Below are positions 1 to 55,014 of a stretch of DNA of 55,014 bases, in pieces. Each line of letters begins with the position of its first letter. Position 1 is the stretch's first letter. Both the position numbers and the translations under genes were made by a program. The notes below the pieces were generated by a model. It searched no databases, had not been told where the DNA came from, and saw only the letters and a list, made by a program, of their open reading frames with translations. Origin of the DNA: Solirubrobacterales bacterium (lineage in GTDB: Bacteria > Actinomycetota > Thermoleophilia > Solirubrobacterales > 70-9); contig JAGQUT010000011.1 of the NCBI GenBank assembly GCA_020438355.1, positions 1 to 55,014 of the forward strand, given 5' to 3'.

Positions 1-596
<596 letters not shown>

Positions 597-650
597 GGAG
601 GCTTTCGCCTCCGGCATCCGATGCCGAACTATCGAGGCTCAGGCCTCACC

Positions 651-679
651 AAAGGGCCCCGGGAAACCGGGGCCCTTTT
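651..679 (+). terminator. Intrinsic terminator of groEL
   Basis: A perfect 12-bp stem (AAAGGGCCCCGG at 651-662 and CCGGGGCCCTTT at 667-678) closes on a GAAA tetraloop and runs into a short T run. It lies about 55 bases after the groEL stop codon. Stem strength, tetraloop and T tail make this the most convincing intrinsic terminator in the window. Confidence 0.9.
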
Positions 680-750
680 CGTTGTCCGGCGACCCCCGAC
701 GCGATCCCGTCATGGGAGCACCCGATCCAGGCGTGAGCCCACCGGTTCCG

Positions 751-799
751 GTCGAGATTGAGTTCAGTCGCGCTATTTGCGACTCAACTCAATCTCGAC
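751..799. repeat. Long inverted repeat, 21-bp arms, 7-base loop
   Basis: The arms at 751-771 and 779-799 are reverse complements over 21 positions with one mismatch, separated by GCTATTT. The element lies between the groEL terminator and the 3' end of the reverse-strand GH26-like pseudogene (stop at 820). It is less GC-rich than its surroundings and has no T run on either side, so it does not look like an ordinary intrinsic terminator. It could end transcription of the reverse-strand gene, stabilise its mRNA 3' end, or be one copy of a dispersed palindromic repeat family. On reading I saw no second copy in this window. Confidence 0.75.
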
Positions 800-819
800 G
801 CCCGCTGTGGCGAGCAAGC

Positions 820-1829
820 TCAGCGGCGGCGGGCGTAACCCTTCGCGTACTGGATGAAGCGGGTGCTCTTCAGCTTCTTCCTGATCAGTCGTACGGTCCG
901 CGGATAGCTGTACGGGTAGTAGGCGTCCTCTCCGAAGCCGCGGTAGTAGATCATCATCCGGACCCGGGGCTGCGATCTCACCCATTCGAACAGCCGGTTG
1001 ACGAAGCGCACGTCATCCCAGCCGGTCACCGCCCATTCGGTGAGCGCGATCGGCTTGCGTTTCCACTTCTTCGAGTGGACAAAGCGGTTGAGATCCTTCC
1101 AGTACGGATAGTTCGAGAAGAAATCGGTACCGACCCAGTCGACGTACTTGCTGCCAGGCCAGTACAGCGCCGGGTAGTTGCCCTTCACCTCGGGAGACCC
1201 GGATGGCAGCGTGCTCCAGACGATCGAGACCGGCGCCTTCGGCACGTTGGCCGGTCGGCGGATCGATCCCCAGTTGACCTTGCGCATGCGGAGCTTCTTC
1301 AGCTTCCGGTCCAGAGCGTTCGAGGTCGATCCGCCTCGGGTGATCAGCGCGTGTGCTCGCCGCCCTTCCTGCGGCCCGTACAGGTAAAGGCCGAATACGG
1401 ATTGAGGCAACGGTTGGGTTCGCCCATCGGCCGGATGAAGGCCCGCTGGCGCTTTTCGGAAAAGAACCGGTTGACGAGGATCAGGTATGGGTCTCCGGCG
1501 CCGATTGCGATCTCCTGGGGTGTGATCAGCTCCGCGCGGGTTTCGTCGTCCGCGGTGGATATGTGGAGCATCGGCAGGACTTTCGCGTTCTGCCACCTCT
1601 CGTAGGCGAGTTCGAGACCATTGCCCCAGGGGTGGTACGTCTGGAGCACCGCCGGATGCTTGCCGGTTGCCTCGGCGAAGTTCTCGAATCCCTGGAGTGT
1701 TCCGTTGTCGGTCACGCCCGTATAGATCTTGCCCTTTGCGGGCAGGAACTTGGAGGCCCCCGAAACACCGGGAAAAGCCAGGGCGGCGACGACCACCGCG
1801 AGAACAAATCGGGCCAGAGAGAACCTCAC
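820..1829 (-). pseudogene. GH26-like secreted glycosidase, frameshifted
   Basis: Two overlapping reverse frames together match the intact paralogue at 12999-14072 along its length. The first (GTG start at 1829, stop near 1344) has a signal peptide (residues 1-25) and the motifs GVTD, QTYHPWGN and RPMGEPNRCLN. The second resumes with ALITRGG and continues through WPGSKYVDWVGTDFF and ALTEWA to the stop at 820. The switch falls at about 1345-1358, where roughly a dozen codons present in the paralogue (its residues 166-178) are missing and the net loss is not a multiple of three. Both presumed catalytic glutamates of a clan GH-A TIM barrel (in RPMGEPN and in ALTEWA) are still encoded, suggesting recent decay or a sequence error. 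As it stands the gene cannot make a full-length protein. Confidence 0.72.
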
Positions 1830-1900
1830 GGGTAGCTGAATGATGGCACTTCCCGCTAAAGCGCCTGCGGCGAAGCGATGACACGAAACCCGCCTGGCGC

Positions 1901-3406
1901 TCAGGAACCGACCACCCGGTCAGGCACCTCGACCGTACAGCGATCATCTTCCGGACAAAGTGAATCCACGACGACACGAGTTGCCTGGGCGCTACCCGAG
2001 AATGGTTCGGCCAGGATCATTTCGGCTGAACGAAGCGCACCCTTGGGGGAGAAATTGAGGTGAGCGAGTCCTATCGCGGCTGCTCCCGCCTCGAAGACCC
2101 CTCCAGCCCCGGACGAACCTGCGTTCACAATTGTGATCGGACCAATCCTGGAGAGGTACTGCTTGTGATTGTGGCCAGTCGCAATCGTCAGGGGACGTTT
2201 GTAACCCGCCGAGTACAGCGCCTCGGAAAACAGGGTCGCGAGGGAGTTCTGATGAACCATCAGCACATTGGGCTTCCGTCTGAGACTCATGAACCAGTCC
2301 GTCATATTCCGGACGATCCGGCCTTTGGCGGCTCCGGGATCACCCAGGTCCTGGAAGGTCGAACCCATAAGCCGACGGGGACTGCCGATCTCGAAGGGAT
2401 CTGACCACCCCGCAACCTTGAGTCCGTCGACGTTGGTGATAGCTGGAGGCTCGAAAGTTCCTTCGGGGTTCAACTTTCCGGCCTGATCAAGAACAGTCAC
2501 ACCCGCAGCCGCAAGATCCCGCATAAGTGCCTGCGAATCGTGGTTGCCAGATACGGCAATCACCCTTCTTCCGAGCGCCGAGATCCGCGGAACCAGCAAG
2601 TCAGCCTCGACCTCGGTTCCCCGTTGACCGAAATCACCGGCCATGAGCAGGGGGCGATCATCCACCAGCCTGGACATGGGTCGAATCACCAGGGCATTCG
2701 CATGGAGATCGGAGCCCAGATAGATGCCCCTCCCTTCATTCGCTCGAGGCGAGTCGGGAGCGAGGACGGCACCGATACTGCGAACGATGCTCTCGAACTC
2801 GGAAGCGTAGGAGCTCTCGACCTTCTCGGTCTCGAGCACTTCAACAATGCGCTGAAGTTCCCTGCCCGAAGCAAAGTAGGTCGGATTGCCCAGAGACCGT
2901 TCATCGAAGGAGTTTCGGGCGATCAGCCCGGCGGCCAGAACAAAGGCGACGAACATGACCAGACCGGTCACCAAAGGGGCCCAGCGCGGCCGAAGATTTC
3001 GCCACGAAACTGTCAGGAAAGCCAGAAGAAAAAGAGTGACCAGAAACGACCAGGCGAGGTTCTTGCCCACGGTTTGTAGAGCCCCCCTGCGCAACGCTTC
3101 CTCGGAAGTATCGAGGACCACCCGGTCTCCTTCCGCAGCCTGGAGTACGGCCCTTCTGTCAAGAGTTCTGAGTTCGCCTCGCAGGCGGAATGGAACCGGC
3201 GGTCCATCGAACCTGACGCCCCAGTTCGTTACTGGGACGTAACCCTCAACACCCCCGTCCATGGTGGTCGTCAGCCTGAAAGAGACATCTCCCAGCGCGG
3301 TCTCCTGGGTAGTCGTGCCAGCCAGTCGCGGACCCAACATGAAACCGGCCCACACCATCACCCCGGACAGGGCCAGGACGACGACCGATCTCGATACCCC
3401 GGTCAT
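1901..3406 (-). CDS. Membrane-anchored metallophosphoesterase
   Basis: A 501-aa protein with a calcineurin-like metallophosphoesterase domain. Metal-site motifs appear in order: GSDLHAN (D233, H235), AGDFGQRG (D258), SGNHD (N288, H289), MVHQN (H385) and ATGHNHKQ (H412, H414), the full set for a dinuclear metal centre. The N-terminal half carries three predicted membrane segments (about 9-28, 117-135 and 143-163), with residues 30-115 between the first two probably outside the cell. The catalytic domain follows the third segment, so with three crossings it may face the side opposite the N-terminus. The substrate cannot be told from sequence. The gene lies 38 bases downstream of the SDR gene at 3445-4341 and is probably cotranscribed with it. 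Confidence 0.88.
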   Translation of the reverse strand: MTGVSRSVVVLALSGVMVWAGFMLGPRLAGTTTQETALGDVSFRLTTTMDGGVEGYVPVTNWGVRFDGPPVPFRLRGELRTLDRRAVLQAAEGDRVVLDTSEEALRRGALQTVGKNLAWSFLVTLFLLAFLTVSWRNLRPRWAPLVTGLVMFVAFVLAAGLIARNSFDERSLGNPTYFASGRELQRIVEVLETEKVESSYASEFESIVRSIGAVLAPDSPRANEGRGIYLGSDLHANALVIRPMSRLVDDRPLLMAGDFGQRGTEVEADLLVPRISALGRRVIAVSGNHDSQALMRDLAAAGVTVLDQAGKLNPEGTFEPPAITNVDGLKVAGWSDPFEIGSPRRLMGSTFQDLGDPGAAKGRIVRNMTDWFMSLRRKPNVLMVHQNSLATLFSEALYSAGYKRPLTIATGHNHKQYLSRIGPITIVNAGSSGAGGVFEAGAAAIGLAHLNFSPKGALRSAEMILAEPFSGSAQATRVVVDSLCPEDDRCTVEVPDRVVGS

Positions 3407-3444
3407 ATCCAGCCAGTACCCGGATCAATGCCGGTCACACGGAA

Positions 3445-4341
3445 CTACAGGAGCTGGCCCTCTGAAAGCACGTCCTGCATGGTCCGCGGCTGGACTCCTA
3501 GCTCTTCGAGGTCGCTGGTTCCGCGGCTGGTCGTCATCGAGACCCGCATGAGTTCCGCTTCCTGCCAGGTGGCGAAAGCGTTCTCTCCGACCAGTTTGTG
3601 GATCGCGGTAAGGCCGAGCCAGACGAGTTGAAGCGGAATCCTGATCACGGGTCGGGGGCGGCCGGCCAGACGGCCAACCAGCTCCGACATTCCGGCATAG
3701 GTGATCATCTCGGGACCGGCAAGTTCGTAGACATGATCGCCCGGGCCGTCCGTCTTCAGGGAGTGCTGGACTGCGCGGGCCACGTCTTCGGCCCAGACTG
3801 GCTGGTACCGGGACTTGCCACTGCCGGAGATCGGGATTCGAGGCAGGAAGGAGAATCGCCTCAGCAGGGTGATCCACGGATCGGAGTGATCGAAGACGAT
3901 CGAGGGGCGGAAGATCGTGGAATCGATCTTCGACTTCGCGACGGCCTGCTCGGCCGTCCATTTCGCACGAAAGAACCGGGTCCGCTGTACGGCAGAAGCA
4001 TTCAGGGCACTGAAGAAGATGAATCGCTTGACGCCGGCCCTTTCGGCGGCCTCGAGCAGACGAACCGTTGCGAGTCCGTTCAGCTCCTCTACGCGGTAGG
4101 GAGGCTGGTCCCGGATGGAAGCCGCGAGATGGATCACCGTGTCGATGCCGCGCATCGCCTGCCGCAGCATGTAGGGGTCGCTGAGTTCGCGAAGGTCGCC
4201 CATCGTTATCTGGACATCGACCCGGCGGTCACCCAGCTTGCGTGGTTCGCGAACAAGGCAGCGGACCTGCTGACCATCGTCGATCAGACGGTTCAGCAGT
4301 CGGGAGCCGATCGATCCTGTTGCGCCGGTTAGGAGGATCAC
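3445..4341 (-). CDS. NDUFA9-like atypical SDR, NAD(P)-binding
   Basis: A 298-aa Rossmann-fold protein of the atypical short-chain dehydrogenase group related to NmrA and to the complex I accessory subunit NDUFA9. The N-terminus holds the dinucleotide-binding motif TGATGSIG (residues 5-12), followed by VIHLAAS near residue 90 and the FRPSIVFG-like stretch FRPSIVFD in the middle. The classical Tyr-x3-Lys site is not evident, as is usual in NmrA/NDUFA9-type members, so the protein may bind NAD(P) without being a strong oxidoreductase. Proposed roles in the family include quinone or lipid metabolism. The start is GTG at 4341. It heads a probable two-gene unit with the metallophosphoesterase. Confidence 0.85.
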   Translation of the reverse strand: MILLTGATGSIGSRLLNRLIDDGQQVRCLVREPRKLGDRRVDVQITMGDLRELSDPYMLRQAMRGIDTVIHLAASIRDQPPYRVEELNGLATVRLLEAAERAGVKRFIFFSALNASAVQRTRFFRAKWTAEQAVAKSKIDSTIFRPSIVFDHSDPWITLLRRFSFLPRIPISGSGKSRYQPVWAEDVARAVQHSLKTDGPGDHVYELAGPEMITYAGMSELVGRLAGRPRPVIRIPLQLVWLGLTAIHKLVGENAFATWQEAELMRVSMTTSRGTSDLEELGVQPRTMQDVLSEGQLL

Positions 4342-4429
4342 CGGCAGGAGTCTAGAGAGGCGGCGAGGTAGGCATTCCTAAGTCAGACGAGGGGAAGGTC
4401 CCGCTTCGCCAATGTCTAATATGCAGGCC

Positions 4430-4693
4430 ATGAGTTACGTCATCGCAGAGCCCTGCATCGGTCAGAAAGACAACTCCTGCGTGGAGGTATGTCCGGTCGA
4501 CTGCATCCACCCGACCCCGGACGAGCCCGGATACGACGAGGTCGACATGCTCTTCATCGATCCCGACGAGTGCATCGACTGCGATGCCTGCGTCGAGGCC
4601 TGCCCCGTTGACGCCTGCTTCGCCGAAGATCAGCTCCCGCCCGAGTGGGCGCACTTCGCCGAAAAGAACGCCGCCTACTTCAAGCAGGCTTAA
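4430..4693 (+). CDS. fdxA: 7Fe ferredoxin, [3Fe-4S][4Fe-4S]
   Basis: An 87-aa soluble electron carrier. The first cysteine cluster reads C9-x7-C17-x3-C21-P and the second C48-x2-C51-x2-C54-x3-C58-P. This arrangement is typical of the 7Fe ferredoxins (one [3Fe-4S], one [4Fe-4S]) of actinobacteria. I chose the third in-frame ATG (4430), because the family starts with MSYVIAEPC; starts at 4412 and 4421 would add up to six residues. There is no clear Shine-Dalgarno sequence. A TAATAT box sits seven bases before the 4430 ATG, consistent with a leaderless transcript. The redox partner cannot be told from the neighbours. Confidence 0.95.
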
Positions 4694-4701
4694 CTGCAGT
4701 C

Positions 4702-4720
4702 GGGCGGGTCCGACCCGCCC
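4702..4720. terminator. Bidirectional hairpin between fdxA and mrp
   Basis: A perfect 9-bp inverted repeat (GGGCGGGTC at 4702-4710, GACCCGCCC at 4712-4720) fills the 27-base gap between two convergent genes and ends at the stop codon of the reverse-strand gene. It has no T run. It probably acts as a shared transcript end for both sides. Confidence 0.55.
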
Positions 4721-5878
4721 TCAGAGGACCGGGAGTTCCCGGGCGTTCTTTCCTAGCTTCGGGGCGATCTCAGGAGTGGCCGTCTGGGCGGTCTGGATCA
4801 TCGGCAACTCCCGCGGGGTGTTGGCGATGATCTTTCGGGCAATCCCGCGGATCGCCTCGCCGGCCGGTGAATCAGGCTGATCGATCGTCAGCGGGTTACC
4901 GGTGTCGGCATGCTCGCGGAGTTCCTCCGAAAGCGGCACATCGCCGAGCAGCGGAACTCCGAGCTCGTTGGCGAGCATCTCGCCTCCGCCCTCGCCGAAG
5001 ATCGAGAAAGTCTCGCCGCCAGGCGTGGTGAAACCGGCCATGTTCTCGATCACTCCCATGACCTCCACGTCAACCTTGCCCGCCATCTCGGCCGACCTTG
5101 CGGCAACCGACTGGGCGGCAGGCTGCGGCGTGGTCACGATGGCGATCTTCGCCTGCGGCAGAAGCTGGGCCATCGACATTGCCACGTCACCTGTGCCGGG
5201 GGGCAGGTCGAGCAGCAGGTAATCCAGCTCGCCCCAGGCCACATCCTCGAGAAACTGCTGAAGCGCCTTGTGGAGCATCGCGCCTCGCCACACGACCGCG
5301 GCGTTGTCGTTCACGAAGTAGCCCATTGACATGGTTCTGACGCCGCTTTCCGCGACGGGGGGGAGGATCTTTCGTTCGGCATTGACTTCGGGCTTGAGGT
5401 CGACACCAAGCATGCGGGGAATCGAGTAGCCGTAGACGTCGCAGTCGAGAACTCCGACCGAGTGCCCTTCCGCCGCGATCGCCGCGGCCAGGTTCGCGGT
5501 CAGGGTGGACTTGCCGACGCCGCCCTTTCCGGAGGCGATCCCGATCACGTTCTTGACCTGGGCCAGCGCTCCCTGCGGAAGCTTGCCCCGACCGAGGGTC
5601 TGCATCAGGCCGGCCTTCTCGTCTTCGGAGAGGACGTCGAATCCGACTCCTACTCCGGACACACCATCCAGCTGGCTGACCTGCTTGACCACGGCATCCT
5701 GAAAGTGGGAGCGGATCGGGCATCCGGGCGTGGTCAGTGAGACGGTGACATTGATCTGGCCGTCATCCTTGATTTCGATGCTGCGGACCATGCCGAGCTC
5801 GACGATGTTGCGGCGAAGCTCGGGGTCGATGACCGCCGTCAGCTTCTCTCTTACCTGCTCTTCGGTCGGGAGGGACAT
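4721..5878 (-). CDS. mrp: Mrp/ApbC-type Fe-S cluster carrier ATPase
   Basis: A 385-aa protein with an N-terminal MIP18/DUF59 domain (about 5-80) joined to a ParA-like P-loop ATPase with a deviant Walker A GKGGVGKST (117-125). It also shows DCDVYGYSIPRMLG and LLLDLPPGTGD. Family members bind and pass on Fe-S clusters in the cytosol. The CxxC pair found after ENM in ApbC/NBP35 proteins is missing: the stretch reads ENMAGFTTPGGETFSIFGEGGG-like residues with no cysteine. Cluster binding, if it occurs, must therefore use other ligands. It is convergent with the ferredoxin gene. The family assignment is firm; the carrier role is inferred from the family. Confidence 0.93.
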   Translation of the reverse strand: MSLPTEEQVREKLTAVIDPELRRNIVELGMVRSIEIKDDGQINVTVSLTTPGCPIRSHFQDAVVKQVSQLDGVSGVGVGFDVLSEDEKAGLMQTLGRGKLPQGALAQVKNVIGIASGKGGVGKSTLTANLAAAIAAEGHSVGVLDCDVYGYSIPRMLGVDLKPEVNAERKILPPVAESGVRTMSMGYFVNDNAAVVWRGAMLHKALQQFLEDVAWGELDYLLLDLPPGTGDVAMSMAQLLPQAKIAIVTTPQPAAQSVAARSAEMAGKVDVEVMGVIENMAGFTTPGGETFSIFGEGGGEMLANELGVPLLGDVPLSEELREHADTGNPLTIDQPDSPAGEAIRGIARKIIANTPRELPMIQTAQTATPEIAPKLGKNARELPVL

Positions 5879-5973
5879 GACCTGATTCTCGCAGAGGCAG
5901 GGTCCCGGGGAGGGGAGAGTCCGGGCCGCCGGGCCCTTATCCGGGGCAGATGAACCCGACCGAGGAGGACCCG

Positions 5974-8175
5974 ATGTCTTTTCGAAACCGATCCGCAGGC
6001 TTGAGGCTGGCTTTGCTCACCCTGGCGGTGTTCCTGGTCCTGGCGGTCGCAGCCGTCGAGGGCGCTGCCGGAGCCAGGTACGTGGTTGCCCAGTGCGGCT
6101 GGCGGGCCGGGCAGGATGCGAGCTGGTTCGACTCCAGTGCCGACCGCTTCGGTCGCAGCAATTACTGTCAACCGCCGGTTTCGGCCGACCCGTTCGAGGG
6201 CGTTCACCTGATCAGCCAGGTCAAGGCCTCGACGGAGACCGTAGGGGGAACGAGGTTCGCTTCATGGCGATGGCAGGCGCCACCCGGCACCGGGATCGTC
6301 AATGTTCACGGTCAGCGCTGGCAGTACCTGAAGGAAGGCTTCCAGCACCGGCTCGGCGGCATTCCCGCGAACGGAGGTTTCAAGCCGTTTCTCGAGCTCG
6401 AGACCAGCGACGGAACCAAGCGCGACTTCTGGCAGGGCTTCGAGCCCTACGCCCAGGCTTTCGAGAGCCGGCTGGTCTGCTTCAGGCCCTCGGACCGGAC
6501 CTGCGCCGCAGATGGCACGGTGCTGGCCGGTGTCCGGTCCCTGACGATTTCGATCGACGACCAGGTTCGTCCTGCAGTCCAGACGGGTGGCGACATCACC
6601 TCCGGCAACTGGATGAGGGGTACCAGGTCTCTGACCTTCAGCAATCGTGACACCGGGGCGGGGCTGCGATTCGCCCAGACTTCGATAGACGGCTCCTTGA
6701 AGGGCAGTTCGGAAATGACATGCGAGAAGGTCATGGTGTCCGGACAGTGGAGGGGAACGAAGATGCAGCCCTGTCCGGTCGCGGCAAGCGGAAGCCACAC
6801 CGTGGAAACCAGGGCCCTTTCCGACGGTCCTCACTCATTGCAGCACTGCGCGGTCGACTTCGCCGGCTCCACTGGATGCGCTCCCTCGCAGACGATCAAG
6901 GTGGACAACAACGCTCCAGCCGCGCCGCGCGAGCTTTCGGTGGTTGGCGGAGAAGGCTGGCATCGAACAAACGGCTTTGATCTGGGCTGGATGAACCCGG
7001 ACCAGGGGGTGGCATCACCCGTTGCGGCAAGTCTGCTCCGTCTGGAGGGCCCGGAAGGTTTCACCCGTGGACCATGGGCGGCTGAAGGTGGTGGCCAAGT
7101 CAATGGAATCCAGTTGCCGGGACCGGGCGAGTACCGGTTGCGGGTCTGGCTCATTGACCAGGCTGGCAACGCCGACGAAAGTCATGCCGCCGAAGCGACA
7201 CTGCGCTTTGATGATCTGCCACCGGTCGGCTACTTTGAGGACGCTCCCGAGGATGATCCAGCGCTGTTGCGGGTGCCCGTCAGCGACCGACACTCCGGAG
7301 TGAGGGGAGGCAGCATCGCGTGGCGTGAATCGGGCGGCGCCTGGCATGAACTCCCAACCCGGTTCTCGACCGGTGGCGAACCAACGCTGGTCGCCCGGTT
7401 TCCCGATGGCCTTCCCCGGGGTGTCTGGGAACTGAGGGCGGTGGTGGTCGACGCGGCGGGTAACCTGGGCGTGATCGACAGACGGGCAAACGGGTCCAGG
7501 ATGACCGTTCGCACTCCGCTTCTTGACGAAACCATGATCACCGCGGCCCTGAGCAATGGTCGGAGCGGGGGCCGGGACCGGGTTCTCGCGGATTACGGAA
7601 GAAGCGCCCTTCTCGAGGGTCGCCTCACCGGCGTAGAGAGCGGCGGGATCGGAAGCACCCACCTGACAGTGACCGAGATTCCCCTTCCCGGTTCTCGTTG
7701 GGGTGTGCGAAGGAGAGTCATTCAGACTGACGGGCAAGGACGGTTCGAGGCCTGGCTGAAGCCCGGCCCTGGCAGGAAGGTCATCGTCCGGTTCGCCGGG
7801 ACCCGAAGGCTCAAGGAGGCCACCTCCGGAGTACTTGAACTCCGGGTCCGCGGAAAGCTGAATTTCAAGGCCGGACCGAAGCGCCTCAGGACCGGTTCGA
7901 GGGTGGACTTCCGGGGCAGGGTGCTTGGTCGTGAGGCGTGGAACCCGCCCCGGGGAAACCTGGTCCAGATCCAGTACTTCGAGGAGTCGGCCCGAAAGTG
8001 GCGGCCGGTAAAAATCACCCGGACCGACCGCAATGGCCGTTACCGGACCGGGTACAGGTTCCGCTACATCACGGGGACCGCCCGGATCCGACTCCGCGCT
8101 CTTCTCATCCCGTCGCTCCGCTTCCCCTACAGCGGGGCGGCCTCGAAGCCGGTGATCGTCCGGGTTCGGGGGTGA
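5974..8175 (+). CDS. Large secreted protein with Ig-like C-terminal domains
   Basis: A 733-aa exported protein of unknown function. The start at 5974 is preceded by GAGGAGG (5962-5968); an upstream in-frame ATG at 5950 has no such site. The signal peptide follows an Arg-rich n-region (SFRNRSAGLRLALLTLAVFLVLAVAA) and is cut near residue 35. The N-terminal third has scattered cysteine pairs and resembles a beta-sandwich lectin-like region. The middle holds repeats with the signature of bacterial Ig-like domains (VDNNAPAAP, LIDQAGNAD, VVDAAGNLG). The C-terminal 200 residues are basic beta-strand segments (LEGRLTGV, VDFRGRVLG, TRTDRNGRYRTGY), like the carboxypeptidase-regulatory fold. No catalytic motif was found. 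A role at the cell surface is inference. Confidence 0.8.
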   Translation: MSFRNRSAGLRLALLTLAVFLVLAVAAVEGAAGARYVVAQCGWRAGQDASWFDSSADRFGRSNYCQPPVSADPFEGVHLISQVKASTETVGGTRFASWRWQAPPGTGIVNVHGQRWQYLKEGFQHRLGGIPANGGFKPFLELETSDGTKRDFWQGFEPYAQAFESRLVCFRPSDRTCAADGTVLAGVRSLTISIDDQVRPAVQTGGDITSGNWMRGTRSLTFSNRDTGAGLRFAQTSIDGSLKGSSEMTCEKVMVSGQWRGTKMQPCPVAASGSHTVETRALSDGPHSLQHCAVDFAGSTGCAPSQTIKVDNNAPAAPRELSVVGGEGWHRTNGFDLGWMNPDQGVASPVAASLLRLEGPEGFTRGPWAAEGGGQVNGIQLPGPGEYRLRVWLIDQAGNADESHAAEATLRFDDLPPVGYFEDAPEDDPALLRVPVSDRHSGVRGGSIAWRESGGAWHELPTRFSTGGEPTLVARFPDGLPRGVWELRAVVVDAAGNLGVIDRRANGSRMTVRTPLLDETMITAALSNGRSGGRDRVLADYGRSALLEGRLTGVESGGIGSTHLTVTEIPLPGSRWGVRRRVIQTDGQGRFEAWLKPGPGRKVIVRFAGTRRLKEATSGVLELRVRGKLNFKAGPKRLRTGSRVDFRGRVLGREAWNPPRGNLVQIQYFEESARKWRPVKITRTDRNGRYRTGYRFRYITGTARIRLRALLIPSLRFPYSGAASKPVIVRVRG

Positions 8176-8223
8176 GGCTGGCCGGTCACCTTCCGGGTTG
8201 GCCGGCCTGCCCACACGACCGGA

Positions 8224-8253
8224 ACGGCCGCCGCGCGAAAGCACGGCGGCCGT
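8224..8253. terminator. Bidirectional hairpin between convergent genes
   Basis: A perfect 10-bp stem (ACGGCCGCCG at 8224-8233, CGGCGGCCGT at 8244-8253) with a 10-base loop lies between the stop of the large secreted protein (8175) and the stop of the 44-aa reverse-strand gene (8268). It is placed to end both transcripts. T runs are weak on both sides. Confidence 0.6.
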
Positions 8254-8267
8254 CGGTCGTTTCCGCT

Positions 8268-8402
8268 CTAGAGCCCGAAGACTCCGACCAGAAGGGGCAG
8301 CGCGATGGCCGCCCCTGCCAGGGTTCCAACCGTCATCCCGAGCGCGGCGCGAACGCCGGTCTCCTCGGTCATCGGTTTCACCACGTGTCTGTTCAGATCC
8401 AT
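8268..8402 (-). CDS. 44-aa small membrane protein
   Basis: A short reverse-strand reading frame begins with ATG at 8402 and ends with TAG at 8268-8270. It is preceded by an excellent ribosome-binding site (AAGGAGGT, five bases before the ATG), far better than most genes here. The product begins MDLNRHVVKPMTEETGVRAA and ends with one hydrophobic segment of about 22 residues (MTVGTLAGAAIALPLLVGVF) followed by GL. It is therefore a likely single-pass or tail-anchored small protein. The gene is followed at once by a strong hairpin. It lies 201 bases downstream of the 109-aa gene on the same strand and may share its transcript. I do not recognise a family. Confidence 0.65.
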   Translation of the reverse strand: MDLNRHVVKPMTEETGVRAALGMTVGTLAGAAIALPLLVGVFGL

Positions 8403-8603
8403 GGGTACCTCCTTCTTCGTTGTGCCTGCGGGGTTAGCTGACGGGCTCGCGCTGAAGAAGCTGCGCTACGGATCAACCGATCCGATTCGCCCCCGGCAAC
8501 CTGACGGTCGCCAATGGGTCCCCCGCTCCGACACCCTTGGTGGCGGATTCGGCGTATGGATGAACAGGGACAGCTTAACCAGTGCCGGCCTCGGCCAGGC
8601 GAC

Positions 8604-8933
8604 CTACTGGCTGTAACGATCGATACAGCGGTTGATCGCGTTGATGTTGGTTCCCGAGCGGGTGATGCAGCGCTCAAGCTTCGGGATCTGCGAGGTGGGA
8701 ACGGTCTTGATCCGGTTGGTCATGACCCTCTGGTTCTGGGGATTGACATTCGCCTGGTCGAAAGCGTCGTTCGCTTCGTCGATGCTCTGCTGGATGCTGC
8801 TGTTGATCCCGGTCGAGACCTTCTCGGTCGTATCCAGCACCGGCCTGACAATGAAGTAATAGGCCGCGGCAAGCGTGCCAACCACAACGAGCACGCGAAC
8901 AAGACCCGTGATGAGCGTTCCCCCGATCTGCAT
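8604..8933 (-). CDS. Small single-pass membrane protein, 109 aa
   Basis: Begins MQIGGTLITGLVRVLVVVG with one membrane segment (about 6-28), followed by an 80-residue, presumably extracytoplasmic, helical and Asn/Gln-rich part with two cysteines (C89, C103). I chose the ATG at 8933, preceded by a GGTTGGGGG stretch; the open frame extends further upstream but overlaps the divergent gene and contains no plausible membrane-protein start. The two cysteines, 14 residues apart, could form a disulfide outside the cell. It is divergent from the beta-helix/RTX protein gene, sharing a control region of about 110 bases. The family is unknown to me. Confidence 0.7.
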   Translation of the reverse strand: MQIGGTLITGLVRVLVVVGTLAAAYYFIVRPVLDTTEKVSTGINSSIQQSIDEANDAFDQANVNPQNQRVMTNRIKTVPTSQIPKLERCITRSGTNINAINRCIDRYSQ

Positions 8934-9042
8934 GCCCCCAACCTTACCCTGCGCTTCGTACTGAATGAAAGACCGCCGCAACGTTGACAATTCACGGTTG
9001 TTCGGGGAGCATCGGGGAAAGTCGGGAGCAAGGGGGTTTGCT

Positions 9043-11811
9043 TTGGGGATTCGGAAGATCACTGGACAACTGGTCGTTGCGGCAGCTCTGCTGCTTGCCG
9101 GGACCTCCCCGGCGGAAGCGGCAACCATCACCGTGAACGACACTGGCGACTCCGTAGCCGATGCCGGCAGCTGCGTCCTCAGGGAAGCCATCGTCTCCGC
9201 CAACACCGACCTCGCGAGTGGTACAAACCCCGGCGAGTGTGCGGCGGGTGCCGGCGCGGACGTGATCGCCTTCAGTTTCGCGGGGTCCGGTCCCCACACG
9301 ATCACACCGGCGACCCAATACCCGGCGCTCACCGGTCCCACCATTGTCGACGGCAGCACGGAACCCGACGAGATCATTCTCGACGGGACCCTGACCACAT
9401 TTGACGTGGCGCTCTGGCTGGACGGAAACGACTCTTCGGTCGTCGGTCTGTCGCTTGTCCGTTGGGGCTACGGGGTCTACATCACCGGAGACCGAAACCG
9501 GGCGGCGAACAACCGGATCGGCACCAATCAGTCCGACGGGACAGGACTCGGGACCACGGTCGCCGGCGTCCTGGTCGAAGAGGGTCAGGACTCGGTGATC
9601 GAGGACAACGTGATCGCCGGCAGCGCCCAGCAGGGCATACGGGTCGCCGGAGGGCTGGTCCAGGACCTGAAGATCCAGGGCAACCTGATCGGGACCAACA
9701 GCACCGGCACGGCGGCTATTCCGAATGCCGAAGGAATCTCGATACGCGATGCGGACGGAACGCTTGTTGGAGGTTCGCCGGCCGAGTCCAACCTGATCTC
9801 CGGCAACGGTGGCCCAGGTGTCCAGGTCACCGGGAGCGCAACTGACAGCAACAACGGCAGCGTCATAAGCAACAACCGAATCGGAACCAACCTCGCCGGA
9901 ACCGCTGCCCTGCCGAACCTGCTTGGTGTGTCGATCCGGGGAGACTCGCGTTCGACCGCGATCGAGCAGAATCTGATCTCCGGCAATAGTGACACTGGCG
10001 TCCACTTCGAAGACACCGTGGGAGTGCCCAACACGCCGTCTGGTGCGACGGTCACGGGCAACCGGATCGGTCTGAATGCCGCCGGAACTGCGATCCTGGC
10101 GAATGGCCGGGGAGTGAACTTTGTTGACGTGGCCAACCCGATCGGTCCGGGCAACGTGGTCGGTGGCGTCACCGGCCTGACGGCGGGCTCCTGTACGGGG
10201 GACTGCAACGTGATTGCCGGTTCGACCATCAACCCGGGCGTGGTGGTCGGCAGCAACTCTGACCATGTGGCGATTCTCGGCAACCAGATCCGGGACAACT
10301 TCGGACTGGGTATCGACCTTGCCGCCCTGCCCTCCGGGGTCACACCCAACGATCCGGGTGACGGGGACACTGGACCGAACGGACTCCAGAACTATCCGGT
10401 GATCGACGCGGCGCTCGCGGTCGGCGGCAACCTGCTGCTGACCGGGTCGCTCGACTCGACCCCGGCCGAGGATTTCCGGATCGAAATCTTCGGCAGTCAG
10501 ACCCCTGACCCCTCCGGCCTCGGGGAAGGAGAGAGCTATCTCGGTGGTTTCGGGGTGGAGACACCGGCCGGGGACTCGACGGTCCCGTTCTCCCGGGTCC
10601 TGGCGACCCCGTTCACCGGCGGATCGACTCTCAGCGGAACCGCCACCCGCCTCGACCCGGTCGCCAACCGACCGGTCACCTCCGAGTTCGGGCCCCAGTC
10701 CGGCGAGGGTTGCGACCAGTCCGGCAGCGGTTCCGGGGAGGAACTGATCGCCGGCGACGACGGGGAAGTGCTCTGTGGCAGCGGTGGTGACGACAACCTG
10801 AAGAGCGGTGACGCGGGGGACATCCTCTCCGGCGGTACCGGGTCCGACACGGCTGATTTCAGCGACCTGACCGGCAGCGTCGGGGCCAGCCTCGCACTCG
10901 ATCAGGCCATCCACGGATCGATTGACATGCTGCTTTCGATCGAGAACCTGACCGGCAGCCCGCAGGCGGACGTCCTTGCCGGGTCTCCAGACAGCAACCT
11001 GCTGAGAGGAGGCGAGAGTGCCGACCAGATCAATCCCGGCGCCGGCGTCGACACGGTCTTTGGCGGTGGCGGGGGAGACTCGATCGTGGTTGACGATGGC
11101 GTCGCAGACGCCCTGGTCAATTGCGGCCCCGGCAGCGACACCGTGACTGCTGATCCGTCACTGGTCGAACCGGCGTCACTGTTCATTGACTGCGAGACGA
11201 TAGTCCGGCCCCTCGAACCGGAGCCGACCTGCGACACCGACCCCTCGCTCTGCCCGCCTACCTGCGAGACGGACCAGAGCCTTTGTCCGCCGGAGCCGGT
11301 CGTCTACAAGTGCGACGGGATCAAGGCCACCATCGTCGGCACAAACAACAGCGAGACGATCAACGGCACCAACGGCCGGGATGTGATCGTCGCTCGGGCG
11401 GGCAAGGACGAGATCAACCCGAAGAAAGGAAATGACCTGATCTGCGCCGGTGACGGCGTTGACACGGTGACCGGCAGTGGAGGCAATGACCGGGCCCTGG
11501 GGCAGGACGGTGCCGACATCCTCAAGGGGGGTGACGGCAACGACAAGCTGCTCGGCGGAGCAAAAGACGACAAGCTCTACGGCCACAACCACGGAGACAT
11601 CCTCAAGGGCGGGGAAGGATCTGACCGGCTGGAAGGGGGCGCAAACGCCGACACCCTGTACGGGGAGGGCCACGGCAAGGACAAGCTCTACGGCAACTCC
11701 GGCTTCGACAAGCTCAACGGTGGCGACGGCGGGAACGACTTTTGCGACGGCGGCACAGACAACGACCGACGGAAAGCCGCAGGCTGCGAGAAGCGCAAAC
11801 GGCTTCCCTGA
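9043..11811 (+). CDS. Secreted beta-helix protein with RTX-type repeats
   Basis: A 922-aa exported surface protein. The TTG at 9043 is preceded by AGGGGG and gives an immediate signal peptide (GIRKITGQLVVAAALLLAG, cut near ...SPAEAA); an in-frame ATG at 8965 lacks a ribosome-binding site. After the signal comes a CSLREA-like segment (ITVNDTGDSV...CVLREAI). Parallel beta-helix repeats follow (NNRIGTN, GNLIGTNSTGTAAIPNAEGISI, SNNRIGTNLAGTAALPNLLGVSI and similar). The second half carries RTX-like calcium-binding nonapeptides (GGDDNLKSGDAGD, GNDRALGQDGADILKGGDGNDKLLGG). The C-terminus is short and basic (EKRKRLP). RTX repeats usually fold in millimolar calcium outside the cell; beta-helix proteins often bind or cut polysaccharides, but no catalytic residues can be assigned. 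Confidence 0.85.
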   Translation: MGIRKITGQLVVAAALLLAGTSPAEAATITVNDTGDSVADAGSCVLREAIVSANTDLASGTNPGECAAGAGADVIAFSFAGSGPHTITPATQYPALTGPTIVDGSTEPDEIILDGTLTTFDVALWLDGNDSSVVGLSLVRWGYGVYITGDRNRAANNRIGTNQSDGTGLGTTVAGVLVEEGQDSVIEDNVIAGSAQQGIRVAGGLVQDLKIQGNLIGTNSTGTAAIPNAEGISIRDADGTLVGGSPAESNLISGNGGPGVQVTGSATDSNNGSVISNNRIGTNLAGTAALPNLLGVSIRGDSRSTAIEQNLISGNSDTGVHFEDTVGVPNTPSGATVTGNRIGLNAAGTAILANGRGVNFVDVANPIGPGNVVGGVTGLTAGSCTGDCNVIAGSTINPGVVVGSNSDHVAILGNQIRDNFGLGIDLAALPSGVTPNDPGDGDTGPNGLQNYPVIDAALAVGGNLLLTGSLDSTPAEDFRIEIFGSQTPDPSGLGEGESYLGGFGVETPAGDSTVPFSRVLATPFTGGSTLSGTATRLDPVANRPVTSEFGPQSGEGCDQSGSGSGEELIAGDDGEVLCGSGGDDNLKSGDAGDILSGGTGSDTADFSDLTGSVGASLALDQAIHGSIDMLLSIENLTGSPQADVLAGSPDSNLLRGGESADQINPGAGVDTVFGGGGGDSIVVDDGVADALVNCGPGSDTVTADPSLVEPASLFIDCETIVRPLEPEPTCDTDPSLCPPTCETDQSLCPPEPVVYKCDGIKATIVGTNNSETINGTNGRDVIVARAGKDEINPKKGNDLICAGDGVDTVTGSGGNDRALGQDGADILKGGDGNDKLLGGAKDDKLYGHNHGDILKGGEGSDRLEGGANADTLYGEGHGKDKLYGNSGFDKLNGGDGGNDFCDGGTDNDRRKAAGCEKRKRLP

Positions 11812-11836
11812 ACACAGGACCGACTAGATTGGTCCT

Positions 11837-12994
11837 GTGAACCCGCGCGACTATCTTGAAATCGACCGGCTCCTCACGGACGAGGAGCGCCTGATCAAGG
11901 AGACCGTTTCACGGTACGTGAACGAGAAGTACCTGCCCGGTGTGGCGGAGCACTTCGAGAACGGGACCTTCGACGAGTCGGTGCCGAAGGCGCTGGGTGA
12001 CCTCAACGTCCTTGGCATGCACCTCACCGGCTACGGATGTGCCGGCTCGAGCGCTGTCGCCTACGGCGTCGCCTGCATGGAGCTTGAAGCGGGCGACTCG
12101 GCTCTCCGCTCGTTTTGCTCCGTCCAGGGTTCACTCGCGATGTTCGCGATCTGGAAATGGGGCAGCGAGGAACAGAAGCAGCGCTGGCTTCCGGGGCTTG
12201 CGGCCGGTGAGTTGATTGGCTGCTTCGGTTTGACCGAACCCGACTCGGGATCCGACCCCGGTTCGATGCGAACTACGGCCCGGCGCGATGGCGAGGACTG
12301 GATCCTGAACGGTTCGAAGATGTGGATCACCTCGGGCTCGATCGCCGATGTCGCGGTCGTCTGGGCACGGACCGACGACGGTGTTCAGGGGTTCCTGGTC
12401 GAAAAGGGGATGGAAGGTTTCACGGCACCCGAGATGCACGGAAAGCTTTCGCTTCGCGCATCGGTGACCTCCGAGCTGGCCTTTGACGACGTGAGGATTC
12501 CGGACGCCAACCGGCTGCCCGAGGTCCAGTCGCTGAAGGGGCCGCTCAGTTGCCTGAACGAAGCCCGCTACGGCATCGTCTGGGGCGTTATCGGGGCAGC
12601 CCGTTCATGTTTCGAATCGGCCCTCGAGTACTCGATGACCCGCAAGCAGTTCGACGAGCCGATCGCCTCCTTTCAGCTCACCCAGGCCAAGCTCGCCGAC
12701 ATGGCGACAAAGGTCCAGCAGGGATATCTGCTCGCGCTCAGGCTCGGACAGCTGAAAGACGAGGGGCGTATACAGCCAGAGCAGGTTTCGATGGGCAAGC
12801 GGGCCAACGTGAGGATCGCACTGGACGTGGCCCGGACGGCCAGGGGAATCCTCGGAGCCAACGGGATCACCCTCGAATACCCGGTCCTTCGTCACGCCAA
12901 CAACCTCGAGTCGGTCTTCACCTACGAGGGAACGGATGAAATCCACACCCTCTCGATCGGCATGGCACTCACCGGCATTCCGGCGTTTCGCTGA
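11837..12994 (+). CDS. Acyl-CoA dehydrogenase, glutaryl-CoA dehydrogenase type
   Basis: A 385-aa flavoprotein with a GTG start. It shows the FAD-binding signature GCFGLTEPDSGSD (129-140), WITSGSIADVAVVWA, the MTRKQFDEPI helix and the C-terminal TYEGTDEIHTL motif in which E364 is the expected catalytic base. ALRSFCSVQGSL (89-100) and EARYGIVWGVIGAA are typical of glutaryl-CoA dehydrogenases, which oxidise and decarboxylate glutaryl-CoA to crotonyl-CoA in lysine and tryptophan breakdown. A closely related short-chain acyl-CoA dehydrogenase cannot be excluded. No electron-transfer flavoprotein gene lies nearby. The stop codon is four bases from the stop of the convergent GH26-like gene. Confidence 0.9.
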   Translation: MNPRDYLEIDRLLTDEERLIKETVSRYVNEKYLPGVAEHFENGTFDESVPKALGDLNVLGMHLTGYGCAGSSAVAYGVACMELEAGDSALRSFCSVQGSLAMFAIWKWGSEEQKQRWLPGLAAGELIGCFGLTEPDSGSDPGSMRTTARRDGEDWILNGSKMWITSGSIADVAVVWARTDDGVQGFLVEKGMEGFTAPEMHGKLSLRASVTSELAFDDVRIPDANRLPEVQSLKGPLSCLNEARYGIVWGVIGAARSCFESALEYSMTRKQFDEPIASFQLTQAKLADMATKVQQGYLLALRLGQLKDEGRIQPEQVSMGKRANVRIALDVARTARGILGANGITLEYPVLRHANNLESVFTYEGTDEIHTLSIGMALTGIPAFR

Positions 12995-12998
12995 TCGC

Positions 12999-14072
12999 CT
13001 AGCGGAAGCGGGGAAAAGCCGGTGCGTACTTCGGGAAGGTGCGCTTCCTGAGGAACTTCGAAAGCATCTTCCTGCCTTTCGGGAAGTTCTGGATCCGGAA
13101 AGAATTTGATGACCCGAAGTCCTGGTAGTAGACGAGCATCCGGACCTTGTCCCGCTTCAGGGCGAAAGACATGATCCTCTTGATGAATCCGGGGCCGTCA
13201 CTGCCCCAGAGCCCGAACTCGGTCAGGGCCATCGGCTTGTTCTTGCTGTAAGACCACTTCTTGTAGAAGTTCGCCAGGTGTTTCCAGTTGTTGTACCGGT
13301 TATAGAAGTCGGTTCCGACCCAGTCGACCCACTTCTTGCCGGGCCAGTACCTGGCCGGGAGGTTGGCCCTCACGGTTGGCGATCCGGCGGGAAGGGGACT
13401 CCAGACAAGCGAAACCGGTGCTTTCGGCAGGCGCCGGGGCAGACGCTTCGCGTCCCCGACCTTCTGGACCTTCGGCAGCCGCAGGTCCCTCAGTCGCGCG
13501 TTGATGAATCCGCGCTTGGCTCCGCCACGAGTGATGATCGCGATCCGGCGGAAGGCCTGCTTGTACCAGCCGTAGCTGTAGTCACCGCCCCTGACGTTGC
13601 CGGCGCAATCGACTCCGGCGTAGTAGTTCAGGCACCGGTTCGGTTCGCCGAGTGGTCTCAGGTAGATGCGCAGGTTGCGGCGGGCAGCCTGGGTGTTGAT
13701 CCGGACCAGGTAGTCATCACCACGGCCCCGGGCGATCTGCTTCGGGGTAATCAGCTCCTCGCCACTGTCCGCACGGGTCGTCATGTGGAGCATCGGGCGG
13801 GCCTTCAGTGCGCGCCAGCGGGGAAGCGACTTGTCCCAGCTGTTGCCCCACTGGTGGAAGGTCTGGATCACCGACGGGCGCTTTCCGACGGACCGTGAAA
13901 AGTCCCGGAAATCGTCGGCATCACCGGTATCGGTAACCCCGAAGAACACCTTGCCCGGGGGCGGCTTCAGGACCGCTGCATGGGCCGCCGATCCCAGGCA
14001 GCAAGCCAGAAAAATGGCAGCCAGTACTGCTGCAAGAAGGGGGCGAAGTTTGGTCAGGCGGGCTTGAACCAT
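12999..14072 (-). CDS. GH26-like secreted glycosidase (intact paralogue)
   Basis: A 357-aa exported protein with a signal peptide (LLAAVLAAIFLACCLGSAAHA, cut near residue 32). The mature part reads as a clan GH-A TIM barrel resembling family GH26: GVTDTGD (45-51), QTFHQWGNSW (70-79), YLRPLGEPNRCLN with E143 as likely acid/base, WVDWVGTDFYNRY (249-260), and ALTEFG with E285 as likely nucleophile. GH26 enzymes are mostly beta-mannanases or related endoglycanases; the real substrate here is unknown. It is the full-length relative of the broken gene at 820-1829, about 45% identical by eye. It lies downstream of the arylsulfatase gene but is separated from it by a hairpin, so it is probably transcribed on its own. 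Confidence 0.8.
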   Translation of the reverse strand: MVQARLTKLRPLLAAVLAAIFLACCLGSAAHAAVLKPPPGKVFFGVTDTGDADDFRDFSRSVGKRPSVIQTFHQWGNSWDKSLPRWRALKARPMLHMTTRADSGEELITPKQIARGRGDDYLVRINTQAARRNLRIYLRPLGEPNRCLNYYAGVDCAGNVRGGDYSYGWYKQAFRRIAIITRGGAKRGFINARLRDLRLPKVQKVGDAKRLPRRLPKAPVSLVWSPLPAGSPTVRANLPARYWPGKKWVDWVGTDFYNRYNNWKHLANFYKKWSYSKNKPMALTEFGLWGSDGPGFIKRIMSFALKRDKVRMLVYYQDFGSSNSFRIQNFPKGRKMLSKFLRKRTFPKYAPAFPRFR

Positions 14073-14124
14073 GGTTAAGCCAACCGGGCGAAGAGGCCTC
14101 GGTTGCGCTTTTCCACCATAAGAA

Positions 14125-14155
14125 AGGCCCCCGGGAATCGCGTTCCCGGAGGCCT
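14125..14155 (-). terminator. Terminator of the arylsulfatase unit
   Basis: A 13-bp stem with one mismatch (AGGCCCCCGGGAA at 14125-14137 paired with TTCCCGGAGGCCT at 14143-14155) lies 30 bases after the arylsulfatase stop. On the reverse strand it runs into TTTCTT, consistent with an intrinsic terminator. Confidence 0.75.
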
Positions 14156-14186
14156 CGCTGAAGCAGACCTTTCAGTCCGACAGCGA

Positions 14187-16532
14187 CTAGTCCACCGAGA
14201 ACCAGGCGCGGACATCACCCTCGTGGCTCGGGTAACGAGCCCCGGAGACGTCCACCACCACTTTCTCGATCTGGCCAGTGAACCTGAACGGCGACCGGTA
14301 CTCGGGAGTAACCGGAGAGGCGCTGTCGCGGCCGACACAGAGTCCGTCCCCGACCACACAGAAGTAGCCAGGCTGAGTCACGATCTCTTCGCTGCCTACC
14401 TTCTGGTCATCGATGTAGAGGTCCAGAGTTCCTTTGGCGCCGGGCATTTTCGGGTCGTCGTTTGGTCCGGCTGCCGTGAATTCGGCCACTACGAGATGTT
14501 TACCCGGTTCCATCGTCCGATCCGACACAACGTTCTGCAGGTGGGTTCCGACCCAGTTGAAGGTATAGGTCAGGGTTCCGTCCTTCAGGTAGAGACTGTG
14601 TCCTCCCGAAACTCCGCCGTGAGCAAAGATCACGCCCTCTGTGTCTTCCGCGGCCTCGATTCCGGCGCTGATCGTGTACGAACGCCCGGACACCCTTGCT
14701 GCCGCCTGTTCCGGCACATCCGCCGTGTTCGGGTAGTAGGTGTATTGGTCCCGGTCCGGTGAGCCACTCGGGCGTTCGGCGAGTACCTGCTCGATCGCGG
14801 AACGGTCATCAAGCGGCAGTCCGTTGTAGATGCCGGCGTAGTAGAACCAGAGTGACTTGAGCTCTTCCAGCTTTTCCGCATTTTCTTCAGCGAGGTCCTT
14901 CGACTGGGAACGGTCATTCTCGAGATCGAAGAGCTCCCATTCGTCCTGGTCGAAGTTGCCCCAGCTCGAGAGTGGCGGATGGACCGCCGAAGCGAGCCAA
15001 CCCTGGTGGTAGATGGAGCGCTGCCCGAGCATCGTGTAGAACTGGGTTTCCTTGCCCGGCGCCTCAGCATCGCTGATCGCGTCCGCAAAGCTCTCTCCTT
15101 CGACGGGGCTCTGCAGATAACCGTTGATCTGTTCCGGAGGTTCTATCCCCAGCAGTTCGTAGATGGTCGGGACGACATCTACTGCATGGATGTACTGACT
15201 TCGAGGAGTGCTCTGCGGCTCGATCTTCTCGGGCCAGGAGATGAGGCACATGTCCGCGACTCCACCCTCGTATCCAGCCCACCGCTTCCAATACGGGAAT
15301 GGGGTGTCGAATGCCCAGGCCCAGCCGGTGTTGTAGTGGTTGTAGGACTCCGGGCTGCCGAGTTCATCAATGTGAGGAAGGGTCTCTTCGGTGCTGTCGG
15401 CGATCCCGTTGAAGAATCTCCATTCATTGAACGAGCCATTCGGTCCGCCCTCGCCGCTGGCACCGTTGTCGGAGACAGTGACGATCAGGGTGTTCTCGAG
15501 CTGCCCGGAATCCTCGAGGAAATCGAGGACTCGTCCGAGCTCATGGTCGGCGTACGAGATGTAACCCGCGAAGACCTCGGCCATGCGAGAGAAGAGCTTC
15601 TTCTCGTCAGTGCTCAGTGAATCCCAAGGTCGCACCGTGTCGAGCATGGGCCAGGGCTTGCCGTCAGGACTGGTACGTCCGGGCTCACCGTGAGGATTTA
15701 TCGGTGAGAGCTCGGTCCCCTCCGGCAGCAGGCCCATCTCGATCTGACGTTCAAGGATCCGTTCCCGGATCGCTTCATATCCGTCATCGAAACAACCCTT
15801 GTACTTATCGATCCAGTCCTTCGGGGCCTGATGCGGGGCATGTCCGGCTTGCGGCGCCAGATACAGAAAGAACGGCTTTTCCGGGTCGACCTGATGGGCA
15901 TCACTGATGAACTCGATGGCCCTGTCTGACAGGTCTTTGCTCAGGTGATAGCCGTCCTCGGGCGAGGACGGAGCGTCGATCGGGTGGTTGTCGTAAACGA
16001 GGTCCGGATACCAGCTGTTCGACTCACCGCCCAGAAATCCGTAAAAACGCTCGAAGCCGCGGCCCAGGGGCCACCGACCCTTGAAGGCGGCCATGTTCGT
16101 CTCTTCTCCAGGCGTCAGGTGCCACTTTCCGACGCAGTACGTGTTGTAGCCCTCCCTGGCCAGTACCTCTGAGATGAACCCGTTCTCGAACGGAATTCGG
16201 GTTGAGATCCCAGGGAAACCGGACGAGAACTCGGCGATTGTCGCCATGCCGTTCGATGTGGCGTTCCGCCCTGTGAGCAGAGATGACCTCGTTGGTGAAC
16301 AGAGCGCGGTGGTGTGGAAGTTCGAAAACTTGACGCCCCGGTCGGCGATGCGCCGCATATTGGGTGTCTCAACCGGTCCCCCGAACACGTCCATGGTGGC
16401 GTACCCGACGTCGTCCCAGACGAGCATCAGGACATTTGGAGCTCCCTTCCTGGCCTTCGGGGCCAGGAAGGGAGTCCAGTCAGGCTGCGAATCGCGAATA
16501 TCGGTCGCGATCTTGCCCTTGAAGCGGCTCAC
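14187..16532 (-). CDS. Arylsulfatase, Cys-type
   Basis: A 781-aa sulfatase that would hydrolyse sulfate esters. The catalytic motif CSPTR (C78-R82) requires conversion of Cys78 to formylglycine by a maturation enzyme; no such gene lies in the window. Metal ligands are visible at D40-D41 (VWDDVGY) and in VTVSDNGASGEGG. KWHLTPGEE supplies further active-site residues. The length matches the long actinobacterial arylsulfatases (about 780 aa), with a C-terminal beta-sandwich (about 620-781) after the catalytic domain. No signal peptide is visible, so it may be cytosolic or exported by an unrecognised route. GTG start at 16532, abutting the stop codon of the DUF7144 gene upstream (TGAGTG), so the two are almost surely coupled. 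Confidence 0.93.
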   Translation of the reverse strand: MSRFKGKIATDIRDSQPDWTPFLAPKARKGAPNVLMLVWDDVGYATMDVFGGPVETPNMRRIADRGVKFSNFHTTALCSPTRSSLLTGRNATSNGMATIAEFSSGFPGISTRIPFENGFISEVLAREGYNTYCVGKWHLTPGEETNMAAFKGRWPLGRGFERFYGFLGGESNSWYPDLVYDNHPIDAPSSPEDGYHLSKDLSDRAIEFISDAHQVDPEKPFFLYLAPQAGHAPHQAPKDWIDKYKGCFDDGYEAIRERILERQIEMGLLPEGTELSPINPHGEPGRTSPDGKPWPMLDTVRPWDSLSTDEKKLFSRMAEVFAGYISYADHELGRVLDFLEDSGQLENTLIVTVSDNGASGEGGPNGSFNEWRFFNGIADSTEETLPHIDELGSPESYNHYNTGWAWAFDTPFPYWKRWAGYEGGVADMCLISWPEKIEPQSTPRSQYIHAVDVVPTIYELLGIEPPEQINGYLQSPVEGESFADAISDAEAPGKETQFYTMLGQRSIYHQGWLASAVHPPLSSWGNFDQDEWELFDLENDRSQSKDLAEENAEKLEELKSLWFYYAGIYNGLPLDDRSAIEQVLAERPSGSPDRDQYTYYPNTADVPEQAAARVSGRSYTISAGIEAAEDTEGVIFAHGGVSGGHSLYLKDGTLTYTFNWVGTHLQNVVSDRTMEPGKHLVVAEFTAAGPNDDPKMPGAKGTLDLYIDDQKVGSEEIVTQPGYFCVVGDGLCVGRDSASPVTPEYRSPFRFTGQIEKVVVDVSGARYPSHEGDVRAWFSVD

Positions 16533-16913
16533 TCAGATCGACTCCGGCTCGTCATCGCCGAGGACGATGATGCCCCAGGTCACCCAGACACAGAGGATGA
16601 AGATCGCCAGGGACCACCAGGGGAAAGCTCCGCCGATCGAAAGCAGGGCGCCGATCGCACCCAGGGTTCCGCCGATCACGCCAATGATGCGGCCGAATGT
16701 GTTGCCGCCGAGCAGCGAGAATCCCCCGATCAGCTGAATCGCGCCCAGGATGATCGTCACCCAGCCCATGGTGTTCAGGTTGGTGAAGATGAGGCGTGTG
16801 TCATTGACGAGCACGCTGGCTTTGTCGAGCGCCGCGATCCCGTAGATCACGTTCAGTACGCCGAGCACCAGCAGCATTACGGCGGCGAATGTAGCCCTTC
16901 CGGCTCCTCGCAT
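16533..16913 (-). CDS. DUF7144-type four-helix membrane protein
   Basis: A 126-aa membrane protein with four predicted membrane segments: about 7-28 (FAAVMLLVLGVLNVIYGIAAL), 49-68, 74-94 and 98-119. It resembles the DUF7144 family of small actinobacterial integral membrane proteins of unknown function. A good ribosome-binding site (AGAAGGAG) lies upstream and is directly adjacent to a palindrome at 16928-16944. The stop codon abuts the GTG start of the arylsulfatase, so the protein is made together with the sulfatase. The function is unknown. Confidence 0.85.
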   Translation of the reverse strand: MRGAGRATFAAVMLLVLGVLNVIYGIAALDKASVLVNDTRLIFTNLNTMGWVTIILGAIQLIGGFSLLGGNTFGRIIGVIGGTLGAIGALLSIGGAFPWWSLAIFILCVWVTWGIIVLGDDEPESI

Positions 16914-16927
16914 GTGGCAACTCCTTC

Positions 16928-16944
16928 TGACCGCATCGCGGTCA
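16928..16944. promoter_or_regulatory. Palindrome before the DUF7144/sulfatase unit
   Basis: A perfect inverted repeat TGACCGC-ATC-GCGGTCA lies immediately upstream of the reverse-strand ribosome-binding site. It could be a DNA operator in the 5' leader or an RNA hairpin that exposes or hides the start site. The divergent LuxR-type regulator is an obvious candidate ligand. Confidence 0.5.
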
Positions 16945-17001
16945 CTCTTGGGGACGTGTCAGGGGGAAACTAGGTGCGTTCTCGTTCACGACCTCACCCC
17001 A

Positions 17002-17017
17002 TACGGATGAACCCGTA
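17002..17017. promoter_or_regulatory. Operator-like palindrome before the LuxR gene
   Basis: TACGG-ATGAAC-CCGTA ends 16 bases before the GTG start of the MalT-type regulator. The 5-bp arms are short, so the call is tentative. It is positioned for autoregulation or for control of the divergent promoter. Confidence 0.35.
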
Positions 17018-17033
17018 GGCGTATCCTTGGCGG

Positions 17034-19214
17034 GTGGAATCGGCGACGGAGGCAAGAAGCGGGACGGGGGCAGCTACCCCTGTTCCCGGCGGTCTGCTCC
17101 CACGGACCAGGTTGATCGATGGCCTCACCTCCGCCGGAAGGTCAAGAGTCGTCGTGCTGGAAGCACCAGCGGGCTACTCGAAGACGACCACCGTGAAGCT
17201 CTGGGATGCCGCCGACGCGCGACCGTTCGCGTGGATCCGGTGCGAATCCCGCCACAATGACCCGGCCCTTCTGGCCGAAGCACTCGTTACGGCCCTGGGA
17301 TCCACCGGGATTGATTCGAAGAGCATCGAGTCGTTGAGGACACCCGTCCCTGATCTCGCGGTCCTGCTCGAGAGGGTCTCTCAGGCGATCGGCGAGCTGA
17401 GGGCCTTCGTGCTGGTAATAGATGACGCGCACCTCCTGGTGGAGGATTCCGCCTGGCAGGTTCTCTATACGGCCATCGTTGCCCTGCCGGAGGGTTCCCA
17501 GGCGGTCCTGGCTACCCGCAACAAGCCCGGTCTGCCGCTCGGTCGGCTTCGCGCCAGGGGAGAGCTCTATGAGCTGGGGATCAACGAACTTGCGCTCACC
17601 CGCCGGGAAAGCCGTGAGCTACTTGCCGGACTGGACCTGGAGCTCGGCGAAGGAGCGGACAGCATTCATGAACTCGCCGAGGGCTGGCCCGCCGCTCTTT
17701 ACCTTGCGGGTTTGGCAATCAAGCAGGGAGCTGGACCGTCAGACATGTCGGGCTTCAACGGAAGGGACCGAATGGTGGTCGAGTACTTCCACGATGAGTT
17801 TTTCCAGGAAATGCCGGCCGACGATGCCCGTTTCCTGTGGCGGACATCGATCCTCAACGAGCTGAACGGACCGCTTTGCGACGCCGTGATGCAGCAGTCC
17901 GGATCGCAAGCGATCCTGGAAAGGCTCGCTGGCGAAAACGTCCTGATAGTCCCCCTGGACCGGGCGGGGAACAGCTTTCGCTATCACCATCTTTTCCAGG
18001 AAATGCTCCAGTCCGAACTGGCAAGGAGGGAACCCGAGGAGGCGAATGACCTCCATCTCCGGGCGGCCACCTGGCTTGCCGCTAACGGGGACATCCCTCG
18101 GGCCACGGAACACGCGATTGCGTCGGGCGACTTCGACCTGGCGGGCTCGATGATTTTCCTGGACATCGCTGACATCACCGGTCGCGGACGCATCGCGACC
18201 CTGGACCGTTGGCTCGCCTCGATAGGTGACGACAGAGTCAGAAGGAATCCGCCGTTGGTGATTGTGCGGACCCATCGGGAACTGGTCATGGGTAACGGTG
18301 ACGAGAGCTTCTACTGGCTGTCAATCGCCGAGCGCCTGATCGGCGAGGATTCTCCGAGCTACGGGGACTTTCTGAACGCCAGGGCCACCATGGGACCCGA
18401 CGGGCCTGAAGGCATGATTAGGGACGCTCAACTGGCCGCCGAACTAATCAGTCCGGACAGTCCTTTTCAGGTCTCCGCGAAGCTTTACGAGGGCATCGGG
18501 TACTTCCTGACGGAAGACAACAGAGCAGAAGAAACGCTTCGGGTTGCGGCTCGCGAGGCATCCGCCGTGTCCACCGTGATCCAGAGTCTTGCGCTGGCTC
18601 ACCTGGCGTTGCTCGATCTTGAAATGGGGCGGCCGGTTGACGCTCACAGGCATATCTCCAGGGCAAGGGACCAGGTTCGGCGTTGTGGCCTCGGGTCCAT
18701 GGCCGCCATGGCACTTGTCTTCTCGGTACTCGTCAAAGTGCTGATCAGGGTCGGCAAATCCGAGGAGGCCGTAGTTGCCCTGGAGCAAAGCCGGAGACTC
18801 AGCGAAACGATGGAGGACTACGTCGGCTGGTACGAGGCGGAGCTCTCTCTTACGAGGTGCCAGGCGATGATCCAGAACGGGCAGTTCGAGACTGCCGCGG
18901 AGCTTCTCGGCCAGGCCGAGGTGTTCGTCGGGCGCACCAAGGGTGCAACCCGGCTGGAGCAATGGCTCGAGGAAGCCCGGGTGACTCTCGCTCGGCCGGC
19001 AGCGGGAGCAATGAACCTGACCAGGGCCGAGCTGCGGACGCTTCAGTTTCTCCCCAGTCATCATTCGTTTCGCTCGATCGGTGAGCAGCTCTACCTCTCG
19101 CAGAACACCGTCAAGACACAAGCCAACTCCCTTTATCGAAAGCTCGGAGTGAACTCACGGGCAGAAGCTGTCATGGAAGGTCGACGGCTCGGGCTCCTGG
19201 ATGGTGGCGAGTGA
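17034..19214 (+). CDS. MalT-type (LAL) LuxR transcription regulator
   Basis: A 726-aa regulator: N-terminal STAND-type ATPase, central helical (TPR/MalT-like) region, C-terminal LuxR helix-turn-helix. The P-loop reads APAGYSKTTT (44-53), with Ser in place of the last Gly of GxGKT. Walker B is FVLVIDDAHLL. The HTH is at about 660-720 (LTRAELRTLQFLPSH...IGEQLYLSQNTVKTQANSLYRKLGV). Such proteins oligomerise on binding a small-molecule ligand and ATP, then activate promoters. The start is GTG at 17034 with no clear ribosome-binding site. Its neighbours (DUF7144, arylsulfatase, DUF6325, SHOCT) suggest it controls this cluster; the ligand is unknown. Confidence 0.92.
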   Translation: MESATEARSGTGAATPVPGGLLPRTRLIDGLTSAGRSRVVVLEAPAGYSKTTTVKLWDAADARPFAWIRCESRHNDPALLAEALVTALGSTGIDSKSIESLRTPVPDLAVLLERVSQAIGELRAFVLVIDDAHLLVEDSAWQVLYTAIVALPEGSQAVLATRNKPGLPLGRLRARGELYELGINELALTRRESRELLAGLDLELGEGADSIHELAEGWPAALYLAGLAIKQGAGPSDMSGFNGRDRMVVEYFHDEFFQEMPADDARFLWRTSILNELNGPLCDAVMQQSGSQAILERLAGENVLIVPLDRAGNSFRYHHLFQEMLQSELARREPEEANDLHLRAATWLAANGDIPRATEHAIASGDFDLAGSMIFLDIADITGRGRIATLDRWLASIGDDRVRRNPPLVIVRTHRELVMGNGDESFYWLSIAERLIGEDSPSYGDFLNARATMGPDGPEGMIRDAQLAAELISPDSPFQVSAKLYEGIGYFLTEDNRAEETLRVAAREASAVSTVIQSLALAHLALLDLEMGRPVDAHRHISRARDQVRRCGLGSMAAMALVFSVLVKVLIRVGKSEEAVVALEQSRRLSETMEDYVGWYEAELSLTRCQAMIQNGQFETAAELLGQAEVFVGRTKGATRLEQWLEEARVTLARPAAGAMNLTRAELRTLQFLPSHHSFRSIGEQLYLSQNTVKTQANSLYRKLGVNSRAEAVMEGRRLGLLDGGE

Positions 19215-19317
19215 TCGGATCGGTCAGCAATCATCCGCTTCGGGTGACGCGCAAGAAGCGCATGCAAATAGATTGCGTGAAGTCGAGTTTTCTGGAAAGT
19301 CGAGGAAGGACAGTCAA

Positions 19318-19752
19318 TTGAGCGAAGAAATCGAAGACATGGGACCGGTCGACTACATCCTGGTCGAGTGGCCCGACAATGAGCCGACCGGCGAGGCCAT
19401 TCCGTACCTGGTTGATCTGGTCGACAGTGGCCTGATCCGCATCCTTGATCTTGCGTTCATCGTCAAGAACGAGGACGGATCCGTGACCGAGCTCGAGATC
19501 TCTGACTTGGGTGGTGACACCGAGTCCTTCGCCGTCTTTGAGGGTGCCTCCTCCGGGCTCATCGATGAGTCCGACCATGCTGAGGCCGGGGAAGCACTGG
19601 AAACCGGTCGGGCAGCCGCACTGCTCGTATATGAAAACCGCTGGGCTGCTCCTTTCGCCTCTGCCGTTCGCCGTTCCGGCGGGCAGCTTGTAGCCAGTGG
19701 CCGGATCCCGGTTCAGGCTCTGATCGCCAGCCTGGACGCTGCCGAAGCCTAG
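19318..19752 (+). CDS. DUF6325 family protein
   Basis: A 144-aa soluble protein starting at a TTG preceded by AGGAAGGA (19303-19310). The open frame reaches back into the end of the LuxR gene, but the family starts near MGPVDYILVEWP, just eight codons after this TTG. It has the features I associate with DUF6325: short beta-alpha units (LVDSGLIRILDLAFIVKNEDGSV), an acidic mid-region and a final segment (GRAAALLVYENRWAAPFA, SGGQLVASGRIP) like a two-component stress module. No catalytic motif is visible. It is followed 27 bases later by a SHOCT protein, a pairing known in actinobacteria. The function is unknown. Confidence 0.85.
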   Translation: MSEEIEDMGPVDYILVEWPDNEPTGEAIPYLVDLVDSGLIRILDLAFIVKNEDGSVTELEISDLGGDTESFAVFEGASSGLIDESDHAEAGEALETGRAAALLVYENRWAAPFASAVRRSGGQLVASGRIPVQALIASLDAAEA

Positions 19753-19779
19753 GAATCACGAGAAAGACGAGGAAAGAAA

Positions 19780-20061
19780 ATGCCAGGACTAATCAGAGGA
19801 GTTGCCCGGACCGCCGTGGTGGCCGGAACCGCAACCGCCGTCAGCAATCGCGTTTCCCGCCGTCAGGGTGAGAGGTGGGCACAGCAGGAGGCTCAGCAGG
19901 CCCCGCCACAGCAGCAGTATGTGGAACAGGCCCCAGCCGCGCCTGCGCCGGCAGCGGCCGATCCGATCGCACAGCTCAAGGAACTGGGCGAGCTGCACCA
20001 GAGTGGCGTCCTCACCGACGAGGAGTTTGCCGCTCAGAAAGCCAAGATTCTAGGTAGCTAA
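19780..20061 (+). CDS. SHOCT-domain protein
   Basis: A 93-aa protein. The N-terminus (GLIRGVARTAVVAGTATAVS) is an amphipathic or weakly membrane-associated helix. A Gln/Pro/Ala-rich linker follows (about 40-62). The last 30 residues form a SHOCT motif (DPIAQLKELGELHQSGVLTDEEF...KAKILGS), a short C-terminal oligomerisation motif in many small bacterial proteins. A ribosome-binding site (GAGGAAAG) precedes the ATG. It is in an apparent unit with the DUF6325 gene. The function is unknown. Confidence 0.88.
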   Translation: MPGLIRGVARTAVVAGTATAVSNRVSRRQGERWAQQEAQQAPPQQQYVEQAPAAPAPAAADPIAQLKELGELHQSGVLTDEEFAAQKAKILGS

Positions 20062-20084
20062 GACCGATTCGTCATGATCTGGGC

Positions 20085-20414
20085 ATGGAGGCCCACATCA
20101 CCGACGAAGAGTTCGAAGCCCTGATCGTCAGGGCGATCGAGCGTCTGCCAGACCAGTTTCAGGAGGTGATCGCCACAGTGCCGGTGATCGTCTCCGACCA
20201 GGGGCGCGAGCGCCACGCCTACGGCCTCTATCAGGGGGACGGCATCGCCCGCGACAACTTCCCGGACAGGATCGTGATCTTCAAAGACACGCTGACCCGT
20301 GACTTCGGGCATGACCGGCAGTTGCTTGCCGACCAGGTCGAGCGGACGGTCCGCCACGAACTCGGCCATCATCTTGGATACGACGAGGGTGGTGTCCAGG
20401 GCCTCGGGCTGTGA
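20085..20414 (+). CDS. Zincin-like metallopeptidase, 109 aa
   Basis: A minimal metallopeptidase-fold protein (PF06262-like, formerly COG3824). The zinc site HELGHHLGYDE sits at the C-terminus: H91, E92, H95, with D100 likely the third ligand position. Length (about 110 aa) and motif placement match the family. No signal peptide is present, so it acts in the cytosol. Proteolytic activity has not generally been shown for these proteins. It starts 23 bases after the SHOCT gene and is followed 26 bases later by the cyclophilin gene, so all may be read together. Confidence 0.88.
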   Translation: MEAHITDEEFEALIVRAIERLPDQFQEVIATVPVIVSDQGRERHAYGLYQGDGIARDNFPDRIVIFKDTLTRDFGHDRQLLADQVERTVRHELGHHLGYDEGGVQGLGL

Positions 20415-20440
20415 GCGCTCCCGGCGTGTAGGCTCGCGGC

Positions 20441-20896
20441 ATGTCCAAAGCAACGCTCAACACCACGGCCGGGCCGATCACGATCGCATTCTTCGATGAC
20501 GACGCGCCCAAGACGGTCGAGAACTTCCGCAAGCTCGCCGCCGACGGCTTCTACGACGACCTGACCTTTCATCGGGTCATCAAGGACTTCATGATCCAGG
20601 GCGGGTGCCCCCTCGGTACCGGCACCGGCGGTCCGGGGTACACCTTCGAAGACGAGTTCAACGACCACAAGGTCGTCCGTGGAGCTCTCGCGATGGCCAA
20701 CGCCGGTCCCAACACCAACGGCTCACAGTTCTTCATCGTGACCATTCCCGCAGCCGACTGGCTCGACGGCAAGCACACTGTTTTCGGTGAGGTCGTCGAA
20801 GGCATGGACGTAGTCGATGCCATCGAGGCGACCGCTACCGACGGCCGCGACATGCCCCTCGAACCGCAGGTAATCAGCTCGGTCGAACTCTCCTGA
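20441..20896 (+). CDS. Peptidyl-prolyl cis-trans isomerase, cyclophilin type
   Basis: A 151-aa single-domain cyclophilin that isomerises Xaa-Pro bonds. Active-site motifs are [13 protein letters not shown] (with the catalytic Arg), GSQFFIVT and [12 protein letters not shown]. There is no signal peptide, so it is cytosolic. The compact length matches bacterial cytosolic cyclophilins. It ends close to the convergent aquaporin gene with a hairpin between. Confidence 0.96.
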
Positions 20897-20904
20897 ATTC
20901 TGGT

Positions 20905-20928
20905 GCCATCCGGTACAGACCGGGTGGC
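20905..20928. terminator. Hairpin between cyclophilin and aquaporin genes
   Basis: A 10-bp stem with one G-T pair (GCCATCCGGT at 20905-20914, ACCGGGTGGC at 20919-20928) closes on ACAG. It fills the gap between convergent stop codons and probably ends both transcripts. No T run is present. Confidence 0.5.
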
Positions 20929-20941
20929 CCAGTCTTGCCGC

Positions 20942-21754
20942 TCAGGGCTTGTCGGGGTCGGCGACCTCGGTCTCCAGGTCGCCCTGGGCGGCCGTTGATC
21001 CGATTCTCCCGCCGCCGGAGCCTCTCAACAGGAAGGCCGCCCCTACGGCGACCGTCGCCCCCAGCAGGGGGCCGGCGACGTAGACCCAGTACGCGGTGAA
21101 GTCGCCCCCGATCAGGTCCGGGCCGAAGGTGCGCGCAGGGTTCATCGAAGCCCCCGAGATCGGACTTCCCCAGAGTCCCGCGAGGGCGATGTAGGAACCA
21201 ACCGCCAGCGCCCCGATAGTGCCGACGTTCTGCGCTCCCGAAGCAGTCCCGAGGATCACGCTGAGGAGGCCGAACGTGAGGACCGCTTCCATCCAGAAGG
21301 CCGAACCGTTCGAGTAACCGTCTGCGGGATAGTTGGAGCCGTATACGGCTGAGACATCGACCACCTGCTGGAGGAACAGGCAAGCGAGCGTCGCTCCGAT
21401 CAACTGAACCACGATGTATCCGGGCACTCTGCGCCAGGGAAAGTCCCTGCGCAGGGCAAAGGCAAAACTGACCGCTGGGTTCAGGTGGGCGCCTGAAATC
21501 CTGCCCATGAAGAGGATGATCGCCGCGACCATGAGCCCCGGCGCGACTACCGCGGCCGCACGGCTGATGGTGTCGGGAAAGGCCTGGCCCATCATTCCAC
21601 CGCCAGCGGCCACAAGGACCAGAAAAAAGGTCCCGTACAACTCGGAGAAGAGCCGTCTCCATTCCTGACCCGGATCGTTGAAGTCCTCTGCCGGTTCGAT
21701 CACATCCCGCTCGAAGAGGTCGAGGACTTCCTGCTTCACCTGCTGGTCTGCCAT
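20942..21754 (-). CDS. Aquaporin / MIP family channel
   Basis: A 270-aa membrane channel with six helices and the two half-helix signatures: HLNPAVSF (N92-A94) and MNPARTFGP (N205-A207), followed by the conserved Arg208 of the selectivity filter. It could pass water or small neutral solutes; the filter residues do not clearly mark a glycerol channel. The N-terminus has an extra 30-residue acidic cytosolic stretch and the C-terminus a hydrophilic tail. It lies ten bases downstream of the K+ channel gene on the same strand, so the two are probably cotranscribed, which suggests a joint role in osmotic balance. Confidence 0.93.
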   Translation of the reverse strand: MADQQVKQEVLDLFERDVIEPAEDFNDPGQEWRRLFSELYGTFFLVLVAAGGGMMGQAFPDTISRAAAVVAPGLMVAAIILFMGRISGAHLNPAVSFAFALRRDFPWRRVPGYIVVQLIGATLACLFLQQVVDVSAVYGSNYPADGYSNGSAFWMEAVLTFGLLSVILGTASGAQNVGTIGALAVGSYIALAGLWGSPISGASMNPARTFGPDLIGGDFTAYWVYVAGPLLGATVAVGAAFLLRGSGGGRIGSTAAQGDLETEVADPDKP

Positions 21755-21764
21755 ATGGCCCGGG

Positions 21765-22835
21765 TCAGACGTTCTGCTCTTCGGCCTGCTCGGCGTCGGG
21801 GAGGGTCTGTTCGATGTAGATGACCTGATCGCCGCGGCGCAGGACTTCGCAGGACTCGTCTCCCGGCCGGTGGACCTGGCCGTTGCGAATGACGGCGATC
21901 GCGGTTTCGGTGTGGAGTTGTTCGAGAGGTTCGCCGTCTACCGCGACGTGTCTCTCGTTGATATCCAGGCCGTCGCCGAAGGTGAGCAGGTCGTTGACCA
22001 CACGGGCTGCTTCCGGTGTCTCGGCGGCCATTCCCAGAATCCGGCCCGCGGAGCTGGAGGACACGATCACCTCGGTCGCCCTGGCCGAATCGAGCAGGTC
22101 GCGGTTTGACTCCTCCTTGCAGGCGGCGATGACGACGCAGTCACTGTTCAACTCGCGGATCCTCAGGACGGTCAGGATCGTCTGCTCGTCGGAGCTGAGT
22201 GCGACGATTACTTTCCGAGCGGTGCCCACCCGGGCCGCGTCGAGAATCGGGTTCTCGTAAGCCTTGCCGCTGATTCCGGTAATGCCAAGCCGGTTGGCCT
22301 CATCGAGGGCATCCTCGTTTTCGTCGATGACAACGACCTCTGTTTCTTCGCTGTGCTCCCGGATGTACTCGTAGGCGGCACGACCCTTCACGCCGAATCC
22401 ACAGATGACCACGTGATCCTTGAGGTCACGCTGCCACTTGCGGAGGCGAAACTGGAATCTGGACTGCTCGGCCAAGACCTGAAGCGTAGTACCAACCAGC
22501 AGGATGATGAACAGAATCCTGATCGGGGTGACGACGATGGTCGTGATCAGGCGCGAGCCCTGGGTCACCGGAACGATGTCGCCGTACCCTGTTGTGGTGA
22601 TCGTCACCGTTGCGTAATAGAGCGAGTCGATGAAGGTCAGCGGCTGGCTTGGATCCTCGTTGTCGATGTAGGCATCCCTGCCTATGTAGGTGATCAGGGT
22701 GACCAGCATCAGCAAGGCGGTTGCCAGGCCGACTCGCTGGAGGATCGCTTTTAGCGGGTCGGTCTGGACCCGGGCGAAACGGAACCGGGTCGGGGCCACC
22801 GGCAACTGGGGCGGTTGTCTGCGCTCCCTTCTCAA
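21765..22835 (-). CDS. Two-TM potassium channel with RCK domain
   Basis: A 356-aa ligand-gated K+ channel subunit. Two membrane helices (about 34-52 and 96-118) flank a pore loop with the K+ filter TTTGYGD (80-86). An RCK/TrkA-N Rossmann domain follows (HVVICGFGVKGRAAYEYI, 141-158; acidic VVVIDENEDA), then a TrkA-C domain up to about residue 345. Such channels are tetramers gated by nucleotides or Ca2+ at the RCK ring. The start given is TTG at 22835; a GTG at codon 13 is an alternative. It is divergent from the mutA gene and upstream of the aquaporin gene. Confidence 0.93.
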   Translation of the reverse strand: MRRERRQPPQLPVAPTRFRFARVQTDPLKAILQRVGLATALLMLVTLITYIGRDAYIDNEDPSQPLTFIDSLYYATVTITTTGYGDIVPVTQGSRLITTIVVTPIRILFIILLVGTTLQVLAEQSRFQFRLRKWQRDLKDHVVICGFGVKGRAAYEYIREHSEETEVVVIDENEDALDEANRLGITGISGKAYENPILDAARVGTARKVIVALSSDEQTILTVLRIRELNSDCVVIAACKEESNRDLLDSARATEVIVSSSSAGRILGMAAETPEAARVVNDLLTFGDGLDINERHVAVDGEPLEQLHTETAIAVIRNGQVHRPGDESCEVLRRGDQVIYIEQTLPDAEQAEEQNV

Positions 22836-22918
22836 GTGGCAGCAGCATAGAGCGGCGAGGCGGAAGCCGGCCCCGGACAGGTACCCTGCAAGCCCCGTGT
22901 TTACCTCTCTGGAGTGTC

Positions 22919-24988
22919 ATGTCCGAGTCCCTCGCTGACGGTTTCGAACCCGTTTCGTTCGAGCAGTGGAGTGAAGCTGCGACGAAGGGTGACGAGAACG
23001 TAGCCCTGATGACCCTGCTCGAGAACGGGGTTGAAGCGAAGTGGCTCTACACCCCGAAGGACGCGATCGCCCCCGATCCATCCGGACTCCCGGGCAAGGT
23101 GCCCTTCGTGCGCGGCACCAGGGCCGGCCGTCACTGGCAGATCCGGCAGGAACAGACGAACCCCGATCGCGTCCGGGCAAACGCCGAACTGCTCGAGGAC
23201 CTGAACGGGAACGTGAACGAGTTCACCCTCCGGTTCGATCAGGCAGCCCGGGAGGGACTTGCGCCGGGCACGCCCGGGTTTGACGCTGCCCGCGGCGTTG
23301 ACGGGATCGCCATCTCCAACCTGGACCATCTGAGTGAAGTGCTCGAGGGCGTACACCTTGAAATGGTCCGCGTGGCGCTTGAAGCGGGTGCCGCGGCGCC
23401 CGCCGCTGCCGCACTGCTCGCGGCTCATTGGCGCGAGACCGGCATTTCGCCGGAACAGGCACGTGGGTCCTTCCGACATGACCCACTCGCCGCTCTGGCC
23501 CGGACGGGTCAACTGGCTGCGGAACCGGAAGAGGTTCTGGCCAGGGCCGGTGCCCTTGCAGCCGAGACCGCACGCGACTGGCCCGCCGCCCGGGCCCTCG
23601 CGGTGGAGACCGGGATCTACGTTGAAGCCGGCGCCACCGCTGGCTGGGAACTTGGTATCGCCATCGCCACCGGCGTCGAGTACCTCCGCGCGGCCGTGAC
23701 CGCGGGACTTGATCCGGCCGTGGCTGCCAGCCAGATCGAGTTCGACCTTTCGGTTGGCCCCGACCAGTTTCTGGAGATGGCCAAGTTCAGGGCGATCCGT
23801 CGACTCTGGGCCCGGGTACTGGAGGAGTCAGGTGTCGACGAGGCAGATCGTCACTCGCCGACCTACGCGACAACCTCGGCCCGGATGATCAGCGCGGTTG
23901 ATCCCTGGGTGAACATGCTTCGAGTCACAACCGCCGCCTTCGCGGCAGGCACCGGGGGCGCCGACGGCGTCACCGTCACTCCCTTCGACCGGATGATCGG
24001 CCAGCCGGGTGATCTGGGCCGCCGGATTGCCCGCAACACCCAGACCATCCTCCAGGACGAATCATCGCTCGGGCGTATCGCCGATCCGCTCGCGGGGTCG
24101 TGGTATGGAGAGGAGCTGACCAACGAGCTTGCGCAGGCAGGCTGGGAGCGGTTCCGGGAGATCGAGCGGGAGGGCGGAGCACTTGCTGCCCTCAGGTCAG
24201 GCTTGATCGCCACGACGCTGACCGGCCTCGCCGACGAGCGCGAGGACGACCTGAACCACCGGCGACGGGTAATGACCGGCGTCAACGAGTTCCCGATGCT
24301 GGGGGACGACGGTGCCGAACCGGAGATGCCCGACCTTTCCAGGGTTGCCGCCGACGGGGAACGGCTCCTGGCCCGGCCCGAACTCTCCGGACTCGACCGC
24401 CTCGCCGGCGCGGATTCAGACCAGTGGTTGGCGACCGCGACATCGCTCGCCAGCTCAGGGGCCAGGGTCGACGAGATCCTCGCCGCGACTGCGGGCGAGA
24501 CCTTCTCGCTGCCTGCGCTCAATCTGCGCCCTGATTCAGCCCCCTTCGAGAGGCTTCGCCGGTCTGCCGCAAGACACGAACAGTCGGGCGGGGAGCGCCC
24601 CCAGATATTCCTGGCCTGCATGGGCTCGATCGCCAGCCACGTCAACTACGCCAACTGGGCCAAGAGCTTCTTCGAGGTGGCCGGCGTCGAGACTGTTCCC
24701 AGCGGAGCCGTCGACAGCAGCGAGGAACTCGCATCGACCCTCAAGGCTGGCGGTTTCGATCTCGTCGCCGTCTGCGCCGGGAAGAACCAGACTCCCGAAG
24801 CAGTCAGCGACCTGGTCAGGCAGCTCCGGGAAGCGGGCGCGAGCTACGTCTACATGGTCAATTCGACTCCCGAACTGAACGAGGCTGCCATGGCAGCCGG
24901 TGCTGACGAGCTCGTCAAGAATGGCGTGAATCTCAGCAAGGTACTCACCGCAACCCTTGAACGCCTCGGCGTGGAGGTGAAGTCATGA
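22919..24988 (+). CDS. mutA: Methylmalonyl-CoA mutase small subunit
   Basis: A 689-aa subunit that pairs with MutB to interconvert methylmalonyl-CoA and succinyl-CoA. I chose the ATG at 22919 (GGAG upstream); longer starts would run through the divergent K+ channel promoter. The TIM-barrel part includes WEQ-like substrate-region motifs and [13 protein letters not shown]. The C-terminal B12-domain fold is kept, but the cobalt-binding D-x-H-x2-G motif is replaced ([14 protein letters not shown]), as expected for the catalytically silent small subunit. It overlaps mutB by four bases (ATGA). Confidence 0.94.
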
Positions 24989-27198
24989 GCGGCATTCCGG
25001 ATTTCTCCGAAGTGGAACTCGGGCCGGTCGAGCAGTCGCCGGCCGATCGGGCTGAACTCGACGCGATCCTAGAGGAGCACGCCGGTAAGGACGGGGACGA
25101 GGTTCGTTGGGAGACCCCCGAAGGAATAACCCTCGACGCTGCCTACACCTCGGAGGCGCTCGAAGGAATCGACTTCCTCGACACCAAGCCGGGCTTCCCG
25201 CCTTTCCTTCGGGGTCCTTACCCCTCGATGTACGTCAACAAGCCGTGGACCATCCGCCAGTACGCGGGCTACTCGACGGCAGAAGAGTCGAACGCGTTCT
25301 ACCGGCGCAACCTCGCCGCCGGCCAGAAGGGCCTTTCGATCGCCTTCGATCTTGCGACGCACCGTGGCTACGACTCCGATCATCCCCGGGTAGCCGGTGA
25401 CGTCGGAATGGCCGGCGTCGCGATTGACTCGATCTACGACATGCGCACCCTCTTCGACGGAATCCCGCTCGAGGAGATGTCGGTCTCGATGACCATGAAC
25501 GGTGCCGTGTTGCCGATCCTCTCGCTGTTCATTGCCGCCGCAGAAGAACAGGGCGTGCCCCATGACCAGATCACCGGCACGATCCAGAACGACATCCTCA
25601 AAGAATTCATGGTGCGGAACACCTACATCTATCCGCCCAAGCCATCGATGAGGATCGTCTCCGACATCATCGGTTACACCTCGAAGGAACTTCCCCGCTT
25701 CAACTCGATCTCGATTTCCGGCTACCACATGCAGGAAGCGGGGGCGAGCGCCGACCTCGAACTGGGCTACACACTTTCGGATGGCGTCGAGTACGTAAAG
25801 GCCGCCCTCGATTCAGGCCTGGAGATCGACCAGTTCGCACCCCGGCTCTCCTTCTTCTGGGCGATCGGGATGAACTTCTTCATGGAGGTCGCGAAGATGC
25901 GGGCCGGCCGCCTGCTCTGGGCCTCGCTGATCAAGGAGTTTGATCCGAAGAAGGAGCGCTCGATGTCGCTCCGGACCCATTGCCAGACCTCCGGCTGGAG
26001 TCTCGCCGCCCAGGACGTCTACAACAACGTGGTCCGCACCTGCGTCGAGGCGATGGCCGCCACCCAGGGCCACACCCAGTCGCTCCACACCAACGGGTTG
26101 GACGAGGCGCTGGGCCTGCCAACCGACCGGACGGCCCGGATCGCCCGCCAGACCCAGCTATTCCTGCAGCAGGAATCAGGCACCACCCGGGTGATCGATC
26201 CCTGGGCCGGCAGCTACTACGTCGAGTACCTGACCCGGCAGCTTGCCTTGAAGGCGCTCGCCCACATGAAGGAGATCGACGAGGCCGGTGGCATGCCGGA
26301 GGCGATCGCGGCCGGCATCCCGAAGCTTCGAATCGAAGAGTCCGCTGCCCGCACCCAGGCCCGGATCGACTCCGGAAAGCAGACCGTGGTGGGCGTCAAC
26401 TCGTTCAAGCCCGAAAACGACGCGATCGTCAACGTGCTCAAGATCGACAACAACGAGGTCCGTGCGGCGCAGGTCGCAAAACTCGAACGGCTCAAGGCCG
26501 AGCGCGATGATGCCGCCGTTCAGCAGGCCCTTGAACATCTGACCAATGCTGCCCGCAGCGGTGAGGGCAACCTGCTCGACCTGGGAGTCAAGGCCGCAAG
26601 GGTCCATGCCACGGTCGGCGAGATCAGCCTCGCTCTGGAGAAGGAGTACGGTCGGCATCAGGCCGAGATCCGGTCGATCGCGGGCGTCTATCAACAGGAG
26701 GTCGGTGTGGACCAGGGTACTTTCGCTGACACCAAGCGCCTGGTTGAACAATTCGAAGAAGCGGATGGTCGCCGGCCACGAATCCTCGTCGCCAAGATGG
26801 GCCAGGATGGCCACGACCGAGGTCAGAAAGTCATCGCTACCGCATTCGCCGATCTCGGTTTCGACGTTGATATCGGTCCGCTCTTCCAGACCCCGGAAGA
26901 AGTCGCCCGTCAGGCGATCGAAGCTGACGTTCACGCCGTGGGTGTGAGCACACTTGCGGCCGGGCATCTGACCCTGGTCCCGGCGCTCCGCAAGGCGCTC
27001 GATGACCTCGGCCGTGAAGACATCGCGATCGTCGCGGGTGGGGTTATTCCGCCGGTTGACTTCGAACCTCTCCACGAGGCTGGCGCAGACCTGATCTTCC
27101 CGCCAGGCACGGTCATCGGTGAGGCCGCAGAGGAACTGCTCCTGCTGCTGATCGAAAAGCGTGGGCTCGACGTCCAGACCGGGTCCCCCTCGGCCTGA
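24985..27198 (+). CDS. mutB: Methylmalonyl-CoA mutase large subunit
   Basis: A 737-aa catalytic subunit that binds adenosylcobalamin. The barrel domain starts near [15 protein letters not shown] (substrate-contacting residues) and includes [11 protein letters not shown]. The C-terminal domain has the B12 signature GQDGHDRG (D608-x-H610-x2-G613), with H610 as lower cobalt ligand, followed by GVSTLAAGH and VAGGVIPP. The stop overlaps the meaB start by one base (TGATG). The pathway is propionyl-CoA and branched-chain amino-acid catabolism, or the reverse flow towards propionyl-CoA. No cobalamin riboswitch is seen in the 83-base upstream gap. Confidence 0.97.
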
Positions 27199-28199
27199 TG
27201 TCAACTCGTCCTTCGGTCCAGGAACTGAAGGAAGGCATCACCGGGGGAGACCGCGGAGCACTTTCGCGCGCGATCACCCTGGCTGAAAGCCGCCGCCATG
27301 ATGATCAGGAACATGCCCAGGAACTGATCGCAGACCTGTTGCCTGAAACTGGCAAGGCGATCCGGGTCGGGATAACCGGGGTGCCCGGGGCGGGAAAGTC
27401 GACCACGATCGAGTCGCTCGGCCTGCTGCTCATCGAGCGGGGTCACAAGGTCGCGGTGTTGACGATCGATCCGACGTCGGCCCGTACCGGCGGTTCGATC
27501 CTTGGTGACAAGACGCGGATGCATCAGCTCAGCTCCCACGAGGATGCCTTCATCCGGCCATCCCCCTCCGGTGGGGTTCTGGGTGGCGTCGCCAGGAAAA
27601 CCCGCGAGGCAATGCTGCTCTGTGAGGCCGCCGGTTTCGACGTGATCATCGTCGAGTCGGTCGGGGTCGGCCAGTCCGAAGCGGAACTCGCGGAGATGGT
27701 CGACTGTCTGATGCTGCTGCTGGTCCCCGGGGCAGGTGACGAGCTGCAGGGAATCAAGCGGGGGATCATGGAACTCTCGGACGTGATCGTTGTCAACAAG
27801 GCCGACGGTGACCGGGTGCCATTGGCGAAAAGGGCCCGGGGCGATTACCGCCATGCCCTCAGGATGCTGCCGCCGTCGACGCCCGGCTGGGAGACCCCGG
27901 TCCAGATCGCTTCGGCCGCCGAGGGAACTGGCCTGACCGAGATCTGGGATGCAGTCGAAGCCCACCGGGCCCTGCTCGAGGAGAGCGGTCAGCTCGAGGA
28001 ACGACGTCGCCGCCAGACCGAGCGTTGGCTGGACTCGATGATCGAGGAAGCGGTTCTGGACGCGGTCCACTCCCGTCCCGGTGTCGATGAGGCGATCGCC
28101 GGTGCCCGCGCCGATGTCGACGCCGAGAAGATCACCGTTCCCCAGGCCACCCAGAGGGTGATCGAAGCCGCGGGACTGTCAAAGGAACACGAGTCTTGA
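27198..28199 (+). CDS. meaB: MeaB, GTPase chaperone of methylmalonyl-CoA mutase
   Basis: A 333-aa G3E-family GTPase that guards the mutase and gates cobalamin loading. The P-loop is GVPGAGKST (61-69). A Mg2+-site stretch is LTIDPTSARTGGSILGDKTRM, switch/base motifs are VESVGVGQSE and VVNKADGDR. The C-terminal arm (about 260-333) is the dimerisation part. Its position after mutAB with a one-base overlap confirms the role. It overlaps the yceH gene by four bases. Confidence 0.97.
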   Translation: MSTRPSVQELKEGITGGDRGALSRAITLAESRRHDDQEHAQELIADLLPETGKAIRVGITGVPGAGKSTTIESLGLLLIERGHKVAVLTIDPTSARTGGSILGDKTRMHQLSSHEDAFIRPSPSGGVLGGVARKTREAMLLCEAAGFDVIIVESVGVGQSEAELAEMVDCLMLLLVPGAGDELQGIKRGIMELSDVIVVNKADGDRVPLAKRARGDYRHALRMLPPSTPGWETPVQIASAAEGTGLTEIWDAVEAHRALLEESGQLEERRRRQTERWLDSMIEEAVLDAVHSRPGVDEAIAGARADVDAEKITVPQATQRVIEAAGLSKEHES

Positions 28200-28891
28200 T
28201 CGGGCCGTCAGATGTCGAGATTCGCGTGCTCGGTTGCCTGATCGAGAAGCAGCGGACAACCCCGGATCAGTACCCGCTCACCCTCAACTCGCTCAGGCTG
28301 GCCTGCAACCAGTCGACCAATCGCGAGCCGGTGGTCGATTACGACGAGGCGGAGATCCGCAAGGCGCTCGGAGAGTTGGGCCGGCGACGCTGGATTCGCG
28401 GTGCTTCCGGCCACACGAGCCGCTCGCCCAAGTACCGCCACCTGCTCGATACGGAGCTGTCCCTTTCTGACGACCAGATCTCGATCCTCGCCGTCCTCAT
28501 GCTCCGTGGCGAGCAGACCCCCGGCCAGCTCAAGCAGCGGACCGAAAGGATGTTCGGTTTCCATGACCTCGACGCACTCCAGACCACGCTTGACGCGCTG
28601 TCCGGTCGGAATCTGGTCGAAAGGCTTCCGCGCCGGCCAGGTCAAAAGGAGGATCGCTACCGGCAACTGCTCGGAGGAGACAGCCTCGAGGAAGAAGGTG
28701 ATGATCAGCCGGCACCCCGGGAAGTCTCCGAGGTAGTTCCCGGACAGTCTCCCGAGCCTGTTCCGGTCCCGGTCGATACACCGGAGACGGAGCGGGTCGA
28801 GGGGCTGGAACGCCAGGTGGCAGAACTCTCGCGTGAAGTCGCGGGACTCAAAGCACTGGTCGAGGACCTCCGCGAGCAACTCGGCGGCTGA
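28196..28891 (+). CDS. YceH/DUF480 family protein
   Basis: A 231-aa protein of the YceH family: two winged-helix-like modules (about 1-80 and 90-160), seen in EIRVLGCLIEKQRTTPDQYPLTLNSL and ISILAVLMLRGEQTPGQLKQRT. A charged linker and a C-terminal coiled coil (about 200-231) follow. The function is unknown; DNA binding is plausible from the fold. The start is TTG at 28196, overlapping the meaB stop (TTGA), so translation is coupled to the mutase operon. Nothing in the family links it to B12, so the coupling may simply be gene order. Confidence 0.9.
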   Translation: MIGPSDVEIRVLGCLIEKQRTTPDQYPLTLNSLRLACNQSTNREPVVDYDEAEIRKALGELGRRRWIRGASGHTSRSPKYRHLLDTELSLSDDQISILAVLMLRGEQTPGQLKQRTERMFGFHDLDALQTTLDALSGRNLVERLPRRPGQKEDRYRQLLGGDSLEEEGDDQPAPREVSEVVPGQSPEPVPVPVDTPETERVEGLERQVAELSREVAGLKALVEDLREQLGG

Positions 28892-28957
28892 TCCCGCTTT
28901 CAGGAAACTTTCCGGGTCCGCGTAAGAAACGGACGGTTCTGTCGTTGCAGGAATGAA

Positions 28958-28974
28958 GGGCGCAGGTGGCGCCC
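28958..28974 (+). other. Leader hairpin before the ELW-repeat gene
   Basis: GGGCGC-AGGTG-GCGCCC forms a perfect 6-bp stem 28 bases before the ATG of the next gene. It may be an mRNA leader hairpin or the transcript end of the mutase operon. Confidence 0.35.
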
Positions 28975-29001
28975 GCTCATTTCAAGACGAGAGGAACCAG
29001 A

Positions 29002-30732
29002 ATGAACACAGCAGAAACAGCAACGACCGGGAGCCGCAGTTCCCGGTTGACCCACGTCGTTGTGGCCATGATCGGTCTCGCCGCGATGGTGGCGGGCATG
29101 TTCACGCTCAACAGCACCAGTGCCGACGCGGCGATGGTCTCGCACATGTACCGCGATGTGAACCCCGGGCCCAGCAACTCTGGAGCCAGCGATTTCATCC
29201 CCTTCGGTGGTGACCTGTACTTCACGGCAAGTGCCGGTGGCAAAGGTCAGGAACTGTGGAAGCTCAGCGAAGGGCAGCCAAGCCTGGTCAGGGACATCAA
29301 CCCCGGCGCTGCGCACTCGAGTCCGTCGTCACTGACCGCCTTCAAGGGCCATCTCTACTTCGTCGCGTACGAGGAAACGCACGGGCGGGAAATCTGGCGT
29401 ACCGATGGCGCGGTCACCGAGCGGGCGACCGACATCAATCCGGGGCAGGAATCCTCACACCCCAACGACCTGACTGTCATTGGCGGCCGCATGGTCTTCG
29501 CCGCCGAGAATCCCGCCTCAGGACGCGAATTGTGGTCTTTCGACGGAAACACAGCCACGCTCGCCAAGGACATTCGTCCTGGTGTTCAGAGCTCGAATCC
29601 CTCCGGCTTCACTTCACTGGGCAGCAACCTCTACTTCCGGGCAAATGACGGCGTGGTCGGTGAAGAACTGTGGCGGACCGACGGCACCGGCGCAAGCCTC
29701 GTTGCCAACATCAACCCTGGTGCGGCCAACTCCTACCCTCAGGAGATGGTCGATTTCAACGGGCAGCTCTACTTCGCTGCCGATACCGCAGCAGCGGGCT
29801 GGGAACTCTGGCGCACCAACGGGATCACAACCGGAATCGTGGCCGACATCGATCCGGGCGCTGATGATGCCTACCCGCAGAACCTGGTTGCCATGAACGG
29901 GCACCTGTACTTCAGCGCCAACAACGGTGCCACCGGGAACGAACTGTTCCGTACCGACGGAGCGAATCCTGTCGCCAACACGGAACTGGTCGCTGACATC
30001 AATCCAGGGAGCTGGGGCTCGGATCCGAACTACATGACCCAACTCGGTTCCTACCTCTACTTCCGTGCCGGCACCGAGGCGAGTGGCAACGAGCTCTGGC
30101 GGACCAACGGCACCGAAGTCGTGATGCTCGGGGACATCTACCCCGGCGAGGAGGACTCGAACCCCTCCCAGCTGACCAAGTTCGGCGACGCGGTCTACTT
30201 CGCCGCTGAGGACGAAGGGCATGGATTCGAACTCTGGAAGACGAGCGGTGGTGCTCCGAAGCTGGTCCGGGACATCCTCCCGGGTGACGGTTCGGGCGAC
30301 CCCTACGACTTCACTTCTTTCGGGCAGTCCCTCTACTTCTCTGCCGATGATGGAACTCATGGCTGGGAGATCTGGCGGATCACCGAAGACAGCAAGGTCC
30401 ATGCCAAGCTGCAGAACCGGAAGCTGAAGCTGAACCGGGCCGGCCAGACCACGCTCAGGCTCCGCTGCCAGGTGGCCGAAATCTCGGGCCCCTGCACTGG
30501 CAACCTGGTCCTGAGGACGAATGGTGGTCTCGTAGCCGCAAGGGGCAAGTTCACGGTCAACGCCGGTGAAACTGGCGCGATCACCGTGAAGCTGTCGAAG
30601 CGGGCCCGCAAGGCGCTTCGCAAGGCGAGTGGCGCGCCGAGGCTGAAAGCGGTCGTCAAGGCCAGGGATCTCGCCGGCAACAAGCGAACCCTGACCCGTG
30701 GCCTCCGGATCTCCGGCCCCGGCGTCCGTTGA
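29002..30732 (+). CDS. Secreted ELWxxDGT-repeat protein
   Basis: A 576-aa exported protein. The ATG at 29002 has GAGAGGA upstream. The signal peptide spans about 15-42 (VVVAMIGLAAMVAGMF, cut after ADA). The mature part carries nine copies of a 47-48-residue unit with the core ELWRTDGT (seen as ELWKLSEG, EIWRTDGA, ELWSFDGN, ELWRTDGT, ELWRTNGI, ELFRTDGA, ELWRTNGT, ELWKTSGG, EIWRITED). Most copies also contain D-I-N-P-G and LYFxAxD. This is the ELWxxDGT (hyalin-like) repeat type, probably a beta-propeller. The last 110 residues are a basic beta-rich domain shared with other secreted proteins here. A surface role in binding is inference; no catalytic site is visible. Confidence 0.85.
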   Translation: MNTAETATTGSRSSRLTHVVVAMIGLAAMVAGMFTLNSTSADAAMVSHMYRDVNPGPSNSGASDFIPFGGDLYFTASAGGKGQELWKLSEGQPSLVRDINPGAAHSSPSSLTAFKGHLYFVAYEETHGREIWRTDGAVTERATDINPGQESSHPNDLTVIGGRMVFAAENPASGRELWSFDGNTATLAKDIRPGVQSSNPSGFTSLGSNLYFRANDGVVGEELWRTDGTGASLVANINPGAANSYPQEMVDFNGQLYFAADTAAAGWELWRTNGITTGIVADIDPGADDAYPQNLVAMNGHLYFSANNGATGNELFRTDGANPVANTELVADINPGSWGSDPNYMTQLGSYLYFRAGTEASGNELWRTNGTEVVMLGDIYPGEEDSNPSQLTKFGDAVYFAAEDEGHGFELWKTSGGAPKLVRDILPGDGSGDPYDFTSFGQSLYFSADDGTHGWEIWRITEDSKVHAKLQNRKLKLNRAGQTTLRLRCQVAEISGPCTGNLVLRTNGGLVAARGKFTVNAGETGAITVKLSKRARKALRKASGAPRLKAVVKARDLAGNKRTLTRGLRISGPGVR

Positions 30733-30805
30733 ACCGACCCGGGGCCGACGGAACGAAGGCGTGAAAAATGAACTCCCGGACCCGGAGCGGTGTTACCCTG
30801 ATGGA

Positions 30806-32230
30806 ATGCTCTCCGGGTCCGAGGAGAATCGCCTCGTCCGGGCTGCCGCCGAGGGGGACGGCCCGGCATTCGCGCGACTCTACGAGTCGTACGAGAAGCG
30901 CATTTTCAATTACCTGCTGCGTCTGCTCGGTGACCGTCACGAGGCCGAAGATGCAACGCAGGAGGCATTCATCCGGGTCATGGCAAAGCTGCCGGAACTT
31001 GACACCGGAAACCTTCAGTTCGGCGCCTACCTGTACACGTCCGCACGAAACGCGGGTTACGACGTGATCGCCGGACGCAAGAAGCTGGAGCCGACCGGAC
31101 CGGTCCCGGACCAGGCGGAGTCCCCCTACCGGGGCGAGCTGTCGGACCTGGAGTCGGATCCTGAGCGCTCGGTTCTGGCCGGCTCGCAGGAGGAGGCGGT
31201 CAGGGAAGCAAACGGCCGCCTGCCGGAGAGGCAGCGAGAGGTCCTGGCGCTGCGGGAGCTCGACGGCCTGAGCTACGACGAAATCGCCGGCGTCATGGAG
31301 ATGAAGCCGAACGCGGTCTCCCAGCTGATCTCCAGGGCGCGTATCTCGCTGCGCAAGGAAATGAGGGTTGGCGCCGCAGCTTCCGTGGCGATGGTGTCAA
31401 GTGATTGCGAGCGGGCCCATGGAGAGATGGCCTGCCGTCAGGATGGTGAGTCCGGTGTCGATAACGCCTGGCTGACCTCCCACCTTGCCGGTTGTCCCAG
31501 CTGCCAGGTAGCCAGTGAGGAAATGGCGGAAGCCGGTGTTTCCTACCGTGCCTGGGCTCCGGTGCTCCCGGCAGCCTGGGTCTTCCGGGAGGTCATGGCC
31601 CGCGCAAGCGAGATCAACGGTCACGACTGGTCCGGGGTGGAGCGGCCCGACAGCGACGGTGACGAAGCGGTGAGAGATACGCAAGATCCCGTTGCCGGCG
31701 CCAACGGAACCAGAAGGGCTGTCCTGGTGGGCGCCGGGTCCGTGATCGCTGCCTGCCTGCTCGCCTTCCTGCTGCTGGCCGAAGCCAACGCTCCCGAGAG
31801 GGACCGGGCCGAAGAACAGGTCAAGCTTGAACAGCTCTCGGGCAAGGAGCAGGTCGCCGAGGAAAAGAGCAAGACCGACACCGAACGGCGGCGGGATCTC
31901 GTCAAGGTCACCGACGAACCTTCTGACCCCGGGGTCACCGTTCCCGCCACTGGTCCAGGGTCGACGACACCTTCCGGCTCAGGGAACACGGACAGCCCGG
32001 GAGGTTCCGGAAGTAGCGGGGGTTCCGGAGGGGGAGGCGGCAACACCGGCGGCTCGAACGGCTCGCCACCCGCAAACACCTCTCCCGACCCGGTCGATCC
32101 GGTTGACCCGCCCGTGCCCAGCGATCCGGCCCCAACGCCCGACCCGGTTCCGGAACCGGAACCGAACCCGACACCTATCCCGGGCGGACCTTCAGGGATC
32201 GCAATCCCGGGCGGTCCGAAGCCAGGTTAG
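30806..32230 (+). CDS. ECF sigma factor fused to anti-sigma-like zinc finger and TM
   Basis: A 474-aa mosaic. Residues 8-95 are sigma-70 region 2 (AFARLYESYEKRIFNYLLRLLGDRHEAEDATQEAFIRV). Residues 136-185 are region 4 (LPERQREVLALRELDGLSYDEIAGVM). A zf-HC2/ZAS-like motif follows (C201, H226-x3-C230-x2-C233), the zinc site of anti-sigma factors. A single membrane helix is at about 304-325. The final 145 residues are low-complexity Ser/Gly/Pro, ending in Pro repeats, presumably outside the cell. The protein is thus a membrane-tethered sigma factor with a built-in anti-sigma module. The ATG at 30806 is preferred; a GTG at 30761 has a poorly spaced ribosome-binding site. Confidence 0.88.
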   Translation: MLSGSEENRLVRAAAEGDGPAFARLYESYEKRIFNYLLRLLGDRHEAEDATQEAFIRVMAKLPELDTGNLQFGAYLYTSARNAGYDVIAGRKKLEPTGPVPDQAESPYRGELSDLESDPERSVLAGSQEEAVREANGRLPERQREVLALRELDGLSYDEIAGVMEMKPNAVSQLISRARISLRKEMRVGAAASVAMVSSDCERAHGEMACRQDGESGVDNAWLTSHLAGCPSCQVASEEMAEAGVSYRAWAPVLPAAWVFREVMARASEINGHDWSGVERPDSDGDEAVRDTQDPVAGANGTRRAVLVGAGSVIAACLLAFLLLAEANAPERDRAEEQVKLEQLSGKEQVAEEKSKTDTERRRDLVKVTDEPSDPGVTVPATGPGSTTPSGSGNTDSPGGSGSSGGSGGGGGNTGGSNGSPPANTSPDPVDPVDPPVPSDPAPTPDPVPEPEPNPTPIPGGPSGIAIPGGPKPG

Positions 32231-32232
32231 CT

Positions 32233-32925
32233 TCAGGCCGTCTGGTTGACGCGCATCGCCTGCGCCAGGGTCAGGCCCAATACATGCGTGGCGGTGTCGA
32301 TCCTGACGGTGATCGGACCGTCGAACGGCTGGCGCTCGATCAGCTCCAGCTGGTCACCGACCGCGATTCCGCACCTGCTCAGGTAGGCGAGCATCTCCGG
32401 GTTCGAATCCGAGACGCGGACGAAGCGCGCGGAGTCACCCGGGGCCAGATCAGCCAGGGCCGCAGTCTCGGTCTCGACTATCTCCAGGTCACGGTCGGGG
32501 ATCGGATCACCGTGCGGGTCGAAGCCAGGGTCGCCGAGTTTGGCCGAGATCAGGTCGGTGAGATCCTCTGACAGGGCATGCTCGAGCACTTCGGCCTCGT
32601 CATGAACCCGCTCCCAGGGAACATCGAGTACCTCGGCGAGAAAGAGCTCCAGCAGGCGGTGGCGGCGGAGCACGGCCATTGCCAACCTCGTGCCATCAGC
32701 AGTCAGGCGTACGCCGTGGTAGGGCACCCGTTCGACCAGGCCGGCTTCATCCAGCTTCTTGATCATCGCCGAGACCGAACCGGCCTTGACCCCGAGTCTT
32801 TCCGCCAGGTCGTTGGTCGATGCCGTCTCCTCGCCCCAGCCGGTCAGCGAGTAGATCGCCTTCGCGTAATCCTCCACCGCCGCGGTGGGCAGCGACTCTG
32901 TCTTCCTTGCTGCAGCCGGACTCAC
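32233..32925 (-). CDS. DtxR/MntR-type metal-dependent repressor
   Basis: A 230-aa regulator: N-terminal winged helix (about 15-80, TNDLAERLGVKAGSVSAMIKKL), metal-binding dimerisation domain (about 80-155) and a C-terminal FeoA/SH3-like domain. The ligands resemble the Mn-responsive MntR more than the Fe-responsive DtxR/IdeR: D19, H89, E112, E115 and H116 match MntR positions, with Glu where DtxR has its key Cys102. The MntR Glu11 position is Lys22, so one ligand may be missing. A Mn2+ sensor is therefore plausible. GTG start at 32925. It is divergent from the glutaminase gene (55-base gap), which might contain its operator. No metal transporter lies nearby. Confidence 0.9.
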   Translation of the reverse strand: MSPAAARKTESLPTAAVEDYAKAIYSLTGWGEETASTNDLAERLGVKAGSVSAMIKKLDEAGLVERVPYHGVRLTADGTRLAMAVLRRHRLLELFLAEVLDVPWERVHDEAEVLEHALSEDLTDLISAKLGDPGFDPHGDPIPDRDLEIVETETAALADLAPGDSARFVRVSDSNPEMLAYLSRCGIAVGDQLELIERQPFDGPITVRIDTATHVLGLTLAQAMRVNQTA

Positions 32926-32979
32926 AGGTTGAGCCTAGCCAAAACCTGAAGGCGTGCATGTGCGAGAGTCCAGTGACGC

Positions 32980-34836
32980 ATGAGTGGCACCGATTCAGAG
33001 ATCAGAATCTCCTCGCCGGTGCAGGCGCTGCTGGAACGTCTGCATGAACGGCATGCGGATGACATGTCGGGCGAGGTCGCGAGCTACATCCCGGAACTGG
33101 CGAGGGCTGATCCTGCCTGGTTTGGAATCTCGATGGTCACTGCTGACGGGTCGGTCTACGAGGTGGGGGACACCCGCCACGAGTTCACGATTCAATCGAT
33201 TTCAAAGCCTTTGACCTTCGCGCTCGCACTGGAGGCGATCGGCGAGGAGGAGGTCCGAAAGCACGTTGACGTCGAACCCAGCGGGGAAGCCTTCAACTCG
33301 ATCACCCTGCAGCCCGGCACCGGACGCCCACTCAACCCGATGGTCAACGCCGGGGCGATCGCAACCACATCCCTGATCGAACCTCTCGGGTTCGACCGGC
33401 CGATTGACCGCATCCTCAACGAGTACTCGGCATTTGCGGGGCGGGACCTGAGCATCGACGAGGAGGTTTTCTCCTCGGAGAACGAGACCGGTCACCGGAA
33501 TCGGGCTATCGCCTATCTGCTCCGGAACGCGGGGGTGGTGGATCACGAGGTCGAGGAAGTCGTGGAGACCTACTTCCGCCAGTGTTCGACCCTGGTCACC
33601 TGCCGGGACCTGGCGGTGATCGCAGCGACCCTCGCTTCGACGGGTTTCAACCCGGTCACCCGCGAGCGGGTTCTGAGGGAAGACACGGTCCGGAACGTCC
33701 TGAGTGTGATGGCCAGCTGCGGCATGTATGACTCGGCTGGCGACTGGCTTTACACCGTGGGGCTTCCTGCCAAGTCCGGTGTTGCCGGCGGGATCATCGC
33801 GGTGCTGCCGGGCCAGCTTGGCATCGCCGTCTATTCACCACCGCTTGACATCCACGGCAACAGTGTCAGGGGGATCAAGGTTTGCGAGGAACTCTCGGAC
33901 GAGCTTCACCTCCACGTGATGAGCCCGGCGCGCAGGCCCCCACCTCCGGTCAGGATTGAACGCAGCTGCGTGGATTCAAGGTCGAAGCGGATGCGTAGCC
34001 CAGCCGAGCAGGCAGTACTCGCAGAGCACGGTCGCCGCGTCAAGGTACTCGAACTTCAGGGCGAGCTCTCCTTCGCCGCTGGCGAGATAATCACCGGTTC
34101 CGCGCTTCATCGTGCCGATCACACGGACTTCACGGTTCTGGACTTCCGGGCGGTCAGATCCATTGACCTGATCGACGTGCCCATCTTTTCCCACCTGATC
34201 GAAAGCGTCGAAGGGGCCGACGGGAAGATCGCCTTCTCGGACGTCGACCGGCATCCGATCTTCTTCGACGAACTTTCCCGCCACCGCGAAAGGGAAGGCC
34301 TTGAACCGGTCAGGACTTTCCCCTACCTCGATCTGGCCCTCGAATGGTGTGAACAGGGTCTGATCGAGAAGTACGGCGAGATCGAATCAGAGCAGGAACT
34401 TGGCCTCGCCCAGCACGGTGCGACGATCGGCATGAGCCCCGACCAGATTGCCCTTCTGGCCGAACACCTCGACCACCGGGAGTACGAACCGGGAGAGGTG
34501 ATCTACGAAGACACCGAGAAGAAGGTTCACGAGATGCTGCTGGTCTCCGCGGGCAAGATCAGCATCATGCTTCGCACCGGAGAGGGTGAACTGCGGCGGA
34601 TATCCACCCTGTCGCCGGGTATGACCCTGGGTGAGGTTGCGATGCTGAACGAGGGTGACAGGGTCGGGATCTCGGTAGCCGACACCCGGGTGTCTGCCTG
34701 GGTGCTCGATTCTGGTGAGCTCGAGGTGTTGCGAGCTGCCGATCCCGCGCTTGTCGCGACTCTCTTCGAAAATCTCCTGAAGATGATCGCGATCCGGTTC
34801 GGCAATCTCCGGCACATCTTTGATTCGCCTCCCTGA
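32980..34836 (+). CDS. Glutaminase fused to STAS and cNMP-binding domains
   Basis: A 618-aa three-domain protein. Residues 1-310 are a serine-dependent glutaminase (Gln to Glu plus ammonia) of the beta-lactamase-like fold: SISK (S73, K76) is the catalytic Ser-x2-Lys pair, followed by NPMVNAGAI, and KSGVAGGI near residue 265. Residues about 345-445 form a STAS-like domain (FTVLDFRAVRSIDLIDVPIF). Residues about 485-605 are a cyclic-nucleotide-binding domain (YEPGEVIYEDTEKKVHEMLL, LGEVAMLNEGDR). Bacterial glutaminases are usually about 310 aa, so the C-terminal half is extra and may tie activity to a nucleotide or a binding partner. Whether the cNMP pocket is functional is open; the canonical Arg of the phosphate-binding cassette is R in EGDRVG. 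Confidence 0.92.
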   Translation: MSGTDSEIRISSPVQALLERLHERHADDMSGEVASYIPELARADPAWFGISMVTADGSVYEVGDTRHEFTIQSISKPLTFALALEAIGEEEVRKHVDVEPSGEAFNSITLQPGTGRPLNPMVNAGAIATTSLIEPLGFDRPIDRILNEYSAFAGRDLSIDEEVFSSENETGHRNRAIAYLLRNAGVVDHEVEEVVETYFRQCSTLVTCRDLAVIAATLASTGFNPVTRERVLREDTVRNVLSVMASCGMYDSAGDWLYTVGLPAKSGVAGGIIAVLPGQLGIAVYSPPLDIHGNSVRGIKVCEELSDELHLHVMSPARRPPPPVRIERSCVDSRSKRMRSPAEQAVLAEHGRRVKVLELQGELSFAAGEIITGSALHRADHTDFTVLDFRAVRSIDLIDVPIFSHLIESVEGADGKIAFSDVDRHPIFFDELSRHREREGLEPVRTFPYLDLALEWCEQGLIEKYGEIESEQELGLAQHGATIGMSPDQIALLAEHLDHREYEPGEVIYEDTEKKVHEMLLVSAGKISIMLRTGEGELRRISTLSPGMTLGEVAMLNEGDRVGISVADTRVSAWVLDSGELEVLRAADPALVATLFENLLKMIAIRFGNLRHIFDSPP

Positions 34837-34863
34837 GCCGGAGACGTCAGCCGGACCGGCCGA

Positions 34864-35940
34864 TCAGACGTTGAACTTGAAGTCGACTACGTCGCCGTCC
34901 TGCATGACGTAATCCTTGCCCTCAAGGCGAACCTTGCCCGCTGCCCTGGCATCGGCCATTGAGCCGTACTCGAGCAGCTCATCGAAGGAGATCGTCTCCG
35001 CCTTGATGAATCCACGCTGGAAGTCGGTGTGTATGACCCCCGCCGCTTCCGGGGCCGTGGCACCGATCGGGATTGTCCATGCCCGGGTTTCCTTCGGGCC
35101 CGCGGTCAGGTAGGTCTGCAACCCGAGAGTCTGGAAGCCGACCCGGGCCAGAACGTCGAGTCCCGCTTCTTCGACCCCGATGTCGGCGAGCATCTCCCGG
35201 GCTTCCTCTTCATCGTCCAGTTCAACCAGTTCGGCCTCGAACTTGGCGTCAAGGAAGATCGCTTCTGCTGGAGCCACGATCTCGCGGAGACTGTCCTTCA
35301 GTGCCTCGTCCCCGAGTTCCTCCTCGGAACAGTTGAAGACGTAGAGCAGCGGCTTCGCGGTCATCAGGTGAAGTTCCCTTACCGGTTCAGGGTCGAAGCC
35401 GGACTCGAAGATCCCCTTGCCTGACTCGAGTATCTCCTTCGCCTCTTCGGCGGCCCGGACCTGCGGCTCAAGATCCTTGTCGCGCTTCGCTTCCTTGGTC
35501 AGGCGAGGGAGCGCGTTTTCGATCGTCTGCAGGTCCGCAAGGATCAGCTCTGTCCTGATCGTCTCGATGTCGTTCTTCGGTTCGACCTCGCCGTCGACAT
35601 GGGTGATGTCGTCATCCTGAAAGACGCGGGTGACCTGGCAGATAGCGTCGGACTCCCGGATATTGGAGAGGAACTTGTTCCCCATCCCTTCACCTTCGGA
35701 GGCTCCCTTGACGATTCCGGCGATGTCCACGAACTGAACGGTCGCCGGCAGGATCTTCTCCGAGCCGTAGATCGCCGCGAGCTTCTCGAGCCTGGGGTCG
35801 GGAACGCCGACCACCCCGATGTTTGGCTCGATGGTCGCGAACGGGTAGTTCGCTGCCAGCACGTCGTTCTTTGTCAGGGCATTGAAGAGGGTCGACTTCC
35901 CGGCGTTGGGAAGCCCGACGATTCCGATAGAGAGGGCCAT
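34864..35940 (-). CDS. ychF: YchF/OLA1-type P-loop ATPase
   Basis: A 358-aa member of the Obg-related YchF family, which prefers ATP to GTP. Motifs: G1 GLPNAGKST (7-15), G3 DIAG(I), and NCSEEE in place of NKxD at G4, which explains ATP preference. It has the helical insertion in the middle and the C-terminal TGS domain ([23 protein letters not shown]...). It binds ribosomes and acts in the stress response. It ends 27 bases from the convergent glutaminase stop. Identification is firm. Confidence 0.97.
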
Positions 35941-36097
35941 CGCAGGAAAGACTATGTGCGGACCGGCCAGCTGCGTTCTCTCGCTGCGGAGAGGGACCGA
36001 AACAACTGCGGGGTTATCCGGTTATAAGGGGCGGTTGTCAGCCGCCAGGTTTGGCAGCCAGGGTTCCAATTGGGAGGGAACCAACAACGCAGGGAGG

Positions 36098-36135
36098 CGC
36101 TGGGCCCGATCCGGGGGAGATCGGGCCCAAGCGCT
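36098..36135 (-). terminator. Hairpin after the GroES-like gene
   Basis: A long stem (GCGC plus TGGGCCCGAT at 36098-36111, paired with ATCGGGCCCA at 36121-36130 and GCGC at 36132-36135, one bulged A) lies 12 bases after the stop of the reverse-strand gene. It is strong but lacks a T run. It probably ends that transcript. The rest of the gap (35941-36097) holds only a presumed YchF upstream region. Confidence 0.6.
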
Positions 36136-36146
36136 GCACCTGTGGA

Positions 36147-36494
36147 TTACTCGATTACTTCGCCGCCAAGCTCGGGGGTTTCCGGATCCCTGGCGTTCTC
36201 GAGAACGCCAAGCAGCTCGGTGACTCGGCAGACGAGCAGTCTTTCCTCATCGACCTCGACCCAGTTACCCGCCTGGGCAGGAAAAACGACGTGGTCTCCG
36301 GGCCGTACTGGCATCCTCACCCCGGCTGCCTCCCACCAGTCGATTCCCTGGCCAACGGCCAGAACGATGCCGTGTTGAGGCGGGGGCTCCGAAGTGCCCG
36401 GCGGGACGACCAGGCCTGAGGTCCGCATGCGGTCGGGCTCGAGTTCCTTGATCACGACCCGGTCGAAGAGGGGCTTGAGGAAATGCTGCGCCAT
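36147..36494 (-). CDS. Divergent GroES-like (cpn10) protein
   Basis: A 115-aa cpn10-fold protein. It starts LKPLFDRVVIKELEPD, the GroES N-terminal strand. A mobile-loop-like stretch follows (MRTSGLVVPPG, containing the hydrophobic tripeptide that in GroES contacts GroEL). Then come GIVLAVGQG, VRPGDHVVFP and a C-terminal segment longer than usual (EDV-to-VIE tail of about 15 residues). GroES is typically 95-100 aa. It stands alone, not beside groEL. It may be an alternative co-chaperonin or a protein that has left the chaperonin role; the mobile loop suggests it can still bind a GroEL ring. Confidence 0.85.
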   Translation of the reverse strand: MAQHFLKPLFDRVVIKELEPDRMRTSGLVVPPGTSEPPPQHGIVLAVGQGIDWWEAAGVRMPVRPGDHVVFPAQAGNWVEVDEERLLVCRVTELLGVLENARDPETPELGGEVIE

Positions 36495-36600
36495 TCCCGA
36501 AGCCTATGCCCTGTGCAGCCATGAGGCCATTGCGAAAAGCCGGTTGCGGGTCGATTCCAATCGGCCTTCCGGACCTTCCTTCGCTCTAGCCTGAAGTGAA

Positions 36601-37170
36601 ATGGAAGACGACCCGACCCGGGGGGAAGAGGACGAGGGCGTCTCCCGTCGTCCCGACCCCGAAGACCTCGACACCGACCGTATTGCCCTCCGACCGCTGG
36701 CCGAAGACCATGTCGGAGATCTCCGCTGGATCCATGAACGTCCGGGGGTGGCTCGCTGGTGGGACGAACCGGCTGACGACTTTCCCTGGGACGAACCGGA
36801 GTCGACCCGGCTCACGATCCTGGTCGATGGCCAGGTGGGAGGCATGATCCAGTACTGGGAAGAGGACGACCCCAAGTACCGCCACGCGGGCATTGACCTG
36901 TTCATCGATCCGGCGCTCCACAACAAGGGAATCGGAACCCGCGCCGTGAGGGACGTGGCGCGGTACCTGTTCGAGGCGAGAGGCCATCACAGGCTGGAGA
37001 TCGACCCCGCGGTCAACAACCACGCGGCGATCAGGGTCTACGAGAAGGTGGGGTTCAGGCCGGTCGGCGTGACTCGCCGCTCGGAAAGGGACCCGGACGG
37101 CAAGGGCTGGCATGACGCCTTGCTGATGGACATGCTCTCGACCGAGTTCTACCGGGGCGAAGCCGACTGA
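36601..37170 (+). CDS. GNAT acetyltransferase, AAC(6')-like
   Basis: A 189-aa acetyl-CoA-dependent N-acetyltransferase. The fold is visible from RIALRPLAEDHV to RFRPVGV-type strands. The acetyl-CoA-binding motif is around ALHNKGIGTRAVRDVARYLFE (about 101-121), and IRVYEKVGFRPVG is the typical motif B. WIHERPGVARWWDEP near residue 41 resembles the aminoglycoside 6'-acetyltransferase AacA4 subgroup, but the substrate cannot be set from sequence. A resistance role is not claimed. No clear ribosome-binding site precedes the ATG. The gene stands alone. Confidence 0.85.
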   Translation: MEDDPTRGEEDEGVSRRPDPEDLDTDRIALRPLAEDHVGDLRWIHERPGVARWWDEPADDFPWDEPESTRLTILVDGQVGGMIQYWEEDDPKYRHAGIDLFIDPALHNKGIGTRAVRDVARYLFEARGHHRLEIDPAVNNHAAIRVYEKVGFRPVGVTRRSERDPDGKGWHDALLMDMLSTEFYRGEAD

Positions 37171-37192
37171 AGCAGCATGCTTACGTCAAGCA

Positions 37193-40100
37193 CTACCTGA
37201 CGATCCGGAAGCTTCTGAATACGGGCTCGGACTTTCCTCCCGGGCCGGAGGCGCGGATAACCACCCGGTACTTGCCGGGGCGAAGGGCCTTCTTGCCGAT
37301 CCTGCCACTGAACGCCACGGTGTTCTTGCCGGCCGGGCGGTTCTTGCGGGTCAGCTTGCCCCTGAAGGCGAGTCTCTTGCAGGCTTTCCGGGTCTTGTTC
37401 TTCGCGGTCGGCTTCACGCACTTCTTTCCGACCTTTCGGCCCTTCAGTTTCTGATCAACCCTGATCGTGAGGTTCGCTCTCGTGTTCAGGGTGAAGCGGA
37501 GCTTGCTGCCCCGCTTGCCTTTGTTCGAGACCTTGAACTTGAACGGCTTGAGGCTGACCTTGGTCAGTTTCGGGACGAGTGCCCGCGGGTTTTGGCAAGT
37601 GCCCGAGTTCACGTAGATGTATGTCGACCGCATGGTTCCCATCACACCACTGACTGCGTTACTTCCCTCCGCCGAGAACATCAGACAGTTGCCATTGGCA
37701 CTCATCTGGGGGCCCCGGGCTCCACGCAGGAAGGCGCCTGGGGTTCCGAAGAGCGGCGGCCCTGACGTACTGCCGTCGGCGAGATTCTTGACAACGACCC
37801 CCTCGGTGTCACCGGCGATCGAGACGTCGGTTCGGATGTTGCTTGCCGCAGTTGAGAAAGAAACAAGGCTTCCGTCGTTGTTCAAGCTGGGGTCGGCAGA
37901 GTCTCCGTCACCGACCACACCGCCTGGAGAGGCGCTGGCGAGCGTATTCGTTCCGTCAGCGACTGTTCGTACGACGATCTGGCCCTGGAAGGCAGGCCAG
38001 GGGGCGGTCGCGGGAACCGTAGCCGAGTCGCTGGTAACGAAGGCGACCCTGGAACCGTCCGGGCTGATGGTGCTGTCGTAGATGAAGCTGGTGATCGAGG
38101 CCCCGGCCAGCCCAGGTGCCCTTGAAATAAGGATCGTCTGGTCGGTGTTGCGGTCGCGAAGGTAGATGCTGCGACTTGATGACGCGTCATCCGGAGAAAG
38201 GTTCGTCGCGCTGGAAGCGAAAGTGATCCTCGAACCGTCCGAACTTATCGCCGGGAGCTCCGCCGTGTTGTTCGCCGTTGCTCCGGCCTCACCATTTGCC
38301 CTCGAGATGATCTCGGTCTGGTTTGTGCCCAGGTCCCTGGTGAAGACCTTCGGGTTGCCATCGCCGTAGCCGAGATTCGTCGCTTCGGTCGAGAAGGCCA
38401 CGACAGAACCGTCGCCGTTGACGCTTGGTGCGGTACTGGAATCGTCACCGACCGCGCCGCCCGGGCCGTCGGCCCTTGAGACAAGGATGGTCTGGTTTGC
38501 GGATATGTCCCTTATGTAGACATCGCCAACACTGTTGGTGTCAGCGGGATCGAGCGAGTTGTAGGCGACGAACGCGACCCGGTTGCCGTCACCAGAGATG
38601 GAGGGTTCGCTAGCTGCTTCGGAGATTGCGCCCTTCGCCCCGGTTGCCCGGGAGACGAGAACGATCTTCCCGGTCGCCAGGTCCCGGCGGTATACCTGCT
38701 CGACCTGTGGAGCGCCGCCGGGCAGCCTGCTCGACCAGGTCGAGAAGACCATGTACCGACCGTTCGCGCTCAGGGTCCTCGAAATTCCCCCGTCGGAATA
38801 GTTGCTGAAGCCCGGGGAGACGACCTTCGCGCTTCCCTTCGGCCGGGATACGTAGCGGATCTTGTTGTCGTTGAGGTTTCGACGGAAGACTCCCTGCAGG
38901 TCATAGTCACTATCGGGCGTCCCTCCTCCAGACTCAGCCCAGGTGCCCCACGAACCGTTACCGGAGATGACTCCGAACACCGCGTATTCGTTGCGTGCGG
39001 AGACAAGTTTGGTGGAAGAGCTGGAACGGTCGCGCACGTATACGCCGTAGTAGTCAAGTCCGGCGCCGAGGTTCCCCGCGTCGGAGGAGAAAATGACCCG
39101 CTCGCCGTTGTTGCTGATGCTTGGAGTATGCGCTCGACTGTCTGCGTTTACTCCGTTGGCGCCGGTCGCTCGGCTGATCAGCTCGGATGCCTGGCTCGGC
39201 ATTGTCTTCAGGTAGACCGAAGAATCAGTCGCAGTGTCAGTAACTGCGTTGTCGACCAGATTGTTTCCGCGGCTGGCAAATGCCACCTTGACCGCTGCCA
39301 GGGCGCCGGGCGTACCGGCGATGACTGGCTCTTCCGACTCACCATTGGCTCCCTGGGTCGAGGAATCGAACCGCGAGCTCACCAGATAAGTCACGCCATC
39401 GACCATGTCCCTGAGGTAGATGTCGGAACCGAAGGCTCCGTTGTTGTCGGTAAAGCCTGCGATCAGGTTGGTGGAATCGGAACTGAACGCAACCCAGCGG
39501 CCGTCGCCGCTGATCGCTGACTCGTACGAGCTGTCATTTCCGGCATTGGGGAGGGCCGGGGTACGGGACACGATGTCGATGGTCCCGTCAGAGAGGCGTC
39601 GCCTGTAGACGTCTGAAAGCCCGTTTACGTCTCCCGGTACCAATGCGCTTTCGGTCGGGAACACGATGTACTTGCCATCGCCGGAAATCTTCGCGTCACC
39701 TACAGATCCCGAGGTGCCGGGTGTGATCAGAGTCGTAGTCCCGGCGGCGATGTCTCGAAGGAAAGCGTCTGGCGTGTTGTCGGCGTCATCCGCGGTCAGT
39801 TGGTCCTCGGTCACCATGACCGCCAGGTTCCCGTTGGCGCTCAGATCGAACGAGTAGAAGAAAGCCCCCGAAGCGGCACCGTTCTTGCCGTCCCGGCGGC
39901 TGACCAGGATGCTCTTGCCCGTCTGCATGTCCCGGCGATAGATGTTCAGACTGTCGACCGCTCCGTCCGGGTCAAGCAGGTTCGATATGGCCGTGAAGAG
40001 CACAAAGCGTCCGTTGTCGCTCATCGGATTGGAAGAGTTGCCCATCCCCAGGGTGCCCGCCTGTGTTCCCGGGATCTCACCCGCCTTGAGAGGAAGCCAG

Positions 40101-40225
40101 CTCACCGGAAATGTCTGGCCTGTGCCTGCGGTCACGGCCGAGGCCGGTCCGGGAAGCAAAGCCATTCCTGCCATCACAAGCAGCCCGATCAGAATCGTAC
40201 GCATCCCTCTTGAGTTCTCCCCCAT
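37193..40225 (-). CDS. Secreted PD40/TolB-like multi-repeat propeller protein
   Basis: A 1,010-aa exported protein. I place the start at the ATG at 40225 (GGGGGAG upstream), which gives a signal peptide (MRTILIGLLVMAGMALLPGPASA); the open frame reaches 40390 but contains no better site. About twelve units of roughly 60-80 residues repeat the pattern SxDGRxVxFxSxAxNL...VYxRDxxTGxTxLVSR, the PD40/WD40-like beta-propeller repeat, enough for two six-bladed propellers. The last 130 residues are very basic beta-rich (about 880-1010: KLRFTLNTRANLTIRV, RKACKRLAFRGKLTRKN), like the C-terminal domains of other secreted proteins here. It is divergent from the glycine-tetrad cassette. No enzyme motif is seen. 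Confidence 0.85.
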   Translation of the reverse strand: MGENSRGMRTILIGLLVMAGMALLPGPASAVTAGTGQTFPVSWLPLKAGEIPGTQAGTLGMGNSSNPMSDNGRFVLFTAISNLLDPDGAVDSLNIYRRDMQTGKSILVSRRDGKNGAASGAFFYSFDLSANGNLAVMVTEDQLTADDADNTPDAFLRDIAAGTTTLITPGTSGSVGDAKISGDGKYIVFPTESALVPGDVNGLSDVYRRRLSDGTIDIVSRTPALPNAGNDSSYESAISGDGRWVAFSSDSTNLIAGFTDNNGAFGSDIYLRDMVDGVTYLVSSRFDSSTQGANGESEEPVIAGTPGALAAVKVAFASRGNNLVDNAVTDTATDSSVYLKTMPSQASELISRATGANGVNADSRAHTPSISNNGERVIFSSDAGNLGAGLDYYGVYVRDRSSSSTKLVSARNEYAVFGVISGNGSWGTWAESGGGTPDSDYDLQGVFRRNLNDNKIRYVSRPKGSAKVVSPGFSNYSDGGISRTLSANGRYMVFSTWSSRLPGGAPQVEQVYRRDLATGKIVLVSRATGAKGAISEAASEPSISGDGNRVAFVAYNSLDPADTNSVGDVYIRDISANQTILVSRADGPGGAVGDDSSTAPSVNGDGSVVAFSTEATNLGYGDGNPKVFTRDLGTNQTEIISRANGEAGATANNTAELPAISSDGSRITFASSATNLSPDDASSSRSIYLRDRNTDQTILISRAPGLAGASITSFIYDSTISPDGSRVAFVTSDSATVPATAPWPAFQGQIVVRTVADGTNTLASASPGGVVGDGDSADPSLNNDGSLVSFSTAASNIRTDVSIAGDTEGVVVKNLADGSTSGPPLFGTPGAFLRGARGPQMSANGNCLMFSAEGSNAVSGVMGTMRSTYIYVNSGTCQNPRALVPKLTKVSLKPFKFKVSNKGKRGSKLRFTLNTRANLTIRVDQKLKGRKVGKKCVKPTAKNKTRKACKRLAFRGKLTRKNRPAGKNTVAFSGRIGKKALRPGKYRVVIRASGPGGKSEPVFRSFRIVR

Positions 40226-40427
40226 CTGACCGCCGCTCCCCCGGTTGATTTCAGTTCCGATTAACGCCTGCTCAGGAACCTTACCCCTGATCGCGGTGTC
40301 GTTTCCAGTTCTTGCCCGGGGATCCGGGGGCTTCCTTTCCTGCGGTATTCGCGTCACCTGCTCCTTTTCGGTTTCGATCTGTGCTCGCATGCGTAAACAT
40401 GGGGGGTCCAGGAAAGGTCACTAGCCG

Positions 40428-41234
40428 ATGCGTTTCCCCAGGAAGTCGAAAAAGCAGTCGGGACAGGAGAGTCCCTCGGAAGACACCCAGGAGATGTTCA
40501 CCACCGGGGGCGGTGAGCCCGCGGAGCAGCCGACCGACCAGGAAGAAACGGCTGACCTTCAGGAAGTAACGGATATAGAGGAGACCAGGGAGTACGCCGC
40601 TGTCGCCGAAGCGTCCCGGAGCGCAGAAGCCAGCGGGGAGGATTCCCCTCCCGAGGATGACCCCGAAGTGATCGCTGCGATCGAGGACGAGCAGTGGGTC
40701 GAAGACGATTACGAGGAGTGGGAAGACGACGGGATCGTTGACGAGTTCGACGACGAGACACCCGAAGCCGAGGAAGAGACGACTGACGCCGACGCTGAAG
40801 CGGCACCTTCCAGGGGAGAGGATCTCAAGGTCTGGTTTGCCGAGTTCCGGACTCGAACCCGCGCTGTCGGTTCAGGATTTCTGGCCCGGATCGGAGCGAT
40901 CAAGCTTCCCAACCAGGAGATAAACGGACAGAAGGTACTGGCCGTCGCCGGGATAGTTGCCATCTCCCTGCTCGTCGGTGGTGCCGGATACGTACTCGGC
41001 AAAGGTTCGGGCGAAGATCTGGACAAGGCGCGGCTCGAAGGGGAGTTTGCGGGCAGGCAGGCCGGGGCGGTTGCCGGCGCGACAAAGGGCTATGCGGCGG
41101 GATTCAAGAAGGGCCGGGACGTGGCGTTCCAGAAATCGTATGCAGCCTCCTACCGCCGCAACTACATAAGGGCATACGAGGAAGCCGGGATGGAAGCGCC
41201 GAAGCCGGAAGACATCGAAGTTCCGGAGCCTTGA
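40428..41234 (+). CDS. Membrane protein with glycine-tetrad helix, first of three
   Basis: A 268-aa protein. Residues 1-160 are strongly acidic and low-complexity (Glu/Asp-rich, presumably cytosolic), one membrane helix follows at about 170-190 (VLAVAGIVAISLLVGGAGYVLG), and the rest is a polar helix outside. In that outer part glycine recurs at exactly every fourth residue seven times (G205, 209, 213, 217, 221, 225, 229; EGEFAGRQAGAVAGATKG...). A Tyr/Arg-rich stretch and a Pro/Glu tail follow. The two next genes encode proteins with the same membrane-helix-plus-tetrad plan, and each overlaps its upstream neighbour. I do not recognise a family. The promoter region (40226-40427) is shared with the divergent PD40 gene. 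Confidence 0.75.
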   Translation: MRFPRKSKKQSGQESPSEDTQEMFTTGGGEPAEQPTDQEETADLQEVTDIEETREYAAVAEASRSAEASGEDSPPEDDPEVIAAIEDEQWVEDDYEEWEDDGIVDEFDDETPEAEEETTDADAEAAPSRGEDLKVWFAEFRTRTRAVGSGFLARIGAIKLPNQEINGQKVLAVAGIVAISLLVGGAGYVLGKGSGEDLDKARLEGEFAGRQAGAVAGATKGYAAGFKKGRDVAFQKSYAASYRRNYIRAYEEAGMEAPKPEDIEVPEP

Positions 41235-41740
41235 ATCCGAAGCGACAGACGCATTGGTTGATCGGCAGCGTGCTGGCGCTCTTGCTTGCCGGCCTGATCG
41301 GCTGGACAATCGGAGCGAACGGAGCGACCGGCGAGAGCGAAGCTGAAACCGCCCGCGACGAAGGCTTTCGCCTGGGTTACGAAGCCGCTTTCGTGGAAAC
41401 GCGCGAGATGACCGTCAGCAAGGGTCTCAAGGTCGGAGCCAGCAGGGGCAAGCTCGCCGGGGCCAAGACCGGATCGCGGGAAGGCCTGGTGATCGGCGCC
41501 GGGAACGCCCAGATCGAAGAAGCGGTCGCTTCACAGAAGGCCGCCGACTCGGCCGATTCCGCCGCCGAGTCCGAGATAGCGGCCAGGGAGGCGAATTGTG
41601 GAGTGCTGGCCTCCGCCCCTGGCTGGTGCCCGACCAGCGATGAACTGGCCGCCTACAAGGAGGCAGTCAAGGCGGCGCGAGAAGCAGCTGCCGAGGCGGA
41701 GAAGGAGAAGGAGAAGGGAGCCGGCGGTGACCGACCCTGA
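41231..41740 (+). CDS. Membrane protein with glycine-tetrad helix, second of three
   Basis: A 169-aa protein starting at a TTG that overlaps the previous stop by four bases (TTGA). One N-terminal membrane helix (about 10-29, LIGSVLALLLAGLIGWTIGA) is followed by a polar outer region. Glycine again recurs at every fourth position seven times: G65, 69, 73, 77, 81, 85, 89 (SKGLKVGASRGKLAGAKTG...). Then comes an Ala/Glu helical stretch with two cysteines 10 residues apart (C123, C133, possible disulfide) and an Ala/Glu/Lys-rich coiled-coil-like tail. No known family recognised. Confidence 0.75.
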   Translation: MNPKRQTHWLIGSVLALLLAGLIGWTIGANGATGESEAETARDEGFRLGYEAAFVETREMTVSKGLKVGASRGKLAGAKTGSREGLVIGAGNAQIEEAVASQKAADSADSAAESEIAAREANCGVLASAPGWCPTSDELAAYKEAVKAAREAAAEAEKEKEKGAGGDRP

Positions 41741-42155
41741 GAAAGAGCAGGCTCCCAAAGCGAAGAACCCGAGACCGTGGGTCAGGCCAGTGGTCTTCGC
41801 GGCGGCCGTCCTCGTGCTGGCCGGAGCGTTGGGCTTTGGTGCCGGCTACCTGACCCGGGGAGGTGACGAAGGTCAGGATCTCTCCGAGCGGCAGGCGTTC
41901 GAGCAGGCCCGGGAACGGACTCGGGCGGAGGTGAGCCGCGCGATGGCGAGGCAGGGATTCATCGACGGGAAACGGTCGGGACGCAGCCACGGGATCATCG
42001 CCGGCGGGATGGCCGCCGAGTCAGCGGTGACGATCGTGGTCAGGGATCAGGCGGCGTCGGAAGCCCAGTCGGCTGCTGCCTCGGCCCAGGCAGAACTTGC
42101 AGGGATGACATCAGCACCCCCGCCCCCGACCCCCGAAGTCGAGGACGGGGGCTAG
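41727..42155 (+). CDS. Membrane protein with glycine-tetrad helix, third of three
   Basis: A 142-aa protein starting at GTG 41727 (GGGAG six bases upstream), overlapping the preceding gene by 14 bases. A short basic cytosolic N-terminus is followed by one membrane helix (about 21-43, PVVFAAAVLVLAGALGFGAGYL), then a charged outer helix. Five glycines lie at a strict spacing of four (G77, 81, 85, 89, 93; QGFIDGKRSGRSHGIIAGG). The C-terminus is Ala/Gln-rich and ends in Pro repeats. The shared plan and overlaps suggest that the three gene products assemble together; that is inference. Confidence 0.74.
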   Translation: MTDPEKEQAPKAKNPRPWVRPVVFAAAVLVLAGALGFGAGYLTRGGDEGQDLSERQAFEQARERTRAEVSRAMARQGFIDGKRSGRSHGIIAGGMAAESAVTIVVRDQAASEAQSAAASAQAELAGMTSAPPPPTPEVEDGG

Positions 42156-42166
42156 GGCGCCGTTGC

Positions 42167-42637
42167 CTAGATCTCTGACGCCCAGACGCACTCGGGCTGC
42201 TCGATCTTGATCTTCATCCGCCCGCGACGGTTGTAGGTGCTGGTGGTGAACCAGTCGCAGAGCATCGTGTCGACGTAGTAGCCGAGATCGTCGTAGTAGT
42301 CCTCGGATGCCCACGTGTAGCAGTAGACGGTTGATCGGTTCAGCCTTCGGCAGGACCCTGTCCCGTACCGGTCGAAGTTGAATTCCGGGTCAAGATAGAT
42401 CTGGTACGCGGTGTATCTGGCGTTGTTCTTCGCCTTGTACATCGGCATGAATTTCGGACGCTTGCGGCGGCTGCTTGTTGCGCCGGAGTCGACTACGCCG
42501 AGATCACGGCCGTCAAGCGCGGACTCGACTATCCGGGTGGTTTCGGTGGGTTGGGCGGCCGACGAGCTCCCGGTAGACCAGAGGCCTAGAGAGGTCAGGA
42601 GTGCGGCGGCGATGAGGATGTTTCTGAACGAGATCAC
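42167..42637 (-). CDS. Small secreted Tyr/Cys-rich protein
   Basis: A 156-aa exported protein with a signal peptide (residues 1-27, ILIAAALLTSLGLWS, cut near SSSAAQ). The mature part is Tyr-rich with four cysteines (in GTGSCRRLN, VYCYTW, MLCDWF and PECVWAS), presumably two disulfides. A basic stretch (RRKRPKF) lies near residue 60. No family is recognised. It overlaps the upstream TPR gene by four bases (ATGA), so the two are translated together. Confidence 0.72.
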   Translation of the reverse strand: MISFRNILIAAALLTSLGLWSTGSSSAAQPTETTRIVESALDGRDLGVVDSGATSSRRKRPKFMPMYKAKNNARYTAYQIYLDPEFNFDRYGTGSCRRLNRSTVYCYTWASEDYYDDLGYYVDTMLCDWFTTSTYNRRGRMKIKIEQPECVWASEI

Positions 42638-43356
42638 GGGTTGTCCTTCCGGTTGCTTTCCTCACCCGGGTCGTCGGTCTGACCGTCCTTCTGACGCCTT
42701 GACCCTTCGAGGGCGGCGAGCAGGTTGGCCGCGTCGGTCTCCTCCTGGCAATACTTGCTCTCGATCTCGATCGCCCGGCCATAAGCGCGTCTCGCTTCTC
42801 CGGTTTCGCCGATCTCTTCGGCGGCCTTCCCGTACCAGCGCCAGTTCCAGGCGACCAGCGGAGCGATCCTCACGTAATGGCGGAGGTGCTGGTAGGCCTC
42901 CCGGGCCTGACCCGCTTCGAGCAACGTCGTGCCGAGACCGAAGTGGGCCATTGAATCCCCGCATTGAAGACAGAGCCGCCAGCAGTCGATCGCGGCCTGG
43001 CCTTCCAGTCCCGCGGCCCGTTCGAAATAGATCCTGTTCAGGGTCGGCTCGTCGCCGAAAGTCGATCGGACTGCCAGCGCGACTTCGCCGATCGTTACTT
43101 CCTCAACGCCGAGAACCGGTACGTCGAAGGTCGGTCCCTCCCAGAGGTCTTCGTTGGAAGGTTCAGCAAGATCCAGCGATGAGAAGTCCAGGCAGACGAA
43201 GCCGACCGGTTCGTCCTCTTCAATCATCACGAAGACCCCGTTCTCGCCACGGGTCATCTTTTTCGGGTCGATACCGTCGTCGACCCGCCCGTACCCCAGC
43301 GCGATCAGGCGATCGAGTACGGGAACGTTGTTTATGAAGAGTCTCGGTCTTGGCAT
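42634..43356 (-). CDS. TPR-like repeat protein
   Basis: A 240-aa soluble protein. The N-terminal half (about 1-110) is a mixed alpha/beta region of unknown fold (VFVMIEEDEPVGFVCLDFSS). The C-terminal half has TPR-like helix pairs (AHFGLGTTLLEAGQAREAYQHLRHYVRIAPL; WRWYGKAAEEIGETGEARRAYGRAIEIE) that usually mediate protein contacts. It is followed by the secreted protein gene with a four-base overlap. The function is unknown; an assembly or secretion-partner role is speculative. Confidence 0.75.
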   Translation of the reverse strand: MPRPRLFINNVPVLDRLIALGYGRVDDGIDPKKMTRGENGVFVMIEEDEPVGFVCLDFSSLDLAEPSNEDLWEGPTFDVPVLGVEEVTIGEVALAVRSTFGDEPTLNRIYFERAAGLEGQAAIDCWRLCLQCGDSMAHFGLGTTLLEAGQAREAYQHLRHYVRIAPLVAWNWRWYGKAAEEIGETGEARRAYGRAIEIESKYCQEETDAANLLAALEGSRRQKDGQTDDPGEESNRKDNP

Positions 43357-43402
43357 GTCCGGCAGGTCGCTGTCAACCTGCCGGCTCTGACAGAGCTCGG
43401 CT

Positions 43403-45898
43403 TCAGCGCCTCGCGGCAGACACCTTCAAAGCAACTCCGGGCCTCAGGTTCGTGGTGACACGAAGCACGCCGCTTCGCCGGTTGAAGAACCAGTCAGTTC
43501 CCCTTCGTAACTCTCTGCCGCCAACCCACACTGTCCGCGGACGGAAAAGATGCGTCAGGGTATGAAGCGAAGCTTCTAGATGGAGCCCGACATAGCCCGC
43601 TCCGGTTATTCGAAGTTGCCAGTTTCTTCGACCTTCTCGAGAACTAATCGTGCCGCTCTTCATGTACCCAGTGGAACTCTTCCCTCTCGGGAAAGCGATC
43701 AGGTGAAGCTTGCGACGGTTGTCGTCCAGGCCCGTGAACCTGGACTTCGCGTAAGGGGCGAGGGTGTCGGTGTTCGCGGGGAGCATCGGCAACAGGGAAC
43801 CGGCCTTGACCATCACCGGCGCTTGCTCCAGAGGGGCGCGGACCTTGATCTGGCGACCTCCTCTGATCTGCTTCGCCTTGCCGAGATCAAAGCTGCCGCG
43901 CTTCTCGCCGTATGAGATCGCCTGCCAGAAGTTGATCCACCTGCCCTTTGGCAGGTAGAGCCTGCGGCTGGTCGCGCCTGGCGTCAGAACCGGCGAAACC
44001 AGAAGGTCCGGTCCGAACATGTACTGGTCCTCTATCCCGGTCGCCCGGTGGTCCTTCGGGTTGGTCAGCGCGAGGTGTTTCATCACGGGCATGCCAGTCT
44101 CGCGGTAGGTCGCATTGGCAGCCACCAGATAGGGGAACATCTGGGTGCGAAGCTTGGTGTAGCGGCGCCAGAACGGGAGGATGTCTTCGTCCCAGACCTG
44201 TGGTCTGGAGGCCATGGTCGCTCCGATCCCCTCGGCCTTCGATCGCATGATTCCGGAGAACGCTCCAAACTGGATCCAGCGGACCAGCAGCTCCTCATCG
44301 AGTTTCTGGGGGGAGAAGCTGAAGAAGCCGCCAATGTCGGAGCCCCAGTTGGAGACCCCGGAGAGCCCCATCGTGAGGGCCTGGGTGACTTGGGATTCCA
44401 GTCCGTCGAAGCCCCAGCCGGTGGTCGGGTCACCGCCCCAGACGATCTGCGAATGCTGGGCCGAGCCGGTGAATCCCGACCTCACAAGACTGGCGATCGG
44501 GCGCTTCTTCGAGTTGGCGTAACGCAACCCGGCCCGGTGATAGAAGACCGCGTGCTGGTTGTGGAGTTGCTTGCCGCGAATTCCGCTGGTCGAGATCGAA
44601 TCCGGTGGCGCGTACTCGCCGTAGTCCTCCATCCAGCCGTCGTAGCCAGCGTCATACGCGCGATCGAGGATTCCGGCGTAGATGCCCTGGGCATCCGGGT
44701 CGGTGAAGTCGAACATCCCCAGCTGGGTCACACCGCTGCCCACGAAAGTGTTGAAGGTGTACGGGCTTCCGTCGGTTCGCTTGAGGAAGGCGCCTTTCGC
44801 GACTGCTTCTGCGAACGGCTCCTGGTAGGAGGCGCAGATACCCTCACGCGTGTAGGAAAGAGCAGCGAGGCCGCCGGCGTGGAGCCCGGCCACCCGGGCC
44901 TTCTCGGCGGACTCCTGGCCGAGGTCGGAGCCGCAGGGCATGTACCTCATGTGGGTCTCCGCCGCCGACACCGGCGCGTCCGCGTCTCGCAGGATGTCGA
45001 TGTAGCCAAGCTCACCGGGAGAGGTGTTCTGATGTCCGGTCTGGAACCAGGGTCCGTAGACCCAGGGCGCCTTCGGCTTTGGTTGCCTGCCGACCTGTTC
45101 GGTCATCTTGCGGAGGATCACGGCCGGGGCGGGGCCGGAGAGGATCCTCATCGCGATGTGATCGGCATCCGCCTCGTAGGTCCACTCGCTGGCCCTTTCG
45201 GATCCCAGCTGGAAACGACTGGTCTCGCGGTTCAGGCCGAGGAAGCCGAAGCCTCGCGTGGAGATGAACCAGGGCATCGGAAAGTAAGTGGCATCGGAGC
45301 GCTGCCTGACACCCCACGGCGGAACCGTGTTGGTGATGATCGGGTAGTCGCTCTCCTGGTACGGGCCTTCACCGACGTAGTTTTCGACCTCGTAGCCCCG
45401 CTGGTTGACGCGATTGGAACGCTCGCCGAAGCCAAGCATTCTCTCGCCCTTCGCCAGCCGGAAGCCGATTCGAAACGCCTCGGCCGGAGCCGACTTGTAG
45501 GCGTCCCTGATCGTGGCGAGAATCGACCCACCGCCCCCGCTCAGCGGTGTCACCTGTAGCCGGATGACCCGGCCCGAAGGGTCGTCTGTTGCAAGCCGGT
45601 AGACGAGACCGTCGCTGCGCCTGGAGAGCAGCCTTGTCGCGTGGAACCATTCCCCGTCCGAATAGAAGCCAAGCCCCTGGCCTGGTTGTCCGGCACCGCC
45701 GGATCCGATCAGCTTGACCCCGCCCTTCATCTGGATGGTGACTACACCGGCCGGCGAAACCTTGACCCCCTGCTCCTTGCTTTCACTTTGCCCTGCATCT
45801 GCCGAGGGAGAAAAGGCGAGGGTCAGCAACAGGGTCGCGATGGATATGACAATTGCGCGGCCGGAGGCCAGTGCGGGACGAGAGGCAGCAACATTCAT
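43403..45898 (-). CDS. Secreted GH31 family glycoside hydrolase
   Basis: An 831-aa exported enzyme of glycoside hydrolase family 31 (retaining alpha-glycosidases). The signal peptide (15-35, IVISIATLLLTLAF) is cut near ADAGQ. The barrel shows GWMEDYGEY with nucleophile D425 and SQIVWGGDPTTGW with acid/base D490, followed by LSGVSNWGSDIGGF and RTQMFPYL. The C-terminal domains are typical GH31 beta-sandwiches (SPVLTPGATSRRLYLPKG). The MED-Y-GEY form of the nucleophile motif resembles the sulfoquinovosidase/YihQ branch more than maltases, but I cannot confirm the Arg/Gln residues that bind a sulfonate. A perfect palindrome (45900-45916) lies directly before the start codon. Confidence 0.9.
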   Translation of the reverse strand: MNVAASRPALASGRAIVISIATLLLTLAFSPSADAGQSESKEQGVKVSPAGVVTIQMKGGVKLIGSGGAGQPGQGLGFYSDGEWFHATRLLSRRSDGLVYRLATDDPSGRVIRLQVTPLSGGGGSILATIRDAYKSAPAEAFRIGFRLAKGERMLGFGERSNRVNQRGYEVENYVGEGPYQESDYPIITNTVPPWGVRQRSDATYFPMPWFISTRGFGFLGLNRETSRFQLGSERASEWTYEADADHIAMRILSGPAPAVILRKMTEQVGRQPKPKAPWVYGPWFQTGHQNTSPGELGYIDILRDADAPVSAAETHMRYMPCGSDLGQESAEKARVAGLHAGGLAALSYTREGICASYQEPFAEAVAKGAFLKRTDGSPYTFNTFVGSGVTQLGMFDFTDPDAQGIYAGILDRAYDAGYDGWMEDYGEYAPPDSISTSGIRGKQLHNQHAVFYHRAGLRYANSKKRPIASLVRSGFTGSAQHSQIVWGGDPTTGWGFDGLESQVTQALTMGLSGVSNWGSDIGGFFSFSPQKLDEELLVRWIQFGAFSGIMRSKAEGIGATMASRPQVWDEDILPFWRRYTKLRTQMFPYLVAANATYRETGMPVMKHLALTNPKDHRATGIEDQYMFGPDLLVSPVLTPGATSRRLYLPKGRWINFWQAISYGEKRGSFDLGKAKQIRGGRQIKVRAPLEQAPVMVKAGSLLPMLPANTDTLAPYAKSRFTGLDDNRRKLHLIAFPRGKSSTGYMKSGTISSREGRRNWQLRITGAGYVGLHLEASLHTLTHLFRPRTVWVGGRELRRGTDWFFNRRSGVLRVTTNLRPGVALKVSAARR

Positions 45899-45899
45899 G

Positions 45900-45916
45900 A
45901 GTGTTCCCGAAACACT
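45900..45916. promoter_or_regulatory. Palindrome overlapping the GH31 start region
   Basis: AGTGTT-CCCGA-AACACT (plus strand) is a perfect 6-bp-arm inverted repeat. On the coding strand it ends one base before the ATG, in the place where a ribosome-binding site would be. It looks like a repressor operator (TGTT-TCGGG-AACA on the reverse strand) or a start-blocking RNA hairpin. Confidence 0.5.
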
Positions 45917-45989
45917 AGGGGAGGGTCAAAGCTTCGGCAGGTGACCAACCGGGCCTGCCAGCATCGGGCGACTCGCGTAATGTCCCCGT

Positions 45990-46445
45990 ATGGACCGCGA
46001 GACGGTTATCCGTGAGCTCCGGCTTGCACCGTTGCCCCAAGAAGGGGGCATGTACCGACGCAAGTTCAAGGACGAAAACTCGACCTCGATTTACTTCCTT
46101 CTCGAGCCCGACTCTCCGACAATGCTTCATCGTCTGCCCGGGCCGGAACTGTTCCATTTCTATGCCGGAGCACCGGCGAGGATTCACATCCTCGGCCCCG
46201 AACCGGGTGAGGCCCGGCATCCGATGCTTGGCGTCGGCCTTGAAGAAGGCGAGCGGCCCCAGATCCTCGTGCCCGGGGGCACCTGGCAGGCAGCCGAGAC
46301 GACCGGAGCCTGGAGCCTGGTGGGAACGACTATGTCACCCGGATTCGACTGGGACCGGTTCGAACTCGCCAAGCCGGCGCGGCTGCTCCACAACTGGCCC
46401 GAGCAGCAGGAGATCATCGAGCGCCACACGCCCGACCAGGGCTAG
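45990..46445 (+). CDS. Cupin superfamily protein (DUF985)
   Basis: A 151-aa single cupin barrel of the DUF985/Cupin_5 family. Visible strands: GGMYRRKF, SIYFLLEPDSPTMLHRLPGPELFHFYAGAP (with the typical His/Glu/His metal-site region: H in TMLHRL and LFHFY) and WQAAETTGAWSLVGTTMSPGFDW. The catalytic role of the family is not well known. It is cytosolic and stands alone, divergent from the GH31 gene. Confidence 0.93.
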   Translation: MDRETVIRELRLAPLPQEGGMYRRKFKDENSTSIYFLLEPDSPTMLHRLPGPELFHFYAGAPARIHILGPEPGEARHPMLGVGLEEGERPQILVPGGTWQAAETTGAWSLVGTTMSPGFDWDRFELAKPARLLHNWPEQQEIIERHTPDQG

Positions 46446-46481
46446 CCGCCGGTCCCGACCGGGGAGCTAACCCTCCTTCGG

Positions 46482-46510
46482 TTGACCTCAGCCGACCTGG
46501 CTGAGGTCAA
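46482..46510 (-). terminator. Hairpin spanning the acyl-CoA ligase stop codon
   Basis: A perfect 12-bp stem (TTGACCTCAGCC at 46482-46493, GGCTGAGGTCAA at 46499-46510) with a 5-base loop. Its reverse-strand reading includes the last seven codons and the TGA of the ligase gene. It has no T run. It could end the ligase transcript or protect its 3' end. Confidence 0.55.
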
Positions 46511-47987
46511 TCTCGCGCTTGAGGATCTTTCCGGTCGGGCCTTTGGGGAGCTCGTCGACGATCAGGATGTGACGCGGGTACTTGTAGGCCGCGACACCTT
46601 CCTTGGCGTGTTCGCGCAGCTCGTCATCGGTCGCCGACTCGCCTTCCTTGAAGGCGATGACAGCCACGATCTCTTCACCCAGATCGTCATGCGGAATGCC
46701 CATCACCGCGACTTCGGCGACAGCCGGATGCTCGTAGAGAACCTCCTCGACCTCGCGCGGGTAGACGTTGTAGCCGCCGCGCAGGATCATCTCCTTTTTG
46801 CGGTCGACGATCGAGTAGTAGCCATCCTCGTCAACGGTGGCCATGTCGCCCGACGAGAACCATCCGTCTGAGTCAATCGCCTTCGCGGTCGCTTCCTCCA
46901 TCTGCCAGTACCCCTTCATCACGTTGGGGCCCTTGATCTGGAGTTCGCCGACGTCCCCGACGCCGAGCACGTTGCCCTCCTCGTCCACGATCCGCATTTC
47001 GACATCCTTGATCGGGGTGCCGATGGTGCCGGGCTTGCGCTCCATGTCGAGGCGGCCGAAGGAGGCCACGGGTGAGGTCTCCGAGAGGCCGTAGCCCTCG
47101 AGGATGGCGGTGTTGAACTCGCTCTCGAAGGCGCGGATGATCTCGACCGGCAGGGCCGCGCCGCCGGAAACGCAGAGGCGGAGGGAGCTGATGTCGAAAT
47201 CCGCCCGGTTCGGCACCTGGAGCAGGGCCGCATACATGGTCGGAACCCCCATGAAGATCGTGACCTTGTCGCGCTGGATGATCTCCAGCGCCTTGACCGG
47301 ATCGAAGCGGGGCAGCAGCGTGATCTCCGCCCCGACGGAGACCGCTCCGTTCATCGCAACCGTCTGGCCGAATACATGGAAGAGCGGCAGGCCACCGAAG
47401 AAGACATCCTCCTCCGTAGGCACGAAGAGATCCTTGATCGACTCGATGTTCGAGTGGATGTTCGAGTGAGTTAGTTCGGCACCCTTGGGCTGTCCGGTGG
47501 TGCCGGAGGTGTAGAGGATGACCGCCGTTTCGTCAGGCTCCACCTCGGCGACGCCCTCGTAAGGCGTGACGCCCTGGATCAGGTCACCGACGTTGGTCGG
47601 GTTGATCGTGATGACCTCGGCCCCGACCTCCTCGGCCGCCTCGATCGCGGCTGGCGCGAAATCTTCCCAGGCGACCACGACTTTGGCACCGGAGTTGTTC
47701 AGGTAATGGGTGACCTCGCGGGCGGTCAAGAGCACGTTCATCGGGACGACGCGGGCACCCATGCGGAGGATGCCGAAGTAGACCATCGGGAAGTGGGGGA
47801 CGTTCGGGAGCATGATGCCGACCCGGTCGCCAGCTTCAACGCCCTTCGACTCGAGCAGTCCGGCGACCAGCTTGCTGGTCATGTCGAGCGCCGCGTACGG
47901 AATAGCCGTGTCGTCGAGCCGGATCGCGGTCCGCTCGGGGAACTTTTCTGCGGACTCGGTCAGCAGCGTGGCCAGATTCGGATTCAA
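46488..47987 (-). CDS. Long-chain fatty-acyl-CoA ligase
   Basis: A 499-aa AMP-forming ligase that activates a carboxylic acid, probably a fatty acid, to its CoA thioester. Core motifs: YTSGTTGQPKGAELTHSN (P-loop, about 160-177), YGLSETSPVAS, GWFSSGDMATVDEDGYYSIVDRKKEMI and the C-terminal Lys in PTGKILKREI. The length is typical of FadD-like class members. The substrate chain length is not set by sequence. It is divergent from the SDR gene and would feed the acyl-CoA dehydrogenase and methylmalonyl-CoA steps elsewhere in the window. Confidence 0.94.
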   Translation of the reverse strand: MNPNLATLLTESAEKFPERTAIRLDDTAIPYAALDMTSKLVAGLLESKGVEAGDRVGIMLPNVPHFPMVYFGILRMGARVVPMNVLLTAREVTHYLNNSGAKVVVAWEDFAPAAIEAAEEVGAEVITINPTNVGDLIQGVTPYEGVAEVEPDETAVILYTSGTTGQPKGAELTHSNIHSNIESIKDLFVPTEEDVFFGGLPLFHVFGQTVAMNGAVSVGAEITLLPRFDPVKALEIIQRDKVTIFMGVPTMYAALLQVPNRADFDISSLRLCVSGGAALPVEIIRAFESEFNTAILEGYGLSETSPVASFGRLDMERKPGTIGTPIKDVEMRIVDEEGNVLGVGDVGELQIKGPNVMKGYWQMEEATAKAIDSDGWFSSGDMATVDEDGYYSIVDRKKEMILRGGYNVYPREVEEVLYEHPAVAEVAVMGIPHDDLGEEIVAVIAFKEGESATDDELREHAKEGVAAYKYPRHILIVDELPKGPTGKILKREIDLSQVG

Positions 47988-48063
47988 CTCTTTACCTCTC
48001 CCGGTAGATCAACCATGGGGAGACCGCGACCGGCCTGCCCCTCCAGATGGCATGCTACCCGGC

Positions 48064-48813
48064 ATGAGCTTTGAGGACAGGGTGGTACTGATCACTGGTG
48101 GAGCCAACGGATTCGGTCGTGCGACCGGTGCGCGACTGACGGAGCAGGGCGCCAAAGTCGTGCTCGCCGACATCGAAGAGGAAGCGGGAGAGGAGGCGGC
48201 TGCGGAGATCGGCGCCGAGTTCGTCTCATGCGACGTCCGGGATCCGGAGTCCAGCGTTGCTGCAGTCGACTTTGCGGTCAGCAAATTCGGCGGACTTGAC
48301 GTTGCTTTCCTCAACGCCGGGGTTTCGACCGGCTGCGGCCTGGTCGAGACTTTCGATCTCGAGCTCTACCGGAGGGCGATGCAGATCAACCTCGACGGAG
48401 TCGTCTACGGGATCAACGCAGCGGTACCGGCGATGCGTCGTCGCGGTGGCGGCTCGATCGTCGCAACTGCGTCCCTGGCCGGCCTGACCGCCGTGCCGTT
48501 CGATCCGATCTACGCCGCCAACAAGCACGCGGTGGTCGGTCTGGTCCGTTCTGCAGGTCCGGTCTACGCACTGGAGAGCATCCGGATCAATGCGATCTGC
48601 CCCGGTTTCTCCGACACCCGGATCATCGACGGATTCAAGGAAAGCCTCCGGAACGAGGGCGTGCCCATCATCGAGGTCGAAGAAGTGGTCGACGGCATCG
48701 TCAGCCTGATCGATTCGCCCGACAGCGGTGTCTGTCACTTCGTCCAGGCCGGTATGAACCCCCAGGAGTTCCGCTTCCGAAACATCCCAGGACCAAAGGT
48801 CTCACAGGCCTGA
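48064..48813 (+). CDS. Short-chain dehydrogenase/reductase
   Basis: A 249-aa classical SDR. NAD(P) motif TGGANGFG (11-18), NAG at 84-86, and catalytic S137, Y150 and K154 (YAANK). D36 after the second strand favours NAD+. The ATG at 48064 is chosen because the upstream frame extends into the divergent ligase gene. The sequence gives no substrate, but related enzymes are often called 3-oxoacyl or alcohol dehydrogenases. The shared intergenic region with the ligase gene may mean coregulation. Confidence 0.93.
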   Translation: MSFEDRVVLITGGANGFGRATGARLTEQGAKVVLADIEEEAGEEAAAEIGAEFVSCDVRDPESSVAAVDFAVSKFGGLDVAFLNAGVSTGCGLVETFDLELYRRAMQINLDGVVYGINAAVPAMRRRGGGSIVATASLAGLTAVPFDPIYAANKHAVVGLVRSAGPVYALESIRINAICPGFSDTRIIDGFKESLRNEGVPIIEVEEVVDGIVSLIDSPDSGVCHFVQAGMNPQEFRFRNIPGPKVSQA

Positions 48814-48909
48814 ACGCATCAACTCCGGACGACCGGTTCGGCTGTTCGCGCCGCAACTCCGTTGCCCCAGGGCGGTTGAATCTTTAAACCGGCCAATGAT
48901 GGGAGAGAG

Positions 48910-49902
48910 ATGCGCCAGTCCATGAAGCTTTCGGGGATCATCGCGGGTGTCTTGCTGGGCGGCCTCGTCCTGGCGGCCACTGCCGCGGCAACGTTTCGCG
49001 GGACGAACGGGGATTTAAGTTTCGTTGCTGGTTCTCGCTTCCTGGGTCAGAGTCAACTGGTGTCGTCTGCGCCCAACGGGAACCGTTTCAGGCAGGTTAT
49101 CCCCGCGAGGTACAAAGTCCGCGACCTGGCAGTTTCTCCCGACGGGACGAGGATTGCCTTCAGCGCGGAACTGGGCGGAGAACCTCCTGAGATCTTCACT
49201 GTCTCAAGGACTGGCCAGCGAATCAGGAAGCTGACCGACCGGGGAGATGCCGACCAGTACTACCGCCAGCCTGCCTGGTCGAACGACGGGCGGCGTATCG
49301 CGTACACGGTGTTCGGCCTCGGCTCCAACCGGGGAGTGGCGATAAGGGTGATGCGGGCAGACGGATCCGGCAAGCGCAACCTGTTTCGAAATCCGGCCCT
49401 GGATTTCTTCGTCGAGGACCCGGTGTTCTCGCCAAACGGGCGACGCCTCGCGTACACCAGGTTCGTCCGGCCGAATCCGGTCGTCTCCGAGGTCTACTCG
49501 GTCAACGCGGTCAACGGCACCGGCGAAAGGCGGCTTACCGACGGGCTCGGTTCACTCAACTCGTACTCGGAGCCCGACTATCGGCCAAACGGGCGGGTAC
49601 TGCTGATCAAGACCGCACCTTCGTTTCTCGCGGGCAGAACAAGGATCGCCCGGTTGAACGCCACCGCGGGCAATAGTCCGGCAACCACCCTGATCGAATC
49701 TCCCGTCGGTTGGGCTTACGGATCCCCGCAATACTCGCCCGACGGACAGAGAATGGTTTTTGCCGGAGAGGATCTTCTCGCCGACCCGGCCGCCGCCCGA
49801 AATCACCTTTTCACCGCGGCTGCCGACGGGTCCGGGATCAGGAGGGTGTCACTTCTGTTCGAAGCGGTGTCCCCGGTGTGGGGAGCTCGCCCCCGCCGCT
49901 GA
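48910..49902 (+). CDS. Secreted TolB-like PD40 protein
   Basis: A 330-aa exported protein. GGGAGAG precedes the ATG. The signal peptide is residues 1-27 (IIAGVLLGGLVLAATAA). Five or so PD40/WD40-like units follow (SPDGTRIAFSAE, SNDGRRIAYTVF, SPNGRRLAYTRF, SPDGQRMVFAGE), the repeat of TolB-type beta-propellers. No Tol-Pal neighbours are present and a Gram-positive-type envelope is likely, so it is better seen as an independent binding propeller. It ends two bases from the convergent GlcD-like gene. Confidence 0.88.
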   Translation: MRQSMKLSGIIAGVLLGGLVLAATAAATFRGTNGDLSFVAGSRFLGQSQLVSSAPNGNRFRQVIPARYKVRDLAVSPDGTRIAFSAELGGEPPEIFTVSRTGQRIRKLTDRGDADQYYRQPAWSNDGRRIAYTVFGLGSNRGVAIRVMRADGSGKRNLFRNPALDFFVEDPVFSPNGRRLAYTRFVRPNPVVSEVYSVNAVNGTGERRLTDGLGSLNSYSEPDYRPNGRVLLIKTAPSFLAGRTRIARLNATAGNSPATTLIESPVGWAYGSPQYSPDGQRMVFAGEDLLADPAAARNHLFTAAADGSGIRRVSLLFEAVSPVWGARPRR

Positions 49903-49904
49903 GG

Positions 49905-51320
49905 TCAGGGCAGGGGGATCTTCTTGCCCGGGTTTAGCAGGAGCTTCGGGTCGAAGCTCCGCTTGATCTCGGACTGAAGCCGGAGAGCAACCGGTCCCAG
50001 GGCCTGTTCCACGTAGGCGGTCTTCAGCGAGCCGATTCCGTGTTCGCCGCTGATCGAGCCGCCCATCCTGATCGCCATGCTGAAGACCTCGCCGGCCGCC
50101 TCGTTGGCACGCCTGATCTGATCTTCGTCTGACAGGTCGACGAGGAAGCTCGAGTGCAGGTTGCCGTCCCCGGCATGACCCCATGAGCAGGCAGGGAGGT
50201 CGTGCCGGTTCCCGATCTCGACGGTCTCCTCGATCGCGTCTGCCAGATGTTCGACCGGCACCACTACGTCTTCGGAAATCTTGCCTCCGCGCTGGGCAGT
50301 GACCGCGATCGACACTCCATCCCGCCAGTTCCAGAACCGTCTGATGGCAGCGCGGTCATTGATGGTGGTCGGCGGGCTCAAGGCGAGGTCGCTCATGGCC
50401 TCGACCAGCTCACCAGTGCTCCGCTCCACCTCTCCGGCCGAGCCGTCCGTCTCGGCAATTACCGCGAAGCCGGCGACTTCAGGCGCGTCCGACGGGAAGG
50501 AGCCGAGGCTCGACTCGAGCGCTCCACGATCAAGGAACTCCAGGGCCGAGGGCTGAAGACCGGAACCCATGATTTCCGTGATGGCTCCGCCGCCGGCCCG
50601 GGCATCTGCATAGAAGGCGACCACGACCGCCCGTTCCTCGGGGGCGGGGACCAGCCTCAGCCAGGCTGAGGTGACGATGCCGAGGGTGCCTTCCGACCCG
50701 ATCATCAGGTCGGTCAGGTCCAGCCCGGCAACGTCTTTCCTGAGCGGACCACCTGAAACAAGTACCTCGCCCGGCGGGACCACCGCTTCCACCCCAGTGA
50801 CCCAGTTGCCGGTGACTCCATACTTGAAGGCGTGGGGCCCGCCGGCATTGGTGGCGATGTTGCCGCCGATGGCCGACTGCTCGCTGGCCCCGGGATCGGG
50901 AGGAAAGAGGAGTCCGTTCTCGAGCGCAAGCCGGTGAACTGTCGAGGTTCGAACTCCCGCCTCGACCTCAATCCTCCAGCACTCGGGGTCGAAAGCCCTG
51001 ACCTTGTCCAGGAGCTCCAGAGAGATCACGATTCCTCCATCCGGCACCGCGCCGCCTGCCAGGCCGGTGCCCCCGCCACGAACCGTAACCGGGATCTCCC
51101 GCTCGTAGCACCAGCCGAGAACCTCGGCGACCTGTCCGGTGCCAGCGGGGAGGGCCAGGGCGTCGGCTTTGCCGGTTATCCCGCGGTTGCCGGTGGCGTC
51201 CTGCAGGGCGGCTCTCAGTTCTGGTCCGTCCGTGCGCACCTGCCCGGGCGAAAGCAGGCGACCCAGATCCGCGGCGAGTTTGCCGCTTGCCGGTCCGTGG
51301 GTTGTAGTTCCCCTCTCCAA
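49905..51320 (-). CDS. FAD-linked oxidase, GlcD/D-lactate dehydrogenase type
   Basis: A 471-aa flavoprotein of the vanillyl-alcohol-oxidase family. The FAD-binding stretch is VRGGGTGLAGGAVPDGGIVISL (about 80-101), with PDPGASEQSAIGGNIATNAGG downstream. The C-terminal substrate cap includes SWGHAGDGNLHSSFLVD and SGEHGIGSLK. It resembles GlcD (glycolate oxidase) and D-2-hydroxyacid dehydrogenases; the true substrate is a 2-hydroxy acid, unknown. No glcE or glcF partner is in the window. It is divergent from the ThDP-enzyme operon, sharing the 110-base control region with the palindrome at 51373-51388. Confidence 0.93.
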   Translation of the reverse strand: MERGTTTHGPASGKLAADLGRLLSPGQVRTDGPELRAALQDATGNRGITGKADALALPAGTGQVAEVLGWCYEREIPVTVRGGGTGLAGGAVPDGGIVISLELLDKVRAFDPECWRIEVEAGVRTSTVHRLALENGLLFPPDPGASEQSAIGGNIATNAGGPHAFKYGVTGNWVTGVEAVVPPGEVLVSGGPLRKDVAGLDLTDLMIGSEGTLGIVTSAWLRLVPAPEERAVVVAFYADARAGGGAITEIMGSGLQPSALEFLDRGALESSLGSFPSDAPEVAGFAVIAETDGSAGEVERSTGELVEAMSDLALSPPTTINDRAAIRRFWNWRDGVSIAVTAQRGGKISEDVVVPVEHLADAIEETVEIGNRHDLPACSWGHAGDGNLHSSFLVDLSDEDQIRRANEAAGEVFSMAIRMGGSISGEHGIGSLKTAYVEQALGPVALRLQSEIKRSFDPKLLLNPGKKIPLP

Positions 51321-51372
51321 AGCGATTGCCAGCCTGTCTGGCCTGAATAGGCCTTGCGGAACAAGCAGTAGT

Positions 51373-51388
51373 AGGTAATATGTTACCT
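51373..51388. promoter_or_regulatory. Operator-like palindrome in the divergent promoter
   Basis: AGGTAA-TATG-TTACCT is a perfect 6-bp-arm inverted repeat in an AT-rich island, 43 bases before the GTG of the ThDP enzyme, with TATAT next to it. A regulator bound here could control the operon and the divergent FAD oxidase. An ATG inside this site (51380) is open in frame but is not the start. Confidence 0.55.
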
Positions 51389-51430
51389 GCTATATCCCAG
51401 CATCATCAACCTTTGAGGAGAGGCGCGAGA

Positions 51431-53185
51431 GTGGGACTTACCGGTGGAGAGTTCGTAGCCGAGTATCTGATTGCGGAAGGGGTCCCGTACCTGTTCGGCA
51501 TCCCTGGTCATGGCGACATGGCAGCCTTCGATGCGTTCAAGGACCGCTCCGACCGGATCCAGGTAATCGGCCCCAGGCATGAGCAGGCTGCTGCGCATAT
51601 GGCGGATGCCTACTACCGCGCGTCAGGCAAGCCGCTGGCCACAATGACTTCGATCGGGCCAGGGTCGATGAACGTGGCGACCGGACTCTCGACGGCCTTC
51701 GTCGACTCGATTCCCCTGATCTCTTTCACCGGCGGCCCCCAGACCTACATGCTCGGCAGGGGTGTGCTGCAGGAACTCGAACGGCAGCAGGACAATGTCT
51801 TCCCCCACATCATCCAGCCGATGGTCAAGCGGAACTGGGATGTCCAGCATGTAGACCTTCTGGCCGACGTCCTGCCCCGCGCCTTCAACACCATGCTCTC
51901 GGGAAGGCCCGGGCCCGTCCACGTCGAGCTTCCGATGGACGTACAGGCCAACGTGACCGACCTCGCGGTTCCCGACCCGTCCAGCCGACGGGCAACCTCC
52001 GGGGCCGTGCGGCCGGATCCCGACACGATTGACAAGGCTGCAGCCCGACTGTTGAAAGCCGAGCGGCCTGTCCTGCTCGCTGGTGGTGGCTGCCTCGAAG
52101 CCGAGGCCGCAGCCGAGGTCAGAAAGGTCGCCGAGTATCTGGACGCGGCTGTCGTGGTGACCATGATGGGCAAGGGCGTCTTCCCCGAGGATCATCCCCT
52201 CGATGCCGAGCACACCGGTGCCAATGGCACCCTGGTCGGCAACCACATGACCAGGAACGCGGATGTGATCCTGGCGGTGGGTACGCGGTTTGCGGAGCAG
52301 ACCTCCTCGTCCTACATGGACGGAATGTCGTTCTCAGTCCCTCCGACCGAAATCATCCACCTGGACATCGATCCGACCGAGATCGGCAAGAACTACCCGA
52401 CGGCGATCGGTGCCGTATGTGATGCGAAGGCTGGCTTGAACGACCTCTACGACGCCCTCGTCGACCACAACGGATCCGAAGGCGTTGATCGTCCCGCCTA
52501 CCGGGAGGAGATCGCGAAGCTCCGGGCCGAGTGGAAGGAAATGCTGACCGGCCGCTGGACCGGAAAGCTCTCGCTCAGCCAGGTGCTTCACAAGTCACGC
52601 GAAGTCCTGCCCCGGGAAGCGATCGCGATCGCTTCGGCCGGCCACCCCCAGATCCAGGCCTTCCAGGAGTTCCTTTCATACGAGCCCCGGACCTGGCTCA
52701 GCCCCGGCGGGTACTCGACCATGGGCTACACGATGCCCGCAGCGATCGGTGCGAAGCTGGCTCGACCGGATGTCCCGGTTGTCGGCTTCGCCGGTGACGG
52801 CGACCTGCAGCAGACCATCCAGGAACTGGCGGTGGCGGCCGAGACAGGAGCCGCGGTGATCATCGCCTGCCTAAACAACACGGGCTGGATCTCGATCAGG
52901 GATTTCCAGCGGGGAATGTTCGGCGAGGACCGGGGGTTCTCGACCGAGTTCCGCTCCCGCAAGGGAGACCAGCTGATGCCAGTCGACTTCTGCAAGATCG
53001 CCGAGGCCTACAACTGCGGCTCGGAAAAAGTCACTGAGCCAGGCGAGATCGGTCCTGCCTTCGAACGGGCGATGGCCTCCGAGGGTCCCTGCCTGATCGA
53101 GTTCGAACTGTCCAGCGAACCGGCCGACAGCGAAGGCGTGAACATCGGCCACTGGGACCTCCCGAAGCCCGCCTACCTTCCCTGA
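51431..53185 (+). CDS. ThDP-dependent enzyme, acetolactate-synthase-like
   Basis: A 584-aa thiamine-diphosphate enzyme. The GTG at 51431 has GAGGAGAGG just upstream; an ATG at 51380 lies in the operator-like palindrome and is rejected. The Pyr domain holds the catalytic Glu (RHEQAAAHMAD, E51). The PP domain has the ThDP motif GDGDLQQ...N (about 456-482). The sequence resembles acetolactate synthase/benzoylformate decarboxylase-type enzymes rather than IolD or sulfoacetaldehyde acetyltransferase. The substrate is unknown. The next genes are a class III aminotransferase and a TIM-barrel isomerase, so it belongs to a catabolic unit for an amino or polyhydroxy compound. Confidence 0.92.
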   Translation: MGLTGGEFVAEYLIAEGVPYLFGIPGHGDMAAFDAFKDRSDRIQVIGPRHEQAAAHMADAYYRASGKPLATMTSIGPGSMNVATGLSTAFVDSIPLISFTGGPQTYMLGRGVLQELERQQDNVFPHIIQPMVKRNWDVQHVDLLADVLPRAFNTMLSGRPGPVHVELPMDVQANVTDLAVPDPSSRRATSGAVRPDPDTIDKAAARLLKAERPVLLAGGGCLEAEAAAEVRKVAEYLDAAVVVTMMGKGVFPEDHPLDAEHTGANGTLVGNHMTRNADVILAVGTRFAEQTSSSYMDGMSFSVPPTEIIHLDIDPTEIGKNYPTAIGAVCDAKAGLNDLYDALVDHNGSEGVDRPAYREEIAKLRAEWKEMLTGRWTGKLSLSQVLHKSREVLPREAIAIASAGHPQIQAFQEFLSYEPRTWLSPGGYSTMGYTMPAAIGAKLARPDVPVVGFAGDGDLQQTIQELAVAAETGAAVIIACLNNTGWISIRDFQRGMFGEDRGFSTEFRSRKGDQLMPVDFCKIAEAYNCGSEKVTEPGEIGPAFERAMASEGPCLIEFELSSEPADSEGVNIGHWDLPKPAYLP

Positions 53186-53213
53186 CCAACCAGACGACCG
53201 AGGAGCGAGCAAG

Positions 53214-54560
53214 GTGAATCACGAAACTCCGGAGCGCGACCCGAACGGGGCGGCCCAGCGGCTGCGCGACGAGTCGGACGCTCATGTCCTCAAGTGCATG
53301 GGCGACGTCGACATGGGGCTGGTTGAAGGGGAAGGCGTCAGGGTGAGGGACGCCGACGGCAACGAATACCTGGATGCGATCTCGGCCGAGTGGGTCCTCA
53401 ATCTCGGCTTCCGCCATCCCGAGATCAAGCAGGCCATGGAAGAGCAGTTCGGCAAGATCGACTATGTCTCGCCGGTATTCGAAGACGAGGCACGAACGGC
53501 CTACGCGAAGAAGCTGGCCGAGCTTGCGCCGGGAGCCCTCTCCAAGGTTCTCTACGGTCTGTCGGGAGCCTCTGCGGTCGAAGGCGCGATGCACCTGGCG
53601 ATGCGGACCACCGGGGGCACGGATTTCGTCTGCCTCGATGCTGCTTTCCACGGACGGACCTTCGCCACGATCGGACTCACCTATGTGAACCCGGGCATGG
53701 TCGAGGGCTCCAACAAGGGACTCGACCGCTACTTGCCCAGGCAGATGCGGGTTCCCAATTACTACTGCTACCGCTGCCCGCTCGGTCTGAAGAGGGAGAC
53801 CTGTGATCTGGCCTGTGCCGAGCATGTCGACTGGGCCCTGGACAAGGGGCATCTGAACGGGCCTGCCGGCGTGATCGTGGAGCCCTACCAGGCCAACGGA
53901 GGCATGGTTCCGGCTCCCGATGGATACCTGGAGAGGGTCCACGAGATCGCCAGGTCTCACGAAGTGCCACTGATCGTCGACGAGATCCAGGGTGCCTTCT
54001 GCCGCTGCGGCCCGATGTACGCGTCGGAGCGGGCCGGCATCGAGCCGGAGATGATCATCCTCGGCAAGGCGATGGGTGGGGGCCTGCCGCTCTCGGGCAC
54101 GATCACGACCCCCGAGTATTCGGCTCTGCTCCCCTGGGAGTACGGCTTCACCCAGGCCGGAAATCCGCTTGCCTGCGCCGCCGGTCTGGCGATGGTCGAG
54201 GTGATGGTTCGCGATGACCTCCCCGACAATTCAGAGAGGATCGGGACGATGATGACAGGCGAGCTCGAGAAGCTGAAAGAGGAGTCCAGGCTGATCGGTG
54301 ACGTCAGGGGTCAGGGCCTGATGATCGGAGTGGAACTCGTTAGGGACAGGGAAACGAAGGAACCGGCATTCGAGGAGACCGATCAGCTGATGGCAGCCTG
54401 TCTGGAGCACGGGCTGATGATCGGCAAGACCGGGCCGGTCTTCGGTTCCAACGGCAACGTGGCCAAGTTCAAGCCGGCGGTCAACGTCAACGAGGAAGAC
54501 GCGATGGAGATGATCGAACTGTTCACTCTCGCGTTACGTGACGTCGAGGCCACCCTGTGA
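53214..54560 (+). CDS. Class III aminotransferase
   Basis: A 448-aa PLP enzyme, 28 bases after the ThDP gene. Landmarks: GLSGASAVEGAMHLA (PLP phosphate site), LDAAFHGRTFATIGLT, VDEIQGAFCRCGPMYASE, ILGKAMGGG with PLP-binding K285, and TQAGNPLACAAGLA. NYYCYRCPLGLKRETCDLACAEH carries a four-cysteine stretch seen in 4-aminobutyrate/dialkylglycine-type members. It transfers an omega-amino group, likely to pyruvate or 2-oxoglutarate; the donor is unknown. It overlaps the next gene by four bases (GTGA). Confidence 0.94.
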   Translation: MNHETPERDPNGAAQRLRDESDAHVLKCMGDVDMGLVEGEGVRVRDADGNEYLDAISAEWVLNLGFRHPEIKQAMEEQFGKIDYVSPVFEDEARTAYAKKLAELAPGALSKVLYGLSGASAVEGAMHLAMRTTGGTDFVCLDAAFHGRTFATIGLTYVNPGMVEGSNKGLDRYLPRQMRVPNYYCYRCPLGLKRETCDLACAEHVDWALDKGHLNGPAGVIVEPYQANGGMVPAPDGYLERVHEIARSHEVPLIVDEIQGAFCRCGPMYASERAGIEPEMIILGKAMGGGLPLSGTITTPEYSALLPWEYGFTQAGNPLACAAGLAMVEVMVRDDLPDNSERIGTMMTGELEKLKEESRLIGDVRGQGLMIGVELVRDRETKEPAFEETDQLMAACLEHGLMIGKTGPVFGSNGNVAKFKPAVNVNEEDAMEMIELFTLALRDVEATL

Positions 54561-55014
54561 AGAGGGACGTCAGCTTCATAGCGGCACTCGACTTCGAGGA
54601 CCGCTCGGCCGGTGAGGTTCTGGAGAGCCTCCAGGACGCCGGGTACGACTCGGTCGAGTGGACCATGGCCCATGTCGAAGACCTCAGGCAGCCCGCCTCG
54701 GCGCTCGCCTGCCAGATGGACCTGGTGACCGGGGGCGAGACCGCGGTTGCCGAAACCCTGCGGGCGATCGAGGCCGCAGCGGAAGCGGGGATCGGAATCG
54801 TCAACGTGCTCACCGGGCCGAACCTCTGGGAAGAGGGCGCGAAGTACCGCGATGACGAGGAAGCCTGGTCGACCGCGCTCGGGGCTCTCGAGCAGATCAC
54901 TGCCAACGGAGAAAGTGCCGGGGTGAAGATCGGGTTCGAACCCTGCTGGGGGACCCTTGCCCATGACGCTGCCACTGCGCAGCGGGTCCTCGATGCCGTG
55001 CCGGTATCTGTCAC
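54557..55014 (+). CDS. Xylose-isomerase-like TIM-barrel protein, N-terminal part
   Basis: An open frame from GTG 54557 (overlapping the aminotransferase stop by four bases) to the window edge, 152 codons. It reads VKRDVSFIAALDFEDR, then AGYDSVEW, LACQMDLVTGGE, GIVNVLTGPNLWEEG and VKIGFEPCWGTLAHD. These fit the sugar-phosphate isomerase/epimerase (xylose isomerase-like) TIM barrel, where the Glu in GFEPC is a typical metal ligand. The C-terminal half lies outside the window. With the two upstream genes it forms a three-gene unit of unknown pathway. Confidence 0.85.
   Translation, partial: MKRDVSFIAALDFEDRSAGEVLESLQDAGYDSVEWTMAHVEDLRQPASALACQMDLVTGGETAVAETLRAIEAAAEAGIGIVNVLTGPNLWEEGAKYRDDEEAWSTALGALEQITANGESAGVKIGFEPCWGTLAHDAATAQRVLDAVPVSV

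What the first reader, a model, noticed from the sequence alone, without database searches (positions are those of the whole stretch)
40428..42155. Three-gene cassette of membrane proteins with strict glycine-every-four repeats
Three consecutive overlapping genes (4- and 14-base overlaps) each encode one membrane helix followed by an outer helix in which glycine occurs at exactly every fourth position: seven times in the first (205-229), seven in the second (65-89) and five in the third (77-93). The glycine face is embedded in charged residues, so these are not membrane helices themselves. A four-residue glycine period on an alpha helix gives a smooth ridge for very close helix packing. All three products are anchored by a TM helix, and the first has a long acidic cytosolic part. 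I know of glycine zippers of GxxxGxxxG, but not of a three-gene, envelope-facing set like this. It may be a hetero-oligomeric envelope scaffold or sensor.
Basis: partly seen in the sequence, partly recalled or inferred. Interest (0 to 1): 0.85.

Follow-up and report, generated by a model that had tools for sequence, protein, structure and literature searches.

The report
Glycine-ridge membrane protein gene set
In a little-studied group of soil and water bacteria, sets of two or three overlapping genes make partner membrane proteins whose outer helices carry a glycine at every fourth position, and distant cousins carry the same helix as the outer part of signalling kinases, which points to an undescribed way of assembling cell-envelope receptors.

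Summary
Genes A (40428-41234), B (41231-41740) and C (41727-42155) each have one TM helix followed by glycine at every fourth residue (7, 7 and 5 times). The tetrad glycines are 79-100% conserved (most invariant), the residues between them only 42-58%. Linkage is conserved: 24 of 25 tandem A-B loci examined in related genomes share the same NTGA four-base overlap, down to about 30% identity. B and C are paralogues. The family occurs as triplets, pairs (tandem or head-to-head), B fused to an SGNH hydrolase-like domain, solitary proteins with 12-17 glycines, and the ectodomain of Pkn-type receptor Ser/Thr kinases. The kinases fix the topology: tetrad outside, N-terminus inside. A's acidic cytosolic tail carries two conserved Thr motifs (EDTQEMF, EETREY) that fit an actinobacterial kinase-site consensus. 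Most likely the products form a hetero-oligomeric single-pass envelope receptor or scaffold zipped by glycine-faced helices; such pairing is experimentally known for Yae1-Lto1. No family library names the window proteins. Complex formation, ligand and phosphorylation are inferred. I rate it a new variant of a known kind (GxxxG-repeat assembly), essentially restricted to Thermoleophilia, of moderately high interest.

The parts
40428..41234 (+). gene A: acidic cytosolic tail, one TM, seven-glycine tetrad helix, Tyr-repeat C-terminus (268 aa)
   Evidence: ORF; conserved in genus and family
40479..40496 (+). conserved EDTQEM motif in the cytosolic tail of A (Thr20); matches an actinobacterial Ser/Thr kinase site consensus
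   Evidence: alignment of tails, 9 of 10; unique in the genome; consensus from PMC7164672; phosphorylation not tested
40578..40595 (+). second conserved tail motif EETREY (Thr53)
   Evidence: alignment of tails, 7 of 10
40929..40997 (+). TM helix of A (approximate)
   Evidence: hydropathy maximum 2.14; conserved glycines at its end
41040..41114 (+). glycine tetrad of A, residues 205-229, 7 glycines
41231..41740 (+). gene B, TTG start inside the TTGA overlap with the stop of A (169 aa)
   Evidence: 4-base NTGA overlap kept in 24 of 25 tandem loci
41255..41314 (+). TM helix of B (approximate)
   Evidence: AlphaFold2 helix 3-31
41423..41497 (+). glycine tetrad of B, residues 65-89, 7 glycines, inside a predicted helix 35-121
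41597..41629 (+). Cys pair of B (Cys123, Cys133; NCGxxxxAPxWCPT), likely extracytoplasmic disulphide
   Evidence: conserved in the eleven genus B proteins of alignment A2; other C-terminal Cys pairs in L012, L016, L017, L020
41727..42155 (+). gene C, GTG start, 14-base overlap with B (142 aa); paralogue of B
   Evidence: hhalign B-C E 1.3e-15 over 113 columns
41790..41852 (+). TM helix of C (approximate)
   Evidence: hydropathy 2.26, conserved G36/G40
41955..42005 (+). glycine tetrad of C, residues 77-93, 5 glycines
   Evidence: invariant in 10 of 10 homologues

Best explanation
A, B and C are subunits of one single-pass membrane complex of the cell envelope. Shown: linkage with near-universal translational coupling, co-inheritance as matched sets, homology to one another, and conservation of the tetrad glycines above their surroundings. 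Well supported by inference: the tetrads lie outside the membrane. Inferred: the glycine faces of neighbouring subunits pack against one another, giving a long, tightly packed, probably parallel helix bundle above the membrane that joins A to B (and C). The unpaired relatives with 12-17 glycines would make homodimers the same way. Inferred and less certain: the bundle reports or holds something in the wall, and the state or clustering of the complex is passed to the cytosol through A, whose acidic tail offers phospho-Thr docking sites (EDTQEMF, EETREY) to Pkn kinases and FHA proteins. In the kinase relatives the same ectodomain is attached directly to the kinase.
For: Tetrad columns 0.92, 0.99 and 1.00 conserved against 0.53, 0.42 and 0.58 between them. 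Tandem A-B with identical NTGA overlap in 24 of 25 loci; L066 and L068 keep the pair head-to-head. In three genomes with two A-B loci, nearest neighbours of A and of B always agree; mirror-tree r = 0.94, 0 of 5000 shuffles. A-B and B-C profile similarity E 1e-10 and 1e-15. Kinase-TM-tetrad proteins: Pkinase E 1e-40 to 1e-42, tetrad runs 12-17; the profile of kinase and solitary ectodomains matches A with E 6e-12 across TM and tetrad. Cys pair in B and SGNH-like fusion to B beside acyltransferase-3/SGNH genes fit an outside location. B's tetrad lies in one 87-residue helix. Tail motifs are conserved in an otherwise divergent acidic tail and fit the acidic(-1), hydrophobic(+3) preference of PknA-dependent Thr sites in PMC7164672. 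Glycines of the deca-GX3 motif are needed for the Yae1-Lto1 complex (PMC4523923). The own genome has 4 kinase and 4 FHA hits.
Against: No complex was modelled or measured. The own genome's four kinases have no glycine tetrads and lie elsewhere. No kinase or FHA gene lies next to A-B-C. The tail motifs are missing in L009 and in the two-gene A proteins. Neighbouring genes are not conserved beyond close relatives. Several genomes of the same genus lack the set, so it is accessory; incomplete MAGs may exaggerate this.
Confidence: 0.55

Rival explanations
1. Purely structural anchor: the glycine-faced helices form a stiff, slim stalk that passes through the peptidoglycan or fixes a spacing in the wall, without signalling. 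The solitary forms and B-SGNH fusions simply display C-terminal domains.
For: Displayed C-terminal domains are common (Cys-pair beta domain, SGNH-like domain); neighbours include secreted proteins; no kinase adjacent to A-B-C.
Against: The same ectodomain is joined to Pkn-type kinases, and A keeps conserved cytosolic Thr motifs, which a passive stalk does not need.
Confidence: 0.25
2. Each protein forms homodimers through its own glycine face; tandem genes reflect duplication, not a heterocomplex.
For: A, B and C are paralogues; solitary relatives with 12-17 glycines must homo-oligomerise if they oligomerise at all.
Against: NTGA coupling is kept in 24 of 25 loci and locus-matched co-inheritance is strict; head-to-head pairs show linkage is kept even when the operon is not; Yae1-Lto1 sets a precedent for hetero-pairing (PMC4523923).
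Confidence: 0.15
3. A glycine-zipper pore-forming or contact-killing protein pair, comparable in principle to the Caulobacter cell-surface glycine-zipper proteins (PMC5380434).
For: Paired glycine-repeat proteins.
Against: Here the repeats are polar, follow a fixed TM anchor, and A has a 160-residue cytosolic tail; kinase relatives have the same segment. The comparison with Caulobacter rests on the paper's abstract and on memory, not on a sequence search.
Confidence: 0.03
4. Compositional accident in Gly/Ala-rich, high-GC coding sequence.
For: C alone reaches its run in 113 of 100,000 shuffles.
Against: Glycines of all three are conserved across divergent homologues; runs of 6 or more occur only in this family among 223 genes.
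Confidence: 0.01

Closest known systems
Yae1-Lto1 deca-GX3 adaptor pair (Pfam PF09811 Yae1_N)
   Same: Two proteins, each with a run of about ten glycines at every fourth residue; the glycines are needed for the heterocomplex (PMC4523923)
   Different: Cytosolic eukaryotic Fe-S adaptors, no TM; A and B score 15.3-15.4 bits against a 27.5 cut-off
FliH / YscL GxxxG repeats
   Same: Long AxxxG(xxxG)mxxxA runs in a polar helix of a dimeric bacterial protein (PMC2674601); weak NCBIfam FliH hits to A and B over the repeat
   Different: Soluble, bind FliI-type ATPases; no TM, no tandem partner; scores 13-15 bits against cut-offs of 180 or more
PknB-type receptor Ser/Thr kinases of Actinobacteria
   Same: Single TM, cytosolic N-terminus, outer sensor; Thermoleophilia kinases carry this very ectodomain (L075, L076, L077, L095, L111)
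   Different: Known ectodomains are PASTA repeats, beta-propeller or disulphide-containing folds (PMC3601408 and own knowledge); A, B and C lack a kinase domain
Transmembrane glycine zippers (GxxxG TM dimers)
   Same: Glycine every fourth residue for close helix packing
   Different: Here the repeat is outside the membrane in a polar helix that follows the TM helix

Membership tests
Yae1_N / deca-GX3 (PF09811) | Pfam gathering score 27.5 reached | tested here: not met
   A 15.3, B 15.4 bits, C no hit; only kinase relative L095 reaches 28.8
Yae1_N / deca-GX3 (PF09811) | run of glycines at every fourth residue in a polar helix | tested here: met
   7, 7 and 5 glycines; helix in AlphaFold2 model of B
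Yae1_N / deca-GX3 (PF09811) | heterocomplex through the repeat | not testable with these tools
   no multimer prediction available; co-inheritance only
FliH/YscL | curated NCBIfam score | tested here: not met
   13.3-15 bits against 180-293
Pkn receptor kinase | kinase domain | tested here: not met
   no Pkinase hit in A, B or C; present in relatives
Pkn receptor kinase | single TM with outer sensor region of this type | tested here: met
   profile match of A to kinase/solitary ectodomain profile E 6e-12
Ser/Thr kinase substrate with FHA docking | conserved Thr with acidic -1 and hydrophobic +3 | tested here: met
   9 of 10 tails for motif 1, consensus PMC7164672
Ser/Thr kinase substrate with FHA docking | phosphorylation and FHA binding | not testable with these tools
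   needs biochemistry

The most novel reading that the evidence does not exclude
Thermoleophilia have a class of transmembrane receptors whose outer domain is a glycine-faced helix bundle; it exists as homodimeric receptor kinases and as obligate A-B(-C) heterocomplexes that signal through phospho-Thr motifs in the tail of A instead of an attached kinase.
Probability: 0.3. Interest if true: 0.78.

Novelty: new variant of a known kind. Interest (0 to 1): 0.6.

Why it matters
Long glycine-every-four helices in polar sequence were called very rare (PMC2674601), and their structural logic is still poorly known. Here a whole bacterial lineage uses them as envelope ectodomains, in matched gene sets and in receptor kinases, with up to 17 consecutive glycines. 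That gives many natural variants for asking how glycine-ridge helices choose partners and whether they transmit a signal across a membrane, and it marks a receptor-kinase ectodomain type that I found in no family library searched.

Tried and rejected
Chance or DNA-repeat origin: rejected. Known family: no Pfam or NCBIfam family reached its cut-off for A, B or C; no meaningful PDB sequence match (the OCM3 hit to L078 is a PSG-repeat artefact). Fold of the Cys-pair beta domain of solitary relatives: no PDB match with E below 3, on a model of only moderate confidence. Conserved neighbours as functional clue: neighbours of window, L021, L023 and L025 are shared (divergent PD40 secreted propeller, GNAT, cupin) but lost in L022 and other relatives, so not used. 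Kinase or FHA gene next to the set: none among the window genes scanned; own kinases are on other contigs and lack tetrads. EDTQEM as a general docking motif: it occurs once in the genome, so no other carrier was found. The genome-contig scan gave only two named relatives, both with the same A-type gene.

Full report
What was checked. Each has one strong hydrophobic helix and then glycine at exactly every fourth residue: A 205-229 (7), B 65-89 (7), C 77-93 (5). Shuffles of the same composition reach these runs in 0, 1 and 113 of 100,000. No tandem DNA repeat underlies them. Among 223 genes called in the window and related loci, every gene with a run of 6 or more belongs to this family.

Conservation. 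Homologues of A were found in 15 of 50 genomes of the family (the window's own included), mostly in the genus. Alignments A1 (19 A), A2 (18 B) and A3 (10 C) show that the tetrad glycines are the most conserved columns: mean 0.92, 0.99 and 1.00, against 0.53, 0.42 and 0.58 for the residues between them. B and C are paralogues over 113 columns (E 1.3e-15), and A shares TM plus tetrad with B (E 1.3e-10).

Linkage. In 24 of 25 tandem loci, down to about 30% identity, the stop of A and the start of B overlap as NTGA (ATGA, GTGA or TTGA), which explains the unusual TTG start of B here. In two other loci the pair is head-to-head (L066, L068). Three genomes carry two A-B loci each; the nearest relatives of A and of B always come from the same locus, and the identity matrices correlate at 0.94 (0 of 5000 shuffles). 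This is what one expects of obligate partners, although vertical inheritance of a linked pair contributes. C was found only with A-B in the window's genus. The set is absent from several genomes of the genus, so it is accessory.

Relatives and topology. Searches at order and class level showed that the family extends through the class (one search names Solirubrobacterales, class Thermoleophilia). In 396 genomes sampled from the whole phylum only one weak hit fell outside the class, over the repeat part of the profile. Solitary relatives have one TM, 12-17 consecutive tetrad glycines and a small C-terminal domain, usually with a Cys pair. In L075, L076, L077 and L095 the same TM-tetrad-C-terminal region follows a Pkn-type kinase domain (Pkinase E 1e-40 to 1e-42); L111 looks the same by sequence. 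Kinase domains are cytosolic, so the tetrad is extracytoplasmic (inference from kinase topology). Two further signs agree: B carries a conserved Cys pair, and in a neighbouring genus B is fused to an SGNH hydrolase-like domain (Lipase_GDSL_2, E 4e-5 in L015, below its cut-off) beside acyltransferase-3/SGNH proteins. The profile of solitary and kinase forms matches A across TM and tetrad with E 6e-12.

Structure. AlphaFold2 gives B a TM helix (3-31), one uninterrupted helix 35-121 that contains the tetrad, a loop with the Cys pair, and a last helix (mean pLDDT 77). The solitary relative L074 gives a TM helix, a 71-residue helix and a four-stranded domain with no PDB match (moderate confidence). 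Complexes could not be modelled.

The cytosolic tail of A. In an otherwise drifting acidic tail, [ED]DT[QR]E[MF] is kept in 9 of 10 tails and [DE]ET[RK]EY in 7. They match the Thr-site preference reported for PknA-dependent sites in M. tuberculosis: acidic at -1, hydrophobic at +3 (PMC7164672). The genome has four such kinases and four FHA hits. That these are phosphorylation and FHA-docking sites is inference.

Mechanism. I take A, B and C to be one hetero-oligomer whose glycine faces zip into a long outer helix bundle. The best experimental precedent is Yae1-Lto1, in which deca-GX3 glycines are needed for the heterocomplex (PMC4523923). FliH is the classic bacterial case of long GxxxG repeats, described as very rare (PMC2674601). 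A would carry the signal or docking function inside the cell. Confidence is moderate for the hetero-zipper and lower for signalling.

What it is not. A and B score well below the Yae1_N cut-off and far below FliH models; none of A, B, C has a kinase domain. It works like a deca-GX3 pair but is not filed as a member.

Noticed in passing
L075:3665-5371, L076:2899-4410, L077:3974-5482, L095:433-2031, L111:1486-3057: Receptor Ser/Thr kinases whose outer part is a run of up to 17 glycines at every fourth residue plus a small C-terminal domain; juxtamembrane DRPTQAFGD-like motif is shared by L077, L110 and L111.
   Followed up: partly
L074, L080-L084, L103, L108, L109: Solitary single-TM proteins with long glycine tetrads and a small Cys-pair domain; the modelled one (L074) has no PDB match.
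   Followed up: partly
L027:4724-10901, L013, L014: B proteins fused to an SGNH hydrolase-like domain; in L027 next to two acyltransferase-3/SGNH genes, suggesting a link to envelope acylation.
   Followed up: partly
window 8965-11811: 948-residue protein with a run of five glycines at every fourth residue, the only called gene in the window outside A-B-C with such a run.
   Followed up: no
window 32980-34836: Glutaminase fused to a cyclic-nucleotide-binding domain.
   Followed up: no
window 37193-40390: Large secreted PD40 propeller protein divergent from A; conserved in that place in L021, L023 and L025 only. Its signal peptide suggests a start well downstream of the listed ATG.
   Followed up: partly
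window 42167-42637: Small predicted secreted protein (156 aa), convergent with C, without any family match.
   Followed up: no
L095 residues 416-452: The kinase ectodomain formally passes the Pfam Yae1_N cut-off (28.8 against 27.5), probably by convergence of the repeat.
   Followed up: no
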